NCBI GenBank assembly: GCA_943842505.1
Contig: CALTDI010000022.1
Span: 35,655 to 99,654 of the forward strand
Source: an uncultured Pseudomonadales bacterium
GTDB taxonomy: Bacteria; Pseudomonadota; Gammaproteobacteria; Pseudomonadales; Pseudohongiellaceae
Direction of reading: 5' to 3'
DNA length: 64,000 nucleotides
Of the stretch, positions 1-64,000 are shown one piece after another. The translations under genes and the position numbers were made by a program. Below the pieces are notes generated by a model. It saw only the letters and a list, made by a program, of their open reading frames with translations, was not told where the DNA came from and did not search any database. Every line of letters begins with the position of its first letter. Position 1 is the first letter of the stretch.

Positions 1-2
1 AG

Positions 3-1268
3 ATGTCGGAATTCGAATCCCATCCGGTATTGATGGCCCTGGCCAAGTTAGACCTGTGGCATGTTCAGATTGATCTGGGCAAGCTGACCGTCCGTTTCAT
101 GGAGCATCTTCAAGAGAAGGGTGATGCAGCCCTTGGCGTGGACGAATTTGTTGAGGGCGAGCTAGCCTATCTGGACGGCGTCAATGAGAAGCCAATCGAG
201 AAGTGTCAACACGTGGTCTTATATGGCTTTGGCCGCATCGGCAGACTGATGGCCAGATTGCTGATAGAGCGCACCAGTACCGCCGAGATTATGCAGCTCA
301 AGGCTATCGTTGTGCGCCCGGGTGACGAAGGCGACTTGCAGAAACGCGCCAGCCTGTTCATGAATGATTCGGTCCATGGTGCCTTTCAAGGCACGTTGCG
401 GGTTGATGAGAAAAGCAATAGCCTCATCGCCAACGGGAATGAGATTAAGGTTATCTACGCCAATAGCCCGGAGGAGATCGATTATGGTCAATATGGCATC
501 GAAGATGCCCTGATCATCGACAACACCGGTATGTGGCGTGATCGTGAGGGTCTGTCTCGGCATCTTAAGTCTAAGGGTGCCGCGAAGGTGCTGTTAACCG
601 CACCAGGAAAGGGCGATATCAAGAATATCGTCTACGGTATCAACGACGACGAGATCAGCCCGGATGATACGATCATCACGGCAGCCTCGTGCACCACGAA
701 TGCCATTGCGCCAGTGCTTAAGGTGGTCAATGACAAGTTCGGCATCGTAAAAGGGCACGTTGAGACGGTTCACGCCTACACCAATGACCAGAACCTAATC
801 GATAATTACCACAAGGGCAGTCGTCGAGGCCGTTCCGCCGCGCTGAATATGGTTCTTACCGAGACCGGCGCCGCCAAGGCAGTAGTGAAGGCAGTGCCCG
901 AGCTAGAGGGGAAATTAACCGGCAATGCGATCCGCGTGCCGATTCCCAACGTGTCGATGGCCATTATGAATCTGACCCTGGAAAAGGGGACTACGCGAGA
1001 CGAACTCAACGAGTTCTTGCGCGATATTGCCCTGCATTCCAAGCTGCAGAATCAAATTAGCTATACAGAGTCTCCCGATGCGGTGTCCAGTGACTTCGTC
1101 GGCAGCAGAGAGGCGGGTATCGTGGATAGCAACGCTACCATCGTTAACGATAATCACGTCGTTCTCTATCTGTGGTATGACAACGAATTTGGCTATTGTT
1201 GCCAAGTAGGAAGAATGGTTTACAAGATGGCGGGTATCATCTATCAGCAATATCCTCTAGAGGAATAG
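3..1268 (+). CDS. gap: glyceraldehyde-3-phosphate dehydrogenase, long form (5' end probably outside window)
   Basis: Motifs VLYGFGRIGRL, ITAASCTTNAIAPVLKV (catalytic Cys) and WYDNEFGYCCQVGRMV. Segment before the Rossmann fold (HPVLMALAKLDLWHVQIDLGKL) resembles the internal N-terminal extension of Pseudomonas-type long GapDH, so the ATG at 3 is probably internal. Confidence 0.93.
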   Translation: MSEFESHPVLMALAKLDLWHVQIDLGKLTVRFMEHLQEKGDAALGVDEFVEGELAYLDGVNEKPIEKCQHVVLYGFGRIGRLMARLLIERTSTAEIMQLKAIVVRPGDEGDLQKRASLFMNDSVHGAFQGTLRVDEKSNSLIANGNEIKVIYANSPEEIDYGQYGIEDALIIDNTGMWRDREGLSRHLKSKGAAKVLLTAPGKGDIKNIVYGINDDEISPDDTIITAASCTTNAIAPVLKVVNDKFGIVKGHVETVHAYTNDQNLIDNYHKGSRRGRSAALNMVLTETGAAKAVVKAVPELEGKLTGNAIRVPIPNVSMAIMNLTLEKGTTRDELNEFLRDIALHSKLQNQISYTESPDAVSSDFVGSREAGIVDSNATIVNDNHVVLYLWYDNEFGYCCQVGRMVYKMAGIIYQQYPLEE

Positions 1269-1374
1269 CTGTATAAACCATTTGTCGCAAGAGTTGGCTA
1301 TTTCAGGGGCTTAGACCTATAATTCGCCCCGCTTGAAACACCGTCAATGGATTCCAATAACACTTAATTTTTCG

Positions 1375-1403
1375 CCGTTGTCATGTTGCAGTCTTGACAA
1401 CGG
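1375..1403. repeat. inverted repeat CCGTTGTCA-N11-TGACAACGG between gap and nqrA
   Basis: Arms 1375-1383 and 1395-1403 are perfect reverse complements, ~55 bp upstream of nqrA. Confidence 0.7.
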
Positions 1404-1458
1404 TTGTCGTTTATTTCTTTGGACTGTTAATTCGCTTCTCAGCGCTTAGATTGACCTA

Positions 1459-2823
1459 ATGATCAGAACAAAACGCGGACTGAATCTACCGATTTCCGGA
1501 GCCCCTGAGCAGGAGCTAGGAAAGGCTCGGTCGACGCGGACTGTTGCGCTTCTAGGATGCGATTATGTGGGCATGAAGCCGACCATGCTCGTTGCCGAAG
1601 GCGACAAAGTGCTTCTGGGTCAGCCCCTGTTTCGCGACAAGAAAAACTCCTCCGTGACATTTACATCCCCTGGCTGCGGTCGAGTCAGCGGCATTAACCG
1701 TGGTCATCAACGAAAACTGCAGTCAGTGGTCATCGAGTTAGAGGAAAATGGGAAGGATGATGAGCAGGTAGCGCTTAATAGCTATATCGAATCTGCTCTG
1801 GGCGAGCTTCCGCGCGATACTATCATTGAGGACCTGCTTGTATCCGGTTTGTGGACTAGCATTCGAGTGCGTCCGTTCAGCAAGGTAGCAGACCCGGCTC
1901 GACAGGCACATTCGCTTTTTATCAACGCCATGGATACCAATCCGCTTGCCGCGCAGCCCAGCGTAGTGCTCAAAGATGAGATCCCGCACTTTGTTCTCGG
2001 TGTGAATCTGCTATCTAAACTGCCGCAGAATCAGACCTATGTCTGCGTCGACCGTAAGGTGGACGCGCAGCTCAAAGAGCAAGCGTTTGCGAGCAATATC
2101 AAAGTGCAGGAGTTCAGAGGGCCACATCCTTCAGGTCTGACTGGTACCCATATGCACTATCTGGAACCTGCTGGAATCGGCAAACAAATCTGGTCGCTTA
2201 ACTATCAAGACGTGATTGCGATCGGAAAACTGTTTAGCACCGGTAAGCTCAGCGTAGATCGCATTATATCTCTGGCGGGTCCGCAGGTGACTGAGCCGCG
2301 TCTGCTCAAGAGTCGCATAGGTGCCGATCTGCATGAACTTTGTGCAGGAGAGTTAGAACCTCACGAGAGCCGCATAATTTCGGGTTCTGTATTGGGTGGG
2401 CGCAGAGCGTTTGGAGCGGTGAGCTATCTTGGCCGTTACCATCTGCAAGTCTCCGCGTTACGCGAAGGGAGAGAACGTCCGCTATTGGGTTATCTCTCGC
2501 CGGGCGCCAATCGCCACTCCGTTATGGGGATCTACATATCAGGATTGGATAAGAGTAAACGCCATGCGATGTCTACCAGCACCCAGGGCAGCGATCGCGC
2601 GATGGTCCCTATCGGGGCCTACGAGAAGATCATGCCCCTCGATATTTTGCCTACGCAGCTATTGCGAGCATTGATTGTCGGGGATATCGAGACGGCGCAG
2701 AATCTCGGTGCGCTGGAGTTAGATGAGGAAGACCTGGCGCTTTGTAGTTATGTCTGTCCTGGAAAATATGAATACGGGCCTATGCTGCGTGACAATCTCA
2801 CGCAGATAGAGAAAGAGGCATAA
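1459..2823 (+). CDS. nqrA: Na+-translocating NADH:quinone reductase subunit A
   Basis: N-terminus [16 protein letters not shown], and [25 protein letters not shown] near the C-terminus; first gene of nqrABCDEF. Confidence 0.97.
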
Positions 2824-2829
2824 CGGGCA

Positions 2830-4047
2830 ATGGGACTTCGTCGCATTCTAGATGACATGGAGCCGCACTTTACCAAGGGCGGCCGCTTCGAGTCTTGGTA
2901 TGCCCTGTTCGAGGCTGTCGACACGATCTTCTACACCCCTAGCAAGGTCACAGTTGCCGAGCCTCATGTGCGCGATGGTATCGATCTGAAGCGGGTAATG
3001 ATCACGGTATGGTTTGCCGCTTTCTTTCCGATGTTCTATGGCATGTATAACATTGGTTTTCAGGCCAATAGTGCGATCGTTGCCATGGGTCTGGCAGGAA
3101 CTGGCGATTGGCATGAACTAATTATCGGTGCGCTGGCCGGGCATAATCCAGCGAGCATCTGGGATAATGTCGTCTACGGTGCGGCTCATTATTTCCCGAT
3201 CTATTTTATCGTTTTTGTTGTCGGCGGATTCTGGGAAGTGTTGTTCGCTATGAAGCGTGGACACGAAATCAACGAAGGATTCTTCGTTACGTCTATTCTA
3301 TTTACCCTGATCGTGCCGCCGGACATTCCCCTGTGGCAGGCGGCTCTGGGTATTAGTTTTGGTATCGTTGTCGGCAAAGAAGTATTCGGTGGTACCGGCA
3401 AGAATTTTTTAAATCCTGCTTTGACGGGCAGGGCATTTCTGTTCTTCGCCTATGCGCCGCAGATGTCCGGCGATGCGGTCTGGACGGCGATAGACGGATT
3501 CAGCGGTGCTACCCCACTTAGCCAGATTGCTGCCGAGGGCTTGCCCGCAATCGCTGTAGCGACAGGAAGGGAGCTTTCCTGGCTGAACGCCTTCTTCGGC
3601 CAGATGCAGGGCTCGATAGGCGAAACATCGACAATCGCTATTCTGCTTGGCGGCGCGGTGTTGTTGCTAACGCGGATCGCCTCATGGCGAATTATGCTGG
3701 GTGTATTTCTCGGCATGTGCGCAACGGCAACATTATTTAATTTCATAGGCTCCGACACTAATCCCGGTTTCGCTACGCCCTGGTACTGGCATTTTGTTCT
3801 GGGGGGCTTTGCCTTCGGCATGGTGTTCATGGCTACCGATCCAGTATCGGCTTCGATGACCAGCACCGGCAAGTGGATATTCGGTGCCTTAATAGGCTTC
3901 ATGATAGTGCTTATTCGAGTAGTGAATCCTGCCTATCCAGAGGGCGCCATGTTGGCTATCTTGTTCGCGAATCTGTTCGCGCCACTAATCGATTACTTTG
4001 TTGTGAAGGCAAATATAATGCGCAGGAGAGCACGCGGTGTCCTCTAA
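2830..4047 (+). CDS. nqrB: Na+-translocating NADH:quinone reductase subunit B
   Basis: Polytopic protein with covalent-FMN motif [10 protein letters not shown]; operon position. Confidence 0.97.
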
Positions 4048-4828
4048 AGATTCCACCAGAAAAACGCTGCTGGTCGCTTTCGGTCTTTGCGTGGTCTGTT
4101 CCATCGTCGTATCGGGCACCGCGGTGATACTGAAGCCCTTGCAGGATGCGAATCGAATTCTTGACAGGAATAAGAATATTCTGAGCGCCGCTGGCCTATT
4201 CGATTCACAGCAAGATGGCGATGAGGTTGTCACGGAGCGTTTTAACCAGTTCTCACCCTATGTCATCGATCTGAATGCGGCTCAGGTGCTTTCCACCGAG
4301 CAGCTGCAACAACTGCAGATAGATATAGAGAGCTACGACCAGCGTCTGGTTATCAATGATCCTAACTTCTCCGAAGCCTTGGGCAGGCAGAAAGACGTCG
4401 CGAATATTAAGCGCCGCGTTAACTATCCGATGATCTATGTCGTCGAGAATGGCGCCGAGATTGAGACTATAGTCGTGCCGATAAGTGGCTATGGCTTGTG
4501 GGGAATCCTCTATGGCTTCCTCGCTCTGGAGGGCGATGCGAATACGGTTAAGGGTTTGGCGTTCTACGAATTGAAGGAGACGCCGGGTTTGGGCGCGGAA
4601 GTTAGGAACCCAAGATGGACGGCGCTGTGGCCTGGCAAGAAGGTCTACGATGAACAGGGCGAGGTCGGTCTGAGAGTAGTGAAGGGTCAAGGTAGTGGTA
4701 ACTATCAGATCGACGGTCTTTCCGGGGCTACTCTCACCAGTCGCGGAGTCGATAATCTTATTCAGTACTGGCTCGGTGAAGATGGTTACGGGCCGGTTTT
4801 AGCTCAGCTTCGTGAGACGGGTTTATAG
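4037..4828 (+). CDS. nqrC: Na+-translocating NADH:quinone reductase subunit C
   Basis: FMN-binding domain with ETPGLGAEV and flavinylation motif [10 protein letters not shown] (acceptor Thr codon 4730-4732); overlaps nqrB by 11 bp. Confidence 0.97.
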
Positions 4829-4868
4829 CGCTTATGCCTTTTAAATTTATTAGTTTTGGTGTGCAAGT

Positions 4869-5531
4869 ATGAGTAGTGTTAAGCAAATATTACTAACGCC
4901 TCTTTTCGAGAACAATCCGATCGCCCTGCAGATTCTTGGGGTTTGTTCTGCCTTGGCGGTAACAACTCAGTTGAGTGTGACACTGGTGATGTGTGTTGCG
5001 CTAACGACGGTGACGGCATTCTCTAATCTGTTTATCTCGATGATACGGAATCAAATACCTTCGAGCATCCGAATCATCGTGCAGATGACGATAATTGCAT
5101 CCCTAGTAATAGCCGTCGACCAGTTCCTGCAGGCCTTCGCTTATGAAATTAGTAAGAACCTGAGTGTGTTCGTAGGCCTGATAATTACCAACTGTATTGT
5201 CATGGGTCGTGCCGAAGCATTTGCCATGAAGAATCCACCGGGGCTGAGTTTTCTAGATGGCATCGGAAACGGAATGGGCTATTCCCTGGTGCTTATTGTT
5301 GTCGCGTCTCTTCGCGAGCTTTTTGGTTCGGGTAGTCTGCTCGGGTTTCAGATTCTGCCCCTTATCGAAAATGGTGGTTGGTACCAGGCGAACGGCCTGA
5401 TGTTGTTGTCGCCCAGCGCCTTCTTCATCATCGGTTTCTTTATCTGGGCCCTGCGCAGCGTCAAGAAAGAGCAGGTTGAAACGCGAGAGTTTCGTATGGC
5501 ACCTCACTCTGCAGACGAGGGTGCGTTCTGA
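4869..5531 (+). CDS. nqrD: Na+-translocating NADH:quinone reductase subunit D
   Basis: Membrane protein with [18 protein letters not shown]; operon position. Confidence 0.97.
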
Positions 5532-6139
5532 TGGAGCAGTTACTGAGTCTGTTCGTAAAGGCGGTATTCATCGAGAACATGGCGCTGCAGATGTTTCTCG
5601 GCATGTGTACTTTTCTTGCTGTATCCAAGAAGGTTGAGACGGCGATAGGCTTGGGTGTTGCGGTGGTAGTGGTGCAGGTCATTACCGTGCCGGTTAACAA
5701 TATCATCTTCAATCAATTGCTGCGTGAAGGCGCTTTGGATTGGCTGGGGATGCCCGAGTTGTCGTTACAGTTTCTCGGTTTCCTGTGCTACATCGGTGTG
5801 ATTGCCGCGATAGTGCAGATTCTAGAGATGTTCCTGGATAAATTTGTTCCGGCGCTGTACAACGCGCTTGGCGTGTTCCTTCCGCTTATTACGGTGAACT
5901 GCGCCATCCTGGGATCGACTCTGTTAATGGTAGAGCGAGACTATTCCTTTCCGGAGAGTGTCGCGTTCGGCCTCGGTTCGGGATTCGGATGGGCTCTGGC
6001 AATCGTAGCTCTGGCCGGCATACGCGAAAAGCTCAAATACAGCGATGTGCCCGAAGGCTTGCGCGGTTTAGGTATCACCTTTATTACGGTTGGTTTGATG
6101 TCGCTAGGCTTTATGTCCCTGAGCGGCGTCTCTCTCTAG
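5531..6139 (+). CDS. nqrE: Na+-translocating NADH:quinone reductase subunit E
   Basis: Membrane protein with [12 protein letters not shown]; start overlaps nqrD stop. Confidence 0.97.
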
Positions 6140-6181
6140 ATGTCCGTAAATAGAAAAATTTAAGTAGAAACAGTTTATTCC

Positions 6182-7411
6182 ATGATTGATATCACAACCA
6201 TATTCGGCGGCGTCGCTCTATTCACCATCATCGTTATGCTGCTTGTAGGCGTAATCTTGCTCGCTCGCTCCAAGCTGGTGACCAGTGGTGACGTGCGCAT
6301 CGAGATCAACGACGATGCCGAGAAATCCATTGTCGTTCCAGCCGGTGGCAAGCTGTTAAACACGCTCGCCGATGCCGGCATCTTTCTGTCCTCGGCCTGT
6401 GGCGGTGGTGGTACCTGCGCGCAGTGTAAATGTCAGGTGCTCGACGGCGGTGGCTCTATGCTACCCACTGAGACCGGTCATTTCACCAGAGGACAGGCGA
6501 AGGACAACTGGCGTCTGTCCTGTCAGGTTGCAGTAAAGCAGGACATGAAGATTGAGATCGCGCCGGAATTCTTCGGCGTGAAACAGTGGGAGTGCACAGT
6601 TCGCTCAAACGACAATGTCGCCACCTTTATTAAGGAATTAGTTCTCGAGATACCCGATGGCGAGAGCGTTGACTTCAGGGCGGGGGGCTATGTGCAATTG
6701 GAAGTGCCTCCTCATGTCGTTAACTACAGCGATTTCGATATCGCGCAGGAGTATCGAGGTGACTGGAATCATTTCGGCCTGTTCGATGTGGTGTCAAAGG
6801 TTAACGACACGACGATACGGGCCTATTCGATGGCGAACTACCCTGAAGAGAAGGGGGTTATTAAGTTCAATATCCGCATAGCGACCCCACCCCCGGGCAC
6901 CAAGTTGCCTCCGGGTAAAATGTCCTCCTATGTGTTTGGGCTGAAGCCCGGTGATAAAGTTAAGGTGTTTGGCCCGTTCGGTGAATTTTTTGCGAAAGAC
7001 ACGGATGCAGAGATGGTGTTCATCGGCGGTGGTGCCGGTATGGCCCCGATGCGTTCGCATATCTTCGATCAGCTGCGCAGATTGCACAGTCATAGGAAGA
7101 TAAGCTTCTGGTATGGGGCAAGAAGTCTGCGCGAGATGTTCTACGAAGAAGACTATGACTCCTTGGCTGAGGAGAACGATAATTTTGATTGGCACGTCGC
7201 GCTCTCCGATCCACAGCCAGAGGATGAATGGGCTGGGATGACGGGCTTTATTCATAATGTCGTCTTGGAGAACTACCTCAAGAATCATCCTGCGCCAGAG
7301 GATTGTGAATACTATATGTGTGGGCCGCCGATGATGAATGCGGCTGTGGTCAAGATGCTGAAAGACTTGGGTGTAGAAGACGACAATATTGCTCTCGACG
7401 AATTTTCCTAG
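6182..7411 (+). CDS. nqrF: Na+-translocating NADH:quinone reductase subunit F
   Basis: 2Fe-2S motif [15 protein letters not shown] motif [10 protein letters not shown]-terminal [16 protein letters not shown]. Confidence 0.97.
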
Positions 7412-7446
7412 CAGACTATTTACTTTCCCTTCAAGGGTTATGCCGC

Positions 7447-8499
7447 ATGATTGAATTGCTCAAACGTCATAGCTTCTCTGCGACCTTCCTGGTTCTGTTC
7501 CTGAGCTTCGTGTTTTTCTTCGGCGGCGATGGTGAAGAAATTCAGCAGTTGAATGGCTTTACCATGGGCACGAGTTATCAGGTGCAGATTGTAGACATGC
7601 CGGATACTATTAGTGCCGAAGATCTAGCGGCAGACATCTCCGATCTGCTGGGTGAATTAGACACGGGGACGTTCTCAACCTATGCGAGCAACTCCGAGTT
7701 ATCTCGATTCAACCGGCACGGGGTAAATGTTCCCTTCATTGCCTCGTCTCGTATGATTGAAGTCTTATTGCTGGCGCAGGAAGTGGCAGCGCTTAGTGGG
7801 GGTGCTTTCGACGTGACGGTTGGGCCTCTGGTAAATCTTTGGGGTTTCGGCCCCGATCTTGCGGTATTCGAGACGGTGCCAAGCCAGTCACAGATCGACA
7901 CGGCATTGAATCGAGTGGGGTTTCAGTATCTGCGTATCAGTCCTTCCTCGCAGGAAATTCGCAAGACCCGTGATATCTACGTCGACCTCAGTGCCATAGC
8001 AAAGGGCTATGCAGTGGATCAGCTTGCCGAGCATTTGGATGGGGTGGGTGTGGATAATTACTTTCTGGAGATCGGTGGCGAGTTAAAGATCAAAGGCTCC
8101 AAGCCGGGAGCCGATGGTTGGGTGCCAGCCATAGAGACGCCATTAGACGCGGGCTCGCAGGTCTATCAGATATTCTACAGCCGTGGTGATAATATAGCGG
8201 TGGCAGGTTCTGGAGATTACAAGAACTATTTTGAGGAGAATGGTCAGCGTTACTCCCATGAGATCGATCCACGAAATGGTAGATCTGTCACCCATAGATT
8301 GGCAGCCGCCTATGTTATAGATGATTCGGTGGCGCGAGCAGATGCTCTTGCTACAACTTATATGGTGTTGGGTCCCGAGGCAGCAGAGGCTCTTGCAGCG
8401 AGACAGAATCAGGCCGTGTATTTTATCTATAAGAGCGAGACCGAGGGCTTCGAAGATTTTATAAGCGATGAATTCGAGCACTACCTTGGAAACAATTAG
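7447..8499 (+). CDS. apbE: FAD:protein FMN transferase ApbE
   Basis: GFTMGTSYQVQIV, VDLSAIAKGYAVDQ, ATTYMVLG. ATG at 7447 chosen; the upstream extension overlaps nqrF. Confidence 0.95.
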   Translation: MIELLKRHSFSATFLVLFLSFVFFFGGDGEEIQQLNGFTMGTSYQVQIVDMPDTISAEDLAADISDLLGELDTGTFSTYASNSELSRFNRHGVNVPFIASSRMIEVLLLAQEVAALSGGAFDVTVGPLVNLWGFGPDLAVFETVPSQSQIDTALNRVGFQYLRISPSSQEIRKTRDIYVDLSAIAKGYAVDQLAEHLDGVGVDNYFLEIGGELKIKGSKPGADGWVPAIETPLDAGSQVYQIFYSRGDNIAVAGSGDYKNYFEENGQRYSHEIDPRNGRSVTHRLAAAYVIDDSVARADALATTYMVLGPEAAEALAARQNQAVYFIYKSETEGFEDFISDEFEHYLGNN

Positions 8500-8535
8500 A
8501 GAAAGAGAAAAGGAAAGAGGCGCAGAGGAAGAAAG

Positions 8536-8721
8536 ATGTTGAGTTTTATAATTACATTCGTAGTCATCGCCGTGGTGATTGCCATCATGTCAGTGGGTGT
8601 TCTATTTGGTCGCAAGCCTGTGCAGGGTTCCTGCGGCGGTCTGAATAATATAGGTGGGATGAATGAATGCGAAATTTGCGGTGGCGAGCCACAGAAATGT
8701 GAGCGTAAAGAGGCAGCCTAA
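8536..8721 (+). CDS. nqrM: (Na+)-NQR maturation protein NqrM
   Basis: 61 aa: one TM segment followed by a Cys-rich tail (GSCGGLNNIGGMNECEICGGEPQKCE), directly after apbE in the nqr locus. Confidence 0.9.
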   Translation: MLSFIITFVVIAVVIAIMSVGVLFGRKPVQGSCGGLNNIGGMNECEICGGEPQKCERKEAA

Positions 8722-8775
8722 GATAAAGGCCTGAAAATCAAACTGGGTAACTAGATAACGGAAAGACTGAGGCAT

Positions 8776-10161
8776 ATGGAAAAAAAGCACTTTGATATTA
8801 TCGTTATTGGCAGCGGGCCTGCGGGTGAGGCTGCTGCGATGAATGCGAAGAAGAAGGGTCGCACTGTCGCCGTTGTCTGCGATCTGGAATACGTAGGCGG
8901 AAGCTGCACTCATCTAGGCACTATCCCTTCAAAGTCGCTACGCCACTCCGTAAAGCAAGTCATGCAATTCAATTCCAATCCGATGTTCAGGGACTTGGGT
9001 GACGCCAGGAAGTTGAGTTTTCAGCAAGTGTTGAAGCATGCCGAGAGGGTGATCTATGAACAGGTAAGTATGCGCACTGATTTCTACGATAGAAATCACA
9101 TCCCAATATTTAAGGGGCGCGCAAGCTTTCTGGATAAGCACACGATCAAGCTCGTTGGGAAACGTAAAAAGCTGTCGGCAGATTATTTTGTAATCGCTAC
9201 CGGTTCCAGTCCGTATCATCCACCCGGTGTGGATTTCTCTCACCCCTGCGTCTTCGATAGCGACAGCATTCTGGATCTGGATCATTCGCCACGCAAGGTT
9301 ACCGTTATCGGTGCCGGTGTTATCGGCTGTGAATACGCGTCCATATTTGGTGGCCTGGGTTGCAAAGTCGAATTGATAAACCCCGCTTCCGGACTACTCA
9401 CCTTTCTCGATACGGAGATAGCCGATGCGCTTAGCTATCACCTGCGCAACCTGGGCGTGCGCAGTCGTCATAATGAAGAATTTGAGAAGATGGAGTATCA
9501 CGATGATCACATCGTGACTTATCTGCAGTCCGGTAAGAAAATACGCAGCGATATCGTACTTTGGGCGAACGGTAGGAGTGGCAATACAAGTAACCTCGGG
9601 CTTAAGCAGATAGGTTTGGAGACGAATACTCGGCAACAAATCTCTGTAGATGATAACTACCGGACATCTGTTAAGAATGTCTATGCAGCCGGTGATGTGA
9701 TCGGCTGGCCATCCTTGGCAGGAGCCGCCTATGACCAGGGTAGGGCAGCAAGTAACGCCATCGTGGCGCCGGATGACTGTTACCACGTTGAGCAAGTTGC
9801 CACTGGCATCTATACGATTCCAGAGATCAGCACTCTCGGGGCTACTGAGCAGGAATTAACGGAGCAGAAGATACCCTACGAAGTGGGTAAGGCTTTCTTC
9901 AAGAATACAGCGCGAGCCCAGATAACCGGTGAGCAGGTAGGCATGCTGAAGCTGATCTTTCATTTCGAGACTCTAGAGTTGTTAGGTATTCACTGTTTCG
10001 GAGATCAGGCGTCTGAGATTGTCCACATCGGTCAGGCGATCATGCGTCAGCCACCTCCAGCGAACTCGATGAAATACTTCCTAACCACTACATTTAATTA
10101 CCCGACTATGGCCGAAGCCTATAGAACGGCTGCCCTGGATGGCTTGAACAGAGTTTTCTAG
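8776..10161 (+). CDS. sthA: Si-specific (soluble) NAD(P)+ transhydrogenase
   Basis: Flavoprotein disulfide reductase fold, [18 protein letters not shown], with [17 protein letters not shown] instead of a redox-active CxxxxC pair, as in SthA. Confidence 0.95.
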
Positions 10162-10240
10162 TTCTTGCCATGGCCCATGAACAGGGTTAGTTTGTCGCCT
10201 AGAGAATAATAGAAGAGCGGGCTTATACCCGTCCCGGAGA

Positions 10241-10717
10241 GTGATAATGATACAAACTGCCAGAGACATTCTTAAAGAGAAAGGCGGTCACATGGTAACT
10301 ATCAATTCGGACGCGACTATCTATCAGGCGCTAACGATAATGACCCAGAATAAGGTGGGTTCGATAGTGCTTCTTGAGGACGAAAAGATAGTGGGTATCT
10401 GGACAGAGAGAGACTTGATGTTCAGGGCGATGGAGGAAGGTTTCAATCCTAAGGTCGCCAGGCTCAAGGACAATATGAGCGTCAATATTATGTCAGCCAA
10501 TATTGAAGAGCAGGCGTATCAGCTAGCCGATAAATTTCTAGGTCGGCGTGTGCGCCACCTATTAATAGAGGAAGGTGGGGAATACATAGGTCTGCTTTCT
10601 GTCGGGGATGTGATGAAGGCAAACCTGCAGCAGAAGAATGAAGAGTTCGAAGAATTGAATCAAATGGTCAGTCTTGAGTACTATGAGAACTGGAAAGAGA
10701 TTCAATCGGAACGCTAA
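10241..10717 (+). CDS. CBS-domain pair protein
   Basis: Two CBS-type segments (QALTIMTQNKVGSIVLLEDEKIVGIWTERDLM; RRVRHLLIEEGGEYIGLLSVGDVMKA). Confidence 0.9.
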   Translation: MIMIQTARDILKEKGGHMVTINSDATIYQALTIMTQNKVGSIVLLEDEKIVGIWTERDLMFRAMEEGFNPKVARLKDNMSVNIMSANIEEQAYQLADKFLGRRVRHLLIEEGGEYIGLLSVGDVMKANLQQKNEEFEELNQMVSLEYYENWKEIQSER

Positions 10718-11266
10718 ATAGCATTGCCTCTCACTCGCATTTTAAATGCGCCCGGCGATTTTCTTGAAAGCCGCTTCCTGCCTGCTCTGGACAAGACAAA
10801 GTGCTTGCTATCGAGAGGCGATACGTGTAAATTTTCTAGCGATATTTAGCGTCGGTCATGTCTCGTAAATATTTAAAAATTACGCAGGCAGAAAGCTATA
10901 AAGATTACAGTTAATTAGAATAATAGAGCCCCCAAAACGGCCTGACATCCATCACCATGTTCTACGTTTTTAGAACGTCGTCAGCTAGCGGGGCTTCCAA
11001 AAGAGTGGTTTGCTCTATGGGTAGTGACATACAGTCCCTGGCGATTCCTGCCGAAGGTCATGGTCTTCACAAAGATCATGCAGTGGGGCTGACTTCCCTC
11101 AAAATTCCCTGCTCCCGCTCTCAATCCCGATCACATTCTCAATTGCTCTCCTCGATGCACTCGCCTGTGCGAAAAGGATTCCCGGTGGCTGCGCTATGTG
11201 TTGAATTTTGTTGTATAGGCTCAGGAAGAACAGTTATTGCATAGAAGATATTAATGATTCAGAAGT

Positions 11267-11302
11267 AATTGGATTGATTGCCAGCGAGGAATTAATCCAA
11301 TT
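11267..11302. repeat. inverted repeat upstream of nuoA: 13-bp stem with one G.U, 10-nt loop
   Basis: aattggattgatt (11267-11279) / gccagcgagg / aattaatccaatt (11290-11302). The outer 9 bp AATTGGATT/AATCCAATT are perfect. Confidence 0.75.
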
Positions 11303-11338
11303 TGAATCCGGTAGACCGTCAGCCTACAGCTTGTCGGG

Positions 11339-11806
11339 ATGTTTGGAGTTAATTGCTTGGAATTACCTAACGAAGTTATCGACGGTTTAACACCGTTTCT
11401 ATTCTATCTTGCCCTGGTGCTGGCCGTGGTGGTCATCATGCTTGGGTTATCCTATTTCCTTGGGCAACGAAAAACCGCCCATCACAAGAATCTACCTTTC
11501 GAATCTGGCATTGTTTCGGTAGGCAGTGCCCAATTTCGTATATCCGTACATTTTTACCTGCCAGCCATTCTTTTTATTATCTTCGATCTGGAAGTCGTCT
11601 TCCTGTTTGCGTGGGCTGTCTCTGTGAGAGAGGCGGGTTGGCTGGGCTTTATTGAAATCTCTGTCTTCATCTTTATTCTAATCGCGGCTCTGTTCTATCT
11701 ATGGCGCATCGGCGCGCTGGATTGGCGCACACTTACGCAGAAGCGAGAATTGAAAACTCTCTCCGGGCCTGGTGGAGTGACCAATAAAAAGGAATTCAAA
11801 TTATGA
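11339..11806 (+). CDS. nuoA: NADH-quinone oxidoreductase subunit A
   Basis: [42 protein letters not shown]. Confidence 0.96.
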
Positions 11807-12444
11807 GTTGGGAACTGCAAAAAGCAGAAGATGCTGCATCTGGCCAGCCGGGAGGCAGCGCCATGGACGAGTTTATTCGTCGCAATGTGGTGATGGCTAA
11901 CCTTGAGGATATGGTGTCGTGGGGCAGAAAGAACTCCATCTGGCCCTTTAACTTTGGCCTTTCCTGCTGTTACGTGGAAATGGCGACTGCTTTTACCAGC
12001 CGACACGATTTGGCCAGATTTGGTGCCGAGGTGATTCGAGGTACCCCAAGACAGGCAGACATGATCGTTATCGCGGGTACCGTTTTCCGCAAGATGGCTC
12101 CAGTAGTCAAGCTGCTGTATGAACAGCTCTTAGAGCCAAAATGGGTTATTTCCATGGGCTCCTGTGCCAATTCGGGCGGTATGTACGATATCTACTCTGT
12201 GGTACAGGGAGTCGATAAGTTTTTACCCGTGGATGTTTATGTTTCCGGCTGTCCCCCGCGCCCAGAGGCCTTATTGCAGGGGTTGATCCTTCTGCAAGAG
12301 TCCATAGGGCGAGAGCGGCGTCCGCTGAGTTGGGTGATCAATGATCAGGGCATAATTCAGAAAGAGACGAACCCTGTGCAGCGCGTAGTGCGCTCGCCCG
12401 ACCGCATAGCGGCGACCGAGCTTAGATCTCCAAATGACGTATAA
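11803..12444 (+). CDS. nuoB: NADH-quinone oxidoreductase subunit B
   Basis: [48 protein letters not shown]. Confidence 0.97.
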
Positions 12445-12467
12445 ATACTTATAAATACTTATAAATA
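12441..12467 (+). repeat. 10-bp tandem repeat (ATAAATACTT)x2.7 in nuoB-nuoCD junction
   Basis: ataaatactt ataaatactt ataaata read directly; starts at the nuoB stop codon. Confidence 0.85.
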
Positions 12468-12503
12468 ACAGATAGATAAACCGATTAGCTAAAGTAAAAT
12501 ATT

Positions 12504-14276
12504 GTGATATCAAGCGCAGAAAACAGTAGCCAGACAGTCCCCGCCGCATTGGAGCAGATGCGACAGTTGCATGGCGATCTCATCAGGTCGGAGCAGGTGA
12601 CCTGCGACGGCATGCCGACAGTATGGGTGGACCGGCAAGACATAAAGACTGTGCTGCGAGCGCTACGGGATGAGACTACGCCTCGCTTTGAGATGCTATT
12701 CGACGTTACCGCCATCGACGAGCGGCTTAGATGCAACCGGGCAGGGCAGCCGGCAAGCGAATTTACCGTCGTCTACCACCTTATGTCCTTCTCCGGGAAT
12801 TGCGATTTCCGAGTGAAAGTAGCCCTGCAGGACAGCGATCTCACTATTCCAAGTGTCGTGCAACTGTGGCCCAGCGCTAACTGGTATGAACGTGAAGTCT
12901 GGGACATGTTCGGAATCAAATTCGATGGTCACCCAAACCTCTATCGAATCGTGTTGCCGCCCACCTGGAAGGGGCACGCCCTGCGTAAGGAGCATCCGGC
13001 TCGAGCGACCGAGATGGAGCCATTCTCTCTAAGCGACGAGCAGGAAGACTATGAGCAGGCGGCACTGAAATTTAAGCCGGAAGAGTGGGGCATGAAGCGA
13101 GAGTCGGAGAATTCCGAATTCATGTTTCTCAATCTAGGCCCGAATCACCCCAGTGTGCATGGTGCGTTTCGCATAGCCTTGCAGCTCGATGGTGAGATTC
13201 TCGTGGATGCGGTGCCAGACATTGGTTATCACCATCGTGGCGCCGAAAAGATGGGCGAGCGACAGTCCTGGCACACCTACATACCCTATACCGATCGCAT
13301 CGACTATCTTGGCGGTGTGATGAACAACCTGCCCTATGTAATGGCAGTCGAGAAGATGGCGGGCATCGAGGTGCCGGAGCGGGTGAAGGTTATCCGCGTC
13401 ATGCTCTCTGAGATGTTTCGAATCTGTAGCCATCTCCTGTTCTATGGCACGTTTGCACAAGACGTAGGGCAGTTGTCACCGATCTTCTACATGTTCGTGG
13501 AGCGCGAGCGCATATTCAATATCATCGAATCGATATGCGGCGCCCGTATGCATCCTGGCTGGTTTCGAATCGGCGGTGTCGCGCAAGACCTGCCAAATGG
13601 TTGGGAGAAGCGCATACAGGAATTGTTAGATTTCATGCCAGCGCGTCTCGACGAATACGACAGCATGGTGATGAATAACGGAATCTTGAAGCGACGCACC
13701 CAGGGTGTAGGCGTCTATGACACGAACGAGGCATTCAACTGGGGTGTAACCGGCGCCGGTTTGCGAGCGACGGGCCTGGAGTGGGATTTTCGTAAGCAGC
13801 GTCCCTATAGCGGCTATGAAAACTTCGAGTTCGATGTGCCTATAGCTGTTAATGGCGATTGCTATGACCGCTGCGCGATTCGAGTGGAGGAGATGCGACA
13901 GAGCCTGCGTATCATTAAGCAGTGCATGGACAATATGCCTTCGGGTAACTACAAGTCCGATCACCCGCTGACTACACCGCCGCGCAAAGAAAACACCATG
14001 CAGGATATCGAGACCCTGATTAACCACTTTCTTAGTGTCAGTTGGGGGCCGGTGATTCCAGCGAATGAAGTAACCATGACTATCGAGGCAACGAAGGGGT
14101 TGAACAGTTACTATCTAATAAGTGATGGCAGCACCACCTCTTACAGGACACGTATTCGAACTCCATCGTTTGCTCACCTACAGATGATTCCCGAGATATC
14201 ACGAGGGTTTATGGTGTCGGATTTAATCGCGATCATTGCGAGTATCGATTTCGTTATGGCCGACGTGGATAGATAG
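12504..14276 (+). CDS. nuoC: NADH-quinone oxidoreductase subunit C/D fusion
   Basis: NuoC part ([26 protein letters not shown]) fused to NuoD part ([16 protein letters not shown]...[38 protein letters not shown]). Confidence 0.97.
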
Positions 14277-14324
14277 TGTGTGCAGAAGAGTTGCTCAATG
14301 AGAGCCGGAAATACAACTAGATTT

Positions 14325-14348
14325 GTGAATGTGAATGTGAAAGTGAAA
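14325..14348 (+). repeat. hexanucleotide repeat GTGAAT GTGAAT GTGAAA GTGAAA abutting the nuoE start
   Basis: Sequence tttgtgaatgtgaatgtgaaagtgaaATGagc; the last repeat unit overlaps the start codon. Confidence 0.8.
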
Positions 14349-14866
14349 TGAGCCAGCGAGTTATAGCAAGTACAGCGAAGAAGGCGCGCAAGTTATCCGC
14401 AGAGGAGATTGCGGAGATCGAGCATGAGATGACCCTCTATCCAGACAAGAAAGCGGTCGGGCTAGAGGCGTTGAAGATCGTGCAGAAGAGCCAAGGCTGG
14501 GTGTCAGACGAGAGCCTGTTAGGCATAGCTAAATACCTGGATATTCCGGTGGCCGATCTTGAGGGAGTGGCAACATTTTTCAATCTGGTCTATCGCGAGC
14601 CGGTAGGAAAGAACGTCATACTTTTCTGCGATAGCGTCAGCTGCTGGATCATGGGCTGCGAGAGTGTCAAGGGTCATATCAAGCAGCAGCTGGATATCGA
14701 CTATGGCCAGACTACCGAGGATGGTGATTTCACGCTAATACCGGTTCCCTGCCTGGGTGACTGTGACAGGGCTCCGGTGATGATGGTCGGCCCGGATCTG
14801 CATAGAAATCTGACGCCAGAGAAAATTGATTCGATCATTAGTGACTACAAGAACAAACAGGGTTAA
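14348..14866 (+). CDS. nuoE: NADH-quinone oxidoreductase subunit E
   Basis: Thioredoxin-like 2Fe-2S protein: CDSVSCWIMGCE ... PVPCLGDCDRAPVMMVG. Confidence 0.96.
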   Translation: MSQRVIASTAKKARKLSAEEIAEIEHEMTLYPDKKAVGLEALKIVQKSQGWVSDESLLGIAKYLDIPVADLEGVATFFNLVYREPVGKNVILFCDSVSCWIMGCESVKGHIKQQLDIDYGQTTEDGDFTLIPVPCLGDCDRAPVMMVGPDLHRNLTPEKIDSIISDYKNKQG

Positions 14867-14878
14867 ACGGAAATAGAA

Positions 14879-16159
14879 GTGGTAACAAAGCCATTAACAA
14901 AAAATATCGATATGTCGCGCCCTCCGCTAGACATCGCTGCCTATGAGGCGAATGAGGGGTATCAGAGCCTACACGCAATCGCGAAGGGCTTGAGCCCCGA
15001 AGACGTGTTGCAGTTGGTCAAGGATTCTGGACTTAAGGGAAGGGGCGGCGCAGGCTTTCCTACGGGCTTGAAGTGGAGCTTCGTGCCTTCGGGAGATAAT
15101 TCGCCCAAGCAAAAATACCTCGTGGTGAATGCCGACGAGATGGAGCCGGGCACGTTTAAAGATCGACTGCTGATGGAGGGTGATCCGCATCTTTTATTGG
15201 AAGGTATGCTTATCGCTGCTTACACGATTCAGGCGAGCAAGGCCTATATATTCTTGAGAGGCGAGTATACGGTTTCCGAGCAGGCCTTAAGAAAGGCGAT
15301 CAAAGAGGCGTATGAGAAGGGCTATCTAGGCAAGAATATTCTGGGCACGGGTTTCGACCTCGACATCATCATGCATACCAGTGCGGGGCGTTATATCTGC
15401 GGTGAAGAAACAGCGCTATTGAATGCCCTCGAAGGTAAGCGCGCGAATCCCAGAGCTAAGCCTCCGTTTCCTCAGGTAAGCGGTCTGTGGGGTAAGCCCA
15501 CGATCGTGAACAACGTAGAAACTATTTGTAATCTTCCTGGGATTTTAACCTATGGCGTAGATTGGTATCACGGCCTGACTAAGGGTAATGATCACGGCAC
15601 GAAATTATTTGGCGTTAGCGGTAAGGTAAAGACGCCTGGTTGTTGGGAATTACCACTTGGGCTTCCCATAAGAGAGTTGATAGAAAATTATGCAGGCGGG
15701 ATGCAAGACGGTCTTGAATTGAGAGGCTTTCTACCTGGCGGTGGCTCTACCGACTTCATGTTGCCCGAGCATCTTGATATCACGCTTGATTATGATGAGA
15801 TTGCGAAGGTCGGGAGCCGACTGGCTACCGGTACGATGATTATTTTGGATGACAAGACCTGCCCGGTTGGCATGGTTGGGAATCTTATGAAATTCTTCGC
15901 GCACGAATCCTGCGGATTCTGCACCCCGTGTCGCGATGGGCTGCCTTGGGTAGATCAGATTTTTCGCGATTTCGAGAATGGTCTGGGTAGTGAGAAAGAT
16001 TTGCAGATTCTGCATGATCACGTGACTTATCTTGGGCCAGGAAGGACGTTCTGCGCACTGGCGCCTGGAGCAACCGCTCCGCTGGGTAGTGGGTTGAAAC
16101 ATTTTAAAGAAGACTTTGAAAAACATATTACGGAGAAGCGCTGCAGCTATAAGCACTAA
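14879..16159 (+). CDS. nuoF: NADH-quinone oxidoreductase subunit F
   Basis: GLKGRGGAGFPTGLKW, CGEETALLNALEGKRANPRAKPPFP, SCGFCTPCRDG. Confidence 0.97.
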   Translation: MVTKPLTKNIDMSRPPLDIAAYEANEGYQSLHAIAKGLSPEDVLQLVKDSGLKGRGGAGFPTGLKWSFVPSGDNSPKQKYLVVNADEMEPGTFKDRLLMEGDPHLLLEGMLIAAYTIQASKAYIFLRGEYTVSEQALRKAIKEAYEKGYLGKNILGTGFDLDIIMHTSAGRYICGEETALLNALEGKRANPRAKPPFPQVSGLWGKPTIVNNVETICNLPGILTYGVDWYHGLTKGNDHGTKLFGVSGKVKTPGCWELPLGLPIRELIENYAGGMQDGLELRGFLPGGGSTDFMLPEHLDITLDYDEIAKVGSRLATGTMIILDDKTCPVGMVGNLMKFFAHESCGFCTPCRDGLPWVDQIFRDFENGLGSEKDLQILHDHVTYLGPGRTFCALAPGATAPLGSGLKHFKEDFEKHITEKRCSYKH

Positions 16160-16196
16160 TCATGCTTGCACCTGTTGACCGTGCTTGGAGTTAGAG

Positions 16197-18917
16197 ATGG
16201 CGAAAATTGTTATTGATGGGGTGGAATACGAGGTAAACCCCGATAACAATCTGTTACAGGAATGCCTGTCGCAGGGTTTGGACTTGCCTTATTTTTGCTG
16301 GCATCCCAGCATGGGATCCGTCGGTGCCTGCAGGCAGTGCGCGGTTAAACAATACCGTGACGAAGATGACAAGGAAGGCATGCTGGTTATGGCTTGCATG
16401 ACGCCCGCTAGTGATGGTGCGATCATATCTCTAGAGGATGAGCAGGCGAAGTCGTTCAGATCGGATGTCATAGAGAGCCTGATGATAAGCCATCCCCATG
16501 ATTGCCCAGTCTGTGAAGAGGGCGGCGAGTGTCATCTGCAAGATATGACGCAGATGTCCGGGCATAACTACCGTCGCTACGACAAGAAGAAACGAACCCA
16601 TCGCAATCAATATCTTGGCCCGTTCATCAACCATGAGATGAATCGTTGTATTACCTGCTACCGCTGTGTGCGTTACTACGATGACTACGCAGGCGGAACC
16701 GATCTCTCGGCTCAAGCCTCCCATCATCATGTGTATTTCGGTAGACACGAAGAGGGCGTTCTCGAGAGTGAGTTTAGTGGCAACCTGGTTGAGGTTTGTC
16801 CTACGGGTGTTTTCACCGACAAGGCTTTTAGCCAGCACTATAGTCGTAAGTGGGATCTGCAGACTGCACCGTCGGTCTGTGTGGGCTGCTCGGTAGGCTG
16901 TAATACGGCTCCGGGTGAGCGCTATGGCACTCTGCGCAGAATCGTTAATCGCTATAATAGCGAAGTGAATGGCTATTTCCTCTGCGATAGGGGTCGTTTC
17001 GGTTTCGATTATGTGAATAGCAGGGAGCGACTGTTAGAGCCGGTTAAGCGTGTCGATAACACCGGAGAGCTGCTCGCGGATGATGAGATCAAGGCGGTTA
17101 TCAAAGAATTTTCGCGGGAGGGCACCATCGGTATAGGTTCTCCACGCGCCAGCAACGAATCAAACTTCGCTCTTAAGACCATGGTCGGTGATGAGAATTT
17201 CTTCGCAGGCTACTCGGATAGCGAGAGCGAGTCGATGGCTGCGGTCTTAACGCTGGCATCCGATAAGGCATTTCACAGTCCTAGTGTGCGAAAGATCGAA
17301 GAAGCAGATGCTGTGCTGATCCTAGGCGAGGACGTTACCAACGTCGCACCGCGAATTGCGTTGGCGCTGCGACAGTCGGTGCGCAATAAGGCTATGGATT
17401 TGGCGAGCGAGAGCAGGATACCGCAGTGGCAGGATGCTGCCGTGCGTGAGCTTGCGCAACACGAGCGCAGTCCTCTGAGCATATTAAGTCCGGCGGTTAG
17501 CCGTCTCGACGATATTGCAGCCGATAGAGTAATCGAATCGCTTCCAGCGCTGGTTGCGATGGGGCATCAGATAGCGAATAAAATTTCTGGTTCAGCGCCT
17601 GCGGCGACTTCTCCTGAGCATGATGCGGTAGCGGAAAAGATTGCGGCGCAGCTGAAGGGTGCAAAGCGGCCACTCATCGTTGCCGGTAGTAGCAACGGCA
17701 GTGAACTCATTAAGGCGGCGGCAAATATTGCCAGAGCCCTGCATGAAGATGGCGAGGACGCCGCTATCGACCTGTGTTTGTTAGTACCCGAAGTAAACAG
17801 CATCGGCATGGGCTTGATGGCGGCGGAAGAAAATAGCCTCGGTGTCGCCTTAGACAAATTAAGCAGCGGTGCGGCGAAGCGCGTTATCGTTTTGGAGAAT
17901 GACCTCTACCGACGTGCAGCCAAGAGTCAGGTGGATTCGGCCTTGGATAAGGCTGAGAAAGTGTTGGTTCTGGATCAGGTGACTACAGCGACTACGGCGA
18001 AGGCAGATGTAATTCTTCCCGTTACTGCATTTTCAGAACATGAAGCAACCTACATCAATTATGAGGGCAGAGCGCAGCTCAGCTTTCAGGTGCATCAGTG
18101 TCAGAAGATGGCGCAGCCTGCCTGGCGCTGGATAAGTGATGCCGCGCATATAGACGACCTCGTAGAGCGATGCTGTAGCGAGGCGCCAGGTTTTGCAAAA
18201 TTGCGCGATGTGCTGCCAGGCGAGAATCCGTTCATTGCAGGTATGAAGGTGCCACGACAATCTCATCGATACAGTGGTCGTACGGCGATGATCGCGAATG
18301 TAAACGTGCATGAGCCGAAGCAGATGGAAGACAAGGAATCCATCATGTCGTTCTCGATGGAAGGAATATCAGCCCAGAAAGACCCGTCTATTATGGCGTC
18401 GCCGTGGGCGCCGAAGTGGAATTCGAATCAATCGATTAGCAAGTTTCAAGATGAGGTTAACGGTGAGCTGAAGCAGGGCCACGTAGGGAGCCTGTTGTTC
18501 GAGAAAACTGCTAGTGGTTCTTATTTTGATGTGCCAGCTGTTGCTGCGCAGCCATCGGGCAAGCAACTTCATCTCGCGCTGTCTTATCAGATATTCGGTA
18601 GTGATGAATTAAGCGCCAGGGCCGAGCCAATTCGTGAGCGCATGACCGATGCCTATGTGGGAATCTGCCCAGAGGATGCGCAGAGCAGGGGATTGGCTCA
18701 GGGTGACGTGGCCACCATAACGCCTACCGGCGCTCCGGTAGTCGTCTGTATTCGTACCGGCGTTAAGCCCGGTACGGCCTTGCTGTATTGTGGTGACGCG
18801 AATATCAGCCCGGCAGAATTTACAGGTTTACTAGAAATTGAAAAGAGCGCCGCGCAGGCTACCAGTCGCGGCATATCGAGTTTAATCGTGAGTGATTTTC
18901 AGGAAGAGGAAATCTAA
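16197..18917 (+). CDS. nuoG: NADH-quinone oxidoreductase subunit G
   Basis: 2Fe-2S ligands (PYFCWHPSMGSVGACRQCAV), CPVCEEGGECHLQD, CITCYRCVRYYDD, and CVGCSVGC...C (N7-type). Start probably ATG 16197 (MAKIVIDG); ORF opens at 16185. Confidence 0.95.
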   Translation: MAKIVIDGVEYEVNPDNNLLQECLSQGLDLPYFCWHPSMGSVGACRQCAVKQYRDEDDKEGMLVMACMTPASDGAIISLEDEQAKSFRSDVIESLMISHPHDCPVCEEGGECHLQDMTQMSGHNYRRYDKKKRTHRNQYLGPFINHEMNRCITCYRCVRYYDDYAGGTDLSAQASHHHVYFGRHEEGVLESEFSGNLVEVCPTGVFTDKAFSQHYSRKWDLQTAPSVCVGCSVGCNTAPGERYGTLRRIVNRYNSEVNGYFLCDRGRFGFDYVNSRERLLEPVKRVDNTGELLADDEIKAVIKEFSREGTIGIGSPRASNESNFALKTMVGDENFFAGYSDSESESMAAVLTLASDKAFHSPSVRKIEEADAVLILGEDVTNVAPRIALALRQSVRNKAMDLASESRIPQWQDAAVRELAQHERSPLSILSPAVSRLDDIAADRVIESLPALVAMGHQIANKISGSAPAATSPEHDAVAEKIAAQLKGAKRPLIVAGSSNGSELIKAAANIARALHEDGEDAAIDLCLLVPEVNSIGMGLMAAEENSLGVALDKLSSGAAKRVIVLENDLYRRAAKSQVDSALDKAEKVLVLDQVTTATTAKADVILPVTAFSEHEATYINYEGRAQLSFQVHQCQKMAQPAWRWISDAAHIDDLVERCCSEAPGFAKLRDVLPGENPFIAGMKVPRQSHRYSGRTAMIANVNVHEPKQMEDKESIMSFSMEGISAQKDPSIMASPWAPKWNSNQSISKFQDEVNGELKQGHVGSLLFEKTASGSYFDVPAVAAQPSGKQLHLALSYQIFGSDELSARAEPIRERMTDAYVGICPEDAQSRGLAQGDVATITPTGAPVVVCIRTGVKPGTALLYCGDANISPAEFTGLLEIEKSAAQATSRGISSLIVSDFQEEEI

Positions 18918-18920
18918 CTG

Positions 18921-19880
18921 ATGACATTCGAAGTGGGTTCCGGTTTAAGCATAGGTGTGATTCTAGCGACGGTTATCGTCGTTGCCGCCATGCTTATCTG
19001 GGTAGAGCGTCGACTGTTAAGCTTCTGGCAAGAGCGGCTAGGGCCCAACCGCGTAGGCCCTTTCGGCTTGCTACAGGTTGTCGCTGACATGATTAAGATT
19101 TTTACCAAGGAAGATTGGGTGCCGCCCTTCGCCGACAAATTCAGTTTCGTACTGGCGCCGGCGATTATCATGACGGTAATTCTTCTCAGCTTTAGCGTTA
19201 TTCCTTTCGCGCCTGGAGTTGGAGTTGTGGATTCGAATATAGGTGTGCTCTTCGTGCTCGCTATGGCCTCCCTCGGCGCCTACAGCGTGATGTTGGCCGG
19301 TCTTTCTTCTGACAACAAATATGCCTTGTTAGGTTCGTTGCGCGCTGCAGCACAAATGATTAGCTACGAAGTCTTCATGGGTATCTCTATTCTCGGCGTA
19401 GTCGCACTCTCCGGCAGCTTTAACCTGCGCGAAATTGTCCTCGCTCAGGAAGAGAACGGTTGGTACATCTTTCCGCAGTTTATCGGCTTCGTTATCTTTC
19501 TAATAGCGGGCGTGGCAGAGAGCCATCGATTACCATTCGATATTCCGGAGGCAGAGCAGGAAATTTGTGCCGGCTACCACACGGAATACTCGGGCATGAA
19601 ATTTGGCATGTTCTTCGTCGGAGAGTACCTGGGGCTTGTCTTGATATCGTCATTGATCACCGTGCTCTTCTTCGGCGGCTGGTTGGGGCCATCATTCTTG
19701 CCTGGTATTTTTTGGTTTGCGTTAAAGTCCTTCGTATTTATAGCATTCTTTATATTATTGAGAGCGGCGATACCTAGGCCGCGTTATGACCAGTTGATGA
19801 CTTACGGTTGGTTATTCTTGTTGCCGGTGTCCCTGTTGAACCTGCTGATCACCGGCGTAATTATTTTGAGTACATCCTGA
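18921..19880 (+). CDS. nuoH: NADH-quinone oxidoreductase subunit H
   Basis: WVERRLLSFWQERLGPNRVGPFGLLQ, RLPFDIPEAEQEICAGYHTEYSGMKFG. Confidence 0.97.
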   Translation: MTFEVGSGLSIGVILATVIVVAAMLIWVERRLLSFWQERLGPNRVGPFGLLQVVADMIKIFTKEDWVPPFADKFSFVLAPAIIMTVILLSFSVIPFAPGVGVVDSNIGVLFVLAMASLGAYSVMLAGLSSDNKYALLGSLRAAAQMISYEVFMGISILGVVALSGSFNLREIVLAQEENGWYIFPQFIGFVIFLIAGVAESHRLPFDIPEAEQEICAGYHTEYSGMKFGMFFVGEYLGLVLISSLITVLFFGGWLGPSFLPGIFWFALKSFVFIAFFILLRAAIPRPRYDQLMTYGWLFLLPVSLLNLLITGVIILSTS

Positions 19881-19892
19881 TGTCGCGACAAT

Positions 19893-20444
19893 ATGGAGAA
19901 AGACATGCTCACTCTGATTAAGGACACTCTGACTAGTCAGGTGGTAACCCTTTGGCGGGTGTTCTCTCATCTTTGGGTGAAGGCGGACACCGTCGAGTAT
20001 CCCGATGAAATGCCTTATATGTTCCCGCGTTGGCGTGGGCGCATCATACTCAGTCGTGATCCTGACGGTGAGGAGCGCTGTGTCGCTTGTAATCTTTGTG
20101 CCGTAGCCTGTCCCGTAGATTGTATTGCGCTGCAGAAGACTGAAGACGATGAGGGGCGCTGGTACCCGGAATTCTTTCGTATCAATTTCTCCAGATGCAT
20201 CATGTGCGGTTTCTGCGAAGAAGCCTGCCCCACAAACGCCATTCAACTCACGCCGGATTTTGAGATGGCTGAATACGAACGACAAGACATGGTTTGGGAG
20301 AAAGAAGATTTGCTGATCGATGGCACTGGCAAGTACCACGATTATAACTTCTACCGTGTGGCAGGAAAGAAGATAGGCGGTAAGGATAAGGGTGAGGCGC
20401 GCAATGAGGCAGTGCCGGTGAACGTGAGGAGTCTGTTGCCGTGA
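19893..20444 (+). CDS. nuoI: NADH-quinone oxidoreductase subunit I
   Basis: Two 4Fe-4S motifs: [15 protein letters not shown] and [15 protein letters not shown]. Confidence 0.97.
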
Positions 20445-20923
20445 TTCTGTTGTTCTATATAGCTGGCGCGGTTGCTGTTATTGCTACCGTTGCGGTAATC
20501 CTGCAGACCAATATTGTGCACGCATTGATCTATCTGATTCTATCTCTGCTAGCCGTAGCCGTATGTTTCTATGTCCTGGGTGCGCCGTTTGCGGCGGTAT
20601 TAGAGGCGATAGTCTATGCGGGCGCCATCATGGTGTTGTTTCTGTTCGTGATTATGATGTTGAACATGGGGCAACAGAGTCTGGATCAGGAGCGCAGTTG
20701 GATGGGCCCGAAGGTATGGATCGTCCCGTCTTTGCTCGCATCGGTGTTGCTTGCGCAATTGCTTGCGGTGCTGTCTCAATACGATCAGGAGTTGGCGCTA
20801 ACGACGGTCGATGTCATGCAGGTAAGTGCCTTGTTGTTTGGTCCTTATGTGCTGGCGGTAGAACTCGCCTCCATACTGCTCCTGGCAGGGTTGGTGTCTG
20901 CCTACCATTTGGCGAAAAAATAG
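20441..20923 (+). CDS. nuoJ: NADH-quinone oxidoreductase subunit J
   Basis: [50 protein letters not shown]. Confidence 0.97.
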
Positions 20924-20981
20924 TGATGCGTTTACTGAGTGTTATGACTAACGAAATTAAACAGATGGGTCGCGAAAGATA

Positions 20982-21290
20982 ATGGAATCGATACCTGTTG
21001 AACATGGATTAATCTTGGCCGGCATCCTGTTTGTCTTGGGGCTGGTCGGGGTTTTAACGCGGCGCAATATCGTGTTTGTACTGATGTCGCTAGAGATCAT
21101 GATTAACGCGAGCGGCCTGGCGTTCATTGTGGCTGCGTCGCGCTGGGAGCATGCCGATGGTCAGATTATGTTCTTGATGATTCTTACTCTAGCCGCCGCG
21201 GAAGTTGCGGTTGGCTTGGGTTTAATAATCCAAATGTACAGGCGATATCACACGGTTGATATCAACGTATTAAGTCAGATGAAGGGATAG
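20982..21290 (+). CDS. nuoK: NADH-quinone oxidoreductase subunit K
   Basis: [38 protein letters not shown]. Confidence 0.97.
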
Positions 21291-21305
21291 GGGCAGGAAG
21301 CTAGA

Positions 21306-23156
21306 GTGCAAGATTTAATTTGGCTATTACCGACATTTCCTTTGCTGGGCTTCTTAAGCCTGGTGCTGACTAGTGGGAATCTGCCTAAGAAAGCCGTTGC
21401 CGTTATCGGTGCAGGTTCTATTGGGCTTTCGTTCATCACCGCCGCCCTGATTGCTGTAGAGTTTCTGGGCTCCGGTGAGACGCATTTTATTCTGGAAGTG
21501 TGGACATGGATGGCGGTGGGAGAGTTCACCCCTGGGTTTAGTTTCTACCTCGACGGTCTGTCTCTGGTAATGATGCTGGTGATCACCGGCGTTGGTTTTC
21601 TGATTCACCTCTATTCGACTGGGTTCATGCTGGATGACCCTAGTTACAGCCGTTTCTTCTCTTATATGAATCTGTTTGTAGCATCGATGTTGATGTTGGT
21701 GCTGGCCGACAACCTGGTCCTGTTATACCTGGGCTGGGAAGGCGTAGGCCTGTGTAGCTATCTATTGATCGGCTTCTGGTATGAAAAGCCAGAGAATGGC
21801 TACGCGGCCCGAAAGGCATTCGTCACGACACGGGTGGGCGATACGTCTATGGCGATAGGCCTGTTCCTGCTGTTTGCTCAGCTAGGCACACTAAATATCC
21901 AGGATATGCTCCATGCAGCCGAGACCCAATGGGCTGTTGGCTCCGGTCTGGCTGTCGCTGCCTCACTGCTGTTGCTGGGTGGCGCGGTGGGCAAGTCTGC
22001 TCAGCTACCGCTACAGACCTGGTTGCCGGATGCCATGGCTGGACCCACACCAATCTCCGCCCTGATTCACGCCGCGACGATGGTTACCGCCGGTGTCTAC
22101 TTGATCGCCAGAACGCATGTCTTGTTCGAACTAGCGCCTAGCGTGCAGCTATTGGTTGCCTGGATAGGCCTGATTACGCTACTGATGGCCGGTTTCACCG
22201 CCATGACGCAACACGATATCAAGCGAATCCTTGCCTATTCCACAGTAAGCCAGATCGGTTATATGTTCCTCGGTCTGGGTGTTGGCGCCTGGTCAGCATC
22301 TGTATTTCACCTGATGACCCACGCTTTCTTCAAGGCTTTGTTATTCCTTGCTGCAGGCACGGTCATACACAGTCTGCATCATGAGCATGACATCTTTAAG
22401 ATGGGGGGTAAGCGCAAGCAGCTACCCATCGCCTTCGCCTCATTCATGATTGGTAGTCTTGCCCTGGCGGCGTTTCCCTTCACGTCGGGATATTTCAGTA
22501 AGGATGAGATTCTGATTGCGGCTCTAGAGATGGAAGGGCCGGGGATGTTGCTGTGGATGGGCGGAGTGCTGGGAGCATTCCTGACCGGTATCTACAGTTT
22601 CAGATTAGTGTTCGTCGTGTTCTTTGGTCAGAGCAAGGGCCACCACGAAGAGAAAGAAGTGACAGGGTTTAGCATGGCTACGCCTCTGATTATTCTGATG
22701 GTGTTGGCATTATTCGGCGGTTGGATTCAGATTCCGGTAGACGCGGTGTTCAGCCATGGTGAAGTGCATGAAGAGCATCACATCAGCGGCTTCCTGCACG
22801 CGGTAATGATCGCGGTTCCACTTCTGGGTATAGGATTAAGCTATCTCTTTTATATGTCGAAGACATTCTCTGTAGAGAAGCTGATGGCTAAGCCGATCGC
22901 GGCTTCGCTGCATCGATTCTGGTTCAGCGGCTGGGGCATGGACGCACTGTATGACCTGCTCTTCGTTAAGCCATTCCTGTTTCTGGCTAGAATCAATAAG
23001 AAAGACTTCATCGACGCTATATACGCCTTGCTAGTGGAAATCTCTCGTGTCACGCATGGCATGTTGGCGCGCACCCAAACGGGTCAGCTGCGCTGGTACG
23101 CCATGAGTATTGCCGCAGGTGTAGTGCTCCTGACCGCCGTAGGGGTATTGCTATGA
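21306..23156 (+). CDS. nuoL: NADH-quinone oxidoreductase subunit L
   Basis: LLYLGWEGVGLCSYLLIGFWY, WLPDAMAGPTPISALIHAATMVTAGVYL. Confidence 0.97.
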   Translation: MQDLIWLLPTFPLLGFLSLVLTSGNLPKKAVAVIGAGSIGLSFITAALIAVEFLGSGETHFILEVWTWMAVGEFTPGFSFYLDGLSLVMMLVITGVGFLIHLYSTGFMLDDPSYSRFFSYMNLFVASMLMLVLADNLVLLYLGWEGVGLCSYLLIGFWYEKPENGYAARKAFVTTRVGDTSMAIGLFLLFAQLGTLNIQDMLHAAETQWAVGSGLAVAASLLLLGGAVGKSAQLPLQTWLPDAMAGPTPISALIHAATMVTAGVYLIARTHVLFELAPSVQLLVAWIGLITLLMAGFTAMTQHDIKRILAYSTVSQIGYMFLGLGVGAWSASVFHLMTHAFFKALLFLAAGTVIHSLHHEHDIFKMGGKRKQLPIAFASFMIGSLALAAFPFTSGYFSKDEILIAALEMEGPGMLLWMGGVLGAFLTGIYSFRLVFVVFFGQSKGHHEEKEVTGFSMATPLIILMVLALFGGWIQIPVDAVFSHGEVHEEHHISGFLHAVMIAVPLLGIGLSYLFYMSKTFSVEKLMAKPIAASLHRFWFSGWGMDALYDLLFVKPFLFLARINKKDFIDAIYALLVEISRVTHGMLARTQTGQLRWYAMSIAAGVVLLTAVGVLL

Positions 23157-24649
23157 TTCTGGTAGTACTGATTAGTATTTTGTTTTTTGGCGGTGTGCTC
23201 GCCTGGCTGTCCGAGGGGCTGGATTCCAAGTTCCCTCGCGTTATTGCATTGACGGCAGTGGTGATCGATCTTCTGGTCATGTTGACGCTGCTAGGGGCCG
23301 ATGCCGGCGACTCTGGCTGGATAGTGCAATTGAATGCGCAGTGGATGCCACGCTTCGGCATTTCCTTCCACCTTGCCGCCGATGGCCTAAGTGTTCTGAT
23401 GATGCTGCTAACAGCCTTTCTTGGGGCTGTCGCCATCGGTTCTGCCTGGGATGAAATTACTGAGAAGACAGGGTTCTTCTACTTCAATCTACTGTGGACG
23501 CTAGCCGGTGTAATAGGCGTGTTCACGGCGCTAGACCTGTTCCTGTTCTTTTTCTTCTGGGAAGTAATGTTAATCCCCATGTATTTCATCATTGCGATCT
23601 GGGGCCACGAGAACAAGAACTATGCCGCGATGAAGTTTTTTATCTTCACTCAGGTAACCGGCATGTTAATGCTGATTTCGATTTTGGCATTGGCCTATTT
23701 TCATTATGTACAGTTCGGATGGTTCAGCTTCGACTACGTCGATCTGCTCAAGGTAAACACGAGTAGTGCTATCGAGATGTGGATCATGCTTGGCTTCTTC
23801 GTTGCCTTCAGTACCAAGCTGCCCAGTTTTCCTTTTCATTCCTGGCTTCCCGATGCGCACTCCCAAGCCCCTACTGCCGGTAGTGTTATCCTGGCTGGCG
23901 TGTTGCTCAAGACCGGTGCCTATGGCTTGATACGATTCGCTATACCGCTATTTCCCGAGGCGTCGATGACGTTTGCACCGTTCGCGATGACGTTAGCGGT
24001 GATCAGTATTCTGTATTGCGCCAAGGTCGCCTTCGCGCAAACCGATATCAAGCGTCTTATTGCCTATACCAGTGTCAGTCACATGGGTTTCGTTCTACTC
24101 GGTATCTATGCCTGGAACGAGCAGGCGCTACAGGGCGCGGTAATGACGATGCTGGCACACGGTTTAAGCGCCGCGGCGCTGTTTATGCTTGCCGGCGGCC
24201 TACAGCACAGAATTCACACGCGGGACATGGATCATATGGGTGGTTTCTGGGCGAAGGTGCCTCGTCTGTCTTTCGTAGCTCTGTTCTTCTCCGTTGCCGC
24301 GCTGGGCATGCCTGGTCTGGGTAACTTTGTCGGGGAATTTTTGGCCTTGCTTGGTGCCTTTAAGGCAAACATCGGTTTAACCGTGGCTGCCGCCTTCGGT
24401 CTTATCTTTGCTTCTGTCTATTCGCTATGGGTCATTCAGAAAGTGTTCCATGGCGCCTATCGAAATTCGGATTTCGATGACAGTCATCTAGCCGACCTGA
24501 GTCGCCGCGAGATGTTTTATTTCGGCGCAATGATGATAGGCCTTATCTGGATGGGTATGTATCCACAGAGTTTCCTCGATCTCTCGGCTGGGACGATAAC
24601 GCAATTGCTTAATGAAACCGGGCAGGTTCTCTTCGCGGTGGGGCAATAA
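23153..24649 (+). CDS. nuoM: NADH-quinone oxidoreductase subunit M
   Basis: FFFFWEVMLIPMYFIIAIWGHENKNYAAMKFFIFTQ, FPFHSWLPDAHSQAPTAGSVILAGVLLKTGAYG. Confidence 0.97.
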   Translation: MILVVLISILFFGGVLAWLSEGLDSKFPRVIALTAVVIDLLVMLTLLGADAGDSGWIVQLNAQWMPRFGISFHLAADGLSVLMMLLTAFLGAVAIGSAWDEITEKTGFFYFNLLWTLAGVIGVFTALDLFLFFFFWEVMLIPMYFIIAIWGHENKNYAAMKFFIFTQVTGMLMLISILALAYFHYVQFGWFSFDYVDLLKVNTSSAIEMWIMLGFFVAFSTKLPSFPFHSWLPDAHSQAPTAGSVILAGVLLKTGAYGLIRFAIPLFPEASMTFAPFAMTLAVISILYCAKVAFAQTDIKRLIAYTSVSHMGFVLLGIYAWNEQALQGAVMTMLAHGLSAAALFMLAGGLQHRIHTRDMDHMGGFWAKVPRLSFVALFFSVAALGMPGLGNFVGEFLALLGAFKANIGLTVAAAFGLIFASVYSLWVIQKVFHGAYRNSDFDDSHLADLSRREMFYFGAMMIGLIWMGMYPQSFLDLSAGTITQLLNETGQVLFAVGQ

Positions 24650-24654
24650 GAATT

Positions 24655-26124
24655 ATGACTATGACGTTTGACGATTTATTGCCTCTGATGCCGCTACTGA
24701 TAGTGACGGCAACGTCGGTCTTGGCGATGCTGATGATTGGTGTGCGTCGAAGCTATATCGTGACGGCTTCGATTACGATTACCGGTCTATTGGCGGCGAC
24801 ACTAGTCGCCATTTCGATGATGGATTCGACGAATCAGCAGATTACTCCGCTACTTATTATCGATCAGTACAGCTTGTTGTTTACCGTGCTGGTCTGTGCC
24901 TCAGCGATGCTCATCGCTATTCTTAGCTTTTCCTATTTCTTCGAGTTGGACGACCATAAGGAAGAGTTTTTCTTGCTGTTAACGATCGCGACTATAGGCG
25001 CAATCGTAATGGTCAGCAGCAATCATTTCGTTAGTACAGTCTTGGGGCTAGAGACGCTAAGCATGTCTCTATACGGCATGATCGCCTATCCAATGCACAG
25101 CAAACAGTCTGCGAAGTATCCTCTGGAAGCCTCTGTTAAATATCTTGTTCTTTCGGCCGCCGCTTCCGGTTTTATTTTATTCGGCATGGCGCTTATCTAT
25201 GCGCAGACCGGCACGCTGTCTTTTGCCAGTCTCACAGATCTGCCCATGGCTGCGGATAGTTTGGGGGATAGATATTCGATCATAGCCTTGCTGATGATAA
25301 CCGCTGGCATGGCCTTTAAGCTCTCCTTGGCACCTTTTCATATGTGGACACCCGATGTATATGAGGGCTCTCCGATTCCCGCTACGGCCTATCTCGCTAC
25401 CATAGGCAAGGCGGCGATGTTCGTCGTGTTGCTACGATTTATTCGAGTGAGTGATGCGCTAAGTTTTGATTCGATGGTGATGGCATTAACCTTGGTAGCT
25501 GCTGCGTCTATGCTGGTAGGCAATCTGCTGGCATTGCTGCAAGATAATTTGAAGCGCATACTGGCGTATTCTTCTATCGCGCATATGGGTTATCTGCTGC
25601 TTGCGCTTGTTGCCAGCCACTATGCTACCGGCACTCTCGCCGTGGAGGCCGTGACTTTCTATCTAATAGCCTATGTGATCACATCCTTAGGTGCCTTCGG
25701 TGTGGCCTCTGTCATCTCCTCTAGTGAGAAAGAGTTCGATTCTATAAAGGACTACAGGGGACTGTTCTGGAGAAACCCATGGCTGGCTAGTATTTTTATA
25801 GCGATGCTGTTGTCTCTTGCAGGAATACCATTGACGGTAGGATTTATTGGCAAGTTCTATATATTCCTCGCCGGTGTGGAGTCTGACCTTTGGATGTTAT
25901 TGGCTGTATTGGTTTTAGGCAGCGGCATAGGCCTGTATTACTACCTACGCATCGTCTATCGAATGCTCATGACTGAGAAGCACAAGATTCCTTACCGAGT
26001 GGGTGGTGTAGAGAGTGTTAGTGCCTACGGTGTATTAGCTATTCTACTATTCTTGCTTCTGCTCTTTGGTGTCTATCCCGCACCGATAATGTCATTAGTT
26101 GCTGCGGCTTCGGCGTTTATCTAA
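24655..26124 (+). CDS. nuoN: NADH-quinone oxidoreductase subunit N
   Basis: LASIFIAMLLSLAGIPLTVGFIGKFYIF, KLSLAPFHMWTPDVYEGSPIPATAYLAT; last nuo gene. Confidence 0.97.
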   Translation: MTMTFDDLLPLMPLLIVTATSVLAMLMIGVRRSYIVTASITITGLLAATLVAISMMDSTNQQITPLLIIDQYSLLFTVLVCASAMLIAILSFSYFFELDDHKEEFFLLLTIATIGAIVMVSSNHFVSTVLGLETLSMSLYGMIAYPMHSKQSAKYPLEASVKYLVLSAAASGFILFGMALIYAQTGTLSFASLTDLPMAADSLGDRYSIIALLMITAGMAFKLSLAPFHMWTPDVYEGSPIPATAYLATIGKAAMFVVLLRFIRVSDALSFDSMVMALTLVAAASMLVGNLLALLQDNLKRILAYSSIAHMGYLLLALVASHYATGTLAVEAVTFYLIAYVITSLGAFGVASVISSSEKEFDSIKDYRGLFWRNPWLASIFIAMLLSLAGIPLTVGFIGKFYIFLAGVESDLWMLLAVLVLGSGIGLYYYLRIVYRMLMTEKHKIPYRVGGVESVSAYGVLAILLFLLLLFGVYPAPIMSLVAAASAFI

Positions 26125-26190
26125 GATTTTTTTAGCCAAGCGGCTTCTCCCATTATTCGAGTTACCGAATCTATCGAGGCGCTGTCTGCT

Positions 26191-26841
26191 TTGAATGCAT
26201 CTATAGTCCAAACTCTTAAAGATAAACTTCTACAGTTAGCGATACTGACTGTTATCGTAGGTCTGCTGCTGCTTCTCAACAGCGTAACAGGCGACAGTCT
26301 GCTCGCTGCCAGGCAGGAATTCGATAGGCGCAATCTTTATCAGTTCTTCGAAGAAGGAAGTTTTGATAATGACCTGGTTCTAGATAGCTATTTACTAACG
26401 GCGGATAAGGAGAGCGAAAAACTCGAAAATTTACATCTGTTAAATCTGGACCGAGACAGGCTTGCCTATATAGCGAGAAAGGATGGGCAGGCGGTTGCGG
26501 TAGCGGTGCCTACGACTGCAGATGACGGATTCAATGGCAAGATTGAATTATTGATTGCTGTGGATATGTATGGCCGTATTAGTGCCGCGCGAGTGATCGA
26601 AGATATCAATTCCGATCAGCTTTACGGGGTAGTCGATGTCATCGGCTCGAAGTGGATGGGTGAATTTGCAGAAAACAGTATGCGAGATATCCTGCGCCTG
26701 AGCTGGCAGGCGATTACTGCCGATAATGAATATGATCAGTTCGTAGGCGCGTCAATCACCCCCAAGTCCGTTGCCAATCAGATCTACGATGCGCTCGTCT
26801 TCTACCAATCTAACCGAATAGAGCTGATGCGCGGCAGTTAG
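26191..26841 (+). CDS. orphan RnfG-like FMN-binding domain protein
   Basis: One N-terminal TM helix, a domain with RnfG-like pattern (DGFNGKIELLIAVDMYGRISAARVIED ... YDQFVGASITPKSVANQIYDAL). No rnfA/B/C/D/E neighbours. Confidence 0.8.
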   Translation: MNASIVQTLKDKLLQLAILTVIVGLLLLLNSVTGDSLLAARQEFDRRNLYQFFEEGSFDNDLVLDSYLLTADKESEKLENLHLLNLDRDRLAYIARKDGQAVAVAVPTTADDGFNGKIELLIAVDMYGRISAARVIEDINSDQLYGVVDVIGSKWMGEFAENSMRDILRLSWQAITADNEYDQFVGASITPKSVANQIYDALVFYQSNRIELMRGS

Positions 26842-26959
26842 GGCGGCTAGCGGGGCTTGAATGGTATTCAATGGTCGCTTTTCCTGGCGCCTTCGTCGCC
26901 TTGGTATTGAGGCGTAATCAGACTATCATTGTGTGTTGTATGGACAGTTAAGGACTACC

Positions 26960-27991
26960 ATGTCTGCATTTAAAGTCTCGGTTATAGGAGGGGGTAGTTT
27001 TGGTACGGTAATTGCCAATATTACTGCCGAGAACGGTCACGATGTCGGTTTCTGGATGCGCAGCGAATCTCAAGCGCAGGAGTTGAATAGGCTCCATGAG
27101 AATACCCAATACCTGCCGGACTATCGGTTGAATGAAAGAATCCATGCTACTAGCGATATGGCGGAGGCAGTCAAGGACAGTAGGCTAATCTTCGTCGCCG
27201 TGCCGAGTTCTTCCTTCAGGCAGGTAGTGAGCGACATGGTGCCCCACATCCCAGAGGACGTCATTCTTGTCAGCACCACAAAAGGCATTGAAGCGGGCAG
27301 CTTCGCCATGATGAGCCAGATACTCAATCAAGAGGCACCGCGAGCCAGGGTTGGGGTGCTAAGCGGGCCCAACCTGGCTTTAGAGATCGCCAAGAAAGAC
27401 CTTGCTGGCACTGTGATTGCCAGTCCAGAAGAAGATGTGAGAGAGATAGTCAAGAGTGCACTGAAGTCCAAGTATTTTAGAGTCTACGCCAATAACGATA
27501 TGTTTGGTGTGGAGCTTGGGGGATCGCTAAAGAACATCTATGCCATTATAGCCGGCATCGCTGCAGCCCTCGGCATGGGGCACAACACAAATAGTATGTT
27601 GGTAACTCGCGCTCTGACGGAGATGGCAAGATTTGGCAAAGAGTTGGGTGCCGATCCAATGACATTTCTAGGCCTGGCTGGCGTGGGAGATCTTGTCGTT
27701 ACCTGCTCTACACCACTAAGTCGCAACTACAGAATCGGGCTCGCGCTAGGAAAGGGCACGCCGGTAGAAAAGGCGGTTGCCGAGTTGGGTCAGGTGGCAG
27801 AGGGTGTGAATACAGTAAAGCTTGTGCGGGAGAAAGCGCAGGAATTGGGGGTATACATGCCACTTGCAAATGGCCTGTATAAGATAATTTATGAGAACGA
27901 CTCGCTGGATAATATAATCTCATCGCTGATGCTGAGCGAGCAGGCACTGGATGTAGAGTTTGCCGCTAATGAGGATAAGGTCCTAGATTAG
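26960..27991 (+). CDS. gpsA: glycerol-3-phosphate dehydrogenase [NAD(P)+]
   Basis: VIGGGSFGTVIANITAENGHDVGFWMR, GVLSGPNLALEIAKK, LGGSLKNIYAIIAGIAAALGMGHNT. ATG 26960 preferred over 26933. Confidence 0.95.
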   Translation: MSAFKVSVIGGGSFGTVIANITAENGHDVGFWMRSESQAQELNRLHENTQYLPDYRLNERIHATSDMAEAVKDSRLIFVAVPSSSFRQVVSDMVPHIPEDVILVSTTKGIEAGSFAMMSQILNQEAPRARVGVLSGPNLALEIAKKDLAGTVIASPEEDVREIVKSALKSKYFRVYANNDMFGVELGGSLKNIYAIIAGIAAALGMGHNTNSMLVTRALTEMARFGKELGADPMTFLGLAGVGDLVVTCSTPLSRNYRIGLALGKGTPVEKAVAELGQVAEGVNTVKLVREKAQELGVYMPLANGLYKIIYENDSLDNIISSLMLSEQALDVEFAANEDKVLD

Positions 27992-28062
27992 CGTCCATCA
28001 CGGTTTTCACAATGTAGTTAATGTCATCATGTGCCTATCGGCATGATGTAGAAGGAGTCTTC

Positions 28063-28610
28063 ATGTCAGACGAGCTTATAGAAATTGTAGATAATATTAA
28101 ACAGCCTTCGGTTTGGATTCGCGTGTTGTTCATGATCGTTTTTGCGGTTGCGTCCTATATTATAATTCTGCCTCTAGTTCTGGTGTTGAGTATCGCACAG
28201 GCTTTGTTCGTCCTGATTACGGGGGACAGTAATGCGAATCTCAGATACTTCTCAGCAACGCTTGAATTATATGTGTCTCAGATTATTAAATTTCTGACAT
28301 ATCTCTCCGAGGTGAAGCCTTTTCCATTCTCGGATTTGCCAGAGGTCGAGGTCGATACCCTACAGGAGGCGCCAGCTTCTCGTAGCGAAAGAAACAAGTC
28401 AGCTACTGACAAGAGCAGGGCAGCTACTTCTGCTGCAGAGAAAGCGGCAGTGAACAAAACTGCCTCGGTAAAGCCGGCAAAGAAGAAGGTTGCCAAAAGA
28501 AGGTTGCCAAGAAGAAGGTTGCTAAGAAGACGGAAACTAAGAAGACAGCGAAGAAGCCTTCGGCGACGATAGCAGTCTCAGATAAAAAGGTCGAAGACGA
28601 GGCCTCGTGA
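28063..28610 (+). CDS. DUF4389 membrane protein with Lys/Ala-rich C-terminal tail, apparent frameshift near 28495
   Basis: Hydrophobic DUF4389-like N-terminus (QPSVWIRVLFMIVFAVASYIIILPLVLVLSIAQALFVLITGDSNANLRYFSATLELYVSQIIKFLTYLSEVKPFPFS). As given the frame ends at 28572 in Arg-rich sequence; adding one base at A4 28495-28498 yields KKKVAKKKVAKKKVAKKTETKKTAKKPSATIAVSDKKVEDEAS* ending at 28610. Confidence 0.8.
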
Positions 28611-28660
28611 TGCGTGGCTACTGTTATTAGAAACTAAGAAGGGTTGAACGGAGTTATGCC

Positions 28661-29119
28661 ATGCTATTGTATCTACTACGCCATGCGATAGCCGAGGATA
28701 GTGCGGAGTCTGATTCGGCTCGAGAGCTAACGCCAAAGGGTATGGACCAGGCGCGTTCGATTGCAAGAGTGTTTAATCAACATTCTCCGCAGGTTGATAG
28801 GGTGATCTGCAGTCCCTACGCGCGAGCGCAGCAGACAGCGGCTTCAATAATGCGACTGTTTCCTGAGTTGGATTTAACCCTTGATGCAGGCATTACGCCC
28901 GACGGAGACGTCTATCGCGTGATGGATGCTATCGAGAGTTACGATCTTCAGCAGGTGCTGCTGGTTAGTCACAACCCATTTCTCTCAAACTTGCTGTCGC
29001 TGTTGGTGGATGGCACTATGGAGTCCCATCGGCCGGTAGGTAACGCCACATTACACTGCGTGTCGATGGATGTGGTAGCTCCCGGGTGTGGCGAAATTCT
29101 TTATACTTTAGAGCCGTAA
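28661..29119 (+). CDS. sixA: phosphohistidine phosphatase SixA
   Basis: LYLLRHAIAEDSAESDSARELTPKGMDQA, VLLVSHNPFLSNLLSLL. Confidence 0.92.
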   Translation: MLLYLLRHAIAEDSAESDSARELTPKGMDQARSIARVFNQHSPQVDRVICSPYARAQQTAASIMRLFPELDLTLDAGITPDGDVYRVMDAIESYDLQQVLLVSHNPFLSNLLSLLVDGTMESHRPVGNATLHCVSMDVVAPGCGEILYTLEP

Positions 29120-29146
29120 CTCTGTATCTCGGTAGGCATAGAGCGG

Positions 29147-30157
29147 TTGCAAAACGAAACAACTATGAGTTTTAAAATGTGTACAACTACTAAACGACTT
29201 TGTTTGATGGTCTTGGCTCTAGCTGGTTTTCCGCTATTGGGCTTTGGGCAGACGAGTGCTGTGGAAGTTGGGTTTACAGATCATAGCCTCATCACCGGAT
29301 TTGCTTATTCTGAAATCATCGAGAGAGAATTAGAGCGAGATATAAACCACCAAGTCGTTCTCGGCGCATTAGAGCGCGTTCGCGGTGAGGTGATACCGGA
29401 GAACTCACAGAGGCTCAGGGGCGACGTCACTAAGATAAACTACGAAGTTTCAGAGGAATTTACCGGCGCAGACGTTTATCAATTCTTTCAAGAGCAGCTC
29501 GAAAGCAGAAACTATGAAGCGCTCTTTAGTTGCGAGGGCAGGGCGTGCGGCAGCAGTAACTATTGGGCTAACGACATTTTTCGAAATCGAATCTTATATG
29601 GCCCCGAGCGTAATCAGTTTTATATGGCTTTCCGCTCCAGGGCTGCTGTTGAGAATGCGCCTTACTTCTCGTTATATATCATCACTAGGGTGAACAGAAG
29701 AATCTATGCCTATATCGAAATCATCGAGCCGGGTGGCACTCAGGATCCGGAACAAATTGCGGCAATTGAAGAGCCGCAAGTAGAAAAGGTATCGGTGAGT
29801 TCTGCGGCGAGCTCGAGCATTCTGCAACAACTGCGAGAGCAGGGTAGTGTGATCCTGCCAGGAATAGATTTTCAATCGAACGATCGTTTGCCGGCCTCGT
29901 TAGATGTAGCTTCTCTTGTCGCCGCGCTTCAGGCTGATGTATCTGTTTCTGTCTATCTGGTCGCGCACCTGAATCAGGAAGGGTTGCCTCTAGAGGAGTT
30001 AATGGAGCGGTCCGTGGCGCGAGCGAGCTCGCTAAGACAGGCGTTAATTGCAGCTGGCATTTCGGCTAAACGAATTGAGGCTGCTGGAGTGGGGCCGCTG
30101 GCGCCGAGCTGCGCAGTCGATAATTGTGCGCAGCGCGTCGAGCTCGTGCTGCGCTGA
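29147..30157 (+). CDS. DUF4892-like secreted protein with OmpA-like C-terminal segment
   Basis: Signal peptide. DUF4892-like body (ADVYQFFQEQLESRNYEALFSCEGRACGSSNYWANDIF) and C-terminal RASSLRQALIAAGISAKRIEAAGVGPLAPSC. Confidence 0.75.
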   Translation: MQNETTMSFKMCTTTKRLCLMVLALAGFPLLGFGQTSAVEVGFTDHSLITGFAYSEIIERELERDINHQVVLGALERVRGEVIPENSQRLRGDVTKINYEVSEEFTGADVYQFFQEQLESRNYEALFSCEGRACGSSNYWANDIFRNRILYGPERNQFYMAFRSRAAVENAPYFSLYIITRVNRRIYAYIEIIEPGGTQDPEQIAAIEEPQVEKVSVSSAASSSILQQLREQGSVILPGIDFQSNDRLPASLDVASLVAALQADVSVSVYLVAHLNQEGLPLEELMERSVARASSLRQALIAAGISAKRIEAAGVGPLAPSCAVDNCAQRVELVLR

Positions 30158-30162
30158 GTTAG

Positions 30163-30711
30163 TTACTTATTTAATAGAGATAAAAATTCCGCACGTGTCG
30201 ACTGGCTATTTCTGAATGCGCCAAGCATACAAGACGTAGTCATTATCGAGTTTTGCTTTTGTACGCCGCGCATCATCATGCACATATGTTGTGCCTCGAT
30301 AATAACCGCTGCGCCCGCAGCGCTGGTCTTCTCTACTATGCAGTTGGCGATTTCGTTTGTAAGATTTTCCTGAATCTGAAGACGCCTGGCGTAAACATCG
30401 ACAATCCTGGCTATTTTCGAAAGGCCTATTACTTTTCTATTCGGAATGTATGCTACATGGCACTTTCCTATGAAAGGAAGCATGTGGTGTTCGCACATGG
30501 AATAGAGTTCGATATTCTTTACAATTACCATCTCGTCAGTGTCAGATGGAAACATGGCGTTATTGATGACTTCGTCGATATTCATCGAGTAGCCTTGTGT
30601 GAGGAACTCCATAGCCTTTGCCGCCCGCTTCGGGGTGTCTACGAGTCCTGCGCGCTGAGGATCCTCGCCAATTTGCGTAAGAATATCCAAAAAAGCCTGT
30701 TCCATAGTCAT
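30163..30711 (-). CDS. folE: GTP cyclohydrolase I
   Basis: [68 protein letters not shown]. Confidence 0.96.
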
Positions 30712-30902
30712 TCACCGTTTCTCGAGATCGTCGGCTAGTTGATCTCTTTCTATATATTAAACCTGTGTATTGCCGCTTCTACTTTAGGAACGAGAGATTA
30801 GCATATTAATTGCTTGTTGATGAAATCTACGTAATTTATCGATTGCCAGATTACATTTTCAGCTACAATCGCCTATTCAGTCCAAGAAGCTTTGAGAATA
30901 AA

Positions 30903-31778
30903 GTGACCATTGAAGATTACTTGCAAGAGGTAGCGCTGAGGTTAGATGCAGCCGGACTTTGTTATGGTCATGGCACGGACAATCCTTCGGACGAAGCCTT
31001 CTATCTTGTCTATGGTTTCTTGGGTATAGATTTTGCTGACGCTCGCGCCGTGCACCGTGTGCTGGATGGTGAGCAACTGGAGTCGCTTGAGGCTGTACTC
31101 AAACGCCGAATCGACGAGCGTGTTCCAACAGCCTATTTGTTGGGTAGAGCCTGGTTCGCCGGCTACGAGTTTCACTGTGACGATAGGGCGCTCGTACCAC
31201 GCTCGCCCATAGCCGAACTTATACTGGGCGAGTTTCAGCCCTTACTGCGGGATCGGCCAAGCAGGGTATTGGATCTTTGCACCGGTGGCGGAAGTATTGG
31301 AATTGCTATGGCCTTGCAGTGGCCGGATTGTCATATTGACCTAGTTGATATATCCGCAGATGCGCTGGAATTGGCAAGTAAAAATATTGCCCTGCATGGC
31401 CTGGAATCTCGGGTGAATTGCATTGAGAGCGATCTATTTGCCAATGTTAGCGGCCGCTATGACCTGATAGTAGCCAATCCGCCCTATGTTCCCATGCAGG
31501 AATTTGAAGATTTGCCGGATGAATTCGGCCACGAGCCCTCTCTTGGTCTGCTCAGCGCTGACGAGGGCTTGCAGATACCTCTTCAAATTATGCGGGATTC
31601 GGTCGATCACCTGAGAGCGGACGGTTTATTGGTGATGGAGGTGGGCTACAGCAATTTCCAATTAGCACAGCGGCTGCAGCAGGTACCATTGCTTTGGTTG
31701 GACTTCGAGCATGGCGGGGAGGGGGTGCTAGCCCTTACCGGCAGGCAACTACAGCAGTACAGAGAACAGTTTAATTAG
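30903..31778 (+). CDS. prmB: ribosomal protein uL3 N5-glutamine methyltransferase
   Basis: RVLDLCTGGGSIGIA, NPPYVPMQE (NPPY motif). GTG 30903 is a likely start within ORF 30810-31778. Confidence 0.92.
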   Translation: MTIEDYLQEVALRLDAAGLCYGHGTDNPSDEAFYLVYGFLGIDFADARAVHRVLDGEQLESLEAVLKRRIDERVPTAYLLGRAWFAGYEFHCDDRALVPRSPIAELILGEFQPLLRDRPSRVLDLCTGGGSIGIAMALQWPDCHIDLVDISADALELASKNIALHGLESRVNCIESDLFANVSGRYDLIVANPPYVPMQEFEDLPDEFGHEPSLGLLSADEGLQIPLQIMRDSVDHLRADGLLVMEVGYSNFQLAQRLQQVPLLWLDFEHGGEGVLALTGRQLQQYREQFN

Positions 31779-31849
31779 TGTACAATCGCGTGTTTTTCGG
31801 CCCTGCTGTCAGAATTCGTCAGAAATAACTTCTCTATTTGAGTATTCGT

Positions 31850-32935
31850 ATGTCAGGAAACAGTTTCGGTAAATTGTTCACTGTAACTAGCTTCGGTGAA
31901 AGCCATGGGCCTGCGCTCGGCTGTGTGATAGACGGCTGTCCTCCTGGTATGGAGCTGACCGAAGCCGATATGCAGCACGATCTGAATCGTCGCAAGCCAG
32001 GGCAGAGTCGCTTCACCACGCAGCGCCGAGAGGACGATACGGTAAGAATCCTATCCGGTGTATTCGAGGGCAAGACCACTGGAACCCCTATTGGTCTGCT
32101 AATCGAGAATACGGATCAGCGCTCCAAAGACTACAGTAAGATCAAAGACCAGTTTCGCCCAGCCCATGCTGACTTTACCTATTGGGAGAAGTACGGTATT
32201 CGGGACTATCGAGGCGGAGGGCGTGCATCTGCCCGTGAGACGGCAATGCGAGTGGCCGCGGGCGCTATAGCCAAGAAATACCTGCGAGAGACCTGTGGTA
32301 CCGAGATTCGTGGCTATCTCAGTCAGCTCGGCCCAATTTCGATCGATTCGGTTGACTATCAGGAAGTTGAGAACAACCCCTTCTTCTGTCCAGATGCGTC
32401 GAAAGTTGCGGAAATGGAGCAGTATATGGCCGCTCTCAGTAAAGAGGGCAACTCAATAGGCGCCAGAATCAATGTGTGTGCGTCAAATGTACCGGTTGGG
32501 CTGGGTGAGCCAATATTCGATCGATTGGATGCGGATATCGCCAAGGCCCTGATGAGCATCAATGCCGTGAAGGGTGTAGAGATCGGGGCGGGATTCGAAT
32601 CGGTCACACAGAAAGGTAGTGAGCACCGCGATGAAATAACGCCACAGGGCTTTGAGGGCAACAATGCTGGCGGCGTACTTGGCGGAATCTCTAGCGGGCA
32701 GGATATCCTCGCTAGCATTGCTCTGAAGCCTACTTCGAGTATTCGTCTGCCCGGTAAGTCCATCAATATCGCCGGTGAGGCGGATGAAGTCATAACTACG
32801 GGGCGTCATGACCCCTGCGTAGGCATTAGAGCAACGCCTATAGCGGAAGCCATGCTGGCGCTAGTCCTCATAGACCATCTGCTTCGAGACCGTGGCCAGA
32901 ACTTTGCGCTTAGATCACCGGGAACGACGATCTAA
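31850..32935 (+). CDS. aroC: chorismate synthase
   Basis: [73 protein letters not shown]. Confidence 0.97.
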
Positions 32936-33045
32936 GATAGTAATTTATGCTGATTTATCTATTTTAAATAGCTTTAATATCAGAAATTTAAGAAATTTAA
33001 TTAATTTAAAATATAGAAACTGCATAGGCAGTATTGGTGAGGAAA

Positions 33046-34467
33046 ATGAGCAGTAGAACCTTATATGACAAGATCTGGGACGCCCATTTGGTAACGCAAA
33101 GAGAAGACGGTACCGCCCTGATTTATATCGATCGTCATTTAATCCATGAAGTCACCTCGCCTCAGGCTTTTGAAGGCCTGCGGCTCGCGAACCGTCTGCC
33201 ATGGAGAGCGGATGCAAACTTTGCCACACCAGATCACAATATTCCGACTACCTCGGAAGAGAGACTGCGGGGCTTGGAAGGTATTAAAGACCCTGTCTCA
33301 AAGATTCAGGTGCGCACTCTGGATGATAACTGCCAGGAGTTCGGTATCTTCGAATTGAAGATGACCGATGACCGACAGGGCATCGTCCATGTCGTCGGCC
33401 CGGAGCAGGGCGCTACACTGCCGGGAATGACCATCGTATGTGGCGACTCCCATACCTCTACCCACGGCGCCTTGGGTGCTTTAGCCCATGGCATCGGTAC
33501 TTCCGAGGTGGAACACGTCCTGGCTACCCAGTGTCTGATGCAGAAAAAAGCCAAGAATATGCTGGTAAGAGTGGATGGGCAGCTAAAACCTGGGTGCACA
33601 GCGAAAGACATCGTTCTAGCCATCATCGGCAAGATCGGCACCGCCGGAGGCACTGGCTTTACCATCGAGTTTGGTGGAGAAGCGATACAGGCTCTGTCTG
33701 TAGAGGGGCGAATGACGGTATGCAATATGGCCATCGAGGCTGGCGCGAGAGCTGGCCTGATTGCGGTGGATGAAACCACGCTTGAGTACATCAAGGGCAG
33801 GCCTTTCGCCCCCGCAGGTGAGCTATGGTATCAGGCGGTAGAGTCTTGGCGCTCTTTGGTAAGCGATGTGGACGCACAATTCGATGAGACGGTTGTCCTG
33901 CAGGCCGCACAAATCGAGCCACAGGTAACCTGGGGTACGTCGCCAGAGATGGTTTCGCCAATATCTGGGAATGTGCCGGATCCGGATCAAGAGGCAGATG
34001 AAACCAAGCGCGTTAATATCCAGCAAGCGCTTAAGTACATGGGCTTGCAGGGCGGTACGGCGATCAAGGACATCAAGTTAGACTGTATTTTTATCGGTTC
34101 CTGCACGAATTCACGTATCGAGGACTTGCGCGCGGCCGCGGCAGTAATAAAGGGCAAGAAAGTGGCCTCAAGCGTTGAGGTTGCTATGGTCGTGCCCGGT
34201 TCAGGGCTGGTCAAGAAGCAGGCAGAGGCCGAGGGTTTGGACAAAATCTTCCTGGAAGCGGGAATGGAGTGGAGAGAGCCCGGCTGTTCTATGTGTCTCG
34301 CCATGAATGCCGATCAATTGGGCGAAGGCAAACACTGTGCCTCCACCTCAAATCGTAACTTTGAGGGACGGCAGGGATTTGGCGGGCGCACCCATCTGGT
34401 TAGCCCCGCCATGGCAGCTGCGGCGGCGATACACGGGCACTTCGTCGATGTAAGAGATTTAGGTTAA
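33046..34467 (+). CDS. leuC: 3-isopropylmalate dehydratase large subunit
   Basis: [72 protein letters not shown]. Confidence 0.97.
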
Positions 34468-34498
34468 ACTATATATAACAAAGAGTTAAAAGATAAAT

Positions 34499-35158
34499 AT
34501 GAACAAGTTTATTACAGAGAAGGGACTGGTATTGCCACTAGATCGTGCCAATGTGGACACGGACTTTATTATCCCCAAGCAGTTCCTTAAATCTATCAAG
34601 CGTACTGGCTTCGGGGTAAACCTCTTCGATGAGCACCGCTACCTGGATAAGGGGCTACCCGATGCGGATAACAGTAACCGGCCACTAAATCCGGACTTCG
34701 TGCTTAATCAGCCTCGCTATCAGGGGGTTAGAATCTTGCTAGCTAAAGACAATTTTGGCTGCGGCTCTAGTAGAGAGCACGCTCCCTGGGCCCTTGATGA
34801 CTACGGCTTTCGGGCTATTTTGGCGCCAAGCTTCGCCGATATCTTCTTTAATAACTGTTTCAAGAATGGCTTGCTCCCCATCGTGCTGGATAAGGCTATT
34901 ATTTCCGCGCTCTTCGACGAGGTTGAGGCAAACGAAGGCTATCAATTGGAAGTTGATCTAGAGCAGCAGCTGATCACCAAGCCTGACGGCTCGAGCATTC
35001 CATTTTTGGTAGATGAGTTTCGTAAGCATTGCCTGCTGAATGGGCTGGATGACATCGGTCTAACGCTTAAAGATGCCGAGAAGATACGCAGCTTCGAAGA
35101 CAATTGGCGCAACTCTGCTCCCTGGTATTTCACGACGACCAACGCGACTACGACCTAG
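34499..35158 (+). CDS. leuD: 3-isopropylmalate dehydratase small subunit
   Basis: [70 protein letters not shown]. Confidence 0.97.
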
Positions 35159-35253
35159 GCTCCCAATTAGGCATGTTTTACTAGGAGCGGTGGTATTCGC
35201 TAGCCGCACGTGTTCGAAAATATCTTTTATATCAAGAATTTAGAGAGAGAAGC

Positions 35254-36273
35254 ATGAATAAGTATAACGTAGCAGTTGTAGGCGCTACCGGTGCTGTAGG
35301 GGAAACTCTGCTAAGCATATTGGAGCAGCGTAATTTCCCGGTAGATCAAGTGTTTGCCCTGGCCAGCGAGCGATCCGCCGGCAATACGGTAATGTTTAAT
35401 AATAAGCCCCTGATGGTGACAGACTTGGCCGAGTTTGATTTTAGCCAGACTCAGATCGGGCTGTTTTCCGCCGGCGGCAGCATTTCCGCCGAATACGCCC
35501 CAAAGGCAGGAGAGGCGGGTTGTGTGGTCATCGATAATACCTCGCATTTTCGTTATGACGACGATATTCCACTCGTAGTGCCGGAGGTGAACCCGGGCGC
35601 TATCGCGCAGTACACCAACCGAAACATCATCGCCAACCCAAATTGCTCGACAATTCAAATGCTTGTAGCGCTGAAGCCGATTCATGACGCGGTGGGTATC
35701 AAGCGAATCTCGGTCGCCACCTATCAGGCTGTGTCAGGGTCAGGAAATCAGGCGGTAGAAGAGTTGGCCAAGCAGACTGGAGAGCTACTAAACGGCCGTG
35801 AGGCTGAATGTAAGGTGTATCCGCGACAGATCGCCTTCAATGTGCTGCCCCAAATCGATGTCTTCCTTGAAAACGGCTACACCAAGGAGGAAATGAAGAT
35901 GGTGTGGGAAACGCAGAAAATATTCGGCGATGAAAGCATCAAGGTTAGTGCGACCTGCGTACGTGTTCCGGTATTCTACGGGCACTCCGAAGCGGTGCAG
36001 ATAGAAACGCACAAACCAATTCGCGAGCAAGAAGTACGCGATTTATTGGCGAATGCTGCTGGCGTTACGGTCATCGACGAGCGTGTAGACGGTGGATATC
36101 CTACGGCAGTCCACGAATCTGCGGGCCAGGACGCAGTTTTTGTGGGGAGAATTCGGCAGGATATCTCAATTGCCAATGGTATAAATCTATGGGTGGTTGC
36201 CGATAACGTGCGAAAGGGAGCAGCTCTCAACTCTATTCAGATAGCCGAAGAGTTGATAAAAAGCTATTTATAA
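35254..36273 (+). CDS. asd: aspartate-semialdehyde dehydrogenase
   Basis: VVGATGAVGETLLSILEQRNFP, IIANPNCSTIQMLVAL (catalytic Cys), TYQAVSGSGNQAVEEL. Confidence 0.95.
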   Translation: MNKYNVAVVGATGAVGETLLSILEQRNFPVDQVFALASERSAGNTVMFNNKPLMVTDLAEFDFSQTQIGLFSAGGSISAEYAPKAGEAGCVVIDNTSHFRYDDDIPLVVPEVNPGAIAQYTNRNIIANPNCSTIQMLVALKPIHDAVGIKRISVATYQAVSGSGNQAVEELAKQTGELLNGREAECKVYPRQIAFNVLPQIDVFLENGYTKEEMKMVWETQKIFGDESIKVSATCVRVPVFYGHSEAVQIETHKPIREQEVRDLLANAAGVTVIDERVDGGYPTAVHESAGQDAVFVGRIRQDISIANGINLWVVADNVRKGAALNSIQIAEELIKSYL

Positions 36274-36430
36274 TGAATACTTGCAAGCTGTAGTGAAGAA
36301 ACATTCTCAATAAGTTAGTCGCTTCAAGAGTAGTGTTTGCTAACCGGCATTTTGATTGAGAGAGTCATTGAAGGTGCTGGCATCGTTTCTACGGAGCAAT
36401 GCCAGGAACCTGTTGAGAGATTAAGGGACT

Positions 36431-39400
36431 ATGCTACGTAAATTCGTTGTCATTCTGACCATGCTGTTCTGCAGTATGGCGACACAGTTGTACGCCTTAG
36501 GGCTAGGTACAGTAACTGTGGAGTCCGCGCTCAACCAGCCACTGCGCATGCGCGTTGAGTTGCTGCAGCTAGGCGACACGCGTTTGCAGAGACGTTCGTG
36601 TTTCCATGGCGTCCACCGCAGACTTCGAGCGCTTTAATGTCCAGCGTGAAAGCTTCCTCTCCAATATACGATTTAGCGTTGAATCTACTGCGAACGGTAA
36701 TGTTGTCATACTGACTTCCTCGCAGATAGTTCGCGAGCCCTATCTTAGCTTTATCCTCGATACGCGCTGGCCTAACGGCCGCTTGCTTAGTGAGCATACG
36801 ATCCTGTTGGATCTGCCCGTATTCAATGACCAGCAATCGACTGCCGAAGTAAGACAGCCGATTAGCCCAATACTGCAGGCTCCCAGAGCCGGCCAGCCTG
36901 CTGCGTCAGCCGAACCCTTTGTCGAGGCACAGACTGCGCCCGTAACCGTTACACCAAGTTCTACGAATTCCGCAGCGAATCTTCAGCCCGAAGTCATTGC
37001 TGCCGAGCCAGAGCGGACTGAAACAGCAATTCCAGAAGAAGTAGCCGAGCAAGTTGCGGCGGCGGAGCCGATCGCGGTCGAAGAAGTTGCCGAGCCGGAG
37101 CCCGCCGTCGCTGAAGACCAGGTAGTTGTTGTCGACGAGCCGGTTGAGGAAGTCATCGAAGAGGTTGCTGAAGAAGAGGCCGTTGGAGGGGTTGTTGAAG
37201 AAGAGCTCATTGAAGAAGTTGTTGAAGAAGAGCCCGCCGCAGATATCGTAGAAGAAGAGTCCGTCGTAGCGCAATCTGAGCCAGAAGTTGAAGAGGCTAT
37301 CGAAGCTGCTGAAGAACCCCAAGCGCCTGAGGTGCTCGAGCCAGAGACGCTAGAAACCGATGGCAGCGATACGCTTTCCAGCATAGCTATGCGGGTGAGG
37401 CCGGATGATTCTGTTTCCATGCAGCAAACCATGTTGGCAATTCAGGAGTTAAACCCAGACGCCTTCGCTTCGGGCAATATTAACCAGCTTCGCAGCGGTC
37501 AGGTTCTACGAATTCCTAATCTGGCAGAGATTCAGGCTATCGATCCGCGAGATGCTGCCGCCGAGGTGACGCGTCAGAACACGGATTTTGCAGAAGCGGG
37601 TGTGCAGCCGCTTGCAGCGCCGACCAACGTTGAGCCGGCTCAGGACGATCAGCCACAAGGGCAATTGAGCGTTGTTAGTTCCGATGATGCTATCGATGCC
37701 AGCGGTGGCGCTGCAGAATTAGCTGACGCCGAAACAGAAGCTCTGGATCAGCGCATAGTGGAGTTAGAAGCTCAGCTTGCACAGCGCCAGGAAGAGGCCG
37801 ATCGCGCCAGAGTAGAGCGCGAAGAGTTAGATTCTCGCATGGCTGAGTTGGAAGCGCAGATCGCCGCCGCACAGGAAATAATTCGCCTACAGGATATTCA
37901 GTTAGCGCAATTGCAGGAGTCGCTGGCTGCCGCTGCCGCGGAGGCGCAATTACTTGCCGATCAGCAAGCTATACAAGACGCAGCCGCCGCGGAAGCCGCG
38001 CAGCCAGTCGACTCTCCGTCTAGCGTATTCGATGATGTTCTGCGCATTCTAACCGGCAACAGCATATTCATGATTTCAGGCGTTGCGTTGGCTGTCTTGC
38101 TGTTAGTGGTATTGATGCTGCGTAGAAATCGCGCTGCGAAAATAGTCGAAATGATATTGAAGAATTGGTTGAACAAGAATTTGAAGCAGCAGCGGCTGAA
38201 CTCAATGAAGGGCTCAATGAAGGGCTCAATGAAGAGCTCGGCGAAGAAAGTGCTGGAGATGATAGATCGGCAGCGGAATTTCAAGACTACGACCCCTCGG
38301 ATCTAGACAGCGAGCTTGATGATATTATCGGGCTGTCAGGTGTCGATGATGGCAGCGATGAGGCCGAGGAAAAGCAGGATCTAGAAGAAAACCAACAGCA
38401 ACTTGATGTTCTCTCTATTGTCGATCAGCTAGTGAGTGAGCAGCAATACAGACGTGGTTTAAGCATGCTGAACACATCTCTGCAGGAGCAGGGAGAGAAC
38501 GAAGAAGTCAGAGCCAAAATAGCAGAAATAGAAAGCTTGCTGGAGGCTGAAAGCGCTGAACAGCAAATCGATGACGAGGCGGCAAAGGCACAAGGGGCTG
38601 CAGATCGAGATTCGGAGACTAAGTCATTTCTAGATGACCTGGGCATAGATCTGGATTCCTTCGACTACGACGAAGATGACGAAGAGGCTGCGGCAGAAGT
38701 TCAGCTCGAAAAACCAACCGAGATAGAAGCGCCAGTCGCAGACAGTGTAGAGCCTAGGGATGTTGACCTAATGTTCGACCTAGGCGGCGATGATGATCAG
38801 AGTGACGAGATTGACGGTGGATCATCTGCCGAAGAGGAAGAGGCCGACGAGGCGGAAGCGTTTGAGTTCGATCTAGATGATGCTGGCACTATTGAAAGTG
38901 AGGAAGAAGAGCCCGAAGCTCTCAGATATAGATACTCTAGAGTTTGATGCGGATGCTGCCGAAGAAGTGCAGGCCGATGTGGCGGCAGATGATGACGAAG
39001 AGTTAGATTTAGAGACATTTTCGTTTGACGCTGACGCGGCGGCGAGCCTTACGCAGGCGGCGGAGGCTGAGCAAGATACAGGCGAGAAAGAAGACCCCAA
39101 TGCGGTAGAGTTTGCTTTCGATAAGGCTGACCTCGATGACTCTACAGAAACTCCAGAGCCAGCAAGCAATGAAGAAGTTGAAACATTCGATTTTGATCTT
39201 GATGAGGATGCGGGAGATACAGTCCTTGAAAAGCCAGCTAGTGATGAAGCTACGAGTGATGCTGTCGAAGACTTTGATTTCGATTTAGATGAGTTTGAGA
39301 TTGAGCCATCTACTGATGACGCTTCCTCTGCTGCTGAGACGGCCATTACTCCTGATAGTCTTGATGATGACTTTTTGGATTTAGATGCAGAAGCGGGTAA

Positions 39401-39785
39401 GCAAGATAGCGTTGCCGCTACTGAAGATGATATTACCGAAATGCTCTCTGTTGGCGACGATGCTGAGATCGAATTCGATATTGACGACGAACCTGAGGAA
39501 GTAAAAGCCGATAGCGCAGAGTCGGATAAAGACGAATTGCTTGACGAAGATGACCTTGATTTTCTCTCCGATGACGAGATCGAAATTGAATCAGTTGAAG
39601 ATATCGAAGAGGTCGACAGGCTTTCCGACGCTGACGAAACGGCAACCAAGCTAGAGTTAGCGTATGCCTATCAGAAGATGGGTGATACAGATGGCGCTAA
39701 GGAAATTTTGCAAGAGGTCATCAAGGAAGGTTCTGATGAGCAAATCGCAGAAGCGACAAAGCTGCTAGGTACCATAGGCGAATAG
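36431..39785 (+). pseudogene. fimV: FimV/HubP-like polar hub protein interrupted by three apparent frame changes
   Basis: ORFs 36431-36637, 36606-38306, 38165-38947 and 38877-39785 give one FimV architecture: ALGLGTVTVESALNQPLRMRVELL, then ASTADFERF...REPYLSFILDTRWPNGRLLSEHTILLDLP, a LysM-like segment, a TM helix, acidic repeats, and the C-terminal ATKLELAYAYQKMGDTDGAKEILQEVIKEG. Frames go 2-0-2-0. Confidence 0.85.
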
Positions 39786-39830
39786 TCCGCTTTTTTCGCT
39801 CACCCATTACTACTTGGGTCTAAATGATCT

Positions 39831-40658
39831 GTGCCAACTCACGAGAAATCCTCCACTAAGCAACAGCGCTTTGCGCTAGGCATCGAATACGATGGTCTGG
39901 CGTATTCTGGATGGCAGAAACAGAAATCTCCCCAGCAAGAAACCGTTCAGCAGTACATTGATACAGCGCTTAGCAAGATAGCAGACCGTGAGATAGTCGT
40001 GTCTTGTGCTGGAAGGACTGACGCAGGCGTCCATGCTACGTGCCAGGTTGTCCACTTTGAGAGTGAGATAGATAGAGGCGACAAAGCATGGACTGAGGGG
40101 GTAAATAGTTTGCTGCCAAAGTCGATACGGGTGTTATGGTCGCGTAAGGTTGGCAATGACTTTCATGCGCGCTTCAGCGCATTGTCTCGAAGATACATGT
40201 ATCTCATATATCGACGTGATACCGAATCGGCGATGTTGAATGGCAGGGCGACCTATGTGCGGAGAGAATTAGACGCGCAGGCCATGCACGCCGCAGCGCA
40301 ATACTTGCTCGGCGAGCAAGATTTTACTTCTTTTCGTGCGGCAGGATGTCAGTCGAAGACGGCTATGCGCAATGTAATGCACGCAAATATATACCGCCAG
40401 GGAGGGTTCCTAATCTTTGACGTAAAAGCCAATGCATTTCTTCAGCATATGGTTCGCAACATAGTTGGTTCTCTGTTAGAGGTAGGTAGGGGAGCGCAAG
40501 ACCCAAGCTGGATCGCTAATTTGCTGTCTGGCAAGGACCGGACTCTGGCAGCCCCAACTGCTCCATCTGACGGGCTCTATCTGGTCGGAGTGGCTTACCC
40601 TGAAAGCGATCAGCTGCCAACTGAGCTCGCACTGCCAGGACTATTGCTGGCTCTCTAG
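39831..40658 (+). CDS. truA: tRNA pseudouridine(38-40) synthase
   Basis: GIEYDGLAYSGWQKQ, CAGRTDAGVHATCQVVHFE, FLQHMVRNIVGSLLEVGRG. Confidence 0.96.
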   Translation: MPTHEKSSTKQQRFALGIEYDGLAYSGWQKQKSPQQETVQQYIDTALSKIADREIVVSCAGRTDAGVHATCQVVHFESEIDRGDKAWTEGVNSLLPKSIRVLWSRKVGNDFHARFSALSRRYMYLIYRRDTESAMLNGRATYVRRELDAQAMHAAAQYLLGEQDFTSFRAAGCQSKTAMRNVMHANIYRQGGFLIFDVKANAFLQHMVRNIVGSLLEVGRGAQDPSWIANLLSGKDRTLAAPTAPSDGLYLVGVAYPESDQLPTELALPGLLLAL

Positions 40659-40753
40659 GCGGGGCTGCATTTCAAACTTTTTGTCTCTGCTAGATAGGCG
40701 CGAATCGGTCTATTTGCTAGAATACCCCTCTTTCATCAGCCTCAAGACCCACC

Positions 40754-41389
40754 TTGCAAAAAATCTGGATTAAAATTTGCGGTATTACGCGGGCGCAGGA
40801 TGCCTTGGCTGCGGCCGAGCTCGGCGCGGACGCTATAGGCGTGGTCATTTATCCAAAAAGCCCAAGAGCGGTAACTGTTGATGAGCTGCCTGGGATCACG
40901 GCCGGGCTTGCGGATCAGGTAGTCGTAGTAGCCCTATTCGTCGATCCAGAGCCCGAGTTAGTGCGTAGTGTTATACAGACCGGTTCAGTTGATCTGCTGC
41001 AGTTTCACGGAAGTGAATCGCCGGAATTTTGTGAGCAGTTTGCCATGCCCTATATGAAGGCAGTCGCGGTCAAGGGAGACAGTAACCTGCAAGAGGTGAT
41101 TGCGCCATACGAGACTGCTCGCTTTATCTTGCTCGATAGCTATGATCCGATAATGCCGGGCGGAACCGGAAAGACATTCGATTGGCATAAAGTGGAGCGG
41201 TTGAGCGAGCGCCAGCAGTCACGGTTGGTATTGGCGGGCGGACTGAAGCCAGATAACGTGAGACTGGCGATAGAAACCGTCAGACCCTTTGGCGTCGATG
41301 TGAGCAGCGGCGTTGAGGCGAGTAAGGGAATTAAGGATATCGAAAAGATGAAATCATTTATCGAAGGAGTAAAAGCAAGTGATCAATAG
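40754..41389 (+). CDS. trpF: phosphoribosylanthranilate isomerase
   Basis: [65 protein letters not shown]. Confidence 0.96.
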
Positions 41390-42614
41390 TGAAGAGTCTG
41401 CGACTAGCGTTGATCCGGCTCAATTTGATGGACCCGATGCCACAGGGCATTTTGGTCCCTACGGTGGAATATTCGTCGGCGAAACCCTGATAGCGGCAGT
41501 CGAAGAATTAGCTGAGGTGTATGAGAGCTTATCTTCGGATAAGGAGTTCTGGGCCGAGTATGACTCCGAGTTAAAGCACTATGTGGGAAGACCATCTCCT
41601 CTGTATTTTGCAGAGCGCTTGACCAATGCTGCGGGCGGCGCGAAGTTGTATCTCAAGCGAGAAGACCTCAATCATACGGGCGCACATAAGGTTAACAATA
41701 CTATCGGACAGGCGCTGCTCGCTAAGCGCATGGGCAAGACGCGTATCATTGCAGAGACCGGAGCCGGACAACACGGTGTTGCCAGCGCTACCGTAGCTGC
41801 GCGGCTGGGCTTAGAGTGTCATGTCTATATGGGTGCCGATGATATTGTGAGACAGGCGCCAAATGTTTATCGCATGAAGCTCTTGGGAGCGAACGTTATT
41901 TCGGTCAATTCCGGTTCGCGCACCTTAAAAGATGCAATGAACGAAGCGCTACGCGACTGGGCGACCAACGTAGATAACACTTATTATATTATTGGCACAG
42001 TAGCAGGTCCGCACCCGTACCCAAAACTCGTGCGCGACTTCCAGTGTATTATTGGCAGAGAAGCTCGGGAGCAGTCACTGGAACAGATAGGTAGGTTGCC
42101 CGATGCATTGGTGGCTTGTGTGGGTGGTGGCTCAAACGCCATTGGGCTGTTCCATCCATTTCTGAAAGATGAATCTGTCGCTATGTATGGTGTAGAGGCG
42201 GGCGGTCATGGTATCGCTACCGGACAACACGCAGCCCCACTAAGTGCGGGCTCGCCTGGCGTATTGCATGGTAATAGAACGTATCTAATGTCTGATGCGT
42301 CAGGACAAATCCTGGAAACTCATTCGGTTTCTGCAGGATTAGATTATCCAGGCGTAGGTCCAGAGCATTCCTGGTTGAAAGACTTGAAACGGGTTAACTA
42401 CGTAGACGCAACTGATGAAGAAGCCATGGAGGCGTTTCACAAGTTGACGCGACTCGAAGGTATAATACCTGCGCTGGAGTCTAGCCATGCGGTGGCTTAT
42501 GCGATGAAGCTAGCGGCAACGATGCCAAAGGATAAGTGTATTATTATCAATCTGTCGGGACGTGGCGATAAGGATATAGAGACAGTTGCGAAGATCGAAG
42601 GTATCAAGCTCTAG
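41379..42614 (+). CDS. trpB: tryptophan synthase beta chain
   Basis: [63 protein letters not shown]. Confidence 0.98.
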
Positions 42615-42686
42615 AGAAAGCGTTAGCCTAGAACTTTTGTAGAAAATAAAATAAAGCAGGCGCGGAAAAAAGACCTAGAGAAAACC

Positions 42687-43505
42687 ATGAGTAGAATAGA
42701 GCAAATAGCGCAGAAGGCCGCAGCGGCCAAGAAGAAGTTGTTGATACCCTACCTCGTTGCGGGTGACCCGAACCTCGAGACTACCAGTGCCTTAATGCAC
42801 AAGCTGGTCGAGCAGGGTGCAGATATTATCGAGCTGGGAATCCCCTTTAGTGATCCATCATCTGATGGGCCGGTAATTCAACGAGGTGTAGAGCGCTCCC
42901 TGTCAAAAGGAACAACACTCAAGCAGGTGTTAGAGCTGGTGGCCGAGTTTAGGCAGACAGATACGCAGACGGGCATCGTGCTGATGGGTTATTTGAATCC
43001 AATCGAGATAATGACCTACAAGACTTTCGTCGATACGGCTAGCAGTGTGGGCGTGGATGGCGTGTTGATCGTCGACTTGCCACCGGCTGAGGCTCACGAC
43101 TTACATGCCATGTTGCGAGAGAGTGAGATCGATACGATATTTCTGGTCGCTCCGACAACGAGGGATGATCGTGTGGCAAGTATTACGGAGCTCTGTAGTG
43201 GGTACTTGTATTATGTGTCCTTGAAAGGAGTTACCGGAGCCGCGTTGACTGACTTCGGATCTGTAACGGCGAATATTAGCAAGCTGAGAGAGCGTACAAA
43301 GTTGCCGATTGTGATCGGTTTTGGTATTAAAGACGCAGGTAGTGCTGGTGCTATGGGGCAGCTAGCCGACGGGGTTATTATAGGTAGTGCTCTGGTTGAA
43401 AAAATTGCTCTGTTGGCCGATCAAGTAGATCAGGACACTGCTGTTTTAAGCGAGACTACACAGGTTATCGCGCAGGCAAGAGAAGCCTTAGACAAACTCG
43501 TGTAA
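42687..43505 (+). CDS. trpA: tryptophan synthase alpha chain
   Basis: YLVAGDPNLETT, DIIELGIPFSDPSSDGPVIQ, LPIVIGFGIKDAG. Confidence 0.97.
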   Translation: MSRIEQIAQKAAAAKKKLLIPYLVAGDPNLETTSALMHKLVEQGADIIELGIPFSDPSSDGPVIQRGVERSLSKGTTLKQVLELVAEFRQTDTQTGIVLMGYLNPIEIMTYKTFVDTASSVGVDGVLIVDLPPAEAHDLHAMLRESEIDTIFLVAPTTRDDRVASITELCSGYLYYVSLKGVTGAALTDFGSVTANISKLRERTKLPIVIGFGIKDAGSAGAMGQLADGVIIGSALVEKIALLADQVDQDTAVLSETTQVIAQAREALDKLV

Positions 43506-43536
43506 TATCCTATTGACTGTTTAGACGGACAAGAGA

Positions 43537-44406
43537 ATGAGCTGGATAGATAAAATATTACCCTCGATTGCGAATGCCCCAAAAGACGCAAAGAAATCTG
43601 CTGTTCCCGAGGGTACCTGGAAGCAGTGTCCGCGCTGTGATGCAATGCTTTACAAGAAATCGCTCAGCGATAACTATGATGTTTGCCCCAAATGTGAGCA
43701 TCACCTGCGGATAACAGCCAGGCGTCGCGTTGAATTATTTCTGGACGCAGGCGATCAGGAAGAGCTCAATGTCGATATGGAGCCAGTGGATCTTCTGAAG
43801 TTTAAAGACCTGAAGAAGTATAAAGACAGGCTTAGCGCGGCTCAGAAGGGCACTGGCGAGAAGGATGCGCTTATTGTCGTGAAAGGAAAGGTTGAAGAGA
43901 TTCCTGTAATAGTGGCTGCCTTCGAATTCAGCTTTATCGGCGGCTCGATGGGCGCAGTCGTTGGCGAAAAATTCACTCAGGCTGTCAATACCTGCATAGC
44001 GCAGGGCCTTCCCCTGGTTTGTTTCTCCACTAGCGGTGGGGCGCGCATGCAAGAGGCGTTGATCTCTCTCATGCAAATGCCGAAGACCTCCGCCGCATTA
44101 GAGAAGCTGAAACAAAACTCTCTGCCCTATATCTCGGTTCTGGTTGATCCGGTCTATGGCGGCGTTTCTGCAAGTTTGGCGATGCTTGGCGATGTAAATA
44201 TTGCTGAACCGAATGCCCTGGTGGGATTCACCGGCCCGGATGTTATTCGTCAGACAGTGCGAGTTAAGTTGCCCGAGGGTTTTCAGCGTAGCGAATTTCT
44301 TCTCGAGCATGGAGCGATTGATATGATTGTTCATCGCAAGAATCTGCGCGGCAAGATAGCATCGATATTAGACAAATTACTCTATTTCAAGCGCTCCGCC
44401 TCTTAA
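43537..44406 (+). CDS. accD: acetyl-CoA carboxylase carboxyltransferase subunit beta
   Basis: Zinc motif ([26 protein letters not shown]), [35 protein letters not shown]. Confidence 0.97.
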
Positions 44407-44424
44407 ATCATCTGAGTTAAAGCA

Positions 44425-45732
44425 ATGCCCGCCAAAGGAAGCTCTCTCGACTCCTGGTTGGAGTATATCTCCAGTGTGCATCCGCGCGAGATTGAGCTCG
44501 GTCTTGACCGCACTAAACGAGTTGCGCAACACCTGCAGCTGGAGAAGCCCGATTCTCTTATAGTCACAGTCGCAGGCACCAACGGCAAGGGTTCCTGTGT
44601 GGCGACCATGGAAGCTATCTTGCAGCAGGCAGGGTATAAAACCGGCTGTTATACCTCTCCTCATATTCATACCTTCAACGAACGTATACGCATCGACTCG
44701 AAGAGTATTGACGACGAGTCGCTTGTCGCCGCTCTGGAAGCGATAGATGGCGCACGTGAAGATGAATCTCTAAGTTACTTCGAGTACGCAACTTTAGCGG
44801 GGCTCTACTTATTTCACGAGTCGCAGGTCGATATCTGCTTGCTTGAGGTCGGGCTCGGTGGTCGCCTGGATGCGGTAAATATAGTCGACGCCGATGTTGC
44901 TATTATCAGCAGCATAGGTATAGATCATACCGATTGGCTGGGCAATGACATCGAGTCTATCGCTGCCGAGAAGGCTGGCATCATGCGGTCGCATTCGCCT
45001 ACGGTCTTCGGCGGAATGAGTCCTCCATCCGCTATTATCAACAGAGCACAGGAGTTGGGGTCACCCCTGTTAGTGCTCGGACATGATTTTCATATCGATG
45101 AGAGTGCCGATGGGGGTAGTTGGCAATGGAGTGGCCTGAATAGGGAAGGGGCATCTAAGTGCTATTCAGACCTCCCGCTCACTAGTCTCATGTTGAGTAA
45201 TGTTGCCACCGCGATACAAGCCATAAATTTGCTACCTGTACGGCTGAAAGATGAGATTGTCGGCGCTGCGCTCACTGATTTGGGGCTTGCAGGCAGGTTT
45301 GAAGTCAGGAGGGACTGTCTCAGCGGTAGAAATGTAATCTTCGATGTGGCGCATAACCCTGCCGCGATGGAGCGGCTAGCTGCCAGGGTGCAGCGCTACA
45401 AGGGCCTTAAACCGGAGCTTGGGCGCGTAGCGGTGGTGCTAGCCATGATGGCGGATAAAGATGTGCTAGGAATGATCACAGCCTTAGAATACTGCGTAGA
45501 CATCTGGTATATTGCGCAGGTCGATCAGGCCCGCAGTATGGCCGCAGATGAAGTGGCACAAACCATGAAACGCGTGGGAATTGGCGTGGATCGTGGCCAG
45601 ATTTCGCGATTCGACAGTGTACAGTCGGCTTATAGAGCCGCCTGTGCTGAGACCGAAGCACTGGATCTCGTGCTGGTGACAGGCTCGTTCCTTACCGTGG
45701 CGGCTGTTCACGGGCTCAGTGAGCCGGCTTGA
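44425..45732 (+). CDS. folC: bifunctional folylpolyglutamate/dihydrofolate synthase
   Basis: VTVAGTNGKGSCVATMEAIL, GCYTSPHIHTFNERIRI, IGIDHTDWLGNDIESIAAEKAGIMR. Confidence 0.96.
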   Translation: MPAKGSSLDSWLEYISSVHPREIELGLDRTKRVAQHLQLEKPDSLIVTVAGTNGKGSCVATMEAILQQAGYKTGCYTSPHIHTFNERIRIDSKSIDDESLVAALEAIDGAREDESLSYFEYATLAGLYLFHESQVDICLLEVGLGGRLDAVNIVDADVAIISSIGIDHTDWLGNDIESIAAEKAGIMRSHSPTVFGGMSPPSAIINRAQELGSPLLVLGHDFHIDESADGGSWQWSGLNREGASKCYSDLPLTSLMLSNVATAIQAINLLPVRLKDEIVGAALTDLGLAGRFEVRRDCLSGRNVIFDVAHNPAAMERLAARVQRYKGLKPELGRVAVVLAMMADKDVLGMITALEYCVDIWYIAQVDQARSMAADEVAQTMKRVGIGVDRGQISRFDSVQSAYRAACAETEALDLVLVTGSFLTVAAVHGLSEPA

Positions 45733-45786
45733 AGGACTAGCGGAAACGAAGACCAGCAATCTTATTGATATTGAGGTGTTTACGGC

Positions 45787-46392
45787 TTGAATCAGGGCGC
45801 CAAACAACGAATCGTCGGTACTGTCGTGCTACTCGCCCTAGCCTTAATTTTCTTGCCTATCATTTTTGATGGCCAGGGCAGCTATGAAGCCCCCGTCACC
45901 AGCCGTATTCCCGATACCCCCATTATTTCTATCTTGCCCGAGCCAGTACAATCGCGCCCGGTGATCGTGAATGATGCGCAGCCCAATGAGCCGGCGATCG
46001 CGACTACCGTGAATCTAGTCGAAGAGGTGGTGTCGGAGATCGAAGAGGCTGCTGTAATTGAAGAGGCTGCCGCAGAGGTCGAAATCACCGAATCCCAAGC
46101 GATTTTTAGTCGCGAAGTCCCCACGCTCAGTGATGCGGGCCTGCCCCAGGGCTGGAGTGTCCGACTGGGCTCTTTTTCCGACGCAGAAAATGCGAGCAAT
46201 CTATTAGGACGTCTGCAGGAAGCAGGTTACAAGGCTTATACTAGAGACATCAGCAGTGACCAGGGTTCTCTAACCGGTGTCTTCGTCGGGCCGTGGCTCG
46301 ATAGAGGTCAGGTAAATGAGTATCAGCGGAAGTTGCAAGAGGAGTTTAGTTTAGCAGGTCTGGTAGTTCGCTACGAACTAGAGCGGTTATAG
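45787..46392 (+). CDS. SPOR-domain (DedD-like) membrane protein
   Basis: N-terminal TM (RIVGTVVLLALALIFLPIIFDG), Glu-rich linker, C-terminal SPOR pattern WSVRLGSFSDAENASNLLGRLQEAGYKAY...VGPWLDRGQVNEYQRKL. TTG start. Confidence 0.88.
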   Translation: MNQGAKQRIVGTVVLLALALIFLPIIFDGQGSYEAPVTSRIPDTPIISILPEPVQSRPVIVNDAQPNEPAIATTVNLVEEVVSEIEEAAVIEEAAAEVEITESQAIFSREVPTLSDAGLPQGWSVRLGSFSDAENASNLLGRLQEAGYKAYTRDISSDQGSLTGVFVGPWLDRGQVNEYQRKLQEEFSLAGLVVRYELERL

Positions 46393-46409
46393 TCAGCACT
46401 GGTTAGCAA

Positions 46410-46901
46410 ATGGCATTTAATCAAGTCGATATAGTCATTCTTATAATTACGGTGCTCTCGTCGGCATTCGGTCTGTGGCGTGGCTTGATAAAGGAAGTGC
46501 TCTCGTTGTTAACTTGGATCGCCGCCTTGCTGGTATCTAGGGTCTACAGTGAGCCCCTGGCTGAAATGATGACGGGGATGATAGAGAACGACGGCATTCG
46601 CTACGTAACGGCCTTTGCTGTTCTCTTTGTGATTGTGATGATGCTGGGGACGTTTCTAAACTTTCTCATGTCGAAGCTGCTGACGATCACCGGCTTGAAG
46701 TTAGCCGACCGTCTTCTTGGCGCCGCCTTTGGCGTAGCCAGAGGTGTGATAATCGTGTTGGTAATTCTTTTTATCGCCAGTATGTTCGTTTCGGAAACAC
46801 AGTTGTGGCAGCAATCACAGTTGATTCCTTATGGAATGGCTATGATCGAGAAGTCGCAGGTTTTTATCGGAGATATGAATAGCGTCGAGCCGACGCCCTA
46901 A
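46410..46901 (+). CDS. cvpA: CvpA family protein
   Basis: Four TM segments, VDIVILIITVLSSAFGLWRGLIKEVLSLLTWIAALLVSR; upstream of purF. Confidence 0.93.
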   Translation: MAFNQVDIVILIITVLSSAFGLWRGLIKEVLSLLTWIAALLVSRVYSEPLAEMMTGMIENDGIRYVTAFAVLFVIVMMLGTFLNFLMSKLLTITGLKLADRLLGAAFGVARGVIIVLVILFIASMFVSETQLWQQSQLIPYGMAMIEKSQVFIGDMNSVEPTP

Positions 46902-46925
46902 ATACGGTTAATCGCGGAGCGTACT

Positions 46926-48428
46926 ATGTGTGGATTGGTAGGTGTGGTTGCAAGTAAGGATGTCGGCGTCTGTCTCTATGACACCTTAACCGTCCTGCAG
47001 CACCGAGGTCAGGATGCGGCGGGTATCATGACCAGTGACAACGGAAAGTTGAATCTGCGCAAGGATAACGGTCTAGTGAAAGATGTCTTTCGCACTCGTC
47101 ATATGCGCAGACTAACGGGCAATATGGGAATCGGCCACGTGCGCTATCCCACCGCTGGGAGCTCTAGCCCCGCTCTCGCTCAACCTTTCTATGTGAATTC
47201 TCCTTATGGCCTGTGCCTGGCGCACAATGGCAACCTTACTAACAGCAAAGAGCTTAGTCGCGACTTGTTCAAAGAAGACCTGCGTCATATCAATACCGAC
47301 TCCGACTCTGAGGTCTTGCTAAATGTATTCGCTCACGAGTTGCAGCGCCGTAACAAGATGAAGCCTCTACCTGTAGATGTATTTGCGGCCGTTGCCGGTG
47401 TGCATAATCGTTGTCGCGGGGGGTTCGCCGCCGTTGTCATGCTGTCTGGGTACGGCATCGTAGGTTTCAGGGATAGAAATGGCATACGTCCGTTGGTGTT
47501 TGGCAGCAGGGTGACGAAGAAGGGCAAGAAGGAGTATATGATTGCCTCAGAGAGCGTTGCTCTGGATTCTCAAGGGTTTACGATAGAGCGAGATGTCGCG
47601 CCCGGCGAGGCTGTCTACATAGATATTGAGGGGCAATTGCATACTGAAGTTTGTACAGAGCCTGGCGTCCATACACCCTGCATTTTCGAGCATGTCTATT
47701 TTGCCCGTCCCGATTCTTTTATGGATGGTATATCGGTCTATAAGGCTCGCCTGCGAATGGGTGAGCGTCTCGCTGACAAGATCGAGCGAGTGCGTCCAGC
47801 TCATGATATCGATGTAATTATTCCTATACCCGACACGAGCCGCACGGCGGCCCTAGAGCTGGCAAATCGATTAGGTTTAAAATTTCGCGAAGGCTTTGTG
47901 AAGAATCGTTATATAGGTCGTACTTTTATAATGCCGGGTCAGAGCCAGCGCAAGAAGAGTGTGCGGCAGAAGCTAAACGCGATCGATCTGGAGTTCAAGG
48001 GCAAGAATGTCTTGCTGGTCGATGATTCAATCGTTCGTGGGACTACCTGTAAGCAGATCATTCAGATGGCGCGTGATGCAGGCGCGGCCAAGGTCTATTT
48101 CGCCTCAGCTGCTCCTGCGATTCGTTATCCGAATGTGTACGGTATTGATATGCCAGCCGCGGCGGAACTCATCGCCTCAGGTAAGACGGAGAAGGAAATC
48201 GAGGAAGCCATAGGAGCTGACTGGTTGATCTATCAGGATTTGGATGATCTGATCTCAACCGCTGTAGAGGGCAATCCCGATATCGAAGAGTTCGAGTGCT
48301 CAGTATTTAATGGCGAGTACGTAACCGGCGACGTGGATGAGATCTATCTCAAGCGTCTCGAAAATCTGCGTAACGATGCGGCGAAGGCAGAGAAGGCGAG
48401 CAAGAAAGCTGCTGCAGCAGCGGAGTAG
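46926..48428 (+). CDS. purF: amidophosphoribosyltransferase
   Basis: [60 protein letters not shown]. Confidence 0.98.
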
Positions 48429-48484
48429 AATCGGTTTTTTCTCCAGTGTAGGCCAAGTCGAAGAAGCAGACAGGTGAGTAGACG

Positions 48485-49465
48485 ATGTTATCCGCTAAAA
48501 CCGAAAAAAATGTGCCAGGTCAGGTTGATCTAGTAGACAATAAACTATCGCAGCAGGTGCAAACTACTGTTGCCGAGGTGGGCAAGGCGCTACTTGGTAA
48601 AGAGCATCAGATCCGGCTTGCCCTTTGCTGCCTATTCTCCGGCGGTCACCTGCTCATCGAAGATTTGCCTGGCATGGGGAAAACCACTTTATCTTATGCC
48701 CTGGCAAAGGCGTTGGGTCTTAGTTATAACCGTATTCAAGGCACCAGTGATCTGCTACCGGCAGATATATTGGGCATCTCAATCTTTAATCAAACTACCA
48801 GCGAGTTTTCATTTCATCCCGGGCCTATTTTTAGCCAGCTCGTGCTCGCCGATGAGATAAACCGAACTACGCCCAAGACGCAAAGTGCTCTGTTAGAGGC
48901 CATGGAAGAACGTCAGGTATCTATTGAGGGAGAGACAAGAAGCCTTCCCGATCCTTTCTTCGTTATCGCCACGCAGAATCCGGTTACGCTTGCGGGTACT
49001 TATCCGTTACCAGAATCCCAGCTCGATCGCTTTCTCATGCGTCTGCGGCTTGGCTATCCCGATCACCGTGCGGAACGTGAATTGTTGGAGATGAACACAG
49101 AGCGTGACAAGGTCGAGGCAGTTAACCAGTGTCTTTCGTTGGAAGAAGTGATTGCTTTCCGTCGCCAGTCCGCCGAAGTCAATGCCAGCGACTCCCTGCT
49201 GGACTATGTGCAAGGGTTGATCGCTTTTACTCGAGGGAAGGACGAATTTCATTTTGGCCTATCGCCACGAGGCAGCCTTGCAATAATGCGTTCAGCTAAA
49301 ACCTGGGCGCTCATGAGCGGGCGTAATCACGTGGTGCCGGAGGATGTTCAGGCTATTTTGCCATCCGTCGTAGAGCACCGCTTACGTGCGACAATGGATG
49401 ACGATGGGCACAGTGGTGCCTCGCTAGTGCAACGACTGTTGAACGAAGTCGATGTAATCGAGTAA
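48485..49465 (+). CDS. MoxR family AAA+ ATPase (cluster 1)
   Basis: Walker A (IEDLPGMGKTTLSYALA), Walker B (LVLADEINRTTPKTQSALLEAMEERQVS), ATQNPVTLAGTYPLPESQLDRFLM. Confidence 0.95.
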   Translation: MLSAKTEKNVPGQVDLVDNKLSQQVQTTVAEVGKALLGKEHQIRLALCCLFSGGHLLIEDLPGMGKTTLSYALAKALGLSYNRIQGTSDLLPADILGISIFNQTTSEFSFHPGPIFSQLVLADEINRTTPKTQSALLEAMEERQVSIEGETRSLPDPFFVIATQNPVTLAGTYPLPESQLDRFLMRLRLGYPDHRAERELLEMNTERDKVEAVNQCLSLEEVIAFRRQSAEVNASDSLLDYVQGLIAFTRGKDEFHFGLSPRGSLAIMRSAKTWALMSGRNHVVPEDVQAILPSVVEHRLRATMDDDGHSGASLVQRLLNEVDVIE

Positions 49466-49520
49466 ATCTTATCGCTGTACGGCAAGCAACGAACTCACAA
49501 TCATTCCCCGAGTAAGCGTG

Positions 49521-50486
49521 ATGGCATTAAGTCTGCGGGAAGCACTCAGCAAGAACTATCAGCGTTAGTTAGCTAAGCGAATTCCAACACTGGATCAGGC
49601 TACTTTAAATCGCAAGAATATTTTCATCGTCCCGACACAAAGTGGCTTACTGTTTGTTTTTTCTGCGGGTTTAGTTCTGATTGCTGCGATTAACTATGCG
49701 GTGAGTTTGGCGTTTGCCTTAGCCTTTCTTATGGCCAGTATATTCATTCTCTCTATTCTGTATGGCTTCAACAACCTAAATCAGTTAACCCTTAGCAGTC
49801 GTTCGTCGCAAGACGTGTTCTGTGGTGAGGAAGCCTGCTTCCGCGTGCAATTGTCGCGTTCCCCGAAGCGAAGCTATGAATCTCTCGAGTTGAATTTCCC
49901 TGATTCAACGGCTAGCTATGTTGATCTGTCCAGCACAGATACGGAAGAAATTGGCGTATTTTCCCAGACATTAAAGCGTGGAGAGTTTAAGGCGCCGCTG
50001 CTAAGAGTGTTAACTCGATACCCCCTGGGACTCTGTCGTGCATGGTCTGTACTCGATTTGAATATGCGCTGTCTCGTATACCCGCGCTCCATACCTTTCG
50101 CTATGAATCAGTTCGACTCAGGCTCCAGCGGTGGTAGCGACTCGGCGATAAATCGAGAGGGTAGCGAAGATTTTTATGGCTTGCGAGACTATGTGCCTGG
50201 CGACTCACTGCGTCAGGTGGCGTGGAAGACTGTTGCTAGAGGGCAGGGGATGCAGCTTAAGCAGTTCGTGGACTACGTAGACAACAAAATTTGGCTAGAT
50301 TGGGATATGTTCTACGGATTCAGCAATGAGGAGCGGCTGTCTCGGCTGTGTTTCTGCGTGTTACAACTTTCCAAATCCGGTACTGCGTTCAGTATGCGCA
50401 TACCAGGCAGTGAATTCGCACCGGCGACGGGGCCGGAGCATAGAAAGAAATTGCTGCGTGCTCTCGCGCTATTTGGAGTTGACTAG
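49521..50486 (+). CDS. DUF58 domain protein (cluster 1), in-frame TAG at codon 16
   Basis: Frame from ATG 49521 reads MALSLREALSKNYQR*LAKRIPTLDQATLNRKNIFIVPTQSGLLFVFSAGLVLIAAINYAVSLAFALAFL. Body has the DUF58 pattern GSEDFYGLRDYVPGDSLRQVAWKTVARGQGMQLKQF. ORF track starts only at GTG 49701. Confidence 0.8.
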
Positions 50487-52549
50487 TGGAGCTTAGCTAC
50501 CAAATTCCGCGACCTGCATTGATATGGATTCTGGTCGCCGTTGTGCTGGTCCTCTTGCCGCAAAGCATTCGCATGCCGATTTGGATAAGCGGCATCGCGC
50601 TGCTTTGTGTCTGCTGGCGGGTTCTCATCTTCAACGGCAAGCTCGACTATCCGGGACGTATGATGCGGGTCGCCGTCGTTCTATTCACGCTCTTTGTATC
50701 GCTCTCGCAGATTCGGACTATAGGTATAGGCCTCGATTCGGCGGCGAGCCTGTTAGCGCTCGGCTTCGTTTTTAAATTGATCGAGATGCGGCAGAAGCGT
50801 GATATCTATGTGGTGATATCGCTGTGTTTCGTTATGTCTATGGTGGCATTCCTGTACTCGCAGAGTGTTTTAACAACGTTCTATATTACGGTAGTGATAG
50901 CTGTAGTCATGGGCGCGATGATTTCCTTAAATCGTACCGCGCTTGTCTCGGACACCGTGGGAACGGCAAAGCTAGCCGTCAAAATAGTACTTCAGGCTCT
51001 TCCTTTAGCCATAGTGTTGTTTGTAGTGTTTCCACGTATCGCGCCGCTGTGGGCTGTGCCGATGCAGAACGGGGTAGATTCGACGGGAGTTACCGATGAG
51101 ATGACGCCAGGGGATATAAGCCAGCTCGCTCGTTCTGCGGAGCTTGCGTTCCGCGTGCAGTTCGAAGGTGATGTGGCGCCCGAACACAGAGATTTGTATT
51201 GGCGTGGGTTGGTTCTCGATAATTTTGATGGACTTACTTGGACCCGAACCCGTTCTTCGTCGTCTTACTCGGTGGCCTCAGCTTTGGCAGACTTTAGAAT
51301 CAGCTATGAAGACAGGATTAGAACAATCGGTCAGCCTATTTCCTACAATGTCATTCTGGAGCCGACACAGCAACCATGGCTCTTTGGTTTGCATCTGGCA
51401 GAAGATGTAGATGATGACTTATTCCGTAGCCGAAACTTTGAGTTGTTTAATAATGGCCGTATCACGCAACGACTCAGTTACGATCTTCAATCCTATTTGC
51501 GCAATCAAACCGACGTTCTTCTCCTGGATAGCATGCGCAATAGAAGCCTGCGATTGCCCGATGAGGGCAATGAGCGCAGTCTCGAGTTTGCCAAGCAGTT
51601 ACGGGCCACTGCTGCGACGGACAGACAGTATGTGATCTCCGTGTTAGCGCACTTTCAGCAGAACGAATATTTCTACACGCTGAACCCACCAACGCTAGGT
51701 GAGGATAGAATAGATGAGTTCCTGTTCGAGACCATGGCGGGATTCTGTGAGCACTATGCCAGCACATTCACCTATTTAATGCGAGCCGTTGGGATTCCAG
51801 CAAGGGTGGTTGTCGGATACCAGGGCGCGGAGGCGAATCCCTACGAAGATTATCTTATGGTCTATCAGTACAACGCCCACGCCTGGAGTGAAGTCTGGCT
51901 TGAAGGAGAGGGATGGGTGCGCTTCGATCCAACCGGCGCGGTATCGCCAGCACGAATCGAGCAGGGAGTGCAGGAGGCGCTTAGAGATGACCCTGCGTTT
52001 ATGGAAGACGATCTATTCTCGGCAGCACGGTTGGGAGGTTTTGGCTGGTTGAATTCCATGCGTTTGCGATTAGATGCCATCGAGTATGAATGGAACCAGC
52101 TGGTCGTGAACTATGATGCGGACGTGCAGTTCGAATTGTTCGAGAGGCTGTTTGGTACAGTCACAGAGCAGAAGGTCCTCATTCTCATGTCAGTCCTTGC
52201 CTCGATAGTGCTGCTTGCCGTGGGATTTACCGTAATAAACATAGAGCCCAGAATTCAGCGTACGCCGATAAATCGGTTCTATCTCAGCGTGTGCAAAGAA
52301 TTAGAGAAGATCGGCTTGTGCCGTGAATCCGGGGAGGGGCCCATCGCGTTCCGTAACCGTGTCTGTGCTAGCAGACCCGAACTGGCAGAGCCGATGACTG
52401 ATCTTACCGATCTCTATGTAAGAGTAAACTATAGAGAGAAATCAGTTAGCGCTGTGCAGCAAAAGGCGCTATTGCGAGAGTTAAGAGTGTGTTTCTCTAG
52501 ATTGAAATCGAAATTATCTGCCCTGGCCGGTCTGCGACGGTTGGGCTAG
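50486..52549 (+). CDS. TgpA-like transmembrane transglutaminase (cluster 1)
   Basis: N-terminal multi-TM region; transglutaminase-like Cys-His-Asp region FCEHYASTFTYLMRAVGIPARVVVGYQGAEANPYEDYLMVYQYNAHAWSEVWLEGEGWVRFDPTGAV. Confidence 0.94.
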   Translation: MELSYQIPRPALIWILVAVVLVLLPQSIRMPIWISGIALLCVCWRVLIFNGKLDYPGRMMRVAVVLFTLFVSLSQIRTIGIGLDSAASLLALGFVFKLIEMRQKRDIYVVISLCFVMSMVAFLYSQSVLTTFYITVVIAVVMGAMISLNRTALVSDTVGTAKLAVKIVLQALPLAIVLFVVFPRIAPLWAVPMQNGVDSTGVTDEMTPGDISQLARSAELAFRVQFEGDVAPEHRDLYWRGLVLDNFDGLTWTRTRSSSSYSVASALADFRISYEDRIRTIGQPISYNVILEPTQQPWLFGLHLAEDVDDDLFRSRNFELFNNGRITQRLSYDLQSYLRNQTDVLLLDSMRNRSLRLPDEGNERSLEFAKQLRATAATDRQYVISVLAHFQQNEYFYTLNPPTLGEDRIDEFLFETMAGFCEHYASTFTYLMRAVGIPARVVVGYQGAEANPYEDYLMVYQYNAHAWSEVWLEGEGWVRFDPTGAVSPARIEQGVQEALRDDPAFMEDDLFSAARLGGFGWLNSMRLRLDAIEYEWNQLVVNYDADVQFELFERLFGTVTEQKVLILMSVLASIVLLAVGFTVINIEPRIQRTPINRFYLSVCKELEKIGLCRESGEGPIAFRNRVCASRPELAEPMTDLTDLYVRVNYREKSVSAVQQKALLRELRVCFSRLKSKLSALAGLRRLG

Positions 52550-53015
52550 GTTCAAGGGGCTAGCGCTGTTCGAGTTACAAGCATTATGGGTAGGGGCTTT
52601 GTTCGGGGTTAATCCGAATGCGTTCTTAATGTCACTGGCTAGCCGCCAGCTAGCTTCACGTTCGTAAACTGTTTCTCAAGTTCCTGTTTCAGTGTATCGC
52701 GATGATCGCCTTGGATTTCGATCACGCCATTCTTCACGGTGCCACCTGAGCCACATAGGGCCTTAAGCTTCTTCGCTAGCGCTTTGAGTTCGGTCTCACC
52801 AAGTTCGAACCCCGAAAGTATTGTTACCCCTTTGCCTTTCCTGCCCTTCGACTCTCGACTGATTCGTATTGCGGGATCGATTACTTGTCTTGGCTTGCCC
52901 TTGTCTTGCACGAGACGACAGAGGCATTTTCGTAGTGGCTTATGACAGCCAGGACAGCTTGACGAGGCTTCGGTGCTATAGACCAGGCGAGAGTTGCTCA
53001 TAGGTTCAAGGGGCT
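52547..53015. repeat. pair of identical 15-bp direct repeats TAGGTTCAAGGGGCT flanking the SUI1 gene
   Basis: Copy 1 at 52547-52561 begins at the TgpA stop codon; copy 2 at 53001-53015 begins at the SUI1 start codon. Confidence 0.85.
52639..53001 (-). CDS. yciH: SUI1-family translation initiation factor-like protein (YciH)
   Basis: C-terminal SUI1-like domain (KGVTILSGFELGETELKALAKKLKALCGSGGTVKNGVIEIQGDHRDTLKQEL) preceded by Cys-rich CPGCHKPLRKCLC. Confidence 0.93.
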   Translation of the reverse strand: MSNSRLVYSTEASSSCPGCHKPLRKCLCRLVQDKGKPRQVIDPAIRISRESKGRKGKGVTILSGFELGETELKALAKKLKALCGSGGTVKNGVIEIQGDHRDTLKQELEKQFTNVKLAGG

Positions 53016-53026
53016 GTGCCGCTTTG

Positions 53027-54811
53027 CTAGGTCTTGTAAAGAGGAGGTAGGGAGTATTGATCTTCTTTGTGTTGTTTCTTCTGCACGCTGTGCTTGCTCT
53101 TTCTCAGCCCTGAAACAAGTTGTAATAGGGACTTCGCATCGAATGAGTCGTCTGTTGCTTGACCGCTCTTGCTCTGGAAAAGGGCTATTTGGATGGCCTG
53201 GGCGTGCGCATGAAGATCCGGTGATTCTGTCTGTTGCAGAATGTCTTCCATGCTGAAGACTCGACGTCCTTCAATGTAGTGATCGCACCATTTGATGAGT
53301 GTATGGCGAATCGAGTTTACGTCGCTACTGGAGCAGGCGTTTGCAAATTGCTTGTAGGCGACACTCTCATTATTCTCGGGGCTGTATTTCGCTGCAAGTC
53401 GATTTTTCATCTGCTGTATGTATTCGTCTATCTCGCGCTTGTTACCTGCAATGACCAGTTTGTAGATGCTGAACAGTGCGATAATGATCGCAGCGGCTAT
53501 CGTGTAGTTAAACCACGCCGCCTCGACCTCGATAAATTCGGCTTCTGCTTGCTCGTCGATCATATCCTGATCGACTACCGGTAGTTGCGCTAATAGTTCT
53601 TCCAGGTTCTCTGTGCTGGCAACAGTTTGCTCTGCAGGAACTTCACCGTTGACATTGGCGATAGTCAGTCTGGTCGCCGGAATAACCGTGGCCTCTAGCT
53701 GATCTGTCTCGACATTCCACCAGGGGATGGAGATCTCTGGAATCACAACGTTACCGCTATCAATAGGGACCATCGATGTTGTTTCTATGCGTGTGCCTAC
53801 GATGGCGCCATCGACGAAGGTGCGTTCGATTTCAGGCGGGTCAGGGTAGAGATTTAAGCCTTCAATCTCGGTACCGCTAAAGGGTGGTAGTACGGCCCCA
53901 TCGAGGCCGTCCGCTGTCATCGTAACGGTACGCACTACACTGTCGCCGACCTTCAGGCTATTGATGTCTGTGCTCCAGCTTTCCTCTAGGGTTAGATTCG
54001 TCACCGGCAGCCAGAAGTCGGTATTCTGGACTGTGGCGGGTCGCTCCTTAATGTCGATGCTTATGCCTTCTATAAATGCGGTGACTCTTCGTGTGTTCAG
54101 ATTTCTGAACACGAAGTTACTGGAGCCGTCTGTCACTTCGCCGCGGAAAAGTATGTCTGGAATCTCTAGTGGTCCACTACGCTGAGGGAAGATAACGTAA
54201 CGCTTTTCATAGACGCCGTATCGCACTCCGTCGATAAGTTTCTCATACTGATTGGGCGAGCCAATTAGCTGAATGACAGAGTCTTCCATCTCCAGTTCGG
54301 TGAACTGTGGATTGCGGATGCCATTGATCGTGTAGTAGAGACGAACAGTAAATAATAATTGTTCTTGCACATAGACCGACTCTTTGTTGGTCTCTATTTC
54401 CAGAAATAGCTCTTCGCTAGATTGGTTGGAGCGTGGGCCCTCGTTGATTACGGTTATCTCTATAGGTGCGGTAGTCTGTCCGTTAATATCCAGTTCCGGA
54501 ATAGTGAGGCTGCCTTCTTCGAGCGGAAATAGTGTGACTATATAGTCGGTCCAGGCCTCCACGGCGCCGTTGACACTTCTAATTTGGCTGGATGTTCTCG
54601 TGCCTAGTACGTCGAATTGGGTGGTAAGAGGGGTCAGATCTAACTGCATTCCCTGTCGCTGGTCGTAAATGCGAATAGTGAGAGTGACGGTTTCGCCACG
54701 CGCGATTTCATTGCGATCGAGAGAGATCTCTACTTCTTGTGCGTTAGCGATGGGGGCTAGCGCTAAACCTGCATAGAATAAAATGAATGCCAGTATTGAT
54801 CTAATCCTCAC
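53027..54811 (-). CDS. BatD family protein
   Basis: Signal peptide then VEISLDRNEIARGETVTLTIRI, C-terminal TM; last gene of the bat operon. Confidence 0.9.
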   Translation of the reverse strand: MRIRSILAFILFYAGLALAPIANAQEVEISLDRNEIARGETVTLTIRIYDQRQGMQLDLTPLTTQFDVLGTRTSSQIRSVNGAVEAWTDYIVTLFPLEEGSLTIPELDINGQTTAPIEITVINEGPRSNQSSEELFLEIETNKESVYVQEQLLFTVRLYYTINGIRNPQFTELEMEDSVIQLIGSPNQYEKLIDGVRYGVYEKRYVIFPQRSGPLEIPDILFRGEVTDGSSNFVFRNLNTRRVTAFIEGISIDIKERPATVQNTDFWLPVTNLTLEESWSTDINSLKVGDSVVRTVTMTADGLDGAVLPPFSGTEIEGLNLYPDPPEIERTFVDGAIVGTRIETTSMVPIDSGNVVIPEISIPWWNVETDQLEATVIPATRLTIANVNGEVPAEQTVASTENLEELLAQLPVVDQDMIDEQAEAEFIEVEAAWFNYTIAAAIIIALFSIYKLVIAGNKREIDEYIQQMKNRLAAKYSPENNESVAYKQFANACSSSDVNSIRHTLIKWCDHYIEGRRVFSMEDILQQTESPDLHAHAQAIQIALFQSKSGQATDDSFDAKSLLQLVSGLRKSKHSVQKKQHKEDQYSLPPLYKT

Positions 54812-56592
54812 CAGATCTGTCCTCCGTTCTGAAGGCTGTTAGCCGTGCCGTTCAACTGTCGTTGTCGGTATTGGTAACGGAATTTGCGGCGCAATAACTC
54901 GCCCGGATCGTCTTCGATTCGGCGTAGCCATTGCTCAAGAGATTGCTGTTCTTCAAATTCTTCATTAGTCGTTTCGCTGGGAGTGTTCTGCTCACTATTC
55001 GACTCGGAACCTTCTTGCTCCTCAGGAGGCTGATTCTGTTGCTGTTCATCTTGCTGATCCTGATTGCCTTCTTGGCTCTCTTGATCTTGCTGTTCGCTGT
55101 TTTCGGAATCTTGTTCGGATTCGTTCTCGGAATTCTGCTCGGATTCGCTATCTTGATCTTCGCCTTCCTGATTCTCGCCACTCTCAGACTCTTCCTGCTC
55201 GAGTAGCTGTTCAACAATGGCCTTGTTTTGGATTGCATCGGCATGCGTGTCATTGAGACTAAGAGTCATGTCGTAGGCGGCTATCGCCTCCGCATAATTG
55301 CCAGACAGGGCGAGAGCATTGCCTCGGTTGTAGTGGCCGTCTGCAGTATCGCTAGTGCTAAATGCCGCTACCGCTGCCTCATAGTTTTCGGCTCTGTAGT
55401 TGGCAGCCCCGGCCCACTCGCTAGCCTCAAATAGAACTGCTGCGGTTGTGTGTTCTTCGTTGGCAAAGGCTTTCGCGGCCTGCTGATCCTTCGTCTGCCA
55501 TAGGTCTTTCCATTCCAGTGCCTGGGCCTGTTGACTGGGCAACATCATGCCGGAGCCAGTAATCAAGACGAAGCTGAATAGCCAGCCGCGTCGAAAGCTC
55601 AAGGCTGCAATCGGGAGGACAAGAAGCAATAGCCAGGGACCAAACTCGTACCAGACATCGAACTCTTCTTCGACGTCGGATAGCTGTTCATCGTCTAATA
55701 GTTCGAAATCGGTCAGAAGATAGGCCAGATCAGAATCGGCAAGTTGAATATCGTGGTAGCGGCCGTTCACGCGGTTTGCCAGGGACTGCAGTACGTTCTT
55801 GTTCAGCGTGGGTATGATTAAGGAGCCTGCGTCGTCAGTAAGGAAGTTACCGTCATTAGTGCGAATTGGGGCGCCTTCCTCAGTGCCGATGCCCATGATC
55901 AGTAGCTGGTAATCGTTGTCTGCAAACTGTTCTGTAATAAGCAGCTCTTCATCGAAGCCACTAATTCCATCTGTCATGAGGAGAACTTTGCCGCGGCTGG
56001 CCTCGGTACCGTCGAGTAAGTCAATGGCAAGATCAAGGGCTGCCGTAGGATTACTCCCGAATAGGGGCATGATGTTCGGGCTCAATGAGGGCACTAGTGC
56101 GGCGATGGTTACTACGTCATCAGTAAGTGGAGTAACGGTATGTGCATCACCGGCATACACTACCAGAGCTGTCTGGCCTTCCGCGCGCAGATCTAATATG
56201 TCGCGAAGTTTGCGCTTGGCCAGGTCTAGCCTGTTGGGAGAGTGATCAGGGGCAAACATCGACAATGACAGGTCCATCACGATGACCAGGGCATCTTCTC
56301 TTTTCTGCACAGGCTGTGGCAGTTGTTCCCAGACTGGGCCCGCCAGTGCAAATATAGACAGGCACCATGCGCAGAACAGTAAGATCAGGGGAGTTCTTTG
56401 CGAGGCATTCTTACTGCGATCCAGTAGATAAGGTAGAAGTGACTTGTCGATTGCCTTGTCCCAGGCGGTAACGACGGAGTTAACTCTCCACATGGCGATA
56501 AAAAATAAGAGGACAGGGAGTAGCGCTAGCAGCCATATGGGCCTAAGGAAATGAAAGTTTTCAATCAAGCTGACGGGTATTAGAAGTTCCAC
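54808..56592 (-). CDS. VWA + TPR protein (BatB/BatC-like)
   Basis: MIDAS-like VIVMDLSLSMFAPD, TM, TPR segment (ADGHYNRGNALALSGNYAEAIAAYDMTLSLN), long Glu/Gln/Ser/Asn-rich tract, C-terminal EQWLRRIEDDPGELLRRKFRYQYRQR. Confidence 0.92.
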   Translation of the reverse strand: MELLIPVSLIENFHFLRPIWLLALLPVLLFFIAMWRVNSVVTAWDKAIDKSLLPYLLDRSKNASQRTPLILLFCAWCLSIFALAGPVWEQLPQPVQKREDALVIVMDLSLSMFAPDHSPNRLDLAKRKLRDILDLRAEGQTALVVYAGDAHTVTPLTDDVVTIAALVPSLSPNIMPLFGSNPTAALDLAIDLLDGTEASRGKVLLMTDGISGFDEELLITEQFADNDYQLLIMGIGTEEGAPIRTNDGNFLTDDAGSLIIPTLNKNVLQSLANRVNGRYHDIQLADSDLAYLLTDFELLDDEQLSDVEEEFDVWYEFGPWLLLLVLPIAALSFRRGWLFSFVLITGSGMMLPSQQAQALEWKDLWQTKDQQAAKAFANEEHTTAAVLFEASEWAGAANYRAENYEAAVAAFSTSDTADGHYNRGNALALSGNYAEAIAAYDMTLSLNDTHADAIQNKAIVEQLLEQEESESGENQEGEDQDSESEQNSENESEQDSENSEQQDQESQEGNQDQQDEQQQNQPPEEQEGSESNSEQNTPSETTNEEFEEQQSLEQWLRRIEDDPGELLRRKFRYQYRQRQLNGTANSLQNGGQIW

Positions 56593-57653
56593 TAGGCTTT
56601 ACTTCCGCTTGTTGTCTGAGCATCGAGGTCATCGTCGCCATCATTTAGCCTGGCCTTGCCGGCAAGGGACATCCAGGGGATAGAGAACAAGGCCAGTAGG
56701 AAGCTAATCAGTAAGGCTGCACCAAGGGGCCAGTAGAATAGAACCCGTGTAGGTCTGTAAGTCTGCTCATCCTGTTCTATAGTTTCCAGTCGGTCGAGTT
56801 CCTCGTATATTTCTACCAGGTCATTCACATCACGCGCTCTAAAATAGCGTCCGCCAGTGGATTCGGCGATCTGGGTAAGTACGGCCTCATCCAGCTCCGC
56901 AGATGGGTTGATCGCTCTTGCCCCAAAGAAGGTGCGTTGAACAACTTGATCGGCACCTATGCCGATTGTGTAGATCTTAATGTTCTCGGTCTGCGCAAGT
57001 TGGCCTGCCTGTTCGGGCGATACGGCTCCGGCATTATTCACGCCGTCGGTCAACAGGACAAGTACGCGGCTATTCTCGGGACGAGTGCGCAGGTGGATAA
57101 CCCCTAGCCCAATTGCATCACCAATGGCGGTAGCGGATTCCTCGATGATACCGATCTCCGCTTCAGCTAGCAGGGTGCCCACTGTCTCGCGGTCAAATGT
57201 AAGAGGAGCCTGAATATAGGCATGGGCAGCAAACAGAATTAGCCCAAGGCGATCACCTTCGCGTCTCTCAACGAAGTCGCCGACCACGGCCTTCACGACA
57301 TCGATACGGGAGGCCTGTCTATTTCCCACGACCATGTCCTGCGCCTCCATGCTGCCTGAGATATCGACAGATAGCATCAGGTCACGGCCTGTTGACGGCA
57401 ATTGGACCGGTTCACCCAGCCATTGCGGACGACTGGAGGCGATAACCACCAATAACCAGATGAGTGTGCAGCAGATTAGATTTAGAAGTCTGCCGGAGGT
57501 CATATTTTCGTTGTCTGACTGTAGCCTGCTCAGGCTACTGAAGAACGGCACATACAATGCGGCGTCTTGTCTCGGGGCTCGAGCTAACAGCCTATAGATA
57601 ATCAGAGGCAGGGGCAGGGCCAGAAACACTAAGGGCCAAGTAAACTCAAGCAT
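56592..57653 (-). CDS. VWA domain protein (BatA-like)
   Basis: DLMLSVDISGSMEAQDM (MIDAS DxSxS), VLLTDGVNNAGAVSPEQAGQLA. ATG 57653 (MLEFTWPLVFLALPLPLIIYRLL) preferred over the longer ORF to 57824. Confidence 0.93.
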   Translation of the reverse strand: MLEFTWPLVFLALPLPLIIYRLLARAPRQDAALYVPFFSSLSRLQSDNENMTSGRLLNLICCTLIWLLVVIASSRPQWLGEPVQLPSTGRDLMLSVDISGSMEAQDMVVGNRQASRIDVVKAVVGDFVERREGDRLGLILFAAHAYIQAPLTFDRETVGTLLAEAEIGIIEESATAIGDAIGLGVIHLRTRPENSRVLVLLTDGVNNAGAVSPEQAGQLAQTENIKIYTIGIGADQVVQRTFFGARAINPSAELDEAVLTQIAESTGGRYFRARDVNDLVEIYEELDRLETIEQDEQTYRPTRVLFYWPLGAALLISFLLALFSIPWMSLAGKARLNDGDDDLDAQTTSGSKA

Positions 57654-58209
57654 CTGATAATCCTTGGGAAGCGGCAGAGTCATTGTCTGCAGATTGTGCT
57701 GCAGATGTCTTGCCACCTTTATAGAGGCTGGCAATCCACTGCTTGCCGAAGTCCTGCATGCTATCGACATCGACGTCGCATTTGGTCTGGAAACGCCCGT
57801 ATTGGAGGGCTTCGGCGATTTCATCGCTCATCAGGGAAGATTCACCTTTTTGTCGAATAAAATCAACCCAGGCAGCGCCATCCAGACTCGCCACATTTGT
57901 CTGCGGGTAATGCACCAGTGCCACGCGGCGTACGATGGTATTGAATCGATTGGCGTAGCTGAGCCTGCTCTGGTCAATATCTGCAGGGTCTGCGTTGGAG
58001 TAACTATCATAGCAGCGCTCCAACTCGGCAATCGCATACTGGCAGATCTTCTGCTGGCGGCGGTAACTGGCGAATTTGCGAAATAAGATGATCAGCAGGA
58101 CCAGAGCCAGGGCAGCGAGAATCCACCAGCCAATAGCCGGCGGCCAGAAGCTTACCGGTTCTGGAAGATGAATATCGGCTAGTTGGGCTAAGAGCTCTTC
58201 GCTATCCAT
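57646..58209 (-). CDS. DUF4381 domain protein
   Basis: DIHLPEPVSFWPPAIGWWILAALALVLLIIL; between DUF58 and VWA genes. Confidence 0.9.
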   Translation of the reverse strand: MDSEELLAQLADIHLPEPVSFWPPAIGWWILAALALVLLIILFRKFASYRRQQKICQYAIAELERCYDSYSNADPADIDQSRLSYANRFNTIVRRVALVHYPQTNVASLDGAAWVDFIRQKGESSLMSDEIAEALQYGRFQTKCDVDVDSMQDFGKQWIASLYKGGKTSAAQSADNDSAASQGLSDA

Positions 58210-59168
58210 TGCCGGATTTGCTCCACGACCAATTGATTGGTACGTATCTTAATGAGTTGAATTCTGAGTTTCTCCAAGTCTGACTCCAGCCCCTGCATGC
58301 GGTGTTGGAATTGTTCCTTGTAGCGATTACGCGCCTTGTTGCTGTGGGTGTTGAGTGCGCCTTTATGCGAGCCATCGGTAATGCTGTAGATGCCGGGCAC
58401 CGGCAAGGATTCCTCTAGCGCGTCATACACCATGCAGCAGATAACATTGTTATGCTGTGAAAGCTGATTCAAATATTGCAGCGCTTTCTCATCCATGGTC
58501 GAGAAATCGGAGATCACATACAGGGTGCTGCCGGGATTGGTGATACGTCGTATCTGACCCAGCGCGTGGGCTAAGCCAGGCTGAAAGCCAGGTTCTGGCT
58601 CGCGGTGAGTCTCGGGGTCCTTCACGTGTTGAAGTTCCTGGTTATAGAGGTGTATCCGATTCAACAGGTGCAAGGCCGAGCGGCGGCTGCGCTTTGGCCG
58701 AATCAAGGCGGAATCCCAGTCGGAAAAGACCAGTCCGCCGACTCTGTCGCCATTGTCTATGGCCAGCCAGCAGAACAGTGCGGCGGCCTGAGCTGCCAAG
58801 ACCGACTTAAAGGCGACCTGGCTGCCGAAATACATATTATGGGTCTGATCAACCGCGATTATAACGGGCCGTTCGCGCTCTTCACGGAAGACTTTGGTAA
58901 ACGGCCTATTTGTTCGAGCAGTGACACGCCAGTCGATTAATCGTATATCGTCGCCTGGCTGATAGGGTCTGAACTCTTCGAAGTCGAGGCCGCGGCCACG
59001 CATCTTGGACAGATGCAGTCCGGATATGCCCGCGATAGAGCGAGAATGGGCAAGATAATCCAGGTTTTTAGCGGCATGACGCTGGATCAGCATCTCCTGC
59101 AGGCTGATAATCGCCCCGGTACTCTGGTAGCGGGCGTAGTGTGGGTCAATTTGAATCTTGACTGACAT
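58188..59168 (-). CDS. DUF58 domain protein (cluster 2)
   Basis: LSKMRGRGLDFEEFRPYQPGDDIRLIDWRVTARTNRPFTKVFREERERPVI. Confidence 0.93.
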   Translation of the reverse strand: MSVKIQIDPHYARYQSTGAIISLQEMLIQRHAAKNLDYLAHSRSIAGISGLHLSKMRGRGLDFEEFRPYQPGDDIRLIDWRVTARTNRPFTKVFREERERPVIIAVDQTHNMYFGSQVAFKSVLAAQAAALFCWLAIDNGDRVGGLVFSDWDSALIRPKRSRRSALHLLNRIHLYNQELQHVKDPETHREPEPGFQPGLAHALGQIRRITNPGSTLYVISDFSTMDEKALQYLNQLSQHNNVICCMVYDALEESLPVPGIYSITDGSHKGALNTHSNKARNRYKEQFQHRMQGLESDLEKLRIQLIKIRTNQLVVEQIRQWIAKSS

Positions 59169-59186
59169 GATAAGCCTTGGCGCGGG

Positions 59187-60146
59187 CTAGGCTGAGGGAA
59201 CGCGTTCGCGAATTGTCTCTAGCACCTTGTCTGGGGTGATACCGCTTGCCTCGGCCTCGAAACTCAACAATATACGGTGACGTAGACAGTCGAATAGCAC
59301 CTCTTGAACATCGTCTGGGCTGACGAAATCACGCCCCTGAATCCAGGCGTGGGCTCGGGCGCAGCGATCGAGGGAGATCGTACCGCGGGGGCTGGCGCCA
59401 TATTCCAGCCATGAGGCCAAGTCTTCACCATAGGCCAGCGGATTGCGTGTCGCCATAATGAGCTGAATAATGTATTCCTCGACCTCGGGCGCCATGTGCA
59501 TTTCGAGAATCTCGAGACGCGCAGCAAAAAGAACCTCCTGCGTTACCTCTTTCGGCGGCTCGGCAACGTGATGCGCTGCTTCGTTGCGTACCAGGTGCAG
59601 TATCTCTCTCTCGGCTTCGATCTGAGGATAGTCAATCGTAACGTGCATGAGGAAACGGTCTAGCTGTGCCTCAGGAAGCGGGTAGGTACCTTCCTGTTCG
59701 ATAGGATTTTGGGTCGCCATGACCAGAAACAGAGGCGGTAGCTGGAACGATTCGCGGCCTACACTGACCTGATGCTCGCCCATCGCCTCCAGCAGAGCCG
59801 ATTGGACTTTGGCAGGAGCACGGTTAATTTCATCAGCCAGCACTAAATTGTGGAAAATAGGCCCCTGTTGGAATCGAAAAGAGCCGTCTTCCGGCCGATA
59901 TACCTCAGTACCAGTAATATCGCTGGGAAGTAAATCGGGTGTAAATTGAATTCGGTGGAAATCGCCTTCGATTGCGCGGGAGAGATCCTTAATTGCTTTG
60001 GTCTTTGCTAGCCCCGGTGCGCCTTCTACCAAGAGGTGGCCATCAGCCAGTAATGCAATCAGCAAGCGATCAATGAGGCGCTCCTGGCCTATAATTTGAA
60101 GCGATAACCAATTTTTGAGTTCTGTTATTATTTCGTGATGGCTCAT
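59187..60146 (-). CDS. MoxR family AAA+ ATPase (cluster 2)
   Basis: EGAPGLAKTKAIKDLSRAI, LADEINRAPAKVQSALLEAMGEHQVS, ATQNPIEQEGTYPLPEAQLDRFLMHV. Confidence 0.96.
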   Translation of the reverse strand: MSHHEIITELKNWLSLQIIGQERLIDRLLIALLADGHLLVEGAPGLAKTKAIKDLSRAIEGDFHRIQFTPDLLPSDITGTEVYRPEDGSFRFQQGPIFHNLVLADEINRAPAKVQSALLEAMGEHQVSVGRESFQLPPLFLVMATQNPIEQEGTYPLPEAQLDRFLMHVTIDYPQIEAEREILHLVRNEAAHHVAEPPKEVTQEVLFAARLEILEMHMAPEVEEYIIQLIMATRNPLAYGEDLASWLEYGASPRGTISLDRCARAHAWIQGRDFVSPDDVQEVLFDCLRHRILLSFEAEASGITPDKVLETIRERVPSA

Positions 60147-60330
60147 ATTGATAGTTCTCTGCTGTGAGTGCGGTGCGTAAGGCGAAGTCAGGGATTTTAA
60201 ACGTTTTAATATGTATGTCTAGGTCGAGATTGTAGCGGAGTGTAGCTATGTTTCGGGCCGATGAGTTAATTCGATTGAAGCTCGTGCCTAAGTATCGAGT
60301 ATTCATATTATTTAGAGGCAGTAGTGAGTG

Positions 60331-60408
60331 ATGAAAAAGAGAAGTGTGGCTTTGCGTAGAAGGCTTGATAGAGCTGAACAATTGCAGGAGCGGGGCAGTT
60401 TGCTATGA
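60331..60408 (+). CDS. putative 25-aa upstream ORF overlapping the glutamate dehydrogenase start
   Basis: ATG 60331 reads MKKRSVALRRRLDRAEQLQERGSLL then TGA, sharing ATGA with the start at 60405. No homology evidence. Confidence 0.3.
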   Translation: MKKRSVALRRRLDRAEQLQERGSLL

Positions 60409-63400
60409 GTTCAAAGTACCTGTTAGGGCATGAGAAGCTAATGCAGCTGAGCAAGCGACTGGGTAAAGATCACCCCAAGGAGAATGCTGCAGATCACGAG
60501 CTATTCGTTAGCCGCTATTTCGCCAGCACGTCCAGAGCCGATTTGAGTGTGCGTGGCGACGATTCGATGTACGACAATCTAAATCAGGCTTGGAGCTTCT
60601 ATCAGCAACGAGGCTCAAAGCTCCCGAAGGTCAAGTTTTTGCATTTCGATTCGGGAGCCAATGGTCTGCGCAGTGGAACTCGTATCCTGGTGCTGCAGAA
60701 AGATATGCCGTTCTTGGTCGACTCGACGCGGCAGGCACTTCTGCGCTCCTCGGTAATCATTAAATACATCAACAATGCCGTGCTGGAAAGCGAGCGGAGC
60801 AGCAGCAAGGCCACTGCGGGCCCTGGTAGCTTGCTAAAGCTACATGATGGTGACACTGCTCAATCGACAACAGAAGCGCTTATCTGTCTGGACTGTGCTC
60901 GCATTGACGATGCTCACAGCAAGATAGTTGAGGAGGAAATTCGCGACACCTTAAAACATGTTGCGGCGGCGGTTAAAGACTTTGGCCCAATGTGCAAGCA
61001 GCTGCGCCTAATCCGAGATGCGCTAGAGAGCAACTCAAATACGATGTCTGTCCCCAAGGCTAGCCTGCAAGAGTCACTGGAGTTTATTTCGTGGCTGCTC
61101 GATGATCACTTTACCTTTCTTGGATATGAGAAGTACTGCGTCAATCGTTCTGGGCGCAGTCCTTCTATCGAGCTCCAGACGGATTCTATTTTGGGGGTGT
61201 CTCGATTCAAGACAGATATTAAACCGAAGGTGAAGTTGTCTGATCTGTCAATGGGTGCCGCTGACCTAATTCTTAAGAAAAAGATTTGTAATTTTGCCAA
61301 GTCGGCTACGCGCTCCAAGGTGCATCGTCCAGCATATTGTGACTATGTGCTATTGAAGGAGTTCGACGAACAGGGAGAGGTCGCAGTCGAGCATCGATTC
61401 TCCGGGCTGTATACCTCGTCCGTCTATTTTCAGGAAGTGCTGGATATTCCTCTGGTGCGACAGAAAGTGAATGGCGTTCTGGAGCGCTCCGGCTTCGCAA
61501 AGAACGGGCACAACATTAAAGACCTGTTGCAAGTTATCAATGTATTTCCCAGGGATGAGTTATTTCAGATCCGCAGAAGTCAGTTGCTGCATACATCGAC
61601 AGAGATAACCCGAATACAGGATCTACGTGATAGTCGGCTGTTTATTCGCAGAGACCTCTACGGAAAATTCTTTTCCTGTCTGGTCTACGTGTCGAGAGAC
61701 ACCTTCTCGACGAAGGTAAGGCTAACGATGCAGAAGCTTCTTCAGCAGCGGCTTCAAGGTGAAGAGGTTGAATTCACGACCTATACCTCCGAGTCCGCAT
61801 TCACTCGGATCCACTTTATTTTTCGCGTGCCGCAGATAGAGAAAGTGGTTTACGACACCGCCGAGATAGAGACTGAAATGCGCCGCCTTACTAAACCCTG
61901 GGATGAGCATTTCTCGACTGCGCTAATAGAACTGCACTCCGATGCAGACGCGGGTAAGTTATATGAGGAGTATGTCGATTGTTTCTCTCAGGCCTATAAG
62001 GAGTCTTATAGCGCTAACACTGCGGCGAGAGATATAGCGGATATTGAACGCGCCAATACTACCCAGAAGGTGGTGGTTAATCTATCGCCGTGTAATTCAG
62101 ATGGGCAGGCAGAGTTCAGCTTTAAGATATTCAGCTATGGCGAGCAGCTGCACCTATCGGACGTGGATCCGATACTGGAAAATCTTGGTCTGAATATCAT
62201 CAGCGAGAAGACCTTTAATCTTCGGCTTGGTGACGATGATGGCGTGTGGTTGCATGAGTTTTCACTTTACCGGGTTAAACCGTTGGGAGGTTTTACCGCG
62301 CTCAGTAAGCAAATATTCGAAGATGCCTTTCTGGCTATCTGGAACGGCGAAGTAGATGACGATAGCTTTAATGGGCTCGTCACCACCGCCGAGATTAACT
62401 GGCGTGAGGCTGCCCTATTACGAGCCTATGCGTCCTATTTAAAACAGATTCAGTTCGGGTATAGCGTCGCTCACATCGCAGAAACGCTTTCTAGTCATCG
62501 TGAAATCTGTCAGCTACTGATCGACTATTTCGGTACGCTATTCGATCCAGAGCTAGGCGAGAAGGAAAGGAAAAAAGCCAAGGGGATTCGCAGGAAATTA
62601 GCGGCAGCAATCGATGGGGTCACCGTGTTGTCTGAAGACAGTGTGTTGCGCGCTTACTTGAATCTGTTCGACGCAACACTGCGTAGCAACTACTTTCAGC
62701 CGACACCTGGTGAGGAGTCCCTGAAGAGTTATTTTTCCTTCAAATTTGACCCAACCAAAATCACTGGCATGCCCAGGCCAACACCGCGTTATGAAATATT
62801 TGTGTTCTCGCGCCAGATGGAAGGAGTCCACCTGCGCGGCGGCAAGGTGGCGCGAGGCGGGCTGCGTTGGTCGGACAGGCGTGAAGATTATCGGACTGAG
62901 GTGTTGGGCTTGGTAAAGGCGCAGCAGGTAAAGAATTCGGTAATTGTGCCCGTGGGAGCCAAGGGCGGCTTTGTCATCAAGCAAGACACATCGGGGTTCG
63001 ACAGGGGATCATTTAGGGAATTGGGCATAGCCTGCTACAAGACTTTTATACGTGGTCTGTTAGACATAACCGACAACAGGGTAGGTAGTAAGATCGTCTC
63101 GCCGCTATCGGTTGTGAAGCGCGATGACGATGACCCCTATCTAGTAGTAGCCGCCGATAAGGGCACGGCGACGTTTTCTGATATTGCGAACGGTCTCAGC
63201 GATCAGTATGGATTCTGGCTGGGAGACGGCTTTGCTTCTGGTGGTAGTAATGGTTACGACCATAAACAGATGGGCATAACGGCGAAGGGTGCCTGGGTAT
63301 CGGTGCAGCGACATTTCAGGGAGTTGGGAAGGGATATACAGAAAGAAGACTTCACCGTAGTCGGCATAGGCGATATGTCGGGCGATGTATTTGGCAATGG

Positions 63401-64000
63401 CATGTTGCTCTCCAAGCACATCTGTCTGCAAGCTGCATTTAATCACCTGCATATCTTTATAGATCCGCAGCCAAACGCCGCCAGGAGTTTTACCGAGCGT
63501 GCTCGTCTATTTAAGAAAGCCGGCTCTTCATGGGAAGATTACAACGCTAGTCTGATCTCAAAAGGAGGGGGCGTTTTTTCGCGAAAATCCAAGTCCATCG
63601 AAATCAGCTCCCAGATGAAGGCGTGTTTCGGTATTGAAGCCGATTCGCTTCCCCCGGATCAATTGATCTCGGCCTTGCTTGTTAGTTCTGTGGATCTGCT
63701 CTGGAATGGCGGAATAGGCACTTATGTAAAAGCGAGTGCAGAGAACCACCAAGAGGTGGGCGACAAGGCAAATGACTCTCTGCGCGTGAATGGCAAGCAG
63801 CTTCGCTGTAAGGTAATAGGAGAGGGTGGCAATCTTGGTTTTACGCAGCTGGCGCGAATCGAATATGCCATGAATGGAGGTGTGTCGCTTACTGATTTTA
63901 TCGATAACTCAGCCGGTGTGGACTGCTCGGATCACGAGGTCAACATTAAGATCCTGCTGAATACCCTCGGCAAGGCGGAAAGACTGAGCGAGGACAAGCG
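60405..64000 (+). CDS. NAD-dependent glutamate dehydrogenase, large type (3' end outside window)
   Basis: Frame read by hand from ATG 60405 to the window end; spot checks at 62040 and 63813 are in frame. Contains RGGLRWSDRREDYRTEVLGLVKAQQVKNSVIVPVGAKGGFVIK, VGIGDMSGDVFGNGMLLS and VIGEGGNLGFTQLARIEYAMNGG. Absent from the ORF track because there is no stop in the window. Confidence 0.94.
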   Translation, partial: MSSKYLLGHEKLMQLSKRLGKDHPKENAADHELFVSRYFASTSRADLSVRGDDSMYDNLNQAWSFYQQRGSKLPKVKFLHFDSGANGLRSGTRILVLQKDMPFLVDSTRQALLRSSVIIKYINNAVLESERSSSKATAGPGSLLKLHDGDTAQSTTEALICLDCARIDDAHSKIVEEEIRDTLKHVAAAVKDFGPMCKQLRLIRDALESNSNTMSVPKASLQESLEFISWLLDDHFTFLGYEKYCVNRSGRSPSIELQTDSILGVSRFKTDIKPKVKLSDLSMGAADLILKKKICNFAKSATRSKVHRPAYCDYVLLKEFDEQGEVAVEHRFSGLYTSSVYFQEVLDIPLVRQKVNGVLERSGFAKNGHNIKDLLQVINVFPRDELFQIRRSQLLHTSTEITRIQDLRDSRLFIRRDLYGKFFSCLVYVSRDTFSTKVRLTMQKLLQQRLQGEEVEFTTYTSESAFTRIHFIFRVPQIEKVVYDTAEIETEMRRLTKPWDEHFSTALIELHSDADAGKLYEEYVDCFSQAYKESYSANTAARDIADIERANTTQKVVVNLSPCNSDGQAEFSFKIFSYGEQLHLSDVDPILENLGLNIISEKTFNLRLGDDDGVWLHEFSLYRVKPLGGFTALSKQIFEDAFLAIWNGEVDDDSFNGLVTTAEINWREAALLRAYASYLKQIQFGYSVAHIAETLSSHREICQLLIDYFGTLFDPELGEKERKKAKGIRRKLAAAIDGVTVLSEDSVLRAYLNLFDATLRSNYFQPTPGEESLKSYFSFKFDPTKITGMPRPTPRYEIFVFSRQMEGVHLRGGKVARGGLRWSDRREDYRTEVLGLVKAQQVKNSVIVPVGAKGGFVIKQDTSGFDRGSFRELGIACYKTFIRGLLDITDNRVGSKIVSPLSVVKRDDDDPYLVVAADKGTATFSDIANGLSDQYGFWLGDGFASGGSNGYDHKQMGITAKGAWVSVQRHFRELGRDIQKEDFTVVGIGDMSGDVFGNGMLLSKHICLQAAFNHLHIFIDPQPNAARSFTERARLFKKAGSSWEDYNASLISKGGGVFSRKSKSIEISSQMKACFGIEADSLPPDQLISALLVSSVDLLWNGGIGTYVKASAENHQEVGDKANDSLRVNGKQLRCKVIGEGGNLGFTQLARIEYAMNGGVSLTDFIDNSAGVDCSDHEVNIKILLNTLGKAERLSEDK

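Follow-up and report, generated by a model that had tools for sequence, protein, structure and literature searches.

The orphan FMN-binding protein encoded directly downstream of nuoN is very probably the displaced RnfG subunit of the genome's own Rnf complex, an Rsx-type complex that lacks the ligands of the membrane [2Fe-2S] cluster (AE1) and in which RnfG appears to be optional, though still under selection. The window, by which we mean the whole stretch of 64,000 nucleotides analyzed here, comes from an uncultured Pseudomonadales bacterium, and the gene occupies positions 26191–26841 of its forward strand. It has a TTG start and a product of 216 amino acids, laid out as in a diverged RnfG/RsxG subunit with an N-terminal transmembrane helix and then a periplasmic FMN_bind domain. 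The start codon is uncertain, as the open frame extends to 238 amino acids and near relatives begin upstream of 26191. A gap of 66 bp separates the gene from the end of nuoN (24655–26124, forward strand), which is the upstream neighbor in genus g1 only, and gpsA (26933–27991, forward strand) is the downstream neighbor in both genera that have the displaced gene. Coordinates and profile scores thus confirm the preliminary description of an RnfG-like protein standing alone at this position.

The protein matched the FMN_bind profile (PF04205) at 25.7 bits, above the cut-off of 22, and gave near full-length matches below the cut-off to both TIGR01947 for rnfG (81.9 bits, E of 6e-23, cut-off 102) and NF002519 for RsxG (98 bits, cut-off 178). 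An AlphaFold2 model had a pLDDT of 80.6, with low confidence in the flavin-site loops, and a Foldseek comparison of this model with the PDB returned RnfG for all of the top five matches (best E of 3.7e-8), with NqrC next. These data show that the orphan is a genuine RnfG homologue, a diverged member that TIGR01947 and NF002519 would not name automatically. The subunit itself is ordinary, though oddly located, and the novelty lies in its complex, a variant on a known type.

The rest of that complex is encoded on another contig of the same genome (C19) in the order rnfA-rnfB-rnfC-rnfD-rnfE-nth without rnfG; rnfD and rnfE overlap there by 4 bp, with no space for rnfG between them. That the gene lies in no Rnf operon is therefore true for the window, but the genome does hold rnfABCDE. 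The proposal that the gene is a relic of a lost Rnf was rejected for this genome, as an operon complete but for exactly rnfG, the finding named beforehand as refuting it, is present on C19. It does describe three rnf-negative relatives (G007, G016, and G336), in which only rnfG pseudogenes at the old site are left. A search of the genome with PF04205 yielded four proteins, namely NqrC, the orphan, an FMN_bind protein of 188 amino acids with a signal-peptide-like start and the site DGIVKATIS (contig C26; L002, 1471–2037), and an FMN_bind, NosR-like membrane protein (contig C8; L003, 1219–3246).

From the reading of operons and flanks, DISPLACEMENT is old and common to genera g1 and g23. In g1, the operon runs metG..rnfABCDE-nth without rnfG, and the orphan is flanked by nuoN and gpsA in every intact copy with flanks read; a methyltransferase gene frequently precedes gpsA. 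The intervening gene, present in many relatives (L036, 6661–7407; L094, 5730–6476) and missing from the window, encodes a SAM-dependent methyltransferase. In g23, six genomes bear rnfC, and the same six, with no others, have the orphan; their rnf operon is also without rnfG, in the same arrangement as in g1. In the two g23 genomes read at this locus, the orphan precedes gpsA and adjoins the nqr cluster, with no nuo there; the order in G304 is nqrF-apbE-NqrM-like ORF-sthA-rnfG-gpsA. Other genera of the family (g113, g114, and g118) carry rnfG within the operon. The RnfG tree unites the displaced copies in one clade (support 100/100) that has a long stem (2.69) and falls among the in-operon RnfG sequences of the family, grouping with g113 (97/95). 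A horizontal origin of the orphan was rejected on the basis of this tree, and tree and synteny point to displacement in the common ancestor of g1 and g23. A different split Rnf was seen in G054 of family f19 (L091, L055), where rnfABCD and rnfG-rnfE-nth are on separate contigs and the cluster cysteines are kept.

Because the g23 orthologue adjoins nqr-apbE-sthA without nuo, the link to nuoN is secondary. In the window, nqr-apbE-sthA lies at 1459–10161, and therefore it is nuo that separates sthA (Si-specific NAD(P)+ transhydrogenase; 8776–10161, forward strand), the orthologue of which directly precedes rnfG in g23, from rnfG in g1. The preliminary description had favored a flavoprotein tied to complex I, either accessory or repurposed, which would be flavinylated on Ser-188 and work with Nuo, and the position directly after nuoN on the same strand, conserved across g1, is what such a protein would show. 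That linkage does not extend to the sister genus, however, where sthA and nqr-apbE take the place of nuo; within g1, rnfG has disappeared or been disrupted in genomes where nuoN persists, and its fate tracks rnf rather than nuo. Fold and tree also place the orphan in RnfG. Synteny in g23 and co-loss with rnf led us to reject the tie to complex I, which we consider exceedingly improbable.

The predicted ApbE flavinylation site of the orphan, DQFVGASIT (26734–26760, forward strand), has Ser-188 as acceptor, and the acceptor hydroxyl of the DxxxGA[S/T] motif is present. Displaced copies in g1 and g23 carry a near-invariant DQFVGASITP in which the predicted serine acceptor is kept, and the in-operon RnfG of g113 reads DQFVGATITP. 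This site had been called degenerate and put forward as the key oddity of the protein, an assessment that we downgraded. It does differ from the textbook motif, but the missing serine or threonine at −3 is ordinary, because the RnfG of g113, like other ordinary in-operon RnfG from g113 and g114, has valine there and that of A. vinelandii (DQFAGATITP) has alanine. Serine is a documented acceptor, which ApbE uses less efficiently than threonine (PMC12052999). The second change stood as first described and where it had been located: in the alignment with relatives, EDINSDQLYG (26599–26628, forward strand) takes the place of the canonical RnfG HxETPGLGD loop. No g1 or g23 copy read retains the ETPGLG loop, which is intact in most in-operon RnfG sequences of sister genera, including g113. 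In RnfG of C. tetanomorphum, three loops hold the FMN, one of them being loop 114–128 (PMC9588780), and the lost loop seems to correspond by position to one of the three. As judged from these alignments, the special changes in the orphan are only the Thr-to-Ser substitution and the loss of this loop.

The candidate modifier of Ser-188 is the apbE gene (FAD:protein FMN transferase; 7318–8499, forward strand) of the window's nqr cluster. Its presence near 7447 had been noted earlier; the qualification is that it forms part of a complete nqrABCDEF-apbE cluster, in which nqrABCDEF (1459–7411, forward strand) encodes a Na+-NQR with its own NqrC. With the sites DGFSGATPL and DGLSGATLT, respectively, NqrB and NqrC are the obvious predicted substrates of this enzyme.

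The partner complex has lost the membrane cluster ligands. In this genome, Ser-32 and Ser-120 of RnfA align with Cys-25 and Cys-113 of solved Rnf structures, and a serine and an isoleucine of RnfE align with its two cysteines; the lost positions coincide with the cluster cysteines of RnfA, RnfE, and Nqr in the PDB. Across 27 RnfA and 25 RnfE sequences of g1 (one of the latter, from G002, ends at a contig edge before the second ligand position), none of the four AE1 ligands was found. The usual replacements are Ser and Ser in RnfA and Ser and a hydrophobic residue in RnfE, and the g23 pattern is Glu/Asp, Ser, Ala, and Ala/Gly. Outside the family, both RnfA cysteines were present in 28 of 28 sequences checked first and in nearly all later ones. 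The other cofactor sites are intact: every g1 sequence keeps the cluster cysteines of RnfB (12/12) and RnfC (8/8), RnfD keeps its FMN acceptor threonine (DGLAMATPL), and NqrD and NqrE of the same genome, which serve as an internal control, retain all four cluster cysteines. RnfB, RnfC, and RnfD passed the curated NCBIfam subfamily cut-offs, whereas RnfA, RnfE, and RnfG failed them. The AlphaFold model of RnfA (pLDDT 64) was left out of the analysis. The limb affected is precisely that from RnfA/E to RnfG. In PMC11889175, the AE1 cysteine ligands of RnfA and RnfE are named, the membrane cluster relays electrons between RnfB and RnfG in that direction, mutation of these cysteines in A. woodii abolishes growth and Fd:NAD activity, and the cluster is described as essential in Rnf; PMC9588780 calls the RnfA/RnfE membrane metal site strictly conserved. 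Within the portions of the open-licence literature searched, we found no report of RnfA/E cluster-ligand loss and nothing on an incomplete Rnf or an Rnf lacking RnfG.

Most g1 RnfE sequences have a cysteine located two positions ahead of the missing ligand (LICCN), and an altered metal site is formally possible. The serines of RnfA and RnfE together with this shifted cysteine might coordinate a different metal or a cluster with oxygen ligands, with transmembrane transfer continuing via RnfG. Three of the four positions are indeed near-invariantly serine in g1, "CCN" is frequent in RnfE, and RnfG is still constrained. Such a site is nevertheless quite unlikely: a hydrophobic residue fills the fourth position, no cysteine lies nearby in G011, the g23 residues are Glu/Asp, Ser, Ala, and Gly/Ala, and rnfG is often lost.

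Ligand loss is also seen in g113, where rnfG is in place. Three of its genomes (G283, G285, and G290), and probably a fourth (G289), have lost differing subsets of the ligands, and three others (G280, G286, and G281) retain all four. The tree of RnfB plus RnfD needs at least three changes of ligand state, and the partial losses arose separately in these relatives. Several other variants were observed in passing. G183 of family f21 (L167, 6090–9863) has rnfA-rnfB-rnfD-rnfG-rnfE-nth without rnfC, with Asp/Ala at the cluster positions of RnfA and one cysteine kept in RnfE. G337 carries, beside its cluster-less Rnf, a second, canonical, cysteine-bearing Rnf in the order C-D-G-E-A (contig C52; L202). 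A converse erosion occurs in g114 and g118 (L190, 7982–8308; L207, 8783–9184), where the in-operon rnfC is reduced to its C-terminal Fe-S part, without the NADH/FMN part, and the membrane cluster cysteines and rnfG are kept.

An intact rnfG was found in 28 of 41 rnfC-positive g1 genomes versus 1 of 43 rnfC-negative ones (Fisher p of 2.9e-11, a value that ignores kinship); the corresponding g1 total of 84 genomes is an inferred figure, and almost all of the genomes look like MAGs. The single exception, G368, which is 58% complete, has an intact rnfG with rnfC not detected. In the other direction, at least eight genomes have rnfABCDE but a lost or damaged rnfG: it is broken in G003, G343, G338, G359, and G363 and absent from an intact site in G025, G350, and G367, all of them with rnfC. 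Where we read the operons of this group (G003, G343, G359, G025, G350, and G367), the five rnf genes are open. By this distribution, rnfG depends on rnfABCDE and not the reverse. In the three closest g1 genomes, dN/dS was 0.08–0.10 for rnfA and rnfG, 0.07–0.08 for rnfD, 0.11–0.16 for rnfB, and about 0.16–0.19 for rnfC and rnfE. RnfG is thus under purifying selection where it is present, and optional does not mean useless; the subunit may serve some separate function in the periplasm.

The constraint on the complex also bears on whether it is a dying, functionless relic, the genes of which persist by chance. About half of g1 is without rnfC, lone rnfB genes or fragments lie between metG and nth, and rnfG pseudogenes are common, all as expected of decay. 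The five rnf genes nevertheless have intact open reading frames with dN/dS of 0.05–0.35 across the pairs compared (0.10–0.26 for rnfA-E between G365 and G350, neither of which has a detectable rnfG), and the 20 Fe-S cysteines are perfectly retained, which makes a mere relic very unlikely. In four rnfC-less genomes (G027, G024, G022, and G031; L057, L058, L059, and L060), rnfB persists, whole or as a fragment, between metG and nth, sometimes followed by a short ORF for the C-terminal ferredoxin-like part of RnfC. The repeated survival of a lone rnfB there is consistent with RnfB being the last component still required. At the same site in G044 of family f9 (L056, 3372–6237), all that is left is rnfB and a fusion of RnfD with RnfG, in frame and 615 amino acids long; rnfA, rnfC, and rnfE were not found between metG and nth.

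A one-way path has been proposed for partial "NQR/RNF-like" systems (eLife 2021, PMC8238504), and a comparable half-path here would run from NADH through RnfC and the RnfD flavins to the FMN of RnfG and a periplasmic acceptor, bypassing AE1. RnfC, the acceptor threonine of RnfD, and the acceptor hydroxyl of RnfG are all kept, and the same paper describes single-path clusters. We find this doubtful, however, given that rnfG is the most dispensable subunit and that rnfA, rnfB, and rnfE stay under selection though unneeded for such a path.

Our preferred reading remains a displaced rnfG serving an AE1-less complex. Its parts drawn directly from the sequence comparisons are the RnfG identity, the displacement, the ligand loss, the constraint, and the one-way dependence. 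In the ancestor of g1 and g23, rnfG left rnfABCDGE-nth and landed upstream of gpsA, with nuo adjoining in g1. Along this lineage, the four AE1 cysteines disappeared from RnfA and RnfE, and RnfG lost its ETPGLG loop and exchanged its threonine acceptor for serine. Without AE1, the limb from RnfB through AE1 to FMN-RnfG would be broken and the complex presumably could not run its transmembrane loop; RnfG would therefore receive no electrons by the normal route and would now be optional. Most species keep it, and in these the ApbE encoded with nqr probably still flavinylates it and it is predicted to dock on RnfD; elsewhere it has repeatedly been lost or broken, as might befit a leftover or side-branch flavoprotein of the complex. 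The remainder, with all the Fe-S ligands of RnfB and RnfC and the FMN threonine of RnfD, stays under selection. What it does is a guess that we offer tentatively: cytoplasmic electron exchange, Rsx-like, between NADH/RnfC, RnfB, and a redox partner, with RnfADE as a membrane platform. Somewhat better, if still short of an even chance, is the broader proposition of an Rnf-derived complex that works and is under selection although it has dispensed with its intramembrane [2Fe-2S] cluster and no longer requires RnfG, an ex-pump that is now either a membrane-anchored NADH-RnfC-RnfB reductase or a redox-gated RnfA/E ion carrier. In the ion-carrier version, RnfA/E would be gated by the redox state of RnfB/RnfC, with serines at the former cluster site.

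If this is true, a lineage of uncultured gammaproteobacteria has converted to another use what was a transmembrane pump driven by redox reactions. A clade minus just the AE1 ligands, with cytoplasmic Fe-S ligands intact and RnfG eroding in parallel, amounts to a natural mutagenesis experiment for which a neighboring genus supplies partial intermediates of ligand loss. With such a clade, what the cluster contributes to electron transfer as opposed to ion movement can be tested directly, and the question arises of what Rnf/Rsx does besides pumping, not least what Rsx does in aerobes.

Among known systems, the orphan shares its fold with RnfG/RsxG of RnfABCDGE (TIGR01947; 8ahx_G, 8rb9_G, 9eri_G, and 7zc6_G), as well as the single N-terminal membrane helix followed by an FMN_bind domain and the DQFxGA[S/T]ITP site, and it originates inside the family's RnfG tree. 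It differs in that its gene lies outside the operon, the ETPGLG loop is gone, the acceptor is serine rather than threonine, the score falls under the TIGR01947 cut-off, and the partner RnfA/E are without [2Fe-2S] ligands. NqrC of Na+-NQR is a distant homologue and an ApbE substrate, but it is present as a separate, canonical copy in the same window. With Rnf and Rsx (A. vinelandii Rnf1, A. woodii Rnf, and E. coli Rsx), the g1 complex has in common the rnfA, B, C, D, E order, the nth neighbor, the Fe-S ligands of RnfB and RnfC, and the FMN threonine of RnfD; in contrast to them, all four AE1 cysteines are replaced and rnfG is displaced or absent. In the NQR/RNF-like partial systems of Actinobacteria and CPR (PMC8238504), only one of two transmembrane electron limbs appears complete, as here, whereas the g1 complex keeps the genes for RnfA, B, C, D, and E and has lost only the AE1 ligands.
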